Below, piece after piece: positions 1 through 49,215 of a stretch of 49,215 nt of DNA. Numbering within the stretch: position 1 is the first letter of the stretch; every line of letters begins with the position of its first letter. A model generated the notes under the pieces. The model did not search any database. It had not been told where the DNA came from and saw only the letters and a list, made by a program, of their open reading frames with translations. The stretch covers positions 1 to 49,215 of the forward strand of contig JACPPM010000286.1 of assembly GCA_016191015.1 (NCBI GenBank), in the 5' to 3' direction. Source of the DNA: Acidobacteriota bacterium (GTDB lineage: Bacteria > Acidobacteriota > CAIWXX01). The translations under genes were made by a program, and so were the position numbers.

Positions 1-3
1 CAT

Positions 4-120
4 GTTGCTCGTCGGTTGAATGCTGGATTAATCTGCGTAATCTGCGCGGAAATCTGCGCAATCTGCGTTTTCGCACGGAACGGCCTCGCCCGAGTCGGCG
101 CCTCGACTTTGCCGCAGCCC
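4..120. repeat. Left copy of 117-bp inverted repeat found at both window ends
   Basis: Positions 4-120 match the reverse complement of 49078-49194 with 5 mismatches in 117 bases. The mismatches are three adjacent bases near position 28 and two single bases near 57 and 65. The outer half holds 9-nt periodic AATCTGCGN units (about 29-67). The inner half (about 68-120) is unique-looking sequence ending in GCCGCAGCCC. Similarity stops sharply at 120. The sequence cannot tell whether this is a dispersed repeat at which an assembly stopped or a real pair of flanking repeats. No transposase is present. Confidence 0.9.
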
Positions 121-160
121 AGAATAGCGCATCCTGCACTCCGGGTCCCGTGTTCTGCTT

Positions 161-169
161 TGCTATGAT
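161..169 (+). promoter_or_regulatory. Possible extended -10 promoter element
   Basis: TGCTATGAT fits an extended -10 box (TGN-TATNAT) 93 bases before the preferred start of the hydrolase gene at 262. No convincing -35 box is visible, as is common for extended -10 promoters. This is inference from consensus only. Confidence 0.35.
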
Positions 170-261
170 AGGAGATGTGAATGGAGAGGGACGGCACCCT
201 TTGGGTTGCGACCTCTATCGACTTTGACAGAATGATCGGATACATCCAAAGGAGGCTGGAT

Positions 262-1068
262 ATGAAGCAGACCGGACCATGGCTGATCTGTGCTGCATCC
301 ATATTGTCGATTCACGGAGCGGCCTGGGCTGCACCCAAGCTTGAGGGAATGCCCGTCGATTACACGGCGGGCGGCGTCACCCTGAAGGGCTACCTCGTTT
401 ACGACGAAAGCGCGACGGCAAAGCGGCCCGGCGTGCTGGTGGTGCACGAATGGTGGGGACAGAATGAATACGCGCGGAAACGAGCGCGCATGCTGGCCGA
501 GCTCGGGTACACAGCCTTGGCCGTCGATATGTATGGCGAAGGCAAGACAGCGGAACACCCTGATGAAGCGGGGAAGTTTTCCTCCGAGACCATGAAAAAC
601 TTTCCGGTGGCAAAGGCGCGCTTCCAGGCCGCGATCGATCTCCTGAAGCGGCAGCCGACGGTTGATCCTAGTCGCCTCGCGGCCATCGGATACTGCTTCG
701 GCGGCGGCGTCGTGCTGAACATGGCCCGGCAGGGCGTGGACCTTCTAGGTGTGGCGAGTTTCCACGGGAACCTCACGGCCGTGGAACCGGCCAAGCCGGG
801 CGCTCTCAAGGCCAAGATCAGGGTTTACACCGGCGGCGACGACAAGTTCGTTCCCGTCGAGGCAATCGAAGCGTTCGAGAAGGAAATGACTGAGGCCAAG
901 GCGGACTACAAGGTGATGATCTTGCCCGGCGCGCTCCACAGCTTCACCAACCCCGACGCCACAGAGGTCGGCACAAAGCACAGTCTTCCTCTTGCCTACA
1001 ACGCCGACGCTGATCAGGTCTCCTGGGCGGACATGAAGGAGTTCTTCGCGGAGATCTTCAAGAAGTAA
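262..1068 (+). CDS. Exported dienelactone hydrolase family protein
   Basis: A 268-residue alpha/beta-hydrolase of the dienelactone hydrolase family. The family cleaves ester or lactone bonds, classically in aromatic degradation; the substrate here is unknown. The start at 262 is preferred over an in-frame ATG at 181 because AAAGGAGG lies just upstream and the N-terminus then reads as a signal peptide ending near AAWA, implying a periplasmic enzyme. The family's Cys-Asp-His triad is visible as the nucleophile elbow GYCFGG, the aspartate in GGDDKFVP and the histidine in LPGALHSF. It stands alone before the ABC operon with a 225-bp gap. Fold and family are secure; the substrate is not. Confidence 0.9.
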   Translation: MKQTGPWLICAASILSIHGAAWAAPKLEGMPVDYTAGGVTLKGYLVYDESATAKRPGVLVVHEWWGQNEYARKRARMLAELGYTALAVDMYGEGKTAEHPDEAGKFSSETMKNFPVAKARFQAAIDLLKRQPTVDPSRLAAIGYCFGGGVVLNMARQGVDLLGVASFHGNLTAVEPAKPGALKAKIRVYTGGDDKFVPVEAIEAFEKEMTEAKADYKVMILPGALHSFTNPDATEVGTKHSLPLAYNADADQVSWADMKEFFAEIFKK

Positions 1069-1293
1069 CCCACTCGATTGTCGCGGAGCTGCCGGCCTTC
1101 CGACGTTAGCGGCGTGTGCCTGCAGTCGGATGCACCCGCCGTCAGCAGCTGAGACGACATCTGAGGAGCGACCCCTCGACGCACTCCATTCCAGCACACC
1201 GTCATTTCGTCGCCCCGCAACGTCGTTTCGTCGGAATCAGGCTGCTGCCGTCTCCTCCTTGCTCTACCTTGGATGTGGATAGAGGAGGAGACC

Positions 1294-1977
1294 ATGGAAA
1301 ATGTGATCGAGCTGCAGGGCGTCTCGAAGAGCTATGCGCTCGGGAAGACGATTGTGCCGGCACTGGATGACGTCCACGTCGGGTTTGAGGCCGGCGAGTT
1401 CACGGCGATTGCGGGCCCATCGGGGAGCGGCAAAACGACGCTGCTCAACATCATCGGCTGTCTGGACAAGCCTGACCGCGGGCGGGTTGTCGTCGGGAGC
1501 GAGGACGTGACCGAGCGTACGCTGCCGGGGCTGGCCGAGCTCCGTGCGAAGCAGCTCGGCTTCATCTTTCAGAGCTTCAATCTGATCGAGGTGCTCACGG
1601 CATACGAAAACGTGGAGTACCCGTTGCTGCTTCGCGGCATCTCGCCGGTCGAGCGGCGCCGGAGAACCGAGGAGCTGCTGCGGCGTGTCGGGTTGTATGA
1701 GAAACGCAAGCACCGCCCCGCGGAGCTTTCAGGCGGGCAGCGACAGCGAGTCGCGGTCGCCCGCGCGCTCGTCGGACGGCCCTCGGCGGTGCTCGCAGAC
1801 GAGCCGACAGCGAACCTGGACTCGCGGACGAGCGAAGAGGTCTTGGGCCTGATGCAGGAGCTCAATGCGGAGCGCGGCACGACATTCATATTCTCGACAC
1901 ATGATGCGCGGATCATCGCCCGAGCGCGCCGCGTCCTGCATCTGGTGGACGGGCACCTCAATGGGAAGGGGGACTGA
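1294..1977 (+). CDS. ABC transporter ATP-binding protein, LolD/MacB type
   Basis: A 227-residue ATPase of the LolD/MacB/FtsE class that powers an FtsX-type permease. Walker A GPSGSGKTT is at residues 41-49, followed by a Q-loop (FIFQSFNL), the signature LSGGQRQR and Walker B with LADEPTANLD. The start at 1294 follows AGAGGAGGAG; an in-frame ATG at 1273 has no such site. The permease gene begins one base after the stop codon, so the two are translationally coupled. The downstream LolA-like and barrel genes suggest it moves a lipoprotein or lipid from the inner membrane toward the outer membrane rather than a drug. That role is inferred from context. Confidence 0.93.
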   Translation: MENVIELQGVSKSYALGKTIVPALDDVHVGFEAGEFTAIAGPSGSGKTTLLNIIGCLDKPDRGRVVVGSEDVTERTLPGLAELRAKQLGFIFQSFNLIEVLTAYENVEYPLLLRGISPVERRRRTEELLRRVGLYEKRKHRPAELSGGQRQRVAVARALVGRPSAVLADEPTANLDSRTSEEVLGLMQELNAERGTTFIFSTHDARIIARARRVLHLVDGHLNGKGD

Positions 1978-1978
1978 C

Positions 1979-3205
1979 ATGGCATATCTCAAGATCGCCT
2001 ACCGCAATCTGTTTAGAAATCGTCGCCGCACGGCGATCACGGCGTCGGTCATCGTGTTCGGCTGCACGGCGCTTGTGATCGCGGGCGGTTTCATCGAATC
2101 GATGTTCGACGGGCTCCGCGAGGCCACCATCAGCATGGGTCTGGGCCACCTGCAGATTTACAACGAGAAGTTCCTCGATCAGGACGAGGAACGGCCGCTC
2201 GAGCTCGGGCTCGACGACTGGGAGCGGATCGCAGCCGGGGTCTCGAAGATCGAACACGTCCGTCAGATCACTCCCCGGATAGATTTCACCGGGCTCCTCT
2301 CGAACGGGGAGAAGTCGGTCGTCTTCCTCGGAACTGGCGTCAATCCCCAGGTTGAGCGTGACATGGGATTTCAGGTGGCGATTCGCGAGGGCCGTGACCT
2401 TTCGCCGGAGACCGATGGAGCACCCGAGGTTTTGCTGGCGACCGGGCTCGCCAAATCCCTCAACGTCCACCTCGGCGACTCGCTCACCCTTCTCACCACC
2501 ACCGCCGATGGCGCTCTGAACGGGATCGACGTCACCGTATGCGGCATTGTCACGACAGGCTTCGCGGAATACGATGCCCGGGCGCTCACGGTCACGGTCG
2601 ACTCGGCCGGGGCGCTGCTCGAGACCTCCAAGGTCTCAAAGCTCGTCGTCCTGCTTGACAAGACCGAGAACACGGACCAGGCCTTCGCGGCGCTCCAGGG
2701 ACTCCTCACGTCGCGAAACTGGCCGCTGCGCCTCAAGAAGTGGATCGAGCTCGCAACTTTCTACAAGCAGGTCGTGACCTGGTTCACAGCGATCTTCGCA
2801 TTCCTCGGAATCATTATCTTCGTGCTGGTCGTCCTGAGCAGCTCAAACACGATGTTGATGGCGGTGATGGAGCGGGTCCGGGAGATCGGCACGCTGATGG
2901 CCTTCGGAACGGCGCGAACGAAAGTGATCTGGATATATGTCCTGGAAGGGGCACTTCTCGGAACCCTCGGCGGCCTGCTGGGGCTCGGAGTGGCCTGGCT
3001 GGGAATCCTCGTTATCAACGCGGCGAACATGGTCATGCCGGCCCCACCCGGAAGCACGGAAGGCTTCCCGATTGTGGTCTACAAGGTCCCGGCGATCTTC
3101 GTCTCGACGCTGCTCCTGATGACGGTCACCCTCACGATCTCCTCGGTTGTTCCGGCCGTGAAGGCGTCCCGCCTCAAGATCGTCGATGCACTCAACCATT
3201 CGTAG
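1979..3205 (+). CDS. ABC transporter permease, LolC/LolE/MacB (FtsX) family
   Basis: A 408-residue inner-membrane permease with the MacB/LolCE layout. One N-terminal membrane segment (about residues 20-45) is followed by a large periplasmic domain (about 50-270), then three C-terminal segments: around AIFAFLGIIIFVLVV, GALLGTLGGLLGLGVAWLG and STLLLMTVTLTISSVVPA. The last four-segment arrangement is the FtsX domain. The ATG at 1979 directly follows the ATPase stop codon; in-frame starts further upstream would overlap the ATPase. Only one permease gene is present, so the complex is probably a homodimer as in MacB or LolF-type systems, unlike the LolC/LolE heterodimer. The substrate is unknown. 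Confidence 0.92.
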   Translation: MAYLKIAYRNLFRNRRRTAITASVIVFGCTALVIAGGFIESMFDGLREATISMGLGHLQIYNEKFLDQDEERPLELGLDDWERIAAGVSKIEHVRQITPRIDFTGLLSNGEKSVVFLGTGVNPQVERDMGFQVAIREGRDLSPETDGAPEVLLATGLAKSLNVHLGDSLTLLTTTADGALNGIDVTVCGIVTTGFAEYDARALTVTVDSAGALLETSKVSKLVVLLDKTENTDQAFAALQGLLTSRNWPLRLKKWIELATFYKQVVTWFTAIFAFLGIIIFVLVVLSSSNTMLMAVMERVREIGTLMAFGTARTKVIWIYVLEGALLGTLGGLLGLGVAWLGILVINAANMVMPAPPGSTEGFPIVVYKVPAIFVSTLLLMTVTLTISSVVPAVKASRLKIVDALNHS

Positions 3206-3229
3206 CCGGACAGGATGGAGGGAATGATC

Positions 3230-3955
3230 ATGTCGAAGGTAGGGATTGCATTCGCACTCACGCTGACCGCTGTCGGCCTCGCGCAGGCAGCCACACCGGA
3301 TCCGTTGCAAATACTCCGAGCCGCGGATCTCACGCGGGGAGGCTGGGATTCGTACGAGGTGCACCTTGTCATCGCGAACGAGACGAAGAACCGGACCGAG
3401 GAGCACCTTTTCGACGTTCTCATCAAGGGGACGGACCGCTCCCTGGTGCGGTTCATGAACCCGCGCGACAAGGGGCGGGAGCTGCTGATGCTCGGCGACG
3501 ATATGTGGGTTTTCCTGCCGAACACGCAGCGCCCGGTACGGATCACGCCGCTCCAGAGACTGGTTGGCAACGCGTCCAACGGCGATGTGGCCCGGACGCG
3601 GTACGAGGAGGACTACACCCCAACGCTCATTGCCCAGGAGGAGGCCGGCGGGGAAATGTGCCACGTCCTCGAGCTCGTTGCGAAACGCAAGGCAGCAACC
3701 TACCAGAAGGTTCATCTCTGGGTGGGCGTGGCGAGCAGCCTCCCGCGCCGGGCGGACTTCTTCCTGGCGTCGGGGCGCCGCTACAAGACGGCGACATTCG
3801 ATGAGTACACGAGCGTGAGCGGACCGCGACTGCTCGTCCGCATGACAATTACCGACCTCACGGGCGCGGGGACGAAGACGACGATGCGCTACTCCGGCTA
3901 CACGCCGCGGGAGCTCCCCGACAAACTCTTCAACAAGTCGACCATAGGCAGGTAA
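3230..3955 (+). CDS. LolA-like outer membrane lipoprotein-sorting protein
   Basis: A 241-residue predicted periplasmic protein resembling the outer-membrane lipoprotein-sorting (LolA-like) family associated with RND/ABC exporters. The ATG at 3230 is preferred over 3215 because GGAGGG precedes it by about seven bases and a clean signal peptide ending GLAQA results. Family-like features are the RSLVRFMNPRDKGRELLM strand region and the MWVFLPNTQRPVRI segment, both typical of the half-barrel that shields acyl chains. It follows the permease by a short gap and its stop overlaps the next start (TAATG). It probably carries a lipidated cargo across the periplasm. The cargo is not evident. Confidence 0.85.
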   Translation: MSKVGIAFALTLTAVGLAQAATPDPLQILRAADLTRGGWDSYEVHLVIANETKNRTEEHLFDVLIKGTDRSLVRFMNPRDKGRELLMLGDDMWVFLPNTQRPVRITPLQRLVGNASNGDVARTRYEEDYTPTLIAQEEAGGEMCHVLELVAKRKAATYQKVHLWVGVASSLPRRADFFLASGRRYKTATFDEYTSVSGPRLLVRMTITDLTGAGTKTTMRYSGYTPRELPDKLFNKSTIGR

Positions 3956-5235
3956 TGATGCGCGGCCTCATGACTGTGCTGGTTCTCGCGGCGGTGAGCT
4001 CGACGCCGGCCCTCGGAGGGGAGCTCTTCGAGTACACGCTGAGGCTGACCGAGGAGCCCCGCATTCATTATGTCAATTCCCGGTCGCCTTTCCATCCGGT
4101 GGAGTCGTTGATGGATCTGCCTGACAGGAGCAATTTTGCCCAGATGCAGCTGGACACCTCCATTCAGGCTGCCTCGAGACTGCGCCTGCGAGGCTCATGT
4201 GCGGCCACATCACTTTACGAGACCGATCACGCTGCGCGGCTGAAGGTGAAGGAGCTCTATGCAGCGCTGTCGGTGCACGACACCGTGGATGTATACGCCG
4301 GTCGCCGGATCTTGCGGTGGGGCACCGGCTACGCCTGGACCCCCACGGGAATCCTCGATCCGTCGCGAGACCCGTCGGACCCGCAGGACCGGCTGCGACT
4401 CAACCGTGGGCGCGACGTGATCGGTTTTGACATCGTCCGCGGCCGCCAGACGCTCAACATCGTCTACGGCGCCCCCAAGCTCATCTCGGATGGTGAAATC
4501 GCGGGCGACGGGACGCAGCTCGCCGCGCGCTACGGCGTGCTCGTTCGCGGGCTCGACCTAGCTCTCGTCGGAAGCATCGAATCGGGGCACCCCGACAAGG
4601 CGGGGCTCAACGCGACGTACGTGATCGGGGAGAACCTGGAGGTGCATGCCGAGTGGCTGGCAAGCTGGGGCTCGGACAGGCTCTGGCCGAGCGCCGCGGC
4701 CGCGGACGATCCACGAATCACATACGCGGCGCAGCCACTCGAGCCGCTGCGCCTCGCCGGCCACCCCCTCCTCCACACCGTTGTCGCCGGCATCAACTAC
4801 ACGACAGCGTCGGGATGGAACATTGTGGCCGAGTACCGCCACAACGGCGAGGGCCTGTCCGACCGCGAGTGGGGGCGGTTTGTCGAGTACGTGAACTATA
4901 ATGGTGATCTCGCGGGTACGCCCGCGGCGCCAACTCTAGCTGACATGAATCTGCTCTGGTCCGCATCTCTCCTGTCCAGCGTGGACAACAGGAGGAACTA
5001 CGCGTTCGCCCGCGTGGCCCGCGATGAGGTTATCGGACGTTTTTCGGTGCATGTTCTCTCGATCGTCTCTCTTGACGACGGAGGGCTGATGCTGGCTGGC
5101 GAAGTGTCGGCGCCGATCGGTGACAGGTTGTTCGGGTACGTGCGTCCGAGCTGGCTCTGGGGGCCGCGTGATTCCGAATTCCACATGGTGCCGGCGGCCG
5201 GCGGTCTGAGCGTCGGTCTGCAGGCCAGCTTCTGA
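3955..5235 (+). CDS. Predicted outer-membrane beta-barrel protein
   Basis: A 426-residue protein with a short signal peptide (MMRGLMTVLVLAAVSSTPALG) and a body rich in alternating hydrophobic/polar strands, such as DTVDVYAGRRILRWGTGYAW and the C-terminal run LSVGLQASF. Ending in an aromatic residue is a classic barrel signal for BAM insertion. The motif VYAGRRILRWGTGYAWTPTG followed by NRGRDVIGF resembles DUF1302- or alginate-export-type barrels, but no confident family is claimed. It overlaps the LolA-like gene by one base and precedes the kinase gene by eight bases. It may be the outer-membrane end of the same transport route. An ATG three bases inside is an equal alternative start. Confidence 0.75.
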   Translation: MMRGLMTVLVLAAVSSTPALGGELFEYTLRLTEEPRIHYVNSRSPFHPVESLMDLPDRSNFAQMQLDTSIQAASRLRLRGSCAATSLYETDHAARLKVKELYAALSVHDTVDVYAGRRILRWGTGYAWTPTGILDPSRDPSDPQDRLRLNRGRDVIGFDIVRGRQTLNIVYGAPKLISDGEIAGDGTQLAARYGVLVRGLDLALVGSIESGHPDKAGLNATYVIGENLEVHAEWLASWGSDRLWPSAAAADDPRITYAAQPLEPLRLAGHPLLHTVVAGINYTTASGWNIVAEYRHNGEGLSDREWGRFVEYVNYNGDLAGTPAAPTLADMNLLWSASLLSSVDNRRNYAFARVARDEVIGRFSVHVLSIVSLDDGGLMLAGEVSAPIGDRLFGYVRPSWLWGPRDSEFHMVPAAGGLSVGLQASF

Positions 5236-5243
5236 CGAGGACG

Positions 5244-6377
5244 ATGGATCATAGACGCTCCCCGGAACCCGCGCCCCCCGCGCCCGGTCACCGCGTCGGA
5301 CCGCGCGGCCGGGACGCGTTCCTCACGGCATTGCTGGTCAACACGCTTGTCACTATTCTCATCGCGGTAATCCTCACCCTGAGCGTATCGGATCCGACGC
5401 TATCGGATTTCGCCAGGCTCCTGGTCCTGACCGCCTGCTATTCCTATGCCATCGGGTTTCTGGCCTGCACCAGTCTGAGCTGGGTCTACCCGGCAGTGGA
5501 GCATTGGGTGGCCGCTCCGCGCCTCACCATCGTCCAGATCGTGCTGTTCGCGGACGGGTGCGTGGGCTCGGTGATCGGTGCCTGGGTGGGGCCGCGGATC
5601 GTCGATCTGCCGCCGAGCATCGGTGCGCCGCCGCAGTGGCTCGATATCCTCGAAGGTGGGATCATCTGCGTTTTCGTCGGCGACGTCGTGCTGGCGTACA
5701 TGGTGATGCGCAGTCGGTGGGAGGAGGCGACTGATCGCCTGCGGGCACAGGAGCTGCTGCAGACGCGCTTGATGAAGTTGAAGGCCGAAGCCGAGCTCGG
5801 AGCGCTCCAGTCGCGCATCCAGCCCCATTTCCTCTTCAACACGCTCAACAGCATCGCCGAGCTGGTGCGGGAGAGCCCCGGGCAGGCCGAGGAGGTCATC
5901 GAGAAGCTGTCCGGACTCTTCCGGTACACGCTTGCGTCCGGAAGAACGGCCACGGTCACACTCGATGAGGAGATCCGTTTCGTCTCGGACTATCTCGACA
6001 TCGAGAAGGTGCGTCTGGGGCGGCGGCTGCGATTCGAGATTGCCGTGGACGACGCCGTGCGCGCGGTGCGCCTCCCCGGGCTGCTCGTGCAGCCGCTCGT
6101 GGAAAACGCCGTACGTCACGGAATCTCGCCTCGCGAGGAGGGCGGGACGGTGAGCGTGCGGTGTGGGCTGGCCGATGGGCTGTGCCGCGTTGAAGTGACC
6201 GACGACGGCGTCGGCCCCGAAGGAGGGTCAGGGGGCGGCGCTGGGTACGCGCTCGAGAACATCCGCGAACGCCTGGAAGCGACGTACCCGGGACGGCACC
6301 GCCTCGAGCTCTTGCGCACCAGCGACGGCAAGACGCGGGCGCTTCTGGAGGTCCCTGCTGCGGTCAACTTGCCGTGA
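5244..6377 (+). CDS. LytS/YehU-type sensor histidine kinase
   Basis: A 377-residue membrane kinase. Four or five hydrophobic segments lie between residues 25 and 155, followed by a short coiled linker (about 158-188). The His_kinase family motif QPHFLFNTLNSI puts the phosphorylatable histidine at residue 195. The ATPase part shows PLVENAVRHGI and DDGVG with a glycine-rich lid GGSGGGAGYALENI. Kinases of this class normally pair with LytTR response regulators encoded next door. None is adjacent; the only LytTR gene here is at 15312-16085. The gene is the last member of the ABC/LolA/barrel operon (8-bp gap), so it may sense the state of the cell envelope served by that transporter. Confidence 0.93.
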   Translation: MDHRRSPEPAPPAPGHRVGPRGRDAFLTALLVNTLVTILIAVILTLSVSDPTLSDFARLLVLTACYSYAIGFLACTSLSWVYPAVEHWVAAPRLTIVQIVLFADGCVGSVIGAWVGPRIVDLPPSIGAPPQWLDILEGGIICVFVGDVVLAYMVMRSRWEEATDRLRAQELLQTRLMKLKAEAELGALQSRIQPHFLFNTLNSIAELVRESPGQAEEVIEKLSGLFRYTLASGRTATVTLDEEIRFVSDYLDIEKVRLGRRLRFEIAVDDAVRAVRLPGLLVQPLVENAVRHGISPREEGGTVSVRCGLADGLCRVEVTDDGVGPEGGSGGGAGYALENIRERLEATYPGRHRLELLRTSDGKTRALLEVPAAVNLP

Positions 6378-6453
6378 AGCACGCCGGGGTGCGTTTCCGG
6401 GCGGGATCGAAGCGCACGGGCGGGAAAGGGGGACGGTGGGTTCGCGCCTCATC

Positions 6454-9102
6454 TCACGAATCCTGGTGCGAGGCCCCCGGCTTTTTCGTCTCCATGGCGC
6501 GCACGACTTCGGGGTAGAGGCGCTGTGCACAATCCGGGCAGATGCTGTGACTGAATTCGGCGTGGGAGTGGTCTCGTATGTAGGCTTCGATCTGGTTCCA
6601 GTATCCGTTGTCGTCGCGGATCTTCTTGCAGGCAGCGCAGATCGGCAGCAGGCCACTCAGGATACGGACCTTCCCCAGAGCCTCCTCGACGCGCGCCCTC
6701 AAGTCAGCTTCGCTGCGCTCGAGCCTTCGCACTCGCGCGGCGTAGAGCAGGAGGCCCGCCGCGAGGAGGAGCGTCGCGCTGGGCGTGATGAACCACCAGG
6801 TCTGATAGAAGTAAGGCTCCTGACGGAATGAGAGCGTGGCACCTTCGCGGTTCCAGACGCCGTCGTTGTTACAAGCGATGACGCGGAATCGATAATTCCC
6901 CGCCGGGAGCTTGGTGTAGTACGCCACGCGGCGATTACCGGCGTCGACCCAGTCTTCATCAAATCCCTCGAGCTTGTACGAGAAGCGCACCTTCTCGGGG
7001 GCGATGTAGCTCAGTGCCGTGTAGTGAATTTCGAGGCCTCGGACGCCCGGCGCGAGGACCGCGTTGATCGCCGGGTCGAAATCCTTGCCTTGCACCACGA
7101 CCCTGTCGACAAGAACCGGTGGTCGTTCGCGATTCAATCCCGCTCGTCTGGGATCGACTTCGACGAGCCCCCGGAGACAGGCGAACCAGAGCCGTCCGTC
7201 CGGCGACTTCCTCGCCGCCGGCCGCCCGCCGTTGCACTCGGAACTACCCATGCCGTCAGCTCGCCCGAAGGATGTGCACTGGATCCGCTTGATACGACCT
7301 TCCGCGAAAGCGTTCAGATTGGCCTTCGACACGCAATAGATGCCGAGGTTGCAGCTCATCCAGAGTCGGTCCTGATCGTCTTCGAGGATTTCGTAAGCCA
7401 CGCCGTTGAAGAGACCGTCGCGCGGGAGAAACGAGAAGATGCGACCATCTCGAAGGCGGTTGAGCCCGCCGCCATAGGTGCCGATCCAAACCGTGCCTTC
7501 GTCATCCTCATAGATGGATCGAGTCAGGTTGGAAGAGAGCCCCTGCTCGGTTCCGTAGTTTGTGAAGGCGCCGTCGTGCCATCGGGAAAGCCCGCCGTAC
7601 GCGGCAATCCACATCGAGCCGTCGGCTCCCTCGTACAGGTCCCTGATGTTATCGCCTGCAACACCGTCGTGATGTGTAAGCCGGCGAACGCTCTGCCCGT
7701 CGAGCACGTAGACGCCTTCTCCGTCCGTTCCCAGCCAGATCCGCCCGGCGCGATCTTCGATGATGCATCGGACCGGAACCCCCGGCATACCCTCGACTTC
7801 ACTGAGCCTCCGTGTCCGACCTTTTTCGTACAGATAGAACCCCAGCCGGGTCGCCATCCAGATCCGTCGCTGCTTGTCGACGTGCAGCGTTCTGATGGGA
7901 GTCTTCTCGAACGTATTGGGTACGATGATCGTGTCGACACTACCGCCTGAGTATCGGAAGAGTCCGCCTTCATCCGTGCCCAGGATGAAACTCCCATCGG
8001 TGTCTGTGCAGATGGCGTAGATGTCATCCGGCACGATCCCTTGCCGCGCACCGTGATTGAGGAGCTTTCCATCGCGGAGGTGCCCGAGACCGCCGCCGTC
8101 GGATCCGATCCAGAGGCTGCCTTCGCGGTCTTCGAGGAGAGAGACGATATTCTCGCTGGGCAAGCCGTCCTCCTTGGCGAGGTGATCGCAGGCGAGGCCG
8201 CGCGGCCGGTGGAGGCCTCCGTTGGTGCCGACCCAGAGATCGTTGTTCGAATCCAGCAGAAGTGCCTGCACGATGTCTTCGCGAAAGTGTTCGCAGCCGC
8301 TTGCTGGGGCAAAGTGTCCGTCCCGGAATCGGAAGAGACCTCGGTTCGAACCGACCCAAGCCCCCCCGCTCCCGTCGTTAATGACGGCCGTTATGTGCGT
8401 CGATGGATGCGAGTCAGGCGTACCGAAGTTGTGAAGGCCTGCAGGCCCCAGAGTTGAAAGCCCGGTGTCAGTGCCGATCCAGAGGACGCCTGAGGCGGGC
8501 GCGCTGAGGCTGTTGATGCGGCCGCTTGGGAGCTTGTCGCCGAGGACGCGTTCGAGTTTCCCGTCCGGAGATCGTTTCCATAGACCCTGCCCCATGCAGC
8601 CGATCCAGAGGACGCCGGAGGGGCTCGCCGCGAGCGTCACGACGTCGCGAATCTGATCACCTTCGCCTCCGGGCACGAAGCGTTCGAAGCGCCTTCCCTG
8701 CCTCCGCATGATCCCGTACCCGACCGTCCCGATCCAGAGATCACCGTTCAGGTCCTCACAGAGCGCCTCGACGTGATTCGTGTCGAAAGCGTCAACGTTG
8801 TCGTGGTTGTACAGATCGGCTGTGGCGCCGTCGAGCCGCACGAGCCCCTCCTGGGTGCCGACCCAGAGGTAGCCGTCCCGCGTCTGGAGGATTGAATGAA
8901 CCGAGCGCTGCGGGAGCCCGTTGTCGGTCCCCCACCAGTCAATTGGATACTGAGAAAGCGCGCGGCCGGGATCGAGTGCTGAGGCCGGGCCGGGAGCGAA
9001 GCAGGACGCGAGCAGAAGCATGGTAGTGAGAGCGGGTCGTAGTCGCGCCCGATCGCGAGCTCGAGTTTCCCGGGACGAATCCGGAATGGGACGAGAAACC
9101 AT
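6454..9102 (-). CDS. Two-component-propeller sensor with Y_Y_Y domain and CxxC tail, no kinase
   Basis: An 882-residue protein. After a signal sequence ending near GPASA it carries about a dozen repeats of the LWVGTDGGL type, forming a two-component-regulator beta-propeller. A Y_Y_Y immunoglobulin-like domain follows (around LEIHYTALSY to YRFRVIACNN), then one membrane segment (ATLLLAAGLLLYAA) and a short coiled coil. Homologues usually continue into a histidine kinase, diguanylate cyclase or helix-turn-helix domain. This one ends instead after a compact module: GLLPICAACKKIRDD, GYWNQIEAYI and FSHSICPDC, with cysteines at 822, 825, 855 and 858. That module is a recurrent tail of bacterial PAS/response-regulator proteins and may bind metal. 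It runs divergently from the epimerase operon and has its own promoter. Confidence 0.9.
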   Translation of the reverse strand: MVSRPIPDSSRETRARDRARLRPALTTMLLLASCFAPGPASALDPGRALSQYPIDWWGTDNGLPQRSVHSILQTRDGYLWVGTQEGLVRLDGATADLYNHDNVDAFDTNHVEALCEDLNGDLWIGTVGYGIMRRQGRRFERFVPGGEGDQIRDVVTLAASPSGVLWIGCMGQGLWKRSPDGKLERVLGDKLPSGRINSLSAPASGVLWIGTDTGLSTLGPAGLHNFGTPDSHPSTHITAVINDGSGGAWVGSNRGLFRFRDGHFAPASGCEHFREDIVQALLLDSNNDLWVGTNGGLHRPRGLACDHLAKEDGLPSENIVSLLEDREGSLWIGSDGGGLGHLRDGKLLNHGARQGIVPDDIYAICTDTDGSFILGTDEGGLFRYSGGSVDTIIVPNTFEKTPIRTLHVDKQRRIWMATRLGFYLYEKGRTRRLSEVEGMPGVPVRCIIEDRAGRIWLGTDGEGVYVLDGQSVRRLTHHDGVAGDNIRDLYEGADGSMWIAAYGGLSRWHDGAFTNYGTEQGLSSNLTRSIYEDDEGTVWIGTYGGGLNRLRDGRIFSFLPRDGLFNGVAYEILEDDQDRLWMSCNLGIYCVSKANLNAFAEGRIKRIQCTSFGRADGMGSSECNGGRPAARKSPDGRLWFACLRGLVEVDPRRAGLNRERPPVLVDRVVVQGKDFDPAINAVLAPGVRGLEIHYTALSYIAPEKVRFSYKLEGFDEDWVDAGNRRVAYYTKLPAGNYRFRVIACNNDGVWNREGATLSFRQEPYFYQTWWFITPSATLLLAAGLLLYAARVRRLERSEADLRARVEEALGKVRILSGLLPICAACKKIRDDNGYWNQIEAYIRDHSHAEFSHSICPDCAQRLYPEVVRAMETKKPGASHQDS

Positions 9103-9117
9103 GTGACCTCACCGCGT

Positions 9118-9146
9118 TTGTAACGGCACATCGGCAGCTTTGTCAA
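9118..9146 (-). promoter_or_regulatory. Sigma70-type promoter of the propeller sensor gene
   Basis: On the minus strand TTGACA (9146-9141) and TTACAA (9123-9118) are separated by exactly 17 bases, 16 bases ahead of the start at 9102. The -35 box is perfect and the -10 box moderate. A GTGAGGT ribosome site sits between the promoter and the ATG. Confidence 0.6.
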
Positions 9147-9301
9147 GCCAGAGCAGTCAAAGAACGGGCGACCGCCGCCGACACCTCGTGATATCATGGC
9201 CGCGGGACGCTGGGTATCATCAGGACTATGTGCGGAACGAGGCGTGAAATCTCCATCCGATCGCCTGCTTGCGGTGACGGCGGACTTGGAGGGCGGTCGA
9301 G

Positions 9302-10273
9302 GTGACGAGACACGTGTTGATCACCGGTGCGGCTGGCTTCATCGGTTCCGCCTTGGCCCGCGGGCTGGCAGCGCGTGGGTGGGGTCGCGTCGTGGGGCTC
9401 GACACAGTTCTCCCTCCGCAATCTGCCGCGGCACCGGGCGTTTCGGAGTCCGCGCTGTTTCCCGGTCTCATCCTGCGCTGCGACATACGGGAGAGGGAGC
9501 AGGTGGCGCGCATCGTCGAAGCCGAGGCACCGGATACGATTGTCCATGTGGCGGGCCGCACGGGCATGCGTGGATCGGTGAAGGATCCGGCCGGCTACTA
9601 CGCGACGAACGTTCGCGGCACGGAAAACGTCCTCGCGGCGGCAGGGCGGTTGAGGTGCCACGTGGTGCTGATATCATCCGGCTCGATCTATGGCGATGTT
9701 TCCGAGCCGGTGGAGGAGACTTTCCCGCTGCCGCCGCCGTCGAACCCGTACATCGAGACAAAGAGGCTGGCCGAGGATGCCGCGCTTCAAAACGCGGATC
9801 GTCGCGGATGCCCGACCACCATCCTCAGGGTTTTCACGGTCTACGGCCCCCACCAACGCGCCGAGATGGCGATTCGAACCTTCGTGAGCAAGATATGGGC
9901 GGGGCAGCCCGTGACGGTGTATGGGGAGGGCAACGCGCGTCGTGATTTCCTGCATGTCGACGACTGTGTCGAGGGGATCCTGCGAGCGGTCGAGAAACCG
10001 CCTGCGTTGTCTGAAATCGTCAACCTGGCGACAGGGATCTCAACGTCGCTCACCGATCTCCTGGCCGTGATCGGCAGATCACTCGAGCGACCGGTCCGCG
10101 TCGAGAACGTGCCGACACCGGACGGTATTCCCGTATCGTTGATTGCCAGCATCCAGAAGGCCAGAGCGCTCTACGGGTATAGTGCCCGGATCTCGCTCGG
10201 CGACGGCATCCCGGACTTCATCAACTGGTACAGGCAGGCATGCGCGGGCGGAGCGGGCGGTCATGCGATGTGA
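9302..10273 (+). CDS. NAD-dependent epimerase/dehydratase (extended SDR)
   Basis: A 323-residue extended short-chain dehydrogenase of the sugar-nucleotide epimerase/dehydratase type. The Rossmann motif TGAAGFIG is at residues 8-15. Catalytic Ser125/126, Tyr150 and Lys154 (YIETK) are in place, followed by the substrate-side motif RVFTVYGPHQR and DFLHVDDCVEGI. It starts with GTG, supported by GGAGGG eight bases upstream. It opens an operon whose next gene overlaps it by 11 bases. The epimerase and the glycosyltransferase at the end suggest a nucleotide-sugar is made and transferred; the actual sugar cannot be read from sequence. Confidence 0.92.
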   Translation: MTRHVLITGAAGFIGSALARGLAARGWGRVVGLDTVLPPQSAAAPGVSESALFPGLILRCDIREREQVARIVEAEAPDTIVHVAGRTGMRGSVKDPAGYYATNVRGTENVLAAAGRLRCHVVLISSGSIYGDVSEPVEETFPLPPPSNPYIETKRLAEDAALQNADRRGCPTTILRVFTVYGPHQRAEMAIRTFVSKIWAGQPVTVYGEGNARRDFLHVDDCVEGILRAVEKPPALSEIVNLATGISTSLTDLLAVIGRSLERPVRVENVPTPDGIPVSLIASIQKARALYGYSARISLGDGIPDFINWYRQACAGGAGGHAM

Positions 10274-11462
10274 ATCTGCGCATCGCGGCGCCGGCCGCAT
10301 CCGGTCTCGGGCGGGCATCCTGCCGCGAATAACCGGAGCCATCGGCAGGCTCTCCGGGCGGTTGGGCGACATCTCCGGGTTCTGTCCGCCGTCGGTCATC
10401 AAACTGTACGTGACCAATCGCTGCAATGCCCGCTGTCTCATGTGCGATCTCGGCCGGCGTGATGAAAGCTCAACTTTTTATAGGCAGGCGTCCGTGGGGA
10501 CTCCCGAGATGCCTGTTTCACTCTGCTGGCGACTGGCGGAGGAATTTGCCTCGTTCCGACCTCGGATTCAAGTGTGCGGGGTCGAGCCGCTGCTTCACGG
10601 AGACATCGGCGGCGTCATCCAGGAGTTCGCAACCCGCGGGCTCGAGACGCACCTCGTGACGAACGGCATCCTGCTGCTGGCCCGGGCCCCCGCGCTTGCC
10701 CGGTCCGGTCTGACCTCGCTCGTCGTGTCCTTGGACGGAGTCGGCGAAATGCATGACGCGGTGCGCGGGACCGGAATCTACGATCAAGTGATAGAAGGGC
10801 TCAGACGATTCCACGAAGAGCGGAGGCAGGATGAGCGAGGCGGCCCCGGGGTCGTCGTCAGCTTCTGCATCACTCCACTGAATCAGGGCGAGGTGGTGAA
10901 ACTGGCCGAGCGAATCCTCACGGACAAGCTCGCCGAGAGGCTGAGCGTCACGCACATGTATTTCGTCTCGGAAGAGGCCGGGCAGGCACACTCTCGTGAC
11001 TACGGGCACATCGGGATGTCCTCCCGGGTGAACGTTGGCGGTGTGGATCCAATCAGCATGGATGTGGATGCACTTGCCCATGAGCTCTCGGTGCTGCGCC
11101 GCCGCTTCCCGTCGGACAGGGTGACACTCACTCCTCGGATCGCCACGAGGGAGTCGCTCGCGCACTACTACAGGGACCCGGATCGGCCGATGAGAGGAAG
11201 CAGGTGCCTGGTGCCGTGGTTCAGCTCGACGATCCTGACCGACGGATCCGTCGTCGTCCACAACCGGTGTTTTCCGTATCTCACGGGCAACGTCACCACC
11301 GCCCCCTTCCTCACTGTCTGGAGGGGCGACCGCATGAAGACTTTCAGGAGAGAACTGAGGCGCGTCGGGCTTTTCCCGGCCTGCTATCGGTGCTGCGGCG
11401 CGTTCCCGCCTTCGTATCAGGACCCAGGAAACGGGAGGAGCAAGAGAAGATGGATCAGGTAG
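10263..11462 (+). CDS. Radical SAM protein with SPASM-like C-terminus
   Basis: A 399-residue radical SAM enzyme. Cys54, Cys58 and Cys61 (CNARCLMC) bind the catalytic 4Fe-4S cluster. The body has the usual features, such as GVEPLLHGD in place of GGEP and VSLDG. The C-terminus carries further cysteines (CLVPW, NRCFPY, ACYRCCG) as expected of a SPASM-type auxiliary-cluster domain. The start at 10263 overlaps the epimerase stop by 11 bases; an in-frame start at 10143 would lie inside the epimerase gene. SPASM enzymes modify peptides, proteins or small alcohols. No precursor peptide is visible nearby, so a carbohydrate or small-molecule substrate fits the context better. The GVEP variant of the SAM-binding motif is notable. 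Confidence 0.9.
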   Translation: MRCESAHRGAGRIRSRAGILPRITGAIGRLSGRLGDISGFCPPSVIKLYVTNRCNARCLMCDLGRRDESSTFYRQASVGTPEMPVSLCWRLAEEFASFRPRIQVCGVEPLLHGDIGGVIQEFATRGLETHLVTNGILLLARAPALARSGLTSLVVSLDGVGEMHDAVRGTGIYDQVIEGLRRFHEERRQDERGGPGVVVSFCITPLNQGEVVKLAERILTDKLAERLSVTHMYFVSEEAGQAHSRDYGHIGMSSRVNVGGVDPISMDVDALAHELSVLRRRFPSDRVTLTPRIATRESLAHYYRDPDRPMRGSRCLVPWFSSTILTDGSVVVHNRCFPYLTGNVTTAPFLTVWRGDRMKTFRRELRRVGLFPACYRCCGAFPPSYQDPGNGRSKRRWIR

Positions 11463-12514
11463 CGTCCGCGCGCAAGGTCGCGTATCACACCGAAAGGCTC
11501 GCGTCGTACCTCGGGGGCGAACCCGTGTTCCCGGTGACCCTCGAACTGGACATCACGAGCCACTGCACGCGCGTCTGCGAGCATTGCCCGAGCTCTCGCA
11601 GTGAATATCAACACTCGCTCAGCTTCCCCTTCATAGAAGAGCTCCTGGCGTCGCTCGAGGGGCAGACACGGGGTCTGCTTCTGTCCGGAGGCGAGCCGAC
11701 CATGTCGCCGCACTTCCCGGCTGTGCTTGCACTTGCGCGTGATCGGGGATTCGAAGACATCGCCGTCGTCACGAACGGATCCCTGCTCCATAAGCGAGAG
11801 GTCGCCCAAGCCCTTGCGGAGCACGCATCGACTATCAGGGTTTCGATATACGACTGGGATCGCGGCTCGTGTAGAGCGATCGACGACACGCTCTTGAGAG
11901 TGGAGGGGCTGCGGAAGTACATCGACGTGGAAGAGGCGATGGTGAAAATCGGAATCAGCGCTCTCACCTCCAGCGACCGGGCGTCTCGGCTCTGCGATCT
12001 GACCCGAAGGGTCCGCAGCTCCGGCGCTCACTGGATCTACTTCCATCCCATGTGCGATGGCTGGGAAGACGGCAACGTCGCCAGAATGGACCAGACGGGC
12101 GTGCCCGCAGTGCTGAGATCCCTCGTCCTGTCGAGCACGCAGGAATTCGGGGTGCATTACCTCGAAGCACGATATGACAACATCAGGCCGGACTTTTCAG
12201 GGTATCACGCCGCCCACTTCCTCATGGTTGTCGGAGCGGACGGGAAGAACTACCTGGGAGCGGAGGTAAAATATCAGGATCGTTTCGCCATTGCGGATGT
12301 CCTCGGGAAAATGAAGCCGGGGTTCCTGCAGGACCCGGATCGCCTCAGCCGGATCGCCTCAGTGCGAGGCGCTGAGTACACGGCGGCAGCGGGTTTGCAT
12401 CGAGGCGTTCTCTACAGCCACCACATTGAGCAGTTGTTGAGGAGCCCAGAGTCGTCGGTGGAGAGCCTCCTCGGTGCCGGCTCCAACCATTTCTCTTTCC
12501 CACACATTCTTTAA
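11450..12514 (+). CDS. Second radical SAM protein, no SPASM domain
   Basis: A 354-residue radical SAM enzyme with Cys39, Cys43 and Cys46 (CTRVCEHC), a canonical SGGEPTM motif and AVVTNGSLL. The C-terminal third has no cysteine cluster, so it lacks the auxiliary domain of its neighbour. The start at 11450 follows GGGAGGAG and lies inside the end of the preceding gene (13-bp overlap). Longer in-frame starts would run deep into that gene. Two radical SAM enzymes in direct succession between an epimerase and a glycosyltransferase suggest sequential steps of one pathway. The product is unknown. Confidence 0.9.
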   Translation: MDQVASARKVAYHTERLASYLGGEPVFPVTLELDITSHCTRVCEHCPSSRSEYQHSLSFPFIEELLASLEGQTRGLLLSGGEPTMSPHFPAVLALARDRGFEDIAVVTNGSLLHKREVAQALAEHASTIRVSIYDWDRGSCRAIDDTLLRVEGLRKYIDVEEAMVKIGISALTSSDRASRLCDLTRRVRSSGAHWIYFHPMCDGWEDGNVARMDQTGVPAVLRSLVLSSTQEFGVHYLEARYDNIRPDFSGYHAAHFLMVVGADGKNYLGAEVKYQDRFAIADVLGKMKPGFLQDPDRLSRIASVRGAEYTAAAGLHRGVLYSHHIEQLLRSPESSVESLLGAGSNHFSFPHIL

Positions 12515-12563
12515 GAACGTGCATGAGCAATCAGCTCCGATGGCGATGAACGGAGGCGTCCCG

Positions 12564-13514
12564 ATGAATGACCCCTCCCCCGGAGCACCAATGGTCTCCG
12601 TGATCACGGCCGCCTACAACAGGAGCAATGTGTTGAGGTATGCAATCGAGAGCCTGCTAGCCAACACCTTTTCCGACTGGGAGCTCCTCGCGGTCGACGA
12701 TGCGTCGACGGACGACACACGGAAGCTGGTTACCTCGTTCAACGACCCACGTATCCGACTCATCGCGTTGCCGAGGAACACCGGTGAGCAGTCGGGCCCG
12801 AACAACCAAGGGTTCTGTGCGGCGCGCGGCCGGTATATCGCCTATCTCAACCAGGACGACCTGTGGTTCCCTGACCACCTCGATAAGGCCGTGGCCGAGT
12901 TGGAAAGGACCGGCGCGGCTTGGGTTTTCACCCTCAGCCTCACCGTGCTCCCGTCCGGCCAGTCGACGATTGAGGGACTCCTGCCCGGCGGCCGGTACCA
13001 TCCGCGATACGGGAAACACGTGCCGGCCACGCTCTGGGTATTGCGGCGTGAGGTTCTGGAGGAGATTGGGGAATGGCGCTCCTACCGCCGGCTGCATCTC
13101 AGTCCATCGCAGGACCTTCTCAGACGTGGGTGGCGCGCCGGAAAAGACATAAGGATGGTGCGGGCGCTCACCGCCATACTCGTCCCATCGGGCTCGAGGC
13201 CTGGAGTCTACGCCGAGCGGCAGTGGCAGGAGAACGCCGAGCTCCGGCGGAGAATGATCGAGGAGCCCGGGCTCCGAGAGCGCCTGCTTCTCGACGCGCT
13301 CCTCACGCTGGGGGCGCGCGTGGCCAGAGACACCGCCGATCCCGGCTTCGCGTTCAGGAACCTGTTGGTCTCCCTGGCGAGGCGTACGGCGGCGCTGCTC
13401 GGGATGCATCCGCTCGCGGTGGAGGCGCTGAGGCGCGGCCTTCGCCGGGGGAGCCTCGTCGAATCGTTGAGGCGTACACGCGGATTGCCTCCGGGACGCA
13501 GGCCGGAATCATGA
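12564..13514 (+). CDS. Family 2 glycosyltransferase
   Basis: A 316-residue GT-A fold glycosyltransferase. It shows the N-terminal pattern PMVSVITAAYNRSNVLRYAI, nucleotide-binding VDDAST (about 44-50) and the metal-binding region YLNQDDLW (DD at 98-99). No membrane segment is evident, so it probably acts on the cytoplasmic face. The start at 12564 is chosen because GGAGG lies seven bases upstream. Two in-frame ATGs at 12540 and 12546 are weaker alternatives. It closes the epimerase/radical SAM operon, 49 bases after the previous gene, and probably transfers the sugar made or modified by those enzymes to a surface glycan or protein. Confidence 0.9.
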   Translation: MNDPSPGAPMVSVITAAYNRSNVLRYAIESLLANTFSDWELLAVDDASTDDTRKLVTSFNDPRIRLIALPRNTGEQSGPNNQGFCAARGRYIAYLNQDDLWFPDHLDKAVAELERTGAAWVFTLSLTVLPSGQSTIEGLLPGGRYHPRYGKHVPATLWVLRREVLEEIGEWRSYRRLHLSPSQDLLRRGWRAGKDIRMVRALTAILVPSGSRPGVYAERQWQENAELRRRMIEEPGLRERLLLDALLTLGARVARDTADPGFAFRNLLVSLARRTAALLGMHPLAVEALRRGLRRGSLVESLRRTRGLPPGRRPES

Positions 13515-13642
13515 TTCTCGCCTGATGTTGATTCGTGAGCGGGGGTGAACGCAGAGCATCTGGCCGGGTAGCGCGAGCCATGCTGCAGGGCGTACGCTAC
13601 GGCGTGATGCGCGGTGGAGCTCCGCGCGACACTTGCGGTGCA

Positions 13643-15118
13643 CTACCTGATCAGCTCAGTATCGGGATGCTGGGCGCGCCAGCCAAACCAGAAGGCGCGG
13701 TGAGCCGGGACGCGCGGGAGAATGCGCGGCGGGAGCTCGGTGCTCACGAGCTCCGACTCATTCACACGCCAAGGGATTCCGTTCGCGTCGACAATACTGC
13801 CATCGGACACGCGGCGGACGAAGCGAATACTACCACTGTCGTAAACCCGGTTGGCTCCGCCCGCGCTCGTCACGATCACCAGATCGCGTCCGCTGAGCTG
13901 CGTGTGATAGATGGGGTGCGATTCGAGGAACCTGACGGCGATCGCGAGTGGCCGGCTGGTCGAGCTGGGGCCTGGTTCCAGGACCAGAACCTCGTCCTTG
14001 TTTCCCAGCCGGTCGTCGCGGCCAAATACCTGGAACATGAGGCGGTCCGTCGAGAAGTAGTCGCGGTACGCGGCGCCCTCAGAGTAGTCGCGCTTGAAGC
14101 CTGTGTCGAGCGTGAGGACGCTGGTCGACGGATGCTCTGCCCGCCACTCCCCCCAACTCGTCGTCACGAGAGGATGGGTCGGGAGGACGAGCCCCGAGCC
14201 GGCCAGCGCCCCGATGACCGGTTTCCCTTCGAATGTGGACCACAAGCTGTTGGTCTCTTCGTCGAACATGAGCTTGTTCGAGCGATAGAGCAACCCGCTG
14301 GTACCGAATCGGCGCACCACCCCACCGACCTCGCTGCTGTATGGAATGACCGTTCCGCAGAGCGTACAGTAGACGAGCGTGATCTCGATTCCGCCCAACC
14401 GGTCCCGAACGAGCTCGTGCCATGCGATGATCCTTCTCGGATAGGCGCGTGCATCACCGTTCAATTCGAGCCCGAATACGATGTTGCTGTCCTTCAAATA
14501 CGAGGCCTCGCGAGAAGGAGCAGTTCTGGGGTGATCGAGGGGCGGGATGCCGTTAACAATAACTCCGCCCCAGTCCACCTGGTCGAGACGGATGCGGGAT
14601 TGAGCACCCGCAGGGAAGAAGAGGCGCATCCGTGGGTCGATGGCGCCATAAAGGGCGCCCTTGAATCGGGCGTAGTCAGGGTGAGGCTCATACGGTAGGC
14701 TCCAGATCCACTGCCGCCATCGGTTGAGGTCGTCTCCAAATCGCTCGCCAGTCTGTTTCTCGAGAAACCGCACCACACGCTGTCGCGCTTCAGTTCGCGG
14801 ATCGAGAGGCGCGGGTGGCTCGGGAAGACCGGCAAACGGCGAGTCGGGACGGTCGGGCCCTCCGTCGTCGGGCCTCAACGACAGAGGGGCACGGTCGCGG
14901 GCTGCTGGCAGAAGCCGAGCCAGGTCGACGAGCATTGCTGCATACCCGTCCCTCCACCCGGTCGCGATGGCTTCGAGCGCGAGCCTCGCTTGCTTCTCGT
15001 CGATCGCAGCAGCCTGAAAGAAGAGATTGACGTCCGGCTCCGAGGGTGGCTGCCCGGATGCATGCCCAAGAGCCGGGATCAGGGCCAGAACACAGAGCGA
15101 CCGGACGATTCTGCTCAC
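13643..15118 (-). CDS. DUF3179 domain-containing exported protein
   Basis: A 491-residue protein with a signal peptide ending near GHASG. The C-terminal two thirds match the DUF3179 pattern: ARAYPRRIIAWHELV, the cysteine pair VYCTLCGTVIPY, SGLLYRSNKLMFD and LWSTFEGKPVIG. The biochemical role of the family is unknown; the paired cysteines hint at metal or redox chemistry. The N-terminal third is predicted helical and family-specific. It is convergent with the glycosyltransferase (128-bp gap) and divergent from the LytTR regulator gene, with no operon partner. Confidence 0.88.
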   Translation of the reverse strand: MSRIVRSLCVLALIPALGHASGQPPSEPDVNLFFQAAAIDEKQARLALEAIATGWRDGYAAMLVDLARLLPAARDRAPLSLRPDDGGPDRPDSPFAGLPEPPAPLDPRTEARQRVVRFLEKQTGERFGDDLNRWRQWIWSLPYEPHPDYARFKGALYGAIDPRMRLFFPAGAQSRIRLDQVDWGGVIVNGIPPLDHPRTAPSREASYLKDSNIVFGLELNGDARAYPRRIIAWHELVRDRLGGIEITLVYCTLCGTVIPYSSEVGGVVRRFGTSGLLYRSNKLMFDEETNSLWSTFEGKPVIGALAGSGLVLPTHPLVTTSWGEWRAEHPSTSVLTLDTGFKRDYSEGAAYRDYFSTDRLMFQVFGRDDRLGNKDEVLVLEPGPSSTSRPLAIAVRFLESHPIYHTQLSGRDLVIVTSAGGANRVYDSGSIRFVRRVSDGSIVDANGIPWRVNESELVSTELPPRILPRVPAHRAFWFGWRAQHPDTELIR

Positions 15119-15311
15119 CCACAGAGGCTAGCAGGTTCGACGACGCGAGATAAGGGGTGGGCATTCGATCAGAGCACGGCCCGGTAGTGGGACGTGATTG
15201 CGAAGCTCGTAGCCGGACACTACACTAGAGCCGTGACACAATCTCGCGTTGCCATTGCGAGTACGGTTCTTCAGCCGCCGGGCCGCGTCTGGCCCTCATG
15301 GAGATAAGCAG

Positions 15312-16085
15312 ATGCCATGGCGCGCGGTCCTGGTAGACGACGAGGAGCTTGCGTCGCGCCGGCTCGCGCGACTGCTTCGCGATCATCCGGGGGTAGAAAT
15401 AGTCGGAACGGCAGCCGGCGGCCGGGAAGCGGTCGAGGTCGTCGATCGTGAGAGACCCGATCTGCTCTTTCTCGACATCCAGATGCCGGGTATGGACGGA
15501 TTCGCCGTCCTGCGGGCGGTCACTCACATGCCGACGGTGATCTTCGTCACCGCATACGACGAATACGCCTTGCGTGCCTTCGAAGAGAACTCGGTGGACT
15601 ACCTGCTCAAGCCCGTCTCGAAGGATCGTTTGGACGCGGCGCTGCAAAAGCTGGATCGGCTTGGGAGGCGGTCCCGAGCGGAAGGTGACGACCCCATGGG
15701 GAGGCTCGATCGCATCGCATCGCGGATCGAGGAGTTTGCCGGCGCGTCGCGCGCCTCACAGAGATTGACCGTGAAGCTCGGCGATCGCACCCTTGTCCTG
15801 GATCTCTCGGGCATCGCGGCATTCGTGGCCGACAACAAGGTGACGCTCGCGCTCGTCGGAGAGCGCGAGTATCCCGTCGACTACACGCTCGACGAGCTCG
15901 AAACCCGCCTCGGCGCGCGGCGGTTCTTTCGGACGCACCGGTCATCGCTCGTCAACCTCGACGCGATCCGCGAGCTCCACGCGTGGTTCGGGGGTCGTGT
16001 GAAGCTGAGTCTGAAATCCGGGAAGCGCGAGATCACGGTCAGTCGCAACCGCGTCCGCGCTCTGCAGGATTCCCTGTCGATCTAG
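15312..16085 (+). CDS. LytTR-family response regulator
   Basis: A 257-residue regulator. The receiver has the acidic pair at residues 9-10, phosphoacceptor Asp55 (LFLDIQMPG), Thr in VTAYDE and Lys in LKPVSKD. A linker (about 118-150) leads to a LytTR DNA-binding domain with [25 protein letters not shown] and SRNRVRAL. The start at 15312 gives a standard receiver N-terminus with GGAG upstream; a longer in-frame start at 15249 is not supported. No kinase is adjacent. The LytS-type kinase at 5244-6377 is the obvious partner class. Its TAG stop shares the palindrome CTAG with the stop of kbl on the other strand. Confidence 0.93.
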
Positions 16086-17281
16086 ACGACGCCCCTCGCC
16101 CTGCCGACCTTGGCGAATGCATCGACGGCCCGGTCAACCTGTTCCCGACTGTGTGCGGCGGAGAGCTGGACGCGGATCCGGGCCTGCCCCTTCGGCACGA
16201 CGGGATAACTGAACCCGATGACGTAGATTCCTTCCACGAGCAGATCGCGGGCCATCTCCTGGGCGAGGCGCGCGTCGCCGAGCATGATCGGGACGATCGG
16301 ATGGATGCCCGGCCTGATCTCGAATCCGATGCCCGACATGCATTCGCGGAAGTGCGCCGCGTTTGCCATCAGCCGGTCCCTGAGCTCGGTCGTCCTCGAA
16401 AGCAGCTCGAGAACCGCAATCGAGGCTCCCGCGACCCCGGGTGCGAGCGTATTGGAGAATAGATACGGGCGGGAACGCTGCCGGAGGAGATCGATGAGCT
16501 CCGTGCGTCCCGTCGTGAAGCCGCCGGAGGCGCCCCCGAGCGCTTTGCCGAGCGTCGAGGTGATGATATCGACTCGCCCCGCGACCCCGCAGTGCTCGGG
16601 TGTGCCGCGCCCCGTCGCGCCGACGAACCCGGTGGCGTGTGAATCATCGACCATGACGATGGCGTCGTACCTGTCGGCGAGATCGCAGATCCTGTCGAGC
16701 TTCGCGATGTATCCGTCCATCGAAAACACGCCGTCGGTCGCAACCATTCGGATCCGCTTGGACTGCGCGGCCTGCAGATGCCGTTCGAGCTCATCCATGT
16801 CGCCGTTCGCATACCGGTAACGCTCGGCCTTGCACAGCCGGATTCCGTCGATGATCGAGGCGTGGTTGAGCGCGTCCGAGATGATGGCGTCTTCCTCTCC
16901 GAGCAGCGTCTCGAAAAGACCCCCGTTCGCATCGAAGCAGGAGGAGTAGAGAATGGCATCGTCCGTTCCGAGAAACTCGGAGATCCGGCGTTCGAGCTTC
17001 TTGTGCAAATCCTGAGTGCCGCAGATGAATCGCACCGAGGACAGGCCAAACCCGTGCGATTCGAGGGCGTCGTGCGCGGCCCTGACGACGTCCGGGTGAG
17101 AGGAGAGGCCCAGATAGTTGTTGGCGCAGAAGTTGACAACCCGGTCGCGTGCGTCACCTCTCTGAACGCTGATCTCCGCGCCTTGAGGCGAAACGATGAC
17201 CCGCTCATCCTTCCTCAGACCGGCTTCCGTGATTTCTCTGATCGTCGTTCGATAGACAGTTCGCGCATTCTCACTCAACAT
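16082..17281 (-). CDS. kbl: Glycine C-acetyltransferase (2-amino-3-ketobutyrate CoA ligase)
   Basis: A 399-residue PLP enzyme of the alpha-oxoamine synthase family that joins glycine and acetyl-CoA, or cleaves 2-amino-3-oxobutanoate in threonine degradation. It matches KBL in length and in motifs: [23 protein letters not shown], the PLP-phosphate region DDSHATGF and the Schiff-base lysine 246 in [16 protein letters not shown] site precedes the ATG. The usual partner, threonine dehydrogenase (tdh), is not in this window. Related synthases (KAS-type, BioF) share the fold, but the N-terminal and active-site text favour KBL. Confidence 0.93.
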
Positions 17282-17388
17282 CAGCTCAACCTCCGAGAGA
17301 GTTCATGTCACCGCAACAACGCCGCACTATAGCGAGGCGCGTGCGGGCGCGTCAATTGGCCAATGCCGGCACCAGCGACCCGCATGAG

Positions 17389-17487
17389 GTCATTCTGAGG
17401 GCACCGCAGGTGCCCGAAGAATCTCATGATCCCGCTGCCGGGATGAGATCCTTCATCGGCCGCTGGTAGCGGCCTCCTCAGGATGAC
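17389..17487. repeat. 99-bp cloverleaf-like palindromic intergenic repeat
   Basis: An outer stem pairs GTCATTCTGAGG (17389) with CCTCAGGATGAC (ending 17487), one mismatch. Nested inside are three more stems: GGGCACC/GGTGCCC (17399-17415, perfect), GAAGAATCTCAT.../ATGAGATCCTTC closed by CCCG-CTGC-CGGG (17416-17453), and GGCCGCT/AGCGGCC (around 17458-17474, perfect). The result is a three-armed cloverleaf. The outer text resembles a class of bacterial intergenic palindromes with GTCATTCTGAG...CTCAGGATGAC ends, from general knowledge. It lies between kbl and the PAP2 gene. Confidence 0.85.
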
Positions 17488-17541
17488 GAGGGTAGCTTGA
17501 CAGTCTGCGGCGGGGACAATAGATTGCCGCGGGATCAGAGA

Positions 17542-18570
17542 ATGAACGGGGTCGATGCATCGAGTGTGAAAGAAGGGGAAGTGAATCCGGATGTCGCAGC
17601 CGGCGGGGAGAGATCCGCCGCTCGATCGGGTTGGTTCATGAGCTCGCGCTTTGCCCGGATGCGTCCCGAAGAGGCGCTGTTTCTCATGGGGTTCATTCCG
17701 TCGAGCGTTGTCACGATCTGGGCCAACTACCACATGTATGTAAGCGGCATCGTGTCCAGGAAGATCCAGGGCGGGATCCTCCGGCTGCTGATCGCGACCC
17801 TGCTCGCGGCGACGATCCCCTACCTCGAACGCTACCGTGTCCGCCCCGGGGGCAGCAAGTGGGTGCATGAGGCGGCGGAGTTCTTCCGCACCATCCTCCC
17901 GTTCCTTCTCTGTATCGCCGTCTACACGAATCTGCACGACACGGTGCGCTTCGTGAATCCGCACGACATCCATGACAAACTGGTGGCGATCGAACAATGG
18001 ATATTCGGCGGCCAGCCAACGGTCTGGGCCGAAGCCTACATCACTCCGGCGAGGACCGAGTTCTTCAGTTTCTTCTACGCCAATTTCTATCTGGTCGCTC
18101 CCTCAGTCGTCATCGTGCTCTGGTTTTCGAAGAAGCGGCCGCAAGCGCGGGAAACGCTGCTCGGAATCATCCTGTGCTTCTACACCGGTTACCTGCTCTA
18201 CATCATCTTCCCGGCCGCGCCGCCCCGGTTCTATCTCCAATCTCTTCACATGTTCACGGTCGATCTCCACGGCGGTTATATCGCCGACTTCCAACGCAGT
18301 CTGCTCGAGATGATGCCCAACCACGCGGCCCGCGCCGCCTTCCCGAGCCTGCACGCGGGGATCAGCTGCGTCAGCCTCTACTACGCCTGGCGCCACTGCC
18401 GCTGGTTCTTCTGGATTCTCCTTACGTTCGTCATCGGCCTGCTTCTGTCCACCGTCTACCTGCGGCATCACTACGTCGTCGACCTCATCGCCGGCGCGAT
18501 GCTGCTGCCATGGATCATGTGGATCACGCCGCGCGTCCAGCGATGGTGGCCCGGCGCGCGCGCCGCGTAG
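17542..18570 (+). CDS. PAP2-superfamily membrane protein (phosphatase / inositolphosphotransferase-like)
   Basis: A protein of about 342 residues with six or so membrane segments. The C-terminal half carries PAP2 phosphatase motifs: FPSLHAG (general-acid histidine) and YLRHHYVVD (nucleophile histidine and aspartate). FPAAPPRFY in the preceding loop is typical of the PAP2_3 subgroup that includes Aur1/IPC-synthase-like enzymes. Such enzymes act on lipid phosphates or transfer polar headgroups. The start is uncertain: ATG at 17542 is used, ATG at 17638 is a good alternative, and neither has a strong ribosome site. It is convergent with gatB (18-bp gap). Confidence 0.82.
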   Translation: MNGVDASSVKEGEVNPDVAAGGERSAARSGWFMSSRFARMRPEEALFLMGFIPSSVVTIWANYHMYVSGIVSRKIQGGILRLLIATLLAATIPYLERYRVRPGGSKWVHEAAEFFRTILPFLLCIAVYTNLHDTVRFVNPHDIHDKLVAIEQWIFGGQPTVWAEAYITPARTEFFSFFYANFYLVAPSVVIVLWFSKKRPQARETLLGIILCFYTGYLLYIIFPAAPPRFYLQSLHMFTVDLHGGYIADFQRSLLEMMPNHAARAAFPSLHAGISCVSLYYAWRHCRWFFWILLTFVIGLLLSTVYLRHHYVVDLIAGAMLLPWIMWITPRVQRWWPGARAA

Positions 18571-18588
18571 GAGCCGTGCCGCGCTCGG

Positions 18589-20019
18589 TTACGAGAGCGC
18601 CCTCTTGAGGAGCTCGCCGGCCTTCTGCGGATTCGCCCGCCCACCCGTGGCTTTCATCACCTGCCCGACAAGGAACCCGAGGGTGGCGGTCTTGCCGTTG
18701 CGATACTGCTCCGCCGGCTTCGGGTTCGCCTGGATCACCTGAGCGACTGCGGCCTCGATGGCCGAATCATCCTGGATCTGAAGGAGGCCCTTTTCCTTGA
18801 TGATCCCGTCGACGTCGCCGCCTCCTTCGCACAGGATCGCGAAAACCTCCTTGGCAGCTTTCCCCGTGATCGTTCCGTCGTCGATTCGTCGGATCAGCAA
18901 CGCCAGACTGGCCGGGGAGATGGGAAACGCCGGGACGTCGATCGTGCGATTCTTCAGCTCCCTCATCATCTCCGTCATGATCCAGTTGCTTGACGCCTTC
19001 GGATTCCCGGATTGGACCGCGCATTCCTCGAAGTAGTCCGCGAGCGCCTTCGATGAGGCCAGGATGGCGGCGTCGTAGCCCGGGAGCTGATACCGGTCGG
19101 CAAATCGCTTCGACTTTTCTGCAAAAAGCTCCGGAATCGTCGCCCGTATCGATTCGATCTGCTCCTCCGTCACCTCCAGCGGCAACAGATCCGGTTCGGG
19201 GAAATAGCGGTAATCATGCGCCTCTTCCTTCGAGCGCATCGAGCTGGTGAGGCCGCGGTCGGCGTCGTAGAGCCGCGTCTCGCGTGTGATCTCCCCACCG
19301 TCCCTCAGGATCTTGCCCTGCCTCTCGATTTCGTACTCCAGCGCACGCTGGACGTTTCTGAACGAGTTCAAATTCTTGACCTCAACTTTGTACCCAGGTA
19401 GAGGCCCGCCCGGCAGCCTCAGAGAGACATTCGCGTCGCACCGCAAGCTGCCCTCTTCCATGTTGCAATCCGAGACATCGACGTATTGGAGCGTGGTCTT
19501 CAGGTGCGTGAGGAAATCATGCGCCTGCCCCGGTGTCCTGATGTCCGGCTCGCTCACGATCTCCGCCAGCGGCACGCCGCAGCGATTGAGGTCGAGGTAG
19601 CTCCTGACATCCGAATCCGGGAACCCCTCATGCATGCTCTTTCCTGCATCCTCCTCGAGATGCAGCCGCGTGAGTCGCACCCGCACGGCTGGTTCCCCCG
19701 CATCGAGGTGTCCGTTCGAAGCGAGGGGACGGTCGTATTGCGAGATCTGGTACCCCTTGGGCAAATCGGGATAGAAATAATTCTTCCGCGCAAACTGGGA
19801 CGCGCGATTCACGGTGCAGTTGATCGCCAACGCTGCGCGAACGCCCAGCTCGACCGCCTTGGTGTTGAGCACCGGAAGCGCCCCGGGAAGCCCGAGGCAC
19901 ACCGGGCAGGTGTGGGTGTTCGGGGGGTCACCGAAAGCCGCCTCGCAGCGACAGAAAAGCTTCGTGCGCGTCTTCAGTTGGACGTGAATCTCGAGACCGA
20001 TGACAGGTTCCAGTTCCAT
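18589..20019 (-). CDS. gatB: Asp/Glu-tRNA amidotransferase subunit B
   Basis: A 476-residue GatB, the kinase subunit of GatCAB that phosphorylates misacylated Glu-tRNA(Gln) or Asp-tRNA(Asn) before amidation. The family opening EPVIGLEIHVQLKTRTKLFC, the zinc cysteines (CRCEAAF, HTCPVCLGLPG) and KNYFYPDLPKGYQISQ are all present. The C-terminal YqeY-like tail ends with FLVGQVMKATGGRANP. Length equals the family norm. gatA and gatC are not in the window. A TATAGT box lies about 15 bases upstream on the minus strand without a clear -35. Confidence 0.97.
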   Translation of the reverse strand: MELEPVIGLEIHVQLKTRTKLFCRCEAAFGDPPNTHTCPVCLGLPGALPVLNTKAVELGVRAALAINCTVNRASQFARKNYFYPDLPKGYQISQYDRPLASNGHLDAGEPAVRVRLTRLHLEEDAGKSMHEGFPDSDVRSYLDLNRCGVPLAEIVSEPDIRTPGQAHDFLTHLKTTLQYVDVSDCNMEEGSLRCDANVSLRLPGGPLPGYKVEVKNLNSFRNVQRALEYEIERQGKILRDGGEITRETRLYDADRGLTSSMRSKEEAHDYRYFPEPDLLPLEVTEEQIESIRATIPELFAEKSKRFADRYQLPGYDAAILASSKALADYFEECAVQSGNPKASSNWIMTEMMRELKNRTIDVPAFPISPASLALLIRRIDDGTITGKAAKEVFAILCEGGGDVDGIIKEKGLLQIQDDSAIEAAVAQVIQANPKPAEQYRNGKTATLGFLVGQVMKATGGRANPQKAGELLKRALS

Positions 20020-20114
20020 TCCGGAATCATACTATAAGATGTCGGCGCAATCCGCCCCGCCTCGATCGGGACCGCGGCAAAGCCAGTCCCGCGATGTGCA
20101 GATGACTTGCTCCC

Positions 20115-21287
20115 TCAGCGCCGCGTGAAACGCGCGTTCGACGCCAGCTCAGGCCACGATCGCCGATCCGGATCGAAAACGGCCCAGATGAACCCCGACC
20201 CGATTGCGGCCAACGATAGGAGACAGACCAGCGCGAACATCACCGTTCGCGGCCACCGCATCCTGCCGTCGCCGGTGAGGCGAATGCCCGAGACCGCCAT
20301 GCCCGGCGTCTCGCCGAGTGCCGGAATGAAGAAAACGGCATACATCATGTGCAGAAAGACGAAGAGGATCACGAACGGGATCCAGCTCTGCTGAAGCAGC
20401 GGCCAGATTCCCGTGCCCAGCATCCGCTCGACCGAGAAGAGCGCGACGGCCCACGGAATCGCCACGAGCAGTGCGTCGAGAATGCAGGCGGCGGCCTTCC
20501 GTCCCGCGGGTGGCTCATTCGCCTCCCCTTCTTCCTCACCCGATGCCTCCGCCCCAAGCCGAATCGGTCGGTCGGCCAGATGCCCTGCCCCCTTCCGCGA
20601 AGGCAGTGCCGGCTTGTCCACCTGCTCCGGAAACAACGGGATCTGGTCAACCCTCTTGGCAGGCGGTTCGGCGTCTTTTTCTTTTGAAGCCATCCGGCGC
20701 GCCGGACCCATCTCGACCGTCGTATCGTACGGACCCGCAATCTGTGGAATTCTGGATGTCTCGTGCTGAGCGGGTGCGGCCGGCGGCACCCTGGACGCCG
20801 CCCCCACCGGGGGTGCCTCGACCGGCCGATCCACCCTTCCCACAGGCGGCGCGACCTTTGGAACGGCATTTCGCGGCGTGGACTTCTCGAAGCGCTCCTG
20901 GACCCTCTTCTTGACTGCACTCTTCCACTCGGTCCCCGAGGCGGGAGGCGGCGACGGCTTCGATGGAGGTTTCATCGCTGGTTCAATTGCCGAGGCGGCC
21001 GGCACGATAGTGGGAACCTGTTCCGCGACCGGTGCGCTTGGTGGCGGTGGTGCCGAGGCGGCCGGCGCTGATATCGCGGTCTCCCCAGCGGGGGCGACGC
21101 GCTCAGCGACCCGATTGAGCGGCAGATCCCCGCCCGATCCCGCCGGTGCTGCGTGCTTTCTGAGTTCGACAGATTCGGCAGGGTGGGGGGTTTTCTCCGG
21201 ATGTTTCTCGCGTGGGAGCAAATTCCCACACTTCTTACACTTGTCTGTCTCGCTGAAGCTGACGTAGCCGCAGTGTGGACATTTCAT
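20115..21287 (-). CDS. RDD-family membrane protein with N-terminal zinc ribbon
   Basis: A 390-residue protein in three parts. A zinc ribbon (CPHCGYVSFSETDKCKKCG, residues 3-21) opens it. A long proline/alanine-rich, probably disordered linker runs to about residue 260. A C-terminal RDD domain with three membrane segments follows: ACILDALLVAIPWAVALF, FVILFVFLHMMYAVFFI and FALVCLLSLAAIGSGFIWAVF. The function of RDD domains is not settled; some affect ion transport or are regulatory. The preceding TPR gene on the same strand lies 92 bases upstream, and the pair may act together. Confidence 0.8.
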   Translation of the reverse strand: MKCPHCGYVSFSETDKCKKCGNLLPREKHPEKTPHPAESVELRKHAAPAGSGGDLPLNRVAERVAPAGETAISAPAASAPPPPSAPVAEQVPTIVPAASAIEPAMKPPSKPSPPPASGTEWKSAVKKRVQERFEKSTPRNAVPKVAPPVGRVDRPVEAPPVGAASRVPPAAPAQHETSRIPQIAGPYDTTVEMGPARRMASKEKDAEPPAKRVDQIPLFPEQVDKPALPSRKGAGHLADRPIRLGAEASGEEEGEANEPPAGRKAAACILDALLVAIPWAVALFSVERMLGTGIWPLLQQSWIPFVILFVFLHMMYAVFFIPALGETPGMAVSGIRLTGDGRMRWPRTVMFALVCLLSLAAIGSGFIWAVFDPDRRSWPELASNARFTRR

Positions 21288-21379
21288 GCGCAGAAAGTCC
21301 GTCGCCTGGAGGCGGAAGCCTGGAAATGATTCCCACGCACGGTCTCTCCCACTGTTTGCCCTTCGCGCGCCTGCTTCAT

Positions 21380-23404
21380 CTACTCCCGGAGCTGCTGGAG
21401 CTTGAGGTAGACCTGCAGGCTATGGTCCGCCGGCTGGTTTCGATAGCGGCGGATCACGTTGAGCTGGCGCTGGGATGGTTGATCATCAGGGCCGTATTCC
21501 AGCGCCTTCCGGAAATGCGAGTCAGCCTGTCCCATGTTGGAATCGCGGAGTGCGAGGAGCCCAAGGTTGTAATACGTCTTCAACAGGTAGCTCCTCGCAT
21601 CGACGTTCTCGGCATCGAGATCCAGGATGTGCGAGAAGCGTTGGGCCGCCAGTTGAAAATTGCGGGAAGAGAAGCTCGCTCGTCCCTCCGCCATGGCTTT
21701 TCTGATTTCGGCGTTGGCTGACGGCTGGGAAACAGCCGGAGTCGGACCTGTTGTTGGCGGCGGGACCTCGGTCGGGGGAGGCAACTCGAGGAGCTCCTGC
21801 TGCGCCTTCGCAATCAAAGCCGATGCCTTCTTCGCAAGGGGCGAATCAGGGGGAACCTTTTGCAGATAGAAGATGGCATCGAGCGGTTCGCTGTTCTCGA
21901 GAAGTTGCGTCCCACGGAGGAGGTATCCCTCTCCCGGCGCAGGGAGGGGCAGCGGGCCGCGCATCGCGTTCTCGCTGTCCTCGGGCAGAGCGGCTGAGCC
22001 GTTGATCGATCCGAACATAGTGTCGAGGTTGAGGTAGAAGAAGATCAACAACACCGAGCCGATGGCGAGAATCACGCCGGACACGACGAGGAATCTCCAA
22101 CCCGGCGCGGGACGAGCGGCCGCGACTGCGAGTTCGGCAGGATCTCTGAGAGACGTCGGTTGATCCGGGATCGGGGATGGCGTGGATGGGAAAGAGACCG
22201 GCTCTTCGGCCGGCTCGAGCTCAAGCTCCTCCTCGACGGGCGCCTCTGCCTGGAGCCGCGCTTCCAGTTCCTTCAGAAGTCCGGCGGCCCCGGGGTGCTC
22301 TGCGTCCAGATCGAGGGCCTTCTTGACCTCATTGAACGCCAGATAGGCATTGCCGCCGCGCTGGTGTTCGAGGGCATGCCTGTAATGTGCCTCAGCTCGT
22401 TCTTTTGTCTTACCGGTTTGGATCGCGGCGGAGAGCGCGACGGCTTCACTGTTTCCCGGCTGGAGCCTGAGGGCCTCGTTGACTTTCTCCATCGCGCGGG
22501 ACCAGTTGCGTTCGGAGATCGCGCTGCGAGCCTCCCCAATGACCGCGTCGATCTTCCTGCGCAGCTCGGTCTGTTCGATCTCAAAACGAATCTGTTCGGA
22601 CAGCGTTTGCGCTTCCGGCTGCGCGGGCGACTGCTTGAGAACGGAGTCGAGAAGGTCAAGGGCCTCCTCAGCGAGACCTCGGGAGTGGAGATCCCGGGCG
22701 CGGTGGAGCATCTCATCGATCTCACGTTGCTGTTCTTCCACAGCGCGCCGGGCCCTCGCCACGACCTCCTGGCCCTGCTGGTGAGTTTCATCAATGACCA
22801 GAATGCGACTCCAGATATTGGCAGCATCCTGAAACTGCCCCTCATCGTAGTGCGCCTGTCCTTCTCGCATGAGGCGATCGATCGTCTCTTCCACGTCGGG
22901 GCTGTACCGTTTCGAGAACAGCACGGTTTCGCATCGTTTGAGCAGCTCGGGCAGATCGCGATTTCCCGGGTCAACGGTCTCGATCTTGATCCATTCGGTG
23001 CGCGCCTTCTCGAACTCACCGCGTTCAAACAACTCCAGGCCTCGAACCGTGATCTCCCGGACGAAGGGCTCGGCCTCGACCTTCTGCTGCGAGGCCTCCA
23101 TGATCTCGATCGCGCGGGGATGCTCGCTATCGAGATCCAGGATCATGCGCGCAGCCGGGATAGCCTTGAGATACTCCCCCTTTTCGAAGTGCTCTTCGGC
23201 CACTTTGAGCTGCTCCAGAATGAACGGCTCGGCGTTGAGAGCCTCAACAGCGCGCTCATAGTATGAGCGCACATCGTCCATGTACGGGTTATCCTTGAGC
23301 AATGCCGATGCTTTCTCAATGACCGCTTGGAACCTCCGCTCGCCGAAGAGGCTCCTGATCTCATCGATGCCGGTTTGCGCGCTCAGAAACGGATTGTCTT
23401 CCAT
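21380..23404 (-). CDS. Large TPR protein with one central membrane segment
   Basis: A 674-residue protein. Residues 1-400 form a chain of tetratricopeptide-like repeats (for example HFEKGEYLKAIPAARMILDL and YRHALEHQRGGNAYLAFNEV). An acidic/proline linker leads to a membrane segment FLVVSGVILAIGSVLLIFFYL near residue 445. A further short TPR block (ARFSSRNFQLAAQRFSHILD and similar) then ends the protein. The layout puts a large cytoplasmic TPR arm and a smaller periplasmic one on either side of the membrane. The start is the ATG at 23404. A scaffold role is likely; partners are unknown, with the neighbouring RDD protein as one candidate. Confidence 0.78.
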   Translation of the reverse strand: MEDNPFLSAQTGIDEIRSLFGERRFQAVIEKASALLKDNPYMDDVRSYYERAVEALNAEPFILEQLKVAEEHFEKGEYLKAIPAARMILDLDSEHPRAIEIMEASQQKVEAEPFVREITVRGLELFERGEFEKARTEWIKIETVDPGNRDLPELLKRCETVLFSKRYSPDVEETIDRLMREGQAHYDEGQFQDAANIWSRILVIDETHQQGQEVVARARRAVEEQQREIDEMLHRARDLHSRGLAEEALDLLDSVLKQSPAQPEAQTLSEQIRFEIEQTELRRKIDAVIGEARSAISERNWSRAMEKVNEALRLQPGNSEAVALSAAIQTGKTKERAEAHYRHALEHQRGGNAYLAFNEVKKALDLDAEHPGAAGLLKELEARLQAEAPVEEELELEPAEEPVSFPSTPSPIPDQPTSLRDPAELAVAAARPAPGWRFLVVSGVILAIGSVLLIFFYLNLDTMFGSINGSAALPEDSENAMRGPLPLPAPGEGYLLRGTQLLENSEPLDAIFYLQKVPPDSPLAKKASALIAKAQQELLELPPPTEVPPPTTGPTPAVSQPSANAEIRKAMAEGRASFSSRNFQLAAQRFSHILDLDAENVDARSYLLKTYYNLGLLALRDSNMGQADSHFRKALEYGPDDQPSQRQLNVIRRYRNQPADHSLQVYLKLQQLRE

Positions 23405-23508
23405 CAAGCAGCAACTCTAGAGTTTTCGTGAATTTATCAAAGATCCGGCGAAGGGTCAAATCAGGTGTGGCCCTATGACCGCCGCGACGCGATGTTCATC
23501 AAAAGCCG

Positions 23509-23517
23509 TGCTATAAT
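23509..23517 (+). promoter_or_regulatory. Extended -10 promoter of ftcD
   Basis: TGCTATAAT is a perfect extended -10 (TGN plus consensus TATAAT), 24 bases before the ftcD start codon. The -35 region is weak, which is usual for extended -10 promoters. The 5' leader would be about 15 bases. Confidence 0.6.
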
Positions 23518-23540
23518 CCGGGTTTTCAAAGCGAGGCGTC

Positions 23541-24449
23541 ATGGCGTCACAGATAATCGAGTGCGTACCCAACATCAGTGAAGGAAGGCGGAGCGAGGTG
23601 CTGGAGGAGGTGAAGGGGGCCCTCGAGCGGACCGCGGGCTTGAAGCTGCTCGGAATGTCGCCTGACGGAAGCCACAATCGCACCGTGATCACGTTGGCGG
23701 GGGACGCAGACGCCCTGCTGGCTGGTCTGGAGGAGCTCTACGCGGTGACGCTGAAGCACGTCGATTTGAGGAGTCACACCGGGGAGCATCCGCGTTTGGG
23801 GGCCGTCGATGTCGTGCCGTTCATCCCGATCCGCAATGCAACGACCGAGGAATGCGTGGAGCTGGCCAAGAAAGCCGGCTCTATCATCTGGGAGAAGTTC
23901 CGTGTGCCGGTCTACCTTTACGAGGATGCCGCATCGCGACCCGATCGCAAGGAGCTGCCGGCAATCCGGAAGGGGCAGTTCGAGGGGCTCGCGGAGAAGA
24001 TGAAGGACCCCGCTTGGGCGCCGGACTTTGGCACTCCCGAGCCGCACCCCAGCGCCGGAGCGTCGGTCGTGGGCGCGAGACCGCCCCTCATCGCGTACAA
24101 CATCAATCTGGGAACGAACAGGGTCGAGGTGGCCGACCGCATCGCAAAGGCTATCAGGCATATCGGTGGCGGATACCGGTTCGTCCGCGCCATGGGAGTC
24201 GCCCTCGAAGATCGCGGGCTGGTCCAGGTATCGATCAACATGGTCAACTACAAGAAGTCCCCGCTGTTCAGAGTGTTCGAAACCGTCAAGCGGGAGGCAC
24301 AGCGGTACGGGGTCAATGTGGTATCGTCTGAAATCGTGGGGCTCGTCCCCGAGGACGCGCTCCTGGAAACGGCTGACTACTTCCTGCAGTTGGAAAGTTT
24401 TGATCCCTCGCAGGTGCTCGAGCGGAAGATCGCCGAGCTGGAGCAATAG
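23541..24449 (+). CDS. ftcD: Glutamate formimidoyltransferase
   Basis: A 302-residue enzyme that transfers the formimino group from formiminoglutamate to tetrahydrofolate in histidine degradation. The family text is clear: IIECVPNISEGRR, DGSHNRTVITLAG, the catalytic-histidine region DLRSHTGEHPRLGAVDVVPF and INLGTNRVEVADRIAKAIR. It has the N-terminal transferase part only, without the cyclodeaminase domain of the fused animal protein. No hut genes or fchA are adjacent, so the pathway genes are scattered. It has its own promoter and is divergent from the TPR gene. Confidence 0.96.
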   Translation: MASQIIECVPNISEGRRSEVLEEVKGALERTAGLKLLGMSPDGSHNRTVITLAGDADALLAGLEELYAVTLKHVDLRSHTGEHPRLGAVDVVPFIPIRNATTEECVELAKKAGSIIWEKFRVPVYLYEDAASRPDRKELPAIRKGQFEGLAEKMKDPAWAPDFGTPEPHPSAGASVVGARPPLIAYNINLGTNRVEVADRIAKAIRHIGGGYRFVRAMGVALEDRGLVQVSINMVNYKKSPLFRVFETVKREAQRYGVNVVSSEIVGLVPEDALLETADYFLQLESFDPSQVLERKIAELEQ

Positions 24450-24450
24450 A

Positions 24451-24580
24451 GCGAGAGACTGGCGGAGACTGGTGGAGACTCAGAGAGATTCATCGGAAGA
24501 TCGTCGCTCTCATGCTCGCGGCGACGCCCAGCGGGCAGTCTCCCAGTCTCCTGATCTCTATCCGATCTCCGATCGCGGTC
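24451..24580. repeat. Inverted pair of GAGACT-type periodic repeats
   Basis: The left arm (24451-24487) has GAGACTGG units spaced 9-10 bases apart. The right arm (about 24536-24562) has the complementary CAGTCTCC units. Together they can form a long imperfect hairpin directly after ftcD. The same unit occurs at 29085-29202. No U-tract follows, so a Rho-independent terminator is not claimed. Confidence 0.7.
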
Positions 24581-24654
24581 CCGACTTCTGCATTGCTCAC
24601 ATCCTCTCCGAGCGGCGGGCACGGACAGGAGCAGTCTCCGGTATCCGCATGCGA

Positions 24655-24684
24655 TTGACCCGCTCGGAAGTGTCATGTTAATAT
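24655..24684 (+). promoter_or_regulatory. Sigma70-type promoter of the DUF4388 gene
   Basis: TTGACC (24655-24660) and TAATAT (24679-24684) are 18 bases apart, or TTAATA (24678-24683) at 17 bases. This is 48 bases before the gene start. Confidence 0.5.
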
Positions 24685-24731
24685 TCGTTCACAGTGTGCC
24701 AAGAGTGCCGTGGGATCGGTAGAAAGTAGAG

Positions 24732-25274
24732 ATGGCGTTTCAGGGGTCGCTTGAGGAACTTCACCTTCCAGATCTGATACAGCTCGTCTCGGTTTCCGGA
24801 AAGACCGGGAAGTTCGTTTTGACCAATGGAAACCAGACGGGCACGATCTACCTTCAGGATGGGAGAATCGTCCACTCGGAGTTTGAGGATCAGGTCGGCG
24901 AGGAGGCCGTTTACTCGCTCGCGATCTGGTCAAAGGGTGAGTTCAAGTTCGACCCGGACGTCAGAACCGACAAGAGGACGATCAACAAGTCGAATACAAA
25001 TCTGTTGATGGAAGCAGCCCGGCGGCTCGATGAGTGGCGAGTTCTGCAGAAGAAGATTCCCAATCTCGAAATGGTTCCTGAGTTCGTCATCCTCGACCGG
25101 AAGGAACGCAGACAGATCAATCTGAACACGAGCGAATGGATGATTCTGTCGCAGATCAACGGAGAGCGGTCCATCCCTTCGATTGCGAAGAACTGTAGCC
25201 TCAGCCTGTTCGACGTGAGCAAGGTGCTTTACGGCCTGATCACATCAGGCCTGCTGCATCTCAAAGAACCCTGA
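24732..25274 (+). CDS. DUF4388 (PatA N-terminal-like) protein
   Basis: A 180-residue soluble protein whose first 100 residues match DUF4388: GSLEELHLPDLIQLVSVSGK, then KFVLTNGNQTGTIYLQDGRIVHSEF and GEEAVYSLAIWSKGEFKF. This domain is found alone or attached to response regulators and is linked with gliding motility and phototaxis regulation (PatA). Its molecular role is unknown. The C-terminal 80 residues form a predicted winged-helix-like segment (STEWMILSQINGERSI to VLYGLITSGLLHL). It has its own promoter and no operon partner. Confidence 0.85.
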   Translation: MAFQGSLEELHLPDLIQLVSVSGKTGKFVLTNGNQTGTIYLQDGRIVHSEFEDQVGEEAVYSLAIWSKGEFKFDPDVRTDKRTINKSNTNLLMEAARRLDEWRVLQKKIPNLEMVPEFVILDRKERRQINLNTSEWMILSQINGERSIPSIAKNCSLSLFDVSKVLYGLITSGLLHLKEP

Positions 25275-25304
25275 GCCGCGACCCGCTCGGGGAGCCGGTA
25301 CGCA

Positions 25305-25325
25305 GTGCTGAGTGCTGGGTGCTCG
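25305..25325 (+). repeat. Three tandem GTGCTGN heptamers
   Basis: GTGCTGA, GTGCTGG and GTGCTCG follow each other with a strict 7-base period. The same heptamer recurs three times at 29004-29024. Both lie outside genes. Confidence 0.8.
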
Positions 25326-25379
25326 CATGGGAGTGACCCACGGCCCGGCGACCTTGGAGCTTGGACTTCCTGACGTATC

Positions 25380-26153
25380 TCAGCGGGCGGCCCAGAGAAG
25401 GATTCGCTTGAAGATGAAGAAATAGGGGTGCGTGTCGTCGAGGCGGGGGAGAAGTCGAGCCCGGTAGCTTGCCAGGAATTCGTCGTAGAGCTCGACCGGG
25501 AGGCGGCGCTGGTAATCCGTCAGGAGAGTGCCCTTGACCCACTCGACCACCTCCTCGCGGGAGGCGAGGTGGTGTCCATAGACGTGGAGCTGCACATGCT
25601 GGCCCCGATAGCCGAGGCGATCCAACAGAAGTGCGTAACGCTCTGGCTCCAGCACCGGGCTTCTACGGACGTGCGCGCCGAGAGCCTCGCGGAAAGGCTC
25701 CTCAGCCGCTACCTCCGCCGCCACGGTGTGGGATGGGTGGTCGTAGTTGGCCGGCATCTGGATGGCAAGTTGGCCGCCATTTCGCAGACTCGAGGTCAGG
25801 CTGTCGAGGACCTTTTCATGGCCGGGCACCCACTGCAGCGCCGCGTTCGAGAAGATCAGGTCGAAGCGGGGAGCAGATCGGAAATCGGCGATATCCCCCA
25901 GTTGAAACGTCAGCCCATCGGCCGCATGCGCTTCGCTTTTCTCCAGCATCTTCGGGGAGTTGTCGATGCCGAGTGTCTCGAGCGCCTGGAGCCGTTCATG
26001 AAGCAGGCGAGTCAGCTCGCCCGTTCCGCATCCGAGATCAAGGACACTCATCCGGTGCGATGGACGCACGAGTGCCATGAGGTCGAAGAACGGCTGCGCC
26101 CTCTCATCCCGAAACCGTTCGTACTGCGCCGGACTCCATACATCCTGGCCCAT
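25380..26153 (-). CDS. tam: Trans-aconitate 2-methyltransferase-like SAM methyltransferase
   Basis: A 257-residue class I SAM-dependent methyltransferase. It fits Tam, which methylates trans-aconitate, in length and text: the opening WSPAQYERFRDERAQPFFDL, SAM motif VLDLGCGTGELT, FDLIFSNAALQWVPGH and QLAIQMPANYDHPSH. The start at 26153 is set by GGAGGTGAGGTG just ahead. The reading frame stays open a further 56 codons upstream, but that stretch is a copy of a dispersed repeat and not protein. Family assignment is firm; the exact substrate is inferred from similarity. Confidence 0.88.
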   Translation of the reverse strand: MGQDVWSPAQYERFRDERAQPFFDLMALVRPSHRMSVLDLGCGTGELTRLLHERLQALETLGIDNSPKMLEKSEAHAADGLTFQLGDIADFRSAPRFDLIFSNAALQWVPGHEKVLDSLTSSLRNGGQLAIQMPANYDHPSHTVAAEVAAEEPFREALGAHVRRSPVLEPERYALLLDRLGYRGQHVQLHVYGHHLASREEVVEWVKGTLLTDYQRRLPVELYDEFLASYRARLLPRLDDTHPYFFIFKRILLWAAR

Positions 26154-26170
26154 CACCTCACCTCCTGCCA

Positions 26171-26334
26171 ACGCGGCGGATCCGCGCGTGAGAGCGTTCT
26201 TCCGAGCCACTCTGTCTGTCCGAGTCGACCGTTCCGTTCCCGCATTTCTCCCTTCCTGCTTTCCTGAGAGGAGTTCGGAAGATCTTGCCTCCGCGGATTT
26301 CTTGCCATTTCCTGTCAACACTCAACTTCCTAGA
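26171..26334 (-). repeat. Dispersed oriented element, copy A
   Basis: First of three copies of an intergenic element (B at 40491-40718, C at 42904-43153). On the minus strand it begins TCTAGGAAGTTGAG, continues through GATCTTCCGAACTCCTCTCA and GGAAAGCAGGAAGG, and ends ACGCTCTCACGCGCGG. A short inverted repeat follows (ACGCG/CGCGT around CGGATCCG, 26171-26189). It lies between the cyclophilin and tam genes, which run in the same direction as the element. This copy lacks the middle portion shared by B and C. Confidence 0.85.
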
Positions 26335-26393
26335 CACTGAAGCATCAGCCGTCCGGGTCCGCGGCACCGGCTGAAGCCTGTAGTCTGAAGCCG

Positions 26394-26412
26394 TGGTTCG
26401 AGCTCAACCACG
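26394..26412. other. Hairpin in the cyclophilin-tam gap
   Basis: GTGGTT and AACCAC flank CGAGCTC, giving a perfect 6-bp stem with a self-complementary core, downstream of the cyclophilin stop codon. There is no T-tract. It could be a weak terminator or processing site. Confidence 0.4.
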
Positions 26413-26458
26413 CTCCGATTGCTCCTGTGTTCGGACAACGAAGTCGCGCGTCAGTCGT

Positions 26459-26962
26459 CTACTCCAGGGTCACCTTCTTCATGACATCGCCTACCTGAAT
26501 CTTCTGGATGACCTCGAACCCCTCGGTGACCTGACCGAACACCGTGTACTTGCCGTCGAGACCCGGCTGCGGGGCCAGGCAGATGTAGAACTGGCAGTCC
26601 TGGCTATTGACGTCGTCGCCGCGGCGCGCCATGGCCACCGTGCCGAGCAGGTGCTTCTTTCCGTTGTTGTGCTCAGCCGGGATCTTGACGCCTGTGCCAC
26701 CTGCCCCCGTCCCCTGCGGGTCCCCACCTTGGATGACGAAATCGGGGACCACACGATGAAATTTCAGACCGTCGTAGAATCCCTTCTGGACCAGCTCGGA
26801 AATCCGCGACACGGTCTTCGGAGCTGCGTCCGGGAACATCTGAAAAACGATCCTCCCTTTGGCGGTCTCGATCGTGACCAGATTCTTCAACTGCTTGACC
26901 GGCTCGGCCGATACCATGGCTGCCACCAGCATGCAGAAACCGATGAAAACTGCTTTGCTCAT
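26459..26962 (-). CDS. Exported cyclophilin-type peptidyl-prolyl isomerase
   Basis: A 167-residue cyclophilin with a signal peptide ending VSA, so it is probably periplasmic. The cyclophilin core is complete: ETAKGRIVFQMFPDAAPKTV, FYDGLKFHRVVPDFVIQGGDP (catalytic Arg in FHRV), GTVAMAR, SQFYI-type SQDCQFYICL and KYTVFGQV. It assists folding of exported proteins. Its ATG overlaps the stop of the preceding deacetylase-family gene by four bases (ATGA), so the two are co-translated despite different compartments. Confidence 0.94.
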   Translation of the reverse strand: MSKAVFIGFCMLVAAMVSAEPVKQLKNLVTIETAKGRIVFQMFPDAAPKTVSRISELVQKGFYDGLKFHRVVPDFVIQGGDPQGTGAGGTGVKIPAEHNNGKKHLLGTVAMARRGDDVNSQDCQFYICLAPQPGLDGKYTVFGQVTEGFEVIQKIQVGDVMKKVTLE

Positions 26963-27882
26963 TCCATCTCCTTGCGTGAAAGGCCCGCGTCGGACCTCTT
27001 GTGGGCTTCGAGAATTGTGTTGACGTGAATCTCGACCGTATCACTCATGCGGAAGGCGTATCCCCCTGCCAGAACAATGGCCAAAGGCACATTCCTGGTT
27101 CGCGCTTCTTCGATGATCAGACGATCTCGGCGGGCGAGTCCGTCGATCGTGAGAGCGAGTCCGCCGAGCTGATCGTGCTGGTAGGGATCGGCACCGGCGA
27201 GGTACAAGACGATCCCTGGTTTCAAAGCGTCCATGATTTCGGCAGTCACAGTGAGTGCCGCCAGATATTCGTCGTCCCCGGCACCATCCTCGAGGCCGAC
27301 ATCCATCGAGCTGGGTGGCTTTTCGTACGGGTAGTTGTCCTGCTGATGAATCGAAAACGTGTAGACGCGCCGATCATCACGGAAAATGGTCGCCGTGCCG
27401 TTGCCGTGGTGAAGATCGCAGTCGATGATCAGAACCGACTTCACGCGTTTCTCTGCGAGGATCTTGCGAGCCGCGATCGCCACATCGTTAAGCACGCAGA
27501 ACCCCTCGCCATGGTCCGGAAACGCATGGTGGAACCCGCCACCGATGTGCACGGCGATGCCGTGCTCGATCGCTCTGTGTGCGGCCAGAATAGTCCCCCC
27601 CACCGCCGTTCTGAAGGCGTCGAAAAGCTCAAGATTGTACGGGATCTCGAGCCGCCAGCGCTCTTCCTGAGTGAGCATGGCGTGTTTGAGCTTCTTGAGG
27701 TAATCGGGTGTGTGCACCAGAAGGAGATCCACGTCGTCCGCAGGGCTGGGGGTCAGGAGATCTCTCGTCGTCGTGATCCCGTCGCGGCAGAGACGCTGCA
27801 CAATCTCCGCGTACTTCCGCGCCGGAAAGACGTGCGCACCGATTTTGAAGTTGTACTTCTCGGAATAGATCAGAGGGAGCAT
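26959..27882 (-). CDS. Histone deacetylase family / acetoin utilisation-type amidohydrolase
   Basis: A 307-residue zinc amidohydrolase of the class I HDAC/AcuC family. The active-site text is intact: GGGFHHAFPDHGEGFCVLND, the zinc ligands in DCDLHHGNGT (D and H) and AGADPYQHDQLGGL (D). Bacterial members deacetylate acetyl-lysine, acetylpolyamines or acetoin-related compounds. Which applies here cannot be told. It is 36 bases behind the SDR gene and overlaps the cyclophilin start. No acetyltransferase lies beside it. Confidence 0.92.
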   Translation of the reverse strand: MLPLIYSEKYNFKIGAHVFPARKYAEIVQRLCRDGITTTRDLLTPSPADDVDLLLVHTPDYLKKLKHAMLTQEERWRLEIPYNLELFDAFRTAVGGTILAAHRAIEHGIAVHIGGGFHHAFPDHGEGFCVLNDVAIAARKILAEKRVKSVLIIDCDLHHGNGTATIFRDDRRVYTFSIHQQDNYPYEKPPSSMDVGLEDGAGDDEYLAALTVTAEIMDALKPGIVLYLAGADPYQHDQLGGLALTIDGLARRDRLIIEEARTRNVPLAIVLAGGYAFRMSDTVEIHVNTILEAHKRSDAGLSRKEME

Positions 27883-27918
27883 CGATGCAGATACAGAGGT
27901 CGACGCTGCATACAGGAG

Positions 27919-28974
27919 CTACTTCAGGTTGAGATAGAAGCGGAGAATGTTGTTCAGGTAGCTCTTGAGGAGTGGACAACGGATCGATGTGCCCCGCAGC
28001 GCATCCTGCGTGTTCTTCGAGTCATAGACGACCGCATGGTTGAAATAAGCGACCGTCTGCTGAGGTACGCCGACCAGCTCGCGGACCGAGCGAAGCGAGA
28101 GGGCGGCCTCGAGCATCCAGAGAGGATAGCTCGCCATCGGCCTCCTCACCCCGAACCTGTCGCAGGCCAGACGCACCACCTCGATCACCGTCAGCGGATC
28201 GGGATCGGCAAGCTGAAAGGTCTTGCCGATCGTCCCCTCAATCTCTGGAATCGTCACCATGCAGTCGATCACGAAGTCCACAGGGACAAGGTTCAGCGGA
28301 ACCTCACCCGAGCCCGGTGTCAGAAGCATGAGCCCTTTCCGGATCGCCGCGAAGGTCACGTACGGGCCGTCGAACTTGTCCGTCTCGCCGGTCCGCGAGT
28401 CGCCAACAACGATGGCAGGCCGCAGGATCACGGCGGGGACCTCACCGAGCCGCTCGCGTACCAACACCTCGGCGCGGAACTTCGTCTCTTCGTAATGGTT
28501 CTTGAAGCCCTGCCCCTTGTCCAGCTCGTCCTCGAATACCAACCCTGTCCGGTCGCCCGAAACATAACATGTGCTGACGTAACTCAGACAGTGCAACTTC
28601 GACAGTGAGGCGCAGAAATCCAACACATGAGCCGTTCCGCCCACATTGATCCTCTCCCCCACCTCAGCCGGTACCGAGAGATTGTAGATCGCTGCGAGGT
28701 GGTAGACATCCGTGACGGACTTGCGGAGGGAATTCCGGGTCTTGGGGTCCAGACCCAGCGCCGAATCCGTAATGTCGCCCGCGACGAGCCGCACCGACCC
28801 CGCCGGGAGCGGCGCCATGTGCGCCGTAGCGGCATCCCGGAACCTCTCCTCGATGAGACACACCACCGTGCGACCCCGAGAGACGAGCTGCTGGACCAGG
28901 CGCTTCCCGATGAACCCGGGGTAGCCCGTGACGAAAACCACTCCTCCCGCTCCCACGCCACCATTCTCATCCAT
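27919..28974 (-). CDS. Thioester-reductase-like NAD(P)-binding protein (extended SDR)
   Basis: A protein of about 351 residues. The Rossmann motif VTGYPGFIGKRLVQQL is at the N-terminus, followed by DVYHLAAIYNLSVP, YVSTCYVSGDRTG and the catalytic YEETKFRAE. This matches the NAD-binding-4/thioester-reductase branch of extended SDRs, which reduce acyl thioesters or oxidise sterol-like alcohols. The start at 28974 is the last ATG before the Rossmann motif. No good ribosome site is seen, and the frame stays open upstream through repeat DNA. It may be the first gene of an SDR-deacetylase-cyclophilin operon. Confidence 0.85.
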   Translation of the reverse strand: MDENGGVGAGGVVFVTGYPGFIGKRLVQQLVSRGRTVVCLIEERFRDAATAHMAPLPAGSVRLVAGDITDSALGLDPKTRNSLRKSVTDVYHLAAIYNLSVPAEVGERINVGGTAHVLDFCASLSKLHCLSYVSTCYVSGDRTGLVFEDELDKGQGFKNHYEETKFRAEVLVRERLGEVPAVILRPAIVVGDSRTGETDKFDGPYVTFAAIRKGLMLLTPGSGEVPLNLVPVDFVIDCMVTIPEIEGTIGKTFQLADPDPLTVIEVVRLACDRFGVRRPMASYPLWMLEAALSLRSVRELVGVPQQTVAYFNHAVVYDSKNTQDALRGTSIRCPLLKSYLNNILRFYLNLK

Positions 28975-29003
28975 CCGAAATTCAAATGCAACGCACCGAA
29001 CCG

Positions 29004-29024
29004 GTGCTGGGTGCTGGGTGCTGC
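29004..29024 (+). repeat. Three tandem GTGCTGG heptamers
   Basis: GTGCTGG, GTGCTGG and GTGCTGC in strict 7-base phase, the same unit as at 25305-25325. It lies in the gap upstream of the SDR gene. Confidence 0.8.
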
Positions 29025-29084
29025 CACAAGGCACATCTGCTTCGTCGCCTACGGCGCTGCGGTGCTCACATACGAGGGAGAGAC

Positions 29085-29202
29085 ACTCGTAGAGACTCAT
29101 TGAGACGCGTAGAGACTTCGCAGCCCTCGGTGCAGCCCCGTTTTCGCAGCTCGCCATTGTTCCTCTCGGGAGTCTCTACCAGTCTCCACCAGTCTCCACG
29201 AG
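29085..29202. repeat. Inverted pair of 10-nt periodic GAGACT repeats
   Basis: The left arm 29085-29119 and right arm 29168-29202 are 35-nt imperfect inverse complements. Each is built of three units of about 10 bases with a GAGACT (or AGTCTC) core. The loop is about 48 bases. The 367-bp gap between the SDR and HU genes holds this element, the heptamers at 29004 and the HU promoter. Confidence 0.75.
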
Positions 29203-29280
29203 ACCTGGCAGCGATCAGTGCAGCTCTGCTCTCCCACCCAGATCCGCCCCTATCGCGGGATCTGGTGGTCTCTGGTCCGC

Positions 29281-29310
29281 TTGACACCGTTTCCTTCGCT
29301 TCCATATCAT
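29281..29310 (+). promoter_or_regulatory. Sigma70-type promoter of the HU gene
   Basis: A perfect -35 TTGACA (29281-29286) and TATCAT (29305-29310) are 18 bases apart, 31 bases before the HU start codon. Confidence 0.6.
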
Positions 29311-29341
29311 GGACTCCTTCAGACATCATGGGAGGTAAGTG

Positions 29342-29617
29342 ATGAGCAGATCGGATATCGAGTCGAAGATGGCGAAGGAATCGGGGATTACGAACAAACA
29401 GGCGGAGACCGCTCTGGATTCCTTCATCGCGTACATCATCGACAGCTTGAAGCAGGGACAGAAAGTCACCCTCGTCGGCTTCGGCGCCTTTTCGGTCGCG
29501 GACGTCAAAGCCCGCATGGCGCGGAATCCGAAGACGGGCGAGCCTATCCAGGTGCCTGCGCACAAGAAGCCGAAGTTCGCGGCCAGCAAGAACCTCAAGG
29601 ATCTGCTTAACACATAG
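29342..29617 (+). CDS. HU family DNA-binding protein
   Basis: A 91-residue histone-like protein. It has the helical dimerisation part (SRSDIESKMAKESGITNKQA), the family line GQKVTLVGFGAFSV and the DNA-intercalating arm RMARNPKTGEPIQVP, followed by KKPKFAASKNLKDLLN. Length is normal for HU. ATG at 29342 with GGAGGTAAG ahead is chosen over a GTG three bases earlier. It binds and bends DNA without strong sequence preference. The kinase gene follows after 59 bases. Confidence 0.96.
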   Translation: MSRSDIESKMAKESGITNKQAETALDSFIAYIIDSLKQGQKVTLVGFGAFSVADVKARMARNPKTGEPIQVPAHKKPKFAASKNLKDLLNT

Positions 29618-29676
29618 ACGCGCGATCGCCTCCACCTCGGCTCGCTGGGCATTCGCGCCCAATCTGCGTCACGCTC

Positions 29677-30584
29677 ATGAGTACCACCCACACAATCGGC
29701 CTGGACCTCGGCGGCACCTTCCTGAAGGCGGGGGTGGTCTCCGAGGACGGAACGATCCTCGAGCGAATCCGGTACGCGGTCGATCCTTCGAGCGCGGAGA
29801 AAGTCTTCAAGACGGTCGGCGAAGCTGTCGGCGCGTGCCGCGACATCGACAGATGCCTCGTGGCCGTCGGATTGGGGATTCCCGGGATCATGGACCACGG
29901 TACGCACGTCATCATGAACTCGCCCAACCTGCACTGTCTGGACGGCAGGGCGCTGGACGATCTGATGAAGGACGTCTGCCCGCTCCCATACGCGCTCGAC
30001 AACGATGCCAACTGCGGCGCGTATGGCGAGTTCGTCGCGGGTGCCGGGCGTGGCACCACCGGCAGCTTCGTCCTGCTGACGATCGGCACGGGGGTGGGCG
30101 GAGGCATCATCCTCGACGGGGCGCTCTGGCACGGAGCGCGGGGCTTCGCCGGTGAGCCCGGGCACGTGGTGATCGAAAGGGATGGGCGTCCGTGCAACTG
30201 CGGTGGGCGCGGCTGCCTCGAGACTCGGGTTTCAGCTGGCGCCGTGGTCGCCGCCTATGAGTCGCGCGGTGGCAGGGCGGCGAGCGCGGAAGAGGTGGCG
30301 CGACGTGCCCACGGGGGTGAGGGTGCGGCGGTGGAGGCGCTGGCCGATGTCGGGCGGGACCTGGGACTAGGCCTGGCCGCCATCATCAACCTGCTCAACC
30401 CCGAGGTCATTGCCGTCGGCGGCGGCGTCATGGGTGCGGGCGAGCTGCTGCTCGGGCCGGCGCGGGTTGAGGCGGGGGTGCGTGCATTTCGCGCTTCGTT
30501 TCTTTCGACCCGGATTGTCGAGGCGACGCTGCAGAATGACGCCGGCATGGTCGGGGCGGGATTGATGGCCCGTGGAGTGATCCA

Positions 30585-30588
<4 letters not shown>
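29677..30588 (+). CDS. ROK family sugar kinase (glucokinase-like)
   Basis: A 303-residue ROK kinase. ATP motif [15 protein letters not shown] at the N-terminus, [12 protein letters not shown] with the catalytic aspartate, [17 protein letters not shown] with the ExGH substrate motif, and the zinc-binding [10 protein letters not shown]. These are diagnostic for bacterial glucokinase, ManNAc kinase and related hexose kinases. The sugar is not fixed by sequence, though glucose is the commonest. Its TGA overlaps the GTG start of lepA. Confidence 0.93.
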
Positions 30589-32384
<1,796 letters not shown>

Positions 32385-32414
32385 GATTATTCACACTCAA
32401 CTCGGGAGGGACAG

Positions 32415-32795
32415 ATGACAGGAAGGACAAACTGGCGCAATCAGCGAGGCGAGATCCGTTTCGGACCCCTCGTGATCATGGTCCTCATCGTCGTGGGGAT
32501 GTATCTCGCCTACAAGCTGCTTCCCCACAAGCTCGCGGCTTACAAGTTTCAGGACATTGTCGAGGAGCAGGTGAAGTTCGCGAGTGGTCGGTCCATCGAA
32601 GTCGAGAACATGCGCGGAACCCTCATGAATCGCGCGAAGGAGCTCGAGCTCCCTCTGAAACCCGAGGACATCACGATCAATTGGACCGTCAACTTCATCT
32701 CCATCAAGGCCCATTGGGCCGTGGATGTGGAGATGATAGGCTACACGAAGCATTGGGTATTCGAGGCATCGAAATCCGGTCCGATCTTCGACTAG
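32415..32795 (+). CDS. Small membrane-anchored protein of unknown function
   Basis: A 126-residue protein with one N-terminal membrane segment (PLVIMVLIVVGMYLAYKLL) after a basic lead, and a C-terminal domain outside the cytoplasm with two or three strands (ITINWTVNFISIKAHWAVDVEM). The architecture recalls the DUF4845 proteins that follow the lepA-lepB locus in proteobacteria, but similarity is too low to claim. GGGAGGGAC precedes the ATG; it lies 30 bases after lepA and is probably cotranscribed. Confidence 0.75.
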   Translation: MTGRTNWRNQRGEIRFGPLVIMVLIVVGMYLAYKLLPHKLAAYKFQDIVEEQVKFASGRSIEVENMRGTLMNRAKELELPLKPEDITINWTVNFISIKAHWAVDVEMIGYTKHWVFEASKSGPIFD

Positions 32796-32965
32796 CCACA
32801 GCCTCGCCGAGCGCTCCGGCCTAGCCGCAATCTCGCCAGCTCGGCGGACCCGGTGATTCAACACCAACCTGCAGCTTGCGGATCGCACGCCTCGCGGTGA
32901 TCTTCCGGCGCGTTTCCGACCTGCCTCATGATGGTTTGTCAAACGCGACTTCCGCCAAGTGAAAT

Positions 32966-32989
32966 ACCGAATCGCCCTCGATTTCGGTG
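32966..32989. other. Imperfect hairpin upstream of the cytochrome promoter
   Basis: ACCGAATCG and CGATTTCGGT flank a short loop, giving a 9-bp stem with one bulge that ends just before the -35 box. It may terminate upstream transcription or bind a regulator. The 371-bp gap between the small membrane protein and the cytochrome gene otherwise holds only the promoter and a long leader. Confidence 0.4.
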
Positions 32990-32992
32990 TTA

Positions 32993-33021
32993 TTGACAAT
33001 CGGATCTGATGGTCATATGAT
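32993..33021 (+). promoter_or_regulatory. Near-consensus sigma70 promoter of the cytochrome operon
   Basis: TTGACA (32993-32998), 17-base spacer, TATGAT (33016-33021). Transcription would start near 33028, leaving a leader of about 140 bases before the cytochrome gene. The leader opens with a short T-run. Confidence 0.75.
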
Positions 33022-33166
33022 CCTTTTTTATGCACGCTAGCGGGGCCGATGAGCCGGGGATGGGGAGGGGTTGCGGAAGGACCTTGACGCCCGTCTATGG
33101 AAGCATTGTCATACGTTTGCAGCCACTCCACTTTCGCCCAAACATCATCGCGCTGAGAGGGATTTA

Positions 33167-33628
33167 ATGAAAGAACTCTTCAAAGACAAAGAACACCTGG
33201 TACGGATGGTCGGACTCTTCGGGATCGGATTCCTCCTGTTTGGGCTCATGAAGATCATTCTGGTACCCAACAGCTTCGGACTCTACGGGCACTACCGAGG
33301 GGATTCGTTGGCTGAGGTTGCGGCACAGCCGGTTGCGTATGCGGGCCGCGGCGCGTGTATTGATTGCCATTCAGACATTGACGAGGCGCGGACTGGCAGT
33401 AAGCATGCTGTCATCGGTTGCGAAGCGTGCCACGGGCCGCTGGCGGCACACGTTGCCGAGCCGGAGAAGCTGAAGCCGAAGCTACCGGATGGGGAGAAGA
33501 TCTGTCTGCGCTGCCACCTGGCGAACCCGGCACGGCCGGTGTCCTTCCCGCAGATCACGCTGAAAGATCATTCGACAGATGATCCCTGCACCTCGTGCCA
33601 TCCTGCGCACCACCCCGAGATCTCCTGA
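33167..33628 (+). CDS. Membrane-anchored tetraheme c-type cytochrome
   Basis: A 153-residue protein with an N-terminal membrane anchor (about residues 12-34) and four CxxCH heme sites at 64-68, 85-89, 113-117 and 141-145. The ATG at 33167 follows GAGAGGG; an in-frame start 32 codons earlier has no support. It is the first gene of a three-gene set with a four-cluster ferredoxin and an NrfD protein. It probably passes electrons between the quinol-oxidising membrane part and a periplasmic partner. DsrJ is an analogous but triheme subunit. Confidence 0.9.
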   Translation: MKELFKDKEHLVRMVGLFGIGFLLFGLMKIILVPNSFGLYGHYRGDSLAEVAAQPVAYAGRGACIDCHSDIDEARTGSKHAVIGCEACHGPLAAHVAEPEKLKPKLPDGEKICLRCHLANPARPVSFPQITLKDHSTDDPCTSCHPAHHPEIS

Positions 33629-33643
33629 AGGAGCGGAATCAAT

Positions 33644-34408
33644 ATGACGATCGACAGGCGAGAGTTTCTTCTGCAGACCGGAAAGCTGCTCATTCTCACC
33701 TCCTCGGCCGCGGCGGCACTCGAGTATGTGCTCGCCGGGACTCCCGAGGAGGCACCCGGCTACACCGTGGCGGACCATTATTGGGCGATGATGATCGACA
33801 TCGAGAAGTGCATCGGCTGCGGCAACTGTGCGCGCGCGTGCAAGGAAGAGAACGGGGTGTCGCGACAGCCGTACTACTTCCGAACCTGGGTTGAACGGTA
33901 CCATGTTCGCCCGGAGGAGCCGGAGCTCCCGGACGTGGATTCACCCAACGGGGGAATCGACGGATTCCCCGAAAAATATCGGGGCGACGACGGCTCGAAG
34001 AGCTTTTTCGTCCCGAAGCTCTGCAACCACTGCGCTCATTCGCCGTGCACCCAGGTGTGTCCCGTGGGGGCGACGTTTGAAAGTCCCGACGGCGTGGTGC
34101 TGGTCGACAAGAAGTACTGTCTTGGCTGCCGCTATTGCGTGCAGGCGTGCCCGTACGGTTGCCGATACATTGATCCGGACAAGAAGGTGGCGGACAAGTG
34201 CACACTCTGCTACCACAGAATCAGGAAGGGGTTGACGACGGCGTGCTGCGAGGTGTGTCCGACGGGTGCGAGACAGATAGGGGATCTGAAGGACCCGAAC
34301 GATCCTGTTCATGAGTTCCTGCGAACGCACAAGACGCAGGTGCTCAAGCCGCACATGGCGACTGGCAGCAAACTCTACTACAACGGCCTCGACGGCTCGG
34401 TCAGATAA
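33644..34408 (+). CDS. Periplasmic four-cluster ferredoxin subunit (HybA/DsrO/NrfC-like)
   Basis: A 254-residue iron-sulfur protein with a twin-arginine export motif (DRREFLL) and four cysteine groups for 4Fe-4S clusters. They start with CIGCGNCARAC, CNHCAHSPCTQVCP and CLGCRYCVQACP; the fourth is formed by CTLC plus CCEVCP. This is the standard electron-transfer subunit of complexes with an NrfD membrane protein. No catalytic molybdopterin or hydrogenase subunit is adjacent. It follows the cytochrome by 15 bases and precedes the NrfD gene by 24. Confidence 0.93.
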   Translation: MTIDRREFLLQTGKLLILTSSAAAALEYVLAGTPEEAPGYTVADHYWAMMIDIEKCIGCGNCARACKEENGVSRQPYYFRTWVERYHVRPEEPELPDVDSPNGGIDGFPEKYRGDDGSKSFFVPKLCNHCAHSPCTQVCPVGATFESPDGVVLVDKKYCLGCRYCVQACPYGCRYIDPDKKVADKCTLCYHRIRKGLTTACCEVCPTGARQIGDLKDPNDPVHEFLRTHKTQVLKPHMATGSKLYYNGLDGSVR

Positions 34409-34432
34409 GGCCGATGGCTGAGGGTTACTAAT

Positions 34433-35611
34433 ATGGAAATGGAAAGCATTCTCAACAGCGTTCAAGGTTACATGTATCCCAATGAGGTCGAGTTGCAGTG
34501 GAGCGTGCTGATCGTCCTCTACCCCTTCATCACCGGCCTCGTGGCCGGGGCATTCATCCTGGCGTCGCTCGAACGTGTGTTCAACGTCGAAGCGGTTCGC
34601 CCGACCTACCGGCTCGCACTCCTCACCGCGCTCGCCTTCCTGCTGGTCGCGCCCATGCCCCTCCAACTTCACCTCGGGCACCCGGCTCGCTCGTTCGAAA
34701 TGTACCTGACACCGCACACCTCCTCGGCCATGGCCATGTTCGGCTTCATCTACCTCTGGTATCTGATGGGCGTCCTCGTCCTCGAGATCTGGCTCGACTA
34801 CCGGAAGGAGATCGTCCTGATGGCGCGCGAGAAGACCGGCTACCTCGGGAAGATCTACAAGGCGATGACACTCGGTGTGGACAACATCAGCGAGAGATCG
34901 CTCGCGATCGACGACAAGGTCGGCCGCTTCCTGACGATCGTCGGTATCCCATCCGCCTTCTTGCTCCACGGGTACGTCGGCTTCATCTTCGGATCGATCA
35001 AAGCAAATCCGTGGTGGTCGACGCCGGTGATGCCGATCGTCTTCCTCTTTTCTGCGATCGTGTCAGGAATCACCCTCGTGATGCTCATGTACATGCTGGT
35101 GAGCTGGCTCAAGGGGCACGCCATGGACATGAACTGCCTCGATACCATCGGCAGATACCTGTTCTATGCCTTCATCATCGACTTCACGCTCGAGATGCTC
35201 GACCTCATTCACCGCACCTACGAGGCCGACGAGTCCTTCCACGCCCTCAACTTCATGATGCAAACGAGATTGTACACGTCTCAGATCATCCTCCAGATCA
35301 TCCTGGGAACGGTCGTGCCCATAGGACTGCTCGCGGCCATCCAGATCGTTCGCGTCAGCGAGATGGCGCGAAAGGGCACATACGTGCTGTCGGGAATACT
35401 CACACTCATCGGCATCTTCGCCATGCGCTGGAACGTCGTGATCGGCGGCCAGCTGTTCTCGAAGAGCTTCCTCGGATACACGACCTACAAGATGGGATTG
35501 GCCGGCCGGGAGGGGATGGGACTGTCGATCCTCTTGCTCATCCTGCCCTTCGTCATTCTCTGGGGCCTGGTAAAACTCCTCCCGCCGTGGGACGAGGAGC
35601 AGGCCGCGTAG
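34433..35611 (+). CDS. NrfD/HybB-family integral membrane quinol subunit
   Basis: A 392-residue membrane protein with about ten hydrophobic segments, matching the NrfD/PsrC/HybB/DsrP family. Typical text includes ITGLVAGAFILASLERVF, LHLGHPARSFEMYL and LLHGYVGFIFGSIK, the last two carrying residues near the quinone pocket. It oxidises or reduces menaquinone in the membrane and exchanges electrons with the ferredoxin subunit. The set resembles DsrJOP without DsrMK, or HybAB without the hydrogenase. Confidence 0.92.
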   Translation: MEMESILNSVQGYMYPNEVELQWSVLIVLYPFITGLVAGAFILASLERVFNVEAVRPTYRLALLTALAFLLVAPMPLQLHLGHPARSFEMYLTPHTSSAMAMFGFIYLWYLMGVLVLEIWLDYRKEIVLMAREKTGYLGKIYKAMTLGVDNISERSLAIDDKVGRFLTIVGIPSAFLLHGYVGFIFGSIKANPWWSTPVMPIVFLFSAIVSGITLVMLMYMLVSWLKGHAMDMNCLDTIGRYLFYAFIIDFTLEMLDLIHRTYEADESFHALNFMMQTRLYTSQIILQIILGTVVPIGLLAAIQIVRVSEMARKGTYVLSGILTLIGIFAMRWNVVIGGQLFSKSFLGYTTYKMGLAGREGMGLSILLLILPFVILWGLVKLLPPWDEEQAA

Positions 35612-35690
35612 GGCGAGCCATCGGCCGCGTTAGCCGCGTGTGCCCATTCCTTGCCAACTGCTTGTCAGATCAAACCAGGTCGAAGCCGGA

Positions 35691-35792
35691 CATCCGCAGA
35701 TTCTACAGATTTCACAGATTCATCCGCTGAGCATTGGCGGCCTCGCGATCGGTGTTCCGGGGAATCCGCGTAATCTGCGCAATCTGCGGATG
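35691..35792. repeat. Inverted pair of 9-nt periodic AATCTGCG repeats
   Basis: CATCCGCAGATT (35691-35702) is the exact inverse of AATCTGCGGATG (35781-35792). Each end is extended by 9-base units: CAGATTCTA, CAGATTTCA, CAGATTCAT on the left and AATCCGCGT, AATCTGCGC, AATCTGCGG on the right. The unit is the same as in the terminal repeats of the window. Confidence 0.8.
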
Positions 35793-35831
35793 CCCCCTGC
35801 GGACTTCCGGCTGCCGCAACGCGACCTGTCC

Positions 35832-35851
35832 TCGCAGGCGTGGTCCTGCGA
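35832..35851. terminator. Hairpin between convergent nrfD-like and GDT1 genes
   Basis: TCGCAGG and CCTGCGA form a perfect 7-bp GC-rich stem with a six-base loop, five bases beyond the GDT1 stop codon. There is no T-tract on either strand, so intrinsic termination is uncertain. Confidence 0.35.
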
Positions 35852-35856
35852 CCAGC

Positions 35857-36129
35857 CTAGACCTTGCCAAAAAACATCAGGACGCCGATCACAATGAAAG
35901 CGCCGGCGGCCACCTTCCGAATAACGGCCTCGGGAACCAACTGAAGGGCTGCTCCACCAAAGAGCACGCCCAGGCCGGTCACCACTGCCAGTGCCGTAAC
36001 GGCTCCGGCAAAGACAGGGATCGGCTGGCGTGTATTTGCAGTCAGCGTGATGACGGCGAGCTGAGTCTTGTCCCCGAGCTCAGCCAGAAACAGGGTCGAA
36101 AACGTCGCGAGCATGATTCTCCAGTTCAT
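35857..36129 (-). CDS. Half-length GDT1/TMEM165 (UPF0016) cation exchanger
   Basis: A 90-residue membrane protein with three hydrophobic segments and one copy of the signature ELGDKTQ. Full-length GDT1/MneA proteins carry two such halves and export Mn2+ or Ca2+ in exchange for protons. Single-domain bacterial proteins of this size are known and probably dimerise. The start at 36129 follows AGGAGAT. A second half-gene is not found beside it. Confidence 0.85.
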   Translation of the reverse strand: MNWRIMLATFSTLFLAELGDKTQLAVITLTANTRQPIPVFAGAVTALAVVTGLGVLFGGAALQLVPEAVIRKVAAGAFIVIGVLMFFGKV

Positions 36130-36199
36130 GAGACATCTCCTGGAAGGTGGGCCAATTGTGCTTAGCCCGCAGCTACTCAGGCAGGCTAGCCACAGAAGG

Positions 36200-36276
36200 C
36201 ACAGAACGCGCAAAAGTCACAAAAGGAATGGATGAAAAAGAGGTCTTGAACATCTGTGACTTCTGCGCATTTTGTG
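36200..36276. repeat. Imperfect 22-nt inverted repeat upstream of GDT1
   Basis: 36200-36221 and 36255-36276 are inverse complements with 3 mismatches (core GCGCA and AGTCACA). The arms contain CACARAA units of roughly 9 bases. It lies in the 336-bp gap between the GDT1 and DUF3467 genes, which also holds heptamers at 36313-36340. Confidence 0.7.
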
Positions 36277-36312
36277 CATCTTGTGGTGGGTTCTCGCTGA
36301 CCTGAGCAGGTA

Positions 36313-36340
36313 CCTTAGGCCTTAGCACTTAGCCGTTAGC
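36313..36340. repeat. Four tandem NNTTAGC heptamers
   Basis: CCTTAGG, CCTTAGC, ACTTAGC and CGTTAGC follow one another in strict 7-base phase. Loose copies of the TTAGC core also occur near 36160 and 36450. Confidence 0.75.
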
Positions 36341-36465
36341 CGATCGGAGTTGGGGGTTCAACAAGGCGTGGATTCCGCATGGCCCGGGGCATGTGGACTT
36401 GCGACCCGCCGATGCCATTCCAGTTCTTGAGACCACACTATTCCCTCCGAGCTAATGGCTAGAGG

Positions 36466-36771
36466 CTAGTGCACGGCACCGGGCGTGATCATCGGTTCTG
36501 GAGCTGGCGGGATCTGGCCAAACGTGGTCTCGTACTTGCTGATGTTTTCCTGGAGAGCGGCGAGGAGCCGTTTGGCATGGGCGGGTGTCAGAATGATCCG
36601 TGATTCGAGGATCCCCACCTGCGGGCGGGGAGCGACGTAGATGAAATCGATCGTGAAGTCCTCGGGCGTGTGCACGATGTGTGCGAGGTTCACGTACTTC
36701 CCCTTGATCGTCTGCTCGTCAACCTTGATCTCCACCGGCTGTGCCTGTTTCGCGTCCTCTCGATCTCCCAT
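36466..36771 (-). CDS. DUF3467 family protein
   Basis: A 101-residue soluble protein matching DUF3467: KYVNLAHIVHTPEDFTIDFIY, then SRIILTPAHAKRLLAALQENISKYET. The family is widespread and uncharacterised; it has a ferritin-independent alpha/beta core and is sometimes linked with stress or developmental loci. The start at 36771 follows AAGGAGGAG; an in-frame start 39 codons earlier would approach namZ and has no such site. It lies 73 bases after namZ on the same strand. Confidence 0.88.
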   Translation of the reverse strand: MGDREDAKQAQPVEIKVDEQTIKGKYVNLAHIVHTPEDFTIDFIYVAPRPQVGILESRIILTPAHAKRLLAALQENISKYETTFGQIPPAPEPMITPGAVH

Positions 36772-36844
36772 CGGTACTCCTCCTTGCTGCCGTGCCCCCG
36801 TGATATCTGATCGCCACGCTGAAGCTTCATCGCGCGGACAGGCG

Positions 36845-38008
36845 CTAGTATAGTAGAAATCGGGCTCGACGGCGTCCGAAGGACACAAGCTCCCGACTCC
36901 ATCCCCGTTCGATCTCTCGCACGGTGTCTCCCCGTTCGATCCTCAGACGAACTGCGGTACTGCCGAGCAGAATGTCGATCGGCAGCTTCTCGGTCTCGAA
37001 CTCGTAGGGCGGCTGCCGCCAGGCAAGTCGCCCTCTATGCAACAGGATCCCTCCCTGCACAATCGCCAACCCCGTCAGGTACGGCTTGAAACGCATGCGA
37101 TCGGTGACGTGAATCTGGAACCCCTGACATACATCGCCCGCGTATTTGTTGAACGTCGGTTTGAACTGCAGCGGCCGAAACACCACGCCGGGTAGCCTGC
37201 ACGTCCCCAGGAAATCGGCGAAACCCCGGCCATCGAGCCAGGGGGCTCCGAATATCTCAAACGGGCGCGTCGTCCCGCGTCCCTCCGACAGGATTGTCCC
37301 TTCGAGGAGACACATCCCAGGGTACACGGTCGCCGTGTCGAGAGTCGGCATGTTCGGCGATGGCAGGACCCATGGCAGTCCTGTCTGATCCAACCAGCAC
37401 CGGCGGCGCCAGCCGGTGAGGGGCACAATCGTGAGGTCAACATCCAGCGAGAGCTCCGACTGCATCATCTTCGCGATCTCTCCGACTGTCATTCCGTGAC
37501 GCGCCGGCAGAGGGTGGATCCCCACATACGAAAGATGAGTCGGTTCGATGATGTTGCCTTCCACCACGTCACCACCGATCGGATTTGGCCGGTCCAACAC
37601 GACGAAGCCGACAGCTGTCGACGCGCATGCGCGCATGCAGTGAAGCATCGTCGAGATATATGTGTAGTATCGGCTGCCGACGTCCTGCAGATCGAAGATC
37701 AGAAAATCGAGCCCCTCGAGCATCGCGGGGGCCGGCCCGAGGCGTTCGCCATAGAGACTGAAGACGGGAACAGAGCCGGCCTGGCCGTGCGACACCGGCT
37801 GCAGGTCCTGCTCTGTCCCCGAGATGCCATGCTCCGGCGCGAATACGGCGCGAAGATCCGTGCCGAGTCCCGCAAAGACACCCAAAATGTGCCGCAGGCT
37901 CCTATCGACGCTGGCTTGGTGAGCAACGATTCCCAGCCGCGCTCCCCGCAGCCGCTTCGGAAGCCCCCTGGCCACGCGATCGAGACCGGTCTCTACGTTT
38001 CTATTCAT
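36845..38008 (-). CDS. DUF1343 / NamZ-like exo-beta-N-acetylmuramidase
   Basis: A 387-residue protein of the DUF1343 family, whose founding enzyme NamZ removes terminal MurNAc from peptidoglycan fragments. Family text: GIVAHQASVD, FAPEHGISG, FDLQDVGSRYYTYISTM, VLDRPNPIGG, SPNMPTLDTATVYPG and LSEGRGTTRPFEIFGAPW. With the start at 38008 there is no signal peptide, unlike many family members. The frame runs open another 100 codons upstream, but that part lies inside the kinase gene. It is seven bases behind an AmgK-like kinase, which fits MurNAc salvage. Confidence 0.88.
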   Translation of the reverse strand: MNRNVETGLDRVARGLPKRLRGARLGIVAHQASVDRSLRHILGVFAGLGTDLRAVFAPEHGISGTEQDLQPVSHGQAGSVPVFSLYGERLGPAPAMLEGLDFLIFDLQDVGSRYYTYISTMLHCMRACASTAVGFVVLDRPNPIGGDVVEGNIIEPTHLSYVGIHPLPARHGMTVGEIAKMMQSELSLDVDLTIVPLTGWRRRCWLDQTGLPWVLPSPNMPTLDTATVYPGMCLLEGTILSEGRGTTRPFEIFGAPWLDGRGFADFLGTCRLPGVVFRPLQFKPTFNKYAGDVCQGFQIHVTDRMRFKPYLTGLAIVQGGILLHRGRLAWRQPPYEFETEKLPIDILLGSTAVRLRIERGDTVREIERGWSRELVSFGRRRARFLLY

Positions 38009-38015
38009 CCGCGCT

Positions 38016-39005
38016 TCACCATACTGCGGATGGCGGGCCAGCGTGGCTGAAAAAACCGGCCGCTGCGAGTGCCGACCGCAAGCTCTCCAGCTCAGGTCGC
38101 CGCAATCGTGATTCGAGCAGATGCCGCGTGCGAGGCACGAACCCGAGATACTCGATCTTTCCGCGCATCCGTGCCTGCGCGGCAAAAGTGCCGAGCGCCT
38201 TGATATTGCGCTGCACGGCGACGTAGTCGAACTGGCGATCGAAGTCGTCTCTTCCTGACCACAGCCCCGCCGTCGCCTCGTAAAACTGCTCTTTGCATAC
38301 CGAAACAAGGCCCGTGTCCAGATCGACGTAGCTGTCGGAGAGAAGCGAGGCGAGATCGTAGAGGGGATGACCCCAGCGGGCGTCCTGGAGATCGATCAGG
38401 TGGAGTGAGCCGTCCTTGAGCATGATGTTGCGCGAGTGATAGTCGCGATGACAATAGGCGAGCGGATCGAGACGAATCTTGTCGAGCAGCCCGGGGAGCT
38501 CGGCACGGACACCGTCCGGATCGACTTTCATCAGGCCGGCGACATAGTGTGTCGCGAAGAACTCGAGCTCCCACAGGAGACGGTTGCGACCGAGCACCGG
38601 TGGTCGATAGGGACCAGCCTCGGTGACGACGATCGCCCGATACGGGCCGGCCCCGCGTTGGAGTTTGATCAATAACGAGACGGCGTCGTGATAGAGCTCG
38701 TCCCGTTCCCCCGCGGTTGCCTGCCACAGCTGTCGGTCGCCGAGGTCCTCCATCAAGAGCACACCGAGCCTGTCGTCGGCTTTCAGGATGCCCGCGACCG
38801 GCAGGCCGAGATGGGTGAAGAAACGGTTCATGTGAATGTGCGGGGAGAGCCGGTCTGGATCCGAGCTGATGAGCAGGACCAGCCGCCTATCGCCGGCCTG
38901 GACTCTGAAGAAACTGTTTGTGGACGCGTCGCCGGCCAGCTCGACAGCATCCGGGTCGCATCCGGTCACGGATCGCAGCCAGACGGATATCTCCTCTGTG
39001 ATCAC
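38016..39005 (-). CDS. AmgK-like sugar-1-kinase (APH fold)
   Basis: A 329-residue phosphotransferase of the aminoglycoside-kinase fold. It resembles AmgK, which phosphorylates MurNAc and GlcNAc at C1. The catalytic loop CHRDYHSRNIML and the metal loop LIDLQDARWGHPLYDLASLL are typical of AmgK. The first residues (GDASTNSFFRV) form the glycine loop. Its ATG overlaps the stop of the MurU-like gene by four bases. With that partner it would make UDP-MurNAc from free MurNAc, bypassing de novo synthesis. Confidence 0.88.
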   Translation of the reverse strand: MITEEISVWLRSVTGCDPDAVELAGDASTNSFFRVQAGDRRLVLLISSDPDRLSPHIHMNRFFTHLGLPVAGILKADDRLGVLLMEDLGDRQLWQATAGERDELYHDAVSLLIKLQRGAGPYRAIVVTEAGPYRPPVLGRNRLLWELEFFATHYVAGLMKVDPDGVRAELPGLLDKIRLDPLAYCHRDYHSRNIMLKDGSLHLIDLQDARWGHPLYDLASLLSDSYVDLDTGLVSVCKEQFYEATAGLWSGRDDFDRQFDYVAVQRNIKALGTFAAQARMRGKIEYLGFVPRTRHLLESRLRRPELESLRSALAAAGFFSHAGPPSAVW

Positions 39006-39904
39006 AGGGTCAAAACCCGATCATCCATTATGATTTGGTCCTTGTGCAGTCCGCCACTGACTCTCACTCCGGATGTGATGATGCATCTCTCCACGCGGGC
39101 TCCATCGACCACCTGCACACCATCCCAGAGGATGGAGTCCGTGACGCGCGCGCCGTCTTCGATCGCGGCACCCGTCCCGAGAACGTTACCCCCCGTGAGT
39201 GCGCCGCGCAGGCCGAGAAAGTGGCGGGCGTTGCGCAGGTACGAGCCCGGATCGCCGAGCTCATACCAGCTCCCGCTGGCGACGCAGCCGGCAATCCTTT
39301 CGCCCGTCGCGATGAGTGACGGGTAGATCTCCCGGTTGATCTCCGATGGCCCCGGCGGGAGGTGATCGAGGAGACGCCCGGAGATGACATGCACTCCCGT
39401 AAACATGTACGCATCACCCGATGCGCCGGATTCAGGCCTCCCCGCAATTCGCTTAACCAGACCATCTTTCACTTCCACCGCGGAGAAGCCCGGCCGGGCC
39501 GGCATGAGAAGCATGGTGGCCAGAGCGCGTTTGTCTCTATGAAAGGCTACCGCGGCACGGAGGTCGAAATCGCAGAGGCTGTCGCCGTTGACCATGAGAA
39601 GGTCCCGTTCCCCGGCAAAATGACGCGCTGCGTTGGCAAGGCCGCCGCCGGTACCGAGGATTGTCGCCTCCTCGGTGTAAGCAACTCGCACCCCGAGATG
39701 CCGGCCGTCGCGCACCGCGCGGCGAATGGTTTCCGGAAGGTGGTGCAGGTTGAGCACAACCTCGTCAACCCCGTGAGAGACCAGATGCATCAGGATCCAC
39801 TCGATGAGTGTTTGTGGCCCGACCGGTATGGCGGGTTTGGCGACCAGGTTCGTCAGCGGGCGAAGACGGGTGCCCAGGCCGGCGGCCAGAACCATCGCCT
39901 TCAC
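39002..39904 (-). CDS. MurU-like sugar-1-phosphate nucleotidyltransferase
   Basis: A 300-residue nucleotidyltransferase. The pyrophosphorylase loop LAAGLGTRLRPLTNLVAKPA opens the protein, and GTGGGLANA and VNGDSLCDFDL follow. Beside amgK, the expected reaction is UTP plus MurNAc-1-phosphate to UDP-MurNAc (MurU). Pseudomonas MurU is about 225 residues. This protein has an extra C-terminal 75 residues of hexapeptide (left-handed beta-helix) pattern (GGNVLGTGAAIEDGARVTDS), as in mannose-1-phosphate guanylyltransferases, so the sugar is not certain. It overlaps both neighbours by four bases. Confidence 0.88.
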   Translation of the reverse strand: MKAMVLAAGLGTRLRPLTNLVAKPAIPVGPQTLIEWILMHLVSHGVDEVVLNLHHLPETIRRAVRDGRHLGVRVAYTEEATILGTGGGLANAARHFAGERDLLMVNGDSLCDFDLRAAVAFHRDKRALATMLLMPARPGFSAVEVKDGLVKRIAGRPESGASGDAYMFTGVHVISGRLLDHLPPGPSEINREIYPSLIATGERIAGCVASGSWYELGDPGSYLRNARHFLGLRGALTGGNVLGTGAAIEDGARVTDSILWDGVQVVDGARVERCIITSGVRVSGGLHKDQIIMDDRVLTL

Positions 39905-40473
39905 CGGATGAGCTCTTTCTTGAAGACCATGTCGCCGCGATGCCGCTTCCGGTAGAGCTCGACGTAGCTCTCCGTGATGAAATCCGAATCGGAGTATCCG
40001 AGACGGCGAGCAGCACGAAGGATCCGAGCGGGATCACCTTCGATCTCGACAAAGTCGCCGATCGGCGTTTCGTCCACGACCACAGCCAGCTTACCTCTGC
40101 CGTAGGTAGTCCGGTATTTCTCATACGCGAAGGTGGGTCGCAACCCCAGCCGCTCGAACACCATTGCCGCCGCGCCGGCATCCGAAACTGTGGTCTCGAT
40201 CTCTTCACGGTCCTTCATTCCGAGGGTCAGACGGCGCTTGCCCTTGTACGTCACACTTGCGACATTCCCGGCACGACGGAGTCGGAGGGCGTCGCCCGTC
40301 CTCCGAAGACGTGCATCGGGGAAATCGTAAAGCTGGTTCCATTCGTGTATCCGTCGCCGCACCAGGCTGAAGCCGGCCGTGCGGAGCTTCCGTTTCATCG
40401 CGGTGACGTTCGTGATCGCGATCTTGATCTCGATTTCCCGGTGGCCTGACGGAAAGCCACTGAGCGGTCGCAC
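39901..40473 (-). CDS. CYTH-domain protein (class IV adenylate cyclase-like)
   Basis: A protein of about 190 residues with the CYTH signature REIEIKI and downstream strands rich in basic and acidic residues (LRLRRAG, VTYKGKRR, KYRTTYG, VVVDETPIGDFVEIEG). CYTH proteins act on triphosphates: CyaB adenylate cyclase, thiamine triphosphatase or inorganic triphosphatase. GTG at 40473 is the nearest start before the signature, but it lacks a strong ribosome site. The frame continues upstream into repeat copy B. It overlaps the MurU-like gene by four bases. Confidence 0.78.
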   Translation of the reverse strand: MRPLSGFPSGHREIEIKIAITNVTAMKRKLRTAGFSLVRRRIHEWNQLYDFPDARLRRTGDALRLRRAGNVASVTYKGKRRLTLGMKDREEIETTVSDAGAAAMVFERLGLRPTFAYEKYRTTYGRGKLAVVVDETPIGDFVEIEGDPARILRAARRLGYSDSDFITESYVELYRKRHRGDMVFKKELIR

Positions 40474-40490
40474 GGAGCTGAGGCGCCTAA

Positions 40491-40531
40491 CGCGGCGACG
40501 CCGCAACCAAACAGGTTGCGGCGTCGCCGCG
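40491..40531. other. Perfect 18-bp stem-loop at the end of element copy B
   Basis: CGCGGCGACGCCGCAACC pairs with its exact complement across the loop AAACA (40509-40513). It is the most stable hairpin seen in the window. No T-tract follows, and it sits 18 bases ahead of the proposed CYTH start codon, so it could attenuate or protect the message. Confidence 0.85.
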
Positions 40532-40718
40532 CGTGAGAGCGTCCGGCGCGCTCCGCGCGCCTGGAGCGTGGGAGCGTGGAGTGTTCCGTGCCCCACTGAT
40601 CAGACGAAGCGACCGGTCCGTTCCTGTATTCCTACCTTCCTGCTTTCCTGAGAGGGGGTCGGAAGATCTGGTTACGTCGAGATTCTTGCCATCTCTTGCG
40701 GGCATTCAACTTCTTAGA
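40491..40718 (-). repeat. Dispersed oriented element, copy B
   Basis: Begins two bases after the polyprenyl synthetase stop codon and fills the gap up to the CYTH gene. Minus-strand landmarks: TTCTAAGAAGTTGAATGC, GATCTTCCGACCCCCTCTCA, GGAAAGCAGGAAGG, CACGCTCCAGGCGCG, ACGCTCTCACGCGCGG. Copies A and C share these in the same order. It ends in a long perfect hairpin at 40491-40531. Confidence 0.88.
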
Positions 40719-40719
40719 A

Positions 40720-41706
40720 CTACCTGTCGCGTTCGATGATGAACGTGGGGAGGCTGAACAGGGCTTCCTTGATTTCGGAATCGGGGAAGATCGCAAGCCG
40801 CTTCTGGGCGCTGTGCCCGAAAGCCCGCGCCAGGTCGAGGGTCTCGTCGATCGTGCGGTGCTCGGCCAGAGCCGCCAGAATGCGCTCTTTGCTGATCGTG
40901 ACAAAGCCACGCTCGCGCAAGACCGTTCCGATCATGGCCCGTGATTCCCCGTCGTCCTTGCGAAGGAGATAGATCAGAGGCAGGGTTAACCGCCCCTCTT
41001 TGAGATCGTTGACGACGGGCTTGCCGAGAGTGGACTGGGTGGAGGTGAAATCGAGCACATCGTCGATGATCTGGAACGCCATGCCCAGATCCATGCCGTA
41101 GTCCCGAAGCGCCTCGATCTCCTCCTCGCGCGCCCCCGCGACGACTGCCCCGATCTCGCAGCACGCGGAGAACAGGCCGGCCGTTTTTCGGGAAACGAGG
41201 TCGAGATGCTCGTCGGCGGTCACATCGAGGCGTCCGTTGCGGGTGAGTTGAGCGATCTCGCCTTCGACCATGCGAAGTGTTGCGCGGGAGAGTATGTTGA
41301 GCAGCCGGAGGTTGTTCTGGTCCAGCGCGCGCGCCATCGACTTGATGTAGAGGTAGTCGCCCAGCAGGACTGTGATTTCGTTTCCCCAGCGCCGGTTCAT
41401 CGACTGCTGCCCGCGCCTCGTGTCCGCCTCGTCGACGATGTCGTCGTGGATCAGTGTGGCCGTGTGAATGAGCTCGACGATTGATGCGAACACCGTGGCG
41501 AGATGCCCCGAATAGTTGAAGAGCCGCGTGGTCAGGAGGAGCAACGCGGGCCTGATCCGCTTTCCGCCGCTCTCGATCACATATCGGCTCGCCTTCCGGA
41601 TGACCTCGATGTCGCTGTCGATCTGCTGGCGAAACTCCTCCTCCACATCGCGGAGCTGGGGCGCAACCCGCAGGTAGATCTCCTGGAGGGTCAAGGTTGC
41701 AGGCAT
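40720..41706 (-). CDS. Polyprenyl (octaprenyl/solanesyl-type) diphosphate synthase
   Basis: A 328-residue trans-prenyltransferase that extends allylic diphosphates for quinone side chains. The first aspartate-rich motif DDIVD is at residues 88-92, and the second (QIIDDVLDF) lies near 213-217. GGKRIRPALL and the KTAGLF motif are in place. Small residues before the first motif favour long-chain (C35-C50) products. With an NrfD quinol complex nearby, menaquinone is the likely destination. yajQ ends three bases upstream. Confidence 0.95.
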   Translation of the reverse strand: MPATLTLQEIYLRVAPQLRDVEEEFRQQIDSDIEVIRKASRYVIESGGKRIRPALLLLTTRLFNYSGHLATVFASIVELIHTATLIHDDIVDEADTRRGQQSMNRRWGNEITVLLGDYLYIKSMARALDQNNLRLLNILSRATLRMVEGEIAQLTRNGRLDVTADEHLDLVSRKTAGLFSACCEIGAVVAGAREEEIEALRDYGMDLGMAFQIIDDVLDFTSTQSTLGKPVVNDLKEGRLTLPLIYLLRKDDGESRAMIGTVLRERGFVTISKERILAALAEHRTIDETLDLARAFGHSAQKRLAIFPDSEIKEALFSLPTFIIERDR

Positions 41707-41709
41707 GGC

Positions 41710-42201
41710 CTATCGATAGTTGTCGAACTGCATGTTGATGCCGAGATCGCTCTCTCGCAGCATCCGCATGGTCGACTGCAGGGCGTCCTTGTCGCGACCG
41801 CTGATACGAACCTGGTCCCCCTGAATCGAGGCCTGAACTTTGAGCTTTGTCCCCTTGACGAGCTTCACGATCTCTTTCGCCTTCTCCTGAGGGATCCCCT
41901 GCTGCAGGTCGCAATCCTGCTTCACCGTGCCGTGGAGGGCTTCCTGCAGCTTTCCGAAGGTCAATCCCTTGAGCGGCACGTGGCGCTTGACGAGCTTCTG
42001 TTCGAGGATATCCTTGATGCTCTTCAGCTTGTATTCATCATCCGCGTTCAGGACGATCTTACCTTCAACGAGCTGGATGTCACACTTGCTCCCCTTCAAA
42101 TCGAACCGAGTCTGGATCTCCTTGACCGACTGTTGAACCGCGTTGGAGACCTCCTGCAGATCGATCTTGGACACCACATCGAACGAATACTCGCTCGCCA
42201 A
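41710..42201 (-). CDS. yajQ: YajQ family nucleotide-binding protein
   Basis: A 163-residue YajQ, exactly the usual length. It starts with TTG, giving the family N-terminus ASEYSFDVVSKIDLQEV. GDQVRISGRDKDALQ and the C-terminal DLGINMQFDNYR also match. Members bind nucleotides; a Xanthomonas homologue binds cyclic di-GMP and a transcription factor. The frame stays open 278 codons upstream, but that stretch is antisense to other genes. It heads a run with polyprenyl synthetase. Confidence 0.95.
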   Translation of the reverse strand: MASEYSFDVVSKIDLQEVSNAVQQSVKEIQTRFDLKGSKCDIQLVEGKIVLNADDEYKLKSIKDILEQKLVKRHVPLKGLTFGKLQEALHGTVKQDCDLQQGIPQEKAKEIVKLVKGTKLKVQASIQGDQVRISGRDKDALQSTMRMLRESDLGINMQFDNYR

Positions 42202-42208
42202 CTCCACC

Positions 42209-42215
42209 CCTCCTC
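42209..42215 (-). promoter_or_regulatory. Ribosome binding site fixing the TTG start of yajQ
   Basis: GAGGAGG on the minus strand lies seven bases before TTG at 42201, the ideal distance. No ATG or GTG nearby gives a YajQ-like N-terminus. Confidence 0.85.
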
Positions 42216-42269
42216 GGAGCGAGCATGCTACCATTTCCAGCCCATGATTACAACGCAGGGCAACGCGCT

Positions 42270-42297
42270 TTGAGCGCTGCGGCCCCTCATGTATACT
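42270..42297 (+). promoter_or_regulatory. Sigma70-type promoter of the 42319 gene
   Basis: TTGAGC (42270-42275) and TATACT (42292-42297) with a 16-base spacer. The -10 box overlaps an in-frame ATG at 42289, which argues that translation starts at 42319 instead. Confidence 0.5.
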
Positions 42298-42318
42298 GCC
42301 CCAACAGGCACTACCCTT

Positions 42319-42888
42319 ATGGATGTCCGGAAGTTCCAGTCCGCTGTCGATGAGCTCCTCCGTGTCATCGGGCGGCTCGTCAATCTGAAGGCTTTCCCCT
42401 TCCTGCCGATCATCTACTCTTCGCTCTTCTACTTCATCAGAAAAGGATCGGCTTACCGGCAGGCGGTCCGTGCGATGCCGGCCGGCCCCAGATCCCGCAG
42501 GGTGGCCAACAAGCCGCCGAAATTTGTTGACGATTTCCTGAAGCGCGAGGCCCCGTTCGCGCTGAAGGAGCCCGACCCTCGTCGTCGCCGCGAGATCTTT
42601 GGCCGCCTCTACCCGATCCTCGGCCTCCGCGACCCTTTCCTGGTCTCTCTGTTCCGCGAGCGGCTGGACCAGCATGACCTGCAGACGATCGTGGACGAAT
42701 TCGATGGGAGGGTCCGGGCCGCCCTCGATCAGATACCGGCTCCCCGCTCGAGCCCGGATTTCTGGGCAGCGCTCGACGCGTTCGTCGAAACCGTCGCGGG
42801 ACTCACCGTCGACCTGGCCCGCGAGCGGGAGATCCAGGATCTCATCATCGCTCGTGCGAAGCGGTTTCTCGGAGCCGGCCGGAAATGA
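42319..42888 (+). CDS. Uncharacterised soluble protein
   Basis: A protein of about 189 residues that I do not recognise. It is mostly helical, with a hydrophobic patch FPFLPIIYSSLFYFI (about residues 27-41) that could be a membrane-associating helix. The rest is charged, with several Arg/Asp/Glu-rich helices (FRERLDQHDLQTIVDEFDGR). No catalytic motif is visible. The start at 42319 is favoured because an apparent -10 box covers the upstream ATG at 42289. It is divergent from yajQ and followed by element copy C. Confidence 0.65.
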   Translation: MDVRKFQSAVDELLRVIGRLVNLKAFPFLPIIYSSLFYFIRKGSAYRQAVRAMPAGPRSRRVANKPPKFVDDFLKREAPFALKEPDPRRRREIFGRLYPILGLRDPFLVSLFRERLDQHDLQTIVDEFDGRVRAALDQIPAPRSSPDFWAALDAFVETVAGLTVDLAREREIQDLIIARAKRFLGAGRK

Positions 42889-42903
42889 ATCGCATCCTCT
42901 GGG

Positions 42904-43153
42904 TCTAGGAAGTTGAGCGCGACCATGAAATGGCAAAGAAGCTCGCGGCAGCGAGATCTTCCGACCTCCTCTCGGGAAATCGGGAATGGAGGAAGGCAGG
43001 AGCGGGCCGGTCTTCTCGGAAGCGCAGAGGGGCACGGAACGCTCTCACCCCTTCGCGTCGCTCAGGGCTCCGGCTCCACGCTCCAGGAGCGCGAAGCGCG
43101 CCGAACGCTCTCACGCGCGGCCGAGTTGCAACCTCAAGGTTTGTGGCTCGGCC
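42904..43153 (+). repeat. Dispersed oriented element, copy C
   Basis: The longest copy, plus strand. Landmarks in order: TCTAGGAAGTTGAG, GATCTTCCGACCTCCTCTCG, GGAATGGAGGAAGGCAGG, GGCACGGAACGCTCTCAC, CCACGCTCCAGGAGCGCGAA and ACGCTCTCACGCGCGG. The terminal hairpin is 43119-43153: GGCCGAG/CTCGGCC outer stem, an internal loop, and AACCT/AGGTT inner stem. The start of the next gene lies inside this hairpin. Confidence 0.85.
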
Positions 43154-43971
43154 GAGTTGGGGCGGTCCTCCTCGCTGCCGTCCTGTCGTGCGCCTGCGCG
43201 ACGCACAGGCTCGAGCAGGTCAAGGAACACTATCTGAGAGGCATCGAGCTGGTGGATCGGATGGATCGCGCCGCAGCCGCGGCCGAGTTCAAGCTGGCGC
43301 AAAGCGAGGCAGCGAAGCTCAGCGGCCACCCACAGGCGTGGCTGATCAAGGGCGAAGCCGAAGTGGAGCTTGGGCTCTTCGAAGAGGCGCGGAGGAGTTT
43401 CGCGCGCGCGCGGGAGAGTGGGATCGGGATCGATGCCGGCTGGGAGCAGGCAGCGCACCTCCTGGGGATGGCTGCCGTTTACGAAGAGATGGAGATGGAC
43501 AGCGTAGCGGCCGCGTTGTGCGAGACTGCCCTGGAAAAGGCGAAGAAGGCGGGGCCCGATCTGTTCGAAGTCGCGGCCGCGCGATGGGTCGATCTCACAC
43601 TCGGTCAGCTTTCCGGCGAGGATGAATCCAAGACGCGAACCAAGATTCTGGACGGTCTGGACAAGAAAGTGCGGTCGATGGTTGGAGATACCCCGACATC
43701 GGGGACACTCCGCTATCTCCTCTCGCAGGTGGAGCTTCATCTTGAGCACTACGAGGAGGGATGGAACCAGGCGGTGATGGCCCGGGAGCTCGGGTTGAGA
43801 TCCGAGGAGATTCTCCGCGACAATGACGAATCGCTCATCTTCTCCTACCGGCAGTTGAAGGAGAAAGGGCAATTTGAGTACGATGAGCGACAAGCGGCGT
43901 GGGCAGCCCGATGGGGATGGCCGGCTCCTGCCCAGGCGCCGTGGATGGATGAAAAGGAGCCCGCGCCGTAG
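43126..43971 (+). CDS. Probable lipoprotein with TPR-like helices
   Basis: A protein of about 281 residues. The N-terminus has a hydrophobic stretch AVLLAAVLSCACATH, a likely lipoprotein signal with Cys in the LSC context. The body is alpha-helical with TPR-like pairs (AAAAAEFKLAQSEAAKL, LGLFEEARRSFARARESG, LLGMAAVYEEMEMDSVAAALC). No enzymatic motif is seen. The start is uncertain: TTG at 43126 or TTG at 43141, both within the terminal hairpin of element copy C. No ATG occurs nearby in frame. It probably acts as a scaffold at the outer membrane. Confidence 0.65.
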   Translation: MQPQGLWLGRVGAVLLAAVLSCACATHRLEQVKEHYLRGIELVDRMDRAAAAAEFKLAQSEAAKLSGHPQAWLIKGEAEVELGLFEEARRSFARARESGIGIDAGWEQAAHLLGMAAVYEEMEMDSVAAALCETALEKAKKAGPDLFEVAAARWVDLTLGQLSGEDESKTRTKILDGLDKKVRSMVGDTPTSGTLRYLLSQVELHLEHYEEGWNQAVMARELGLRSEEILRDNDESLIFSYRQLKEKGQFEYDERQAAWAARWGWPAPAQAPWMDEKEPAP

Positions 43972-44030
43972 GGTCAGCGTGGCCGGGCGCGAGGGGCGGT
44001 GGAGGATCATGGGACGTGGAGACAGGCAGG

Positions 44031-44366
44031 ATGTCTGAGACGACGAAGGGTGCGGCGGCTCGTGACGTGTTCGTGATCATGACGAGCGTCGGCTCGGAGG
44101 AAGAGGCTGAGCGGATTGCGGGGGCGTTGGTTGAGGGACGACTGGCAGCCTGCTGCCAGACCTTCCCGATCTCCTCGACCTACCGGTGGAAAGGCGAGAT
44201 CTGCCGCGACACCGAATTCTTGCTCCTCGCGAAGACCGCCAAAGCGGCGGAGGCTGTCGAACGAGTCAGAGAGCAGCATTCGTATGAAATCCCGGAGATC
44301 ATCGTGATCCCGGTGATCGGCGGGCATGAACCGTATCTCGAATGGGTGAGGAGGTCTTCGTCGTGA
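44031..44366 (+). CDS. cutA: CutA1 divalent cation tolerance protein
   Basis: A 111-residue CutA1, a small trimeric ferredoxin-like protein linked to copper and other divalent metal tolerance. Family text: VFVIMTSVGSEEEAERIAGALVEGRLAACCQ, STYRWKGEI, EFLLLAKT and EIPEIIVIPV. ATG at 44031 is chosen over GTG at 44016. Its TGA overlaps the GTG of the response regulator gene. Confidence 0.94.
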   Translation: MSETTKGAAARDVFVIMTSVGSEEEAERIAGALVEGRLAACCQTFPISSTYRWKGEICRDTEFLLLAKTAKAAEAVERVREQHSYEIPEIIVIPVIGGHEPYLEWVRRSSS

Positions 44367-45094
44367 AGCCGACTATCTACGTGCTCGACGATGATCCCGG
44401 CGTTCTCAAGACGGTCCAGAGAACTCTGACGGATGTCACCGATGCCGTGCGTCTCTTCACTGACCCTGTCACGGCGATGCCGGAGATCCTCGCCAACCCA
44501 CCGGATCTCCTCCTGCTCGATCTCAACATGCCGGGCCTCAGCGGGTACGACTGTTGCAGTCAGATCCGGAGGGACCCACGCACCGAAGCTCTGCCGGTCA
44601 TCATGGTGACCGGCATCAACAACCCTGAGGATCGCGTCAAAGGGTTCAGTGTCGGTGCGGATGACTACATCGACAAGCCGTTCTATCCACCCGAGCTCGT
44701 GGCGCGGATCCAGGCCGTCCTGCGCCGTGTGCACGGTGGCGGTGAGCAGAGGATCGTGGCCGGTGAGGTCGAGATCGACCCACGCTCTCACGACGTGTTC
44801 GTGCGCGGAGAACGAGTCGAGCTGACGCTGCGCGAGTTCGAGATTTTGCGGCTGCTTGCCAGCGAACCCGGGCGCACGTTCGAGAGAAACGAAATCCGAG
44901 ATCTGATCAGCCGGCGAAACCCGGATCTCTACGAAATGACGAATGTGGTCGCGATGCACATCATGAACATCAGGAGGAAGATCGAGCGCGATCCGGACGA
45001 TGCTCGACTGATCCTCACGGTCCGCCAGGTCGGCTACAAATTTGCCGTCCAGGCGGCCGGCCGCGGAAAAGGGTCCTCGGAGCGCAGAGCCTAG
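44363..45094 (+). CDS. OmpR-family response regulator without adjacent kinase
   Basis: A 243-residue regulator. Receiver: acidic cluster YVLDDDP, phosphoacceptor Asp53 (LLLLDLNMPG), Thr in MVTGIN and Lys in YIDKPF. DNA-binding winged helix: ELTLREFEILRLLASEPGRTF, IMNIRRKIERDP and TVRQVGYKF. GTG at 44363 is chosen because GAGGAGG lies eight bases before it; it overlaps the cutA stop by four bases. No histidine kinase is in the neighbourhood. Confidence 0.93.
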   Translation: MKPTIYVLDDDPGVLKTVQRTLTDVTDAVRLFTDPVTAMPEILANPPDLLLLDLNMPGLSGYDCCSQIRRDPRTEALPVIMVTGINNPEDRVKGFSVGADDYIDKPFYPPELVARIQAVLRRVHGGGEQRIVAGEVEIDPRSHDVFVRGERVELTLREFEILRLLASEPGRTFERNEIRDLISRRNPDLYEMTNVVAMHIMNIRRKIERDPDDARLILTVRQVGYKFAVQAAGRGKGSSERRA

Positions 45095-45164
45095 TCATGT
45101 GCCGGAGCTCATCTGCCACGACTCGAATGCGGCGTGCGGCTTGGCCGCGTCCCGGCGAGCGACC

Positions 45165-46301
45165 GTGAAGGGGTACTCGACGAAGGCGATTCACGCCGGG
45201 CAGGAGCCTGACCCGACGACCGGCGCGATCATCACTCCGATCTACCAAACGTCGACATATATCCAGGAAGCGGTCGGCGTGCACAAGGGGTACGACTACG
45301 CGCGCACGATCAATCCGACGCGGGTGGCGGTCGAGCGCAACATCGCCGCACTCGAGAACGGAGCCTACGGCCTGGCATTCGCTTCGGGGATGGCTGCGAT
45401 CACGGCGGTCATGAGCCTGCTGAAGTCGGGAGAGCACGTCATCGCATCGCGCAACGTCTACGGCGGCACGTTCCGCCTCTTCGACATGGTCCTCACACGC
45501 CAGGGCCTCTCCTTCACCTGGGTCGATACGTCGGACCTTGCGAGCGTGGCGGACGCGATCAGGCCGCAGACGCGGATGCTCTACGTGGAGACGCCAACCA
45601 ACCCCACGATGGTCCTGACGGATCTCGCCGCGGCGTCGCGACTCGCCCGCGAACGCGACCTCATCCTCGTCGTCGACAATACGTTCATGAGCCCCTATTT
45701 CCAGCGACCGCTGGACCACGGCGCCGCTATCGTCGTGCATTCGACGACGAAGTACCTTAACGGCCACTCCGACAGCATCGGCGGGGCAATCGTCTGCAAC
45801 GAGGCCACCCACTACGAATGGCTCAAGTTCATCCAGAACAGCAGCGGCGCCATCCTCTCGCCCTTCGACAGCTGGCTGCTGCTCCGCGGCACAAAGACAC
45901 TGGCGCTGCGGATGGAGAAGCACAATTCGAACGCGATGATTGTCGCGCAGTTTCTCGCGAAGCACCCGGCGGTGACGAAGGTCAACTATCCCGGGCTGGC
46001 ATCGCACCCGCAGCACGAGCTGGCCGGGAGGCAGGCGAGTGGTTTCGGAGGAATGATCAGCTTCGACGTCGGAGACGGCGCGCGCGCGCGCGAGCTCCTC
46101 AAGACCGTGCGGCTGTGCACGCTGGCTGAGAGCCTCGGCGGCGTCGAGACGCTCATCTGTCATCCGGCGATGATGACTCACGCGATCGTGCCCGCGGAGG
46201 TGCGTGAGGAGCTCGGCATCACCGACGGCCTCGTGCGCCTCAGTGTCGGCTGTGAGGATGCCGAGGACATCGTCGACGACCTCGCGACCGCGCTGGCCTA
46301 G
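45165..46301 (+). CDS. Cystathionine gamma-synthase/lyase family PLP enzyme
   Basis: A protein of about 378 residues of the Cys/Met metabolism PLP family. Family text: STKAIHAGQEPDPTTGAII, SGMAAITAVMSLL, YVETPTNPTM, DNTFMSPYFQ and the PLP lysine in HSTTKYLNGHSD. It could be cystathionine gamma-synthase, a gamma-lyase or a homocysteine synthase; these are not separable by eye. GTG at 45165 gives the usual N-terminus, although its ribosome site is weak and the frame is open to 45042. Confidence 0.93.
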   Translation: MKGYSTKAIHAGQEPDPTTGAIITPIYQTSTYIQEAVGVHKGYDYARTINPTRVAVERNIAALENGAYGLAFASGMAAITAVMSLLKSGEHVIASRNVYGGTFRLFDMVLTRQGLSFTWVDTSDLASVADAIRPQTRMLYVETPTNPTMVLTDLAAASRLARERDLILVVDNTFMSPYFQRPLDHGAAIVVHSTTKYLNGHSDSIGGAIVCNEATHYEWLKFIQNSSGAILSPFDSWLLLRGTKTLALRMEKHNSNAMIVAQFLAKHPAVTKVNYPGLASHPQHELAGRQASGFGGMISFDVGDGARARELLKTVRLCTLAESLGGVETLICHPAMMTHAIVPAEVREELGITDGLVRLSVGCEDAEDIVDDLATALA

Positions 46302-46341
46302 TCGGCGGCCGGTTCCGATCGGACCCTCGAGAGACCACAAA

Positions 46342-46358
46342 ATGTAGTCCCACTACAT
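46342..46358. promoter_or_regulatory. Perfect 7-bp inverted repeat, possible operator
   Basis: ATGTAGT-CCC-ACTACAT lies 65 bases upstream of the -35 box of the ATP-grasp operon. Its size and position suit an operator or a small terminator for the PLP enzyme gene, which ends 40 bases earlier. There is no T-tract. Confidence 0.4.
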
Positions 46359-46422
46359 CTAGTATGGCCTGCGTATGTGTGTCTAAATCTAGCGGTTGCT
46401 GTGAGCGAAATGACTTTTTTTG

Positions 46423-46451
46423 TTGACAAACCTTGAACTCACACCTATATT
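46423..46451 (+). promoter_or_regulatory. Strong sigma70 promoter of the ATP-grasp operon
   Basis: Consensus TTGACA (46423-46428), a 17-base spacer, then TATATT (46446-46451), with an AT-rich tract of seven T just upstream. This is among the best promoters in the window. The leader to the start codon is about 48 bases. Confidence 0.8.
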
Positions 46452-46506
46452 TCAATTGAATACATGGACGCAAGTCCTGGATGGAAGGAGATCGCGGAGA
46501 AAGATT

Positions 46507-47538
46507 ATGCGAGTTGGATTGACCTACAACGTGAAGAAGGATTGCTCGGGCGAGGGAGACGAGCATCCTCCAAGTACGGTCGGCAGCGACGTATACGCTG
46601 AGTGGGACGAACCGGAAACCATCGAGGCGATACGAGCTGCCCTGAGCAGGAAGCACTCCGTCACCCTCATCGAGGCCGACGAGCACGCCTACGACACCCT
46701 CCGAACAACCCCCCCTGACATCGTCTTCAACATCGCCGAAGGCGCCTTTGGCGCGAGCCGTGAGGCGCAGATGCCGGCGATCTTCGAGATGCTTCGCATT
46801 CCCTACACCGGCTCCGACCCGCTCACACTCGCCCTCTGCCTCGACAAAGGCCGCGCGAAGGAGGTCCTCGCTTTCAACGGCGTTCCGACGCCGAGCTTCA
46901 AGGTGTTCACCTACCTCAACGGCAATGGCAACGGCCTGCGCTATCCGATGATCGTGAAGCCGCTCTTCGAGGGCTCCTCGAAGGGGATCTTCAACGACTC
47001 GGTGGTGAATGGCACGAAGGAGTTGCGGTCGAAGGTGCAATGGGTGCTGGACACCTACAAGCAGCCGGCGCTCGTCGAGCGCTATCTGACGGGGCGGGAG
47101 TTCACCGTTGCCCTGGTCGGAAACGGCGACAACATCACCGTTCTCCCGATCGTGGAGATCAAATTCGGCTCACTGCCTGCGGGGGCGACGCCGATTTACT
47201 CATTCGAAGCGAAATGGGTCTGGGACCGCGACGACAAGCCGCTCGACATTTTCGAGTGCCCTGCCCAGCTTGATTCGACAACCCGCGCAAAGATTGAAGC
47301 TATCTGCATCAAGGCGTACCGGGTCCTGCGCTGTCGCGACTGGTGCCGCATCGACGTGCGTCTGGACGGAGAGGGGAATCCGTACGTAATCGAGTTGAAC
47401 CCGCTGCCGGGCATCCTGCCGAAGCCGGAGTCCAACTCATGCTTCCCCAAGGCCGCCCGCGCCGCCGGCATGGACTACGACACGCTGATGAACAGAGTTC
47501 TGGAGGTCGCATGCGAACGTTACGGTATCGCCCCCTGA
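46507..47538 (+). CDS. D-Ala-D-Ala-ligase-like ATP-grasp enzyme 1
   Basis: A 343-residue ATP-grasp ligase. The N-terminal half has VFNIAEG, EMLRIPYTGSDPLTLALCLDKG (the Ddl-type substrate/ATP junction) and YPMIVKPLFEGSSKGI (grasp loop with serine). The metal ligands are in RIDVRLDG and ELNPLPGI. Such enzymes join a carboxyl group to an amine via acyl phosphate. The canonical Ddl HGxxGEDG motif is replaced, and a second paralogue follows, so ordinary D-Ala-D-Ala ligase is unlikely. Start at 46507, with GGAGAAAG upstream. Confidence 0.9.
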   Translation: MRVGLTYNVKKDCSGEGDEHPPSTVGSDVYAEWDEPETIEAIRAALSRKHSVTLIEADEHAYDTLRTTPPDIVFNIAEGAFGASREAQMPAIFEMLRIPYTGSDPLTLALCLDKGRAKEVLAFNGVPTPSFKVFTYLNGNGNGLRYPMIVKPLFEGSSKGIFNDSVVNGTKELRSKVQWVLDTYKQPALVERYLTGREFTVALVGNGDNITVLPIVEIKFGSLPAGATPIYSFEAKWVWDRDDKPLDIFECPAQLDSTTRAKIEAICIKAYRVLRCRDWCRIDVRLDGEGNPYVIELNPLPGILPKPESNSCFPKAARAAGMDYDTLMNRVLEVACERYGIAP

Positions 47539-48587
47539 AGGCGCCCGACTGCGCGATCGTCGCCAACAAGATCGTCATCGAGAAGATGACGGCCGAGGAC
47601 AGGGAGCTGCTTTCCGAGATTGCGGTCCGGGACGAGGTGGAGGCGATCCGGGCGAGCCTCTGCGAGCTGGGATACAATCCCCTGGTCATCGAAGTCTGGG
47701 ATGACGTCTCGGGTCTGCTCGCGACCCTGACCAAGAGAAAGCTCTCTTTCGTCTTCAACCTGTGCGAATCCCTGCAGGGCGATAGCACCCTCGAGATGTG
47801 CGTCCCGTCCATGCTCGAAATGCTCCGCATCCCCTACACCGGCTCCGCGCCGCTCACTCTGGGCCTCGCCCTCCACAAAGGGCGCGCCCGCGAGATCCTT
47901 CACTACTACCGCGTGCCGTATCCGCGGTTCGCAGTGCTCTCGGAGGTGCCGAAAGAGAAGCCGCGCGGCATTCCGTTTCCGATGATTGTGAAGCCGAGCC
48001 GCGAGGATGGGAGCGCGGGGATCACCAAGGATTCCGTGGTGCGGGGATTCGCGCAGCTCAAGGCGCAGGTCGATTATATCCTGCGGAACCACGAACAGCC
48101 GGCGCTGGTCGAGGAGTACATCGAGGGGCGGGAATTCAACGTAGCTGTCCTGGGAGACTCCGACCCGGTCGCGATGCCCGTTTCGGAGATCGATTTCAGC
48201 ACGTTGGATCCGTCGCTGCCCCCTATCGTCTCGTACGACGCCAAGTGGAACGTCAACAGCGCGTACTACCGTGGAACGGTGCCGAAGTGTCCGGCGGAGC
48301 TCGAACCGGCCGTCGAGGAACGGATCCGGCAGACCGCCCTGACGGCATACCGCGCGTTAGGAGTGCGGGATTACGGTCGCGTCGACATCCGGCTCTCGGC
48401 CGAGGGAACTCCGTATGTTCTCGAGGTGAACCCGAATCCGGACATCTCACCGAAGGCCGGACTCGCGCGGGCCGCGGGGGTGGCGGGGATGAGCTACCCC
48501 CAGCTCATCGAGCGGATCGTCGCATTGGCTCTGGCGCGATCGAGTGCCTATGAGTATCAGGAAGCTTCGGCCGTCGGACAGGGGTGA
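47511..48587 (+). CDS. D-Ala-D-Ala-ligase-like ATP-grasp enzyme 2
   Basis: A 358-residue paralogue of the preceding enzyme. It shares SFVFNLCESLQGDS, EMLRIPYTGSAPLTLGLALHKG, FPMIVKPSREDGSAGI, RVDIRLSA and EVNPNPDIS. The start at 47511 follows GGAGG and overlaps gene 1 by 28 bases, indicating tight coupling. The pair probably catalyses two successive ligations or works as a heteromer. It has an extra N-terminal 40 residues before the ligase core compared with gene 1. Substrates are unknown. Confidence 0.9.
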   Translation: MRTLRYRPLKAPDCAIVANKIVIEKMTAEDRELLSEIAVRDEVEAIRASLCELGYNPLVIEVWDDVSGLLATLTKRKLSFVFNLCESLQGDSTLEMCVPSMLEMLRIPYTGSAPLTLGLALHKGRAREILHYYRVPYPRFAVLSEVPKEKPRGIPFPMIVKPSREDGSAGITKDSVVRGFAQLKAQVDYILRNHEQPALVEEYIEGREFNVAVLGDSDPVAMPVSEIDFSTLDPSLPPIVSYDAKWNVNSAYYRGTVPKCPAELEPAVEERIRQTALTAYRALGVRDYGRVDIRLSAEGTPYVLEVNPNPDISPKAGLARAAGVAGMSYPQLIERIVALALARSSAYEYQEASAVGQG

Positions 48588-49023
48588 GATCGAGCGGATC
48601 GTTCGCGAGACCGGCGTCTTCAGCGAGCAGGAGGTCGCGATCGCCCTCGAGCTGCTCGACATCGCCATCACCAACCCTGCCCAGCGCGACTATGAGATCC
48701 ACGTGGCCGAGGACGATTGCGGAGTCCTGGGCTACATCTGCTTTGGGCCCGTCCCGCTGACGCAGGGCGTCTACGATCTGTACTGGATTGCCGTGTCTCC
48801 GGGGGCTCAAGGTAAAGGTGTCGGGAAGCAGCTCGTCGCATTCATGGAGGACGCGCTGGAGGCCCGGCGGGCGAGAAAGGTGATGATCGAGACATCCTCG
48901 ACACCGGTCTACGATCCGACGCGCGCCTTCTACCTGAGGCTCGGCTACCACGAAGCCGCCCGCATCGCCGACTTCTACAAGCCCGGCGATGCAAAAGTGA
49001 TCTACGCCCGAGACCTCGGCTGA
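48550..49023 (+). CDS. GNAT N-acetyltransferase
   Basis: A 157-residue GNAT enzyme. The acetyl-CoA signature LYWIAVSPGAQGKGVGKQL and the C-terminal AFYLRLGYHEAARI are clear. It overlaps the second ligase gene by 38 bases (ATG at 48550; GTG at 48544 is possible), so the three genes are made together. It probably acetylates the amino group of the ligase product or of its precursor. An N-acetylated dipeptide or similar small product is an inference from the gene set. Confidence 0.9.
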   Translation: MSIRKLRPSDRGEIERIVRETGVFSEQEVAIALELLDIAITNPAQRDYEIHVAEDDCGVLGYICFGPVPLTQGVYDLYWIAVSPGAQGKGVGKQLVAFMEDALEARRARKVMIETSSTPVYDPTRAFYLRLGYHEAARIADFYKPGDAKVIYARDLG

Positions 49024-49077
49024 GCGCTCGGCTTCCGCCGATGACGTGGCCGTGCGTGGGCCCTGTCTCGTGTACCA

Positions 49078-49194
49078 GGGCTGCGGCAAAGTCGAGGCGC
49101 CGACTCGGGCGAGGCCGTTCCGTGCGAAACCGCAGATGGCGCAGATTTCCGCGCAGATTACGCAGATACTTCCAGCATTCAACCGACGAGCAAC
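49078..49194. repeat. Right copy of the 117-bp inverted repeat
   Basis: Reverse complement of 4-120 with 5 mismatches (see left copy). The 9-base units here read CAGATTNCG in the plus direction. The last 21 bases of the window beyond it show no match to the left end. Confidence 0.9.
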
Positions 49195-49215
49195 TTGCTC
49201 CTCACTCTCGGGTCG

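Follow-up and report, generated by a model that had tools for sequence, protein, structure and literature searches.

N-acetyl-beta-lysine is a known osmolyte, and the aminomutase gene of its synthesis can be under the control of Na+ and c-di-AMP riboswitches (PMC9337991). The known route consists of a lysine 2,3-aminomutase, AblA, and a GNAT-family acetyltransferase, AblB (PMC4685198; PMC9337991), and N-acetylation makes lysine a neutral zwitterion (PMC4685198). A similar logic is found in the NAGGN "trio", a GNAT/ATP-grasp protein together with an asparagine-synthase-like amidotransferase, where ATP-grasp ligation and GNAT acetylation lead to an acetylated dipeptide solute. The Ddl (PF07478) and Van ligases are the third group of described enzymes with which the locus has to be compared.

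By analyzing the gene neighbourhood of related loci we could show that a triplet of two Ddl-fold ATP-grasp ligases (LIG1 and LIG2) and a GNAT acetyltransferase from the acidobacterial genome G000 is three quarters of a conserved gene set, KamA-LIG1-LIG2-GNAT. Like AblA/AblB, this set comprises a lysine 2,3-aminomutase (KamA) and a GNAT-family protein, and the KamA of G000 even clears the AblA equivalog cut-off (539 versus 525 bits). It differs from AblA/AblB by the two additional ligases, by a short GNAT (157 aa) which does not match AblB, and by having no linked Na+/solute symporter such as the one present in G016. G016, which lacks the triplet, has a standard AblA-symporter-AblB osmolyte cluster at this locus (L053, 3025–6888), and the triplet is carried by other members of its family. 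With the NAGGN trio the set shares the combination of an ATP-grasp ligation, here predicted, and a GNAT acetylation, and LIG2 and GNAT are fused in one genome (G500). In contrast to the trio, the ligases are of the Ddl type, KamA stands in place of the amidotransferase, and the trio's NCBIfam GNAT (TIGR03103) is not among the listed matches of the triplet GNAT. No published description of the four-gene combination was found in the open-access literature. Thus, the system appears to be undescribed, though each enzyme superfamily and the AblA/AblB theme are known.

Layout of the locus

The window under study has 49,215 nucleotides and is the whole contig C244 of G000. Only 192 bases are visible 3' of the triplet (Table 1) and, as the window is the whole contig, the operon may extend beyond its end. 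A previous reading of this DNA from the sequence alone had proposed a coupled ATP-grasp/ATP-grasp/GNAT operon whose ligases are not true Ddl, a proposal which is now upheld by the gene overlaps, by a tree of the ligases and by recurrence of the genes in dozens of genomes. The overlaps given there are exact: LIG1 and LIG2 share 28 bases (47511–47538) and LIG2 and the GNAT gene 38 bases (48550–48587). Overlaps of the same 28 and 38 bases are found in the nearest relative G001 (L027: 7640–8671, 8644–9720 and 9683–10153), the only genome of the same family encountered in the searches. The promoter ahead of the triplet is indeed near-perfect, with 11 of 12 bases matching in TTGACA-17-TATATT. It is the sole promoter-like match in 3 kb, compared with a mean of 0.5 in shuffled sequence, and in G001 the hexamers and the spacing are identical while the spacer sequence is different. 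A possible operator is the inverted repeat TGTAGTCCCACTACA further upstream, the core of which, AGTCCCACTA, is also found upstream of LIG1 in G001, partly kept in this comparison of two genomes only. The gene directly upstream of LIG1 (45042–46301) codes for a PLP enzyme of the cystathionine gamma-synthase/lyase type; as it was not found beside the triplet in the relatives, we left it out of the system.

Table 1. Features of the triplet locus, in positions of the window
Feature	Position	Strand	Description
Inverted repeat TGTAGTCCCACTACA, possible operator	46343..46357	+	perfect repeat, ~65 bases 5' of the -35 box
Sigma-70-like promoter TTGACA-N17-TATATT	46423..46451	+	hexamers and spacing kept in G001
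LIG1	46507..47538	+	343-aa Ddl-fold ATP-grasp ligase, clade separate from Ddl
LIG2	47511..48587	+	358-aa Ddl-fold ATP-grasp ligase, LIG1 paralogue
GNAT N-acetyltransferase	48550..49023	+	157 aa, acetyl-CoA motif QGKGVG, nearest solved relative 2r7h

Identity of the ligases and of the acetyltransferase

The two ligases had been described as paralogous and Ddl-like, and this holds: LIG1 and LIG2 are 41% identical over 308 columns and both match the C-terminal ATP-grasp domain of Ddl, PF07478 (9.6e-36 and 6.3e-33, respectively). AlphaFold models were obtained with a pLDDT of 86 for LIG1 and 88 for LIG2, and the best 50 PDB matches to these models are of the Ddl type throughout. The catalytic Arg-x-Asp and the metal-binding Glu-x-Asn of Ddl and Van ligases are present in both proteins, the latter as stated before. 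By fold and by these two motifs LIG1 and LIG2 are ATP-grasp enzymes of the Ddl-type fold, and it is very probable that they carry out amide ligation. The grasp serines, which had been reported for both enzymes, are complete in LIG1 (EGSSKG), but LIG2 has only the second one (EDGSAG).

Given the fold and the family similarity, LIG1 and LIG2 could be taken for duplicates of a D-Ala-D-Ala or D-Ala-D-X ligase, such as might serve in cycloserine or glycopeptide resistance. However, LIG1 reaches 155 and LIG2 128 bits against the TIGR01205 cut-off of 245.65 bits, and 187 and 158 bits against the PRK01372 cut-off of 243; both are far under every NCBIfam Ddl/Van cut-off among the matches listed. The genome has its own Ddl elsewhere (contig C101), which exceeds the TIGR01205 cut-off even as a fragment (295 bits). 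LIG1 and LIG2 are nearly always found as a pair. In addition, the Ddl motif HGxxGEDG is gone from both ligases, as noted earlier; EGAFG-ASREAQ is found instead in LIG1 and ESLQGDSTLEMC in LIG2. The ISM/SLxP motif is replaced as well, and the acceptor-carboxylate motif is altered relative to Ddl. The histidine of HGxxGEDG is changed to glutamate in both enzymes, and such a change on the substrate side of Ddl would suit a cationic substrate.

A tree of the ligases had been suggested as a check. It was built from 98 sequences including 13 true Ddl of the same phylum. The 13 Ddl form one group on a long and fully supported branch (SH-aLRT 100, stem 1.57), and LIG1 and LIG2 are placed outside. The LIG1 and the LIG2 proteins each group mostly with their own kind, with weak support for the deep branches between the groups, and the other Ddl-like single homologues of the phylum stand apart from LIG1 and mostly apart from LIG2. 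By scores, loss of HGxxGEDG and tree position we rejected a Ddl or Van identity of LIG1 and LIG2, and a reading as D-Ala-D-Ala, D-Ala-D-X or resistance ligases is highly improbable.

Related ligase domains also occur in other architectures. In G011 (L037, 7566–9569) and G051 (L036) a methyltransferase and a Ddl-like ligase are found in one protein, the domains having been checked for L037. The proteins of L108, L112, L113 and L114 have ~700–770 aa and two Ddl-like ATP-grasp units per chain, and neither kamA nor a triplet-type GNAT gene is adjacent in these loci.

The third open reading frame belongs to the GNAT family according to its profile match. Its closest solved relative is PDB 2r7h (E 3e-31 over 152 residues), which is a GNAT like the triplet protein and is called "putative D-alanine N-acetyltransferase", a structural-genomics name; to our knowledge the function of 2r7h has never been demonstrated. 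Like the ligases, the GNAT reaches no NCBIfam cut-off among the matches listed, and its match to the streptothricin acetyltransferase model is weak (16.5 bits). An identity with AblB was considered and rejected, as TIGR03827 is absent among the listed matches of the triplet GNAT; the AblB of G016, used as control, scores 355 bits.

Linkage to lysine 2,3-aminomutase and spread of the gene set

When the neighbours of related loci were analyzed, a radical-SAM lysine 2,3-aminomutase, KamA, was found beside the triplet. We defined the LIG1 clade at a score of at least 341 bits, the next match being a LIG2 at 284 bits. In this way 64 genomes and one split copy were collected among 396 genomes of the same phylum; the genome search suggested in the sequence-only reading therefore found the triplet again in dozens of genomes. 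Of the 65 LIG1-positive genomes 62 have a KamA scoring ≥250 bits, versus 7 of the 116 LIG1-negative genomes tested in the phylum, counts which overstate independence because the genomes are related. With families as the unit, KamA is found in 17 of 19 versus 2 of 52 (Fisher p ~3e-12); the genome-level Fisher test took 114 of the 116 negatives, with unchanged result. From the coordinates, KamA adjoins LIG1 in 57/65 and the GNAT adjoins the ligases in ~59/65 LIG1-positive genomes. G025 and G340 have no KamA or only a weak one. In G000 the kamA gene is located on a separate contig (C324, 62289–63344) and is for this reason not visible in the window, and KamA and triplet are also on different contigs in G001, G029, G042 and G067.

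Asp293 and Asp330 (2a5h numbering), which bind the side chain of lysine in 2a5h, and the PLP-binding Lys337 are kept in all 31 KamA proteins examined from LIG1 genomes, and CxxxCxxC and Arg134 in 30 of them, the exception being L076 with a masked stretch. This test of the aspartates can fail, as both are lost in G012, whose distant KamA does not belong to the system. The unlinked kamA gene of G000 is preceded by the same promoter hexamers with the same spacing as the triplet, one of 27 exact copies in 6.4 Mb. This is a post hoc observation and no more than suggestive.

The coupling of the four genes and, by model score and residues, the identity of KamA are thus seen from genomics, and gene fusions add to the coupling. 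In G036, for instance, the four genes stand in the order LIG1-LIG2-GNAT-KamA. LIG1 and LIG2 form a single open reading frame in G610, LIG2 and GNAT in G500, and the linker is clean in both cases. Among the flanking genes only one recurs in contact with the module while the other neighbours vary. It codes for an HDAC/acetylpolyamine-amidohydrolase-like protein with a degenerate GNAT-like N-terminus. Three loci have this protein directly beside the module, and a fusion with the GNAT is seen in G371 and, judged by the open frame, in G197; G112 also has such an HDAC-like partner. In full or near-full length it is present in 12 of 65 LIG1-positive versus 0 of 15 LIG1-negative genomes; it was not found in G000. 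The earlier suggestion of two ligations and one acetylation fits these data and is strengthened by the LIG1-LIG2, LIG2-GNAT and HDAC-GNAT fusions.

The complete set of four genes also recurs elsewhere. A Chlamydiota MAG has it in the form of two divergent pairs (L024), L023 from an unclassified bacterium has it too, and so do genomes of the phylum to which a Myxococcales MAG belongs (G402, G500, G599, G630 and G671). In the latter phylum 75 of 80 genomes have KamA (E 1e-30), which is common even without LIG1, so only adjacency of kamA is informative there; a related single ligase adjoins kamA in 17 of 20 genomes checked. In this one-ligase variant the gene order is ligase, kamA and MurJ-family flippase in all seven loci read (L119–L124 and L126, phylum of G398), and the variant could be a separate envelope-related system.

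This MurJ linkage in a second phylum and the Ddl fold of both ligases would agree with a role in the cell envelope, in which the ligases build a beta-lysine peptide that goes into peptidoglycan or into some other exported polymer, just as Ddl makes D-Ala-D-Ala. Nevertheless, we consider such a role of the four-gene set unlikely: the MurJ-linked variants belong to a ligase clade different from LIG1/LIG2, the neighbour analysis revealed no recurrent cell-wall gene beside the four-gene modules, and among the module loci a MurJ-like gene is found only in L028, as a weak match ~5 kb from the operon. Furthermore, N-acetylation would be unexpected for a Ddl-type precursor.

Single homologues occur on plasmids as well. 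On the conjugative plasmid pTHIMO01 of Thioflavicoccus mobilis (L107, 2548–8029) a Ddl-like ligase and kamA are accompanied by genes for 2,3-diaminopropionate and diaminobutyrate. A diaminobutyrate transaminase, SbnA and an ornithine cyclodeaminase-like gene are present, and this locus looks like a diamino-acid peptide cluster. Rhizobial plasmids, symbiotic or other and including pNGR234a (L104–L106), carry single homologues annotated as "ATP-grasp domain-containing protein", near which neither kamA nor a triplet-type GNAT gene was found.

Proposed pathway and product

The earlier reading had predicted an N-acetylated peptide or amino-acid conjugate. This prediction is retained, and with KamA as fourth component it shifts from a generic conjugate to a derivative of beta-lysine. 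Substrates, order of the steps, product and role are inferred as follows. KamA would convert L-lysine into beta-lysine, which is probably a building block of the product. LIG1 and LIG2 would activate carboxylates with ATP as acyl-phosphates, as in Ddl, and each would make a single amide bond, by which beta-lysine would be built into a small peptide or amino-acid conjugate. Acetylation of a free amine by the GNAT would neutralize one positive charge, and the HDAC-like protein of some genomes could take the acetyl group off again. On balance we favour a KamA-LIG1-LIG2-GNAT pathway leading to an N-acetylated beta-lysine peptide or conjugate, most likely an intracellular, reversibly acetylated solute which resembles N-epsilon-acetyl-beta-lysine but is longer.

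A simpler explanation would be that GNAT and KamA make N-acetyl-beta-lysine as AblA/AblB do, aminomutase and acetyltransferase being the known osmolyte route, and that the ligases act elsewhere and are merely co-regulated. This is unlikely, as LIG1 is fused to LIG2 in one genome and LIG2 to the GNAT in another, as AblB is not among the listed matches of the triplet GNAT, and as pairs of one ligase and kamA occur without a triplet-type GNAT. Alternatively, KamA, ligases, GNAT and the optional acetylpolyamine-type deacetylase might produce a toxic cationic beta-lysine peptide, which is masked by the GNAT as in streptothricin resistance and unmasked by the deacetylase; the plasmid pTHIMO01 with its related ligase, kamA and diamino-acid genes could be regarded as a parallel. 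We judge this to be improbable, since beyond the deacetylase no neighbour recurs, and hence neither an exporter nor a regulator or resistance gene is consistently present, and since the wide presence within families resembles core physiology and not a sporadic antibiotic cluster. The weak match of the GNAT to the streptothricin model also speaks against it.

Within the preferred pathway to an N-acetylated beta-lysine peptide or conjugate, a compatible solute is the role we prefer for the product, because acetyl-beta-lysine is a known osmolyte, acetylation gives a neutral zwitterion, and the neighbour analysis found no exporter that is consistently linked to the modules. We hold this assignment with less than even confidence. 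An Rfam search of the operon vicinity and of 27 related loci revealed no Na+ or c-di-AMP riboswitch and no other relevant RNA element, and this lack of an osmotic riboswitch counts against a solute role, as does the lack of a consistently linked transporter. Of the products proposed earlier, an osmolyte stays plausible, no support was found for a metallophore, and a cell-wall precursor is backed only indirectly, by the related system of the myxococcal phylum. In a broader and likewise tentative view, the genes may constitute a primary pathway of several phyla, in which two Ddl-fold ligases would make an N-acetylated beta-lysine oligopeptide serving as compatible solute or as storage or signal peptide, with reversible acetylation by the GNAT/HDAC-like pair in some lineages.

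In annotations such genes appear one at a time, as "D-alanine--D-alanine ligase", "ATP-grasp", "GNAT" or "KamA family protein", and they are unconnected in the searchable literature. The linkage of KamA, ligases and GNAT joins proteins with uninformative names in a single testable pathway, which predicts a new class of beta-amino-acid peptides made without NRPS. It also cautions that ligases of the LIG1/LIG2 type should not be taken for cell-wall or vancomycin-resistance genes. Should the product prove to be an osmolyte, the short list of lysine-derived compatible solutes would grow.
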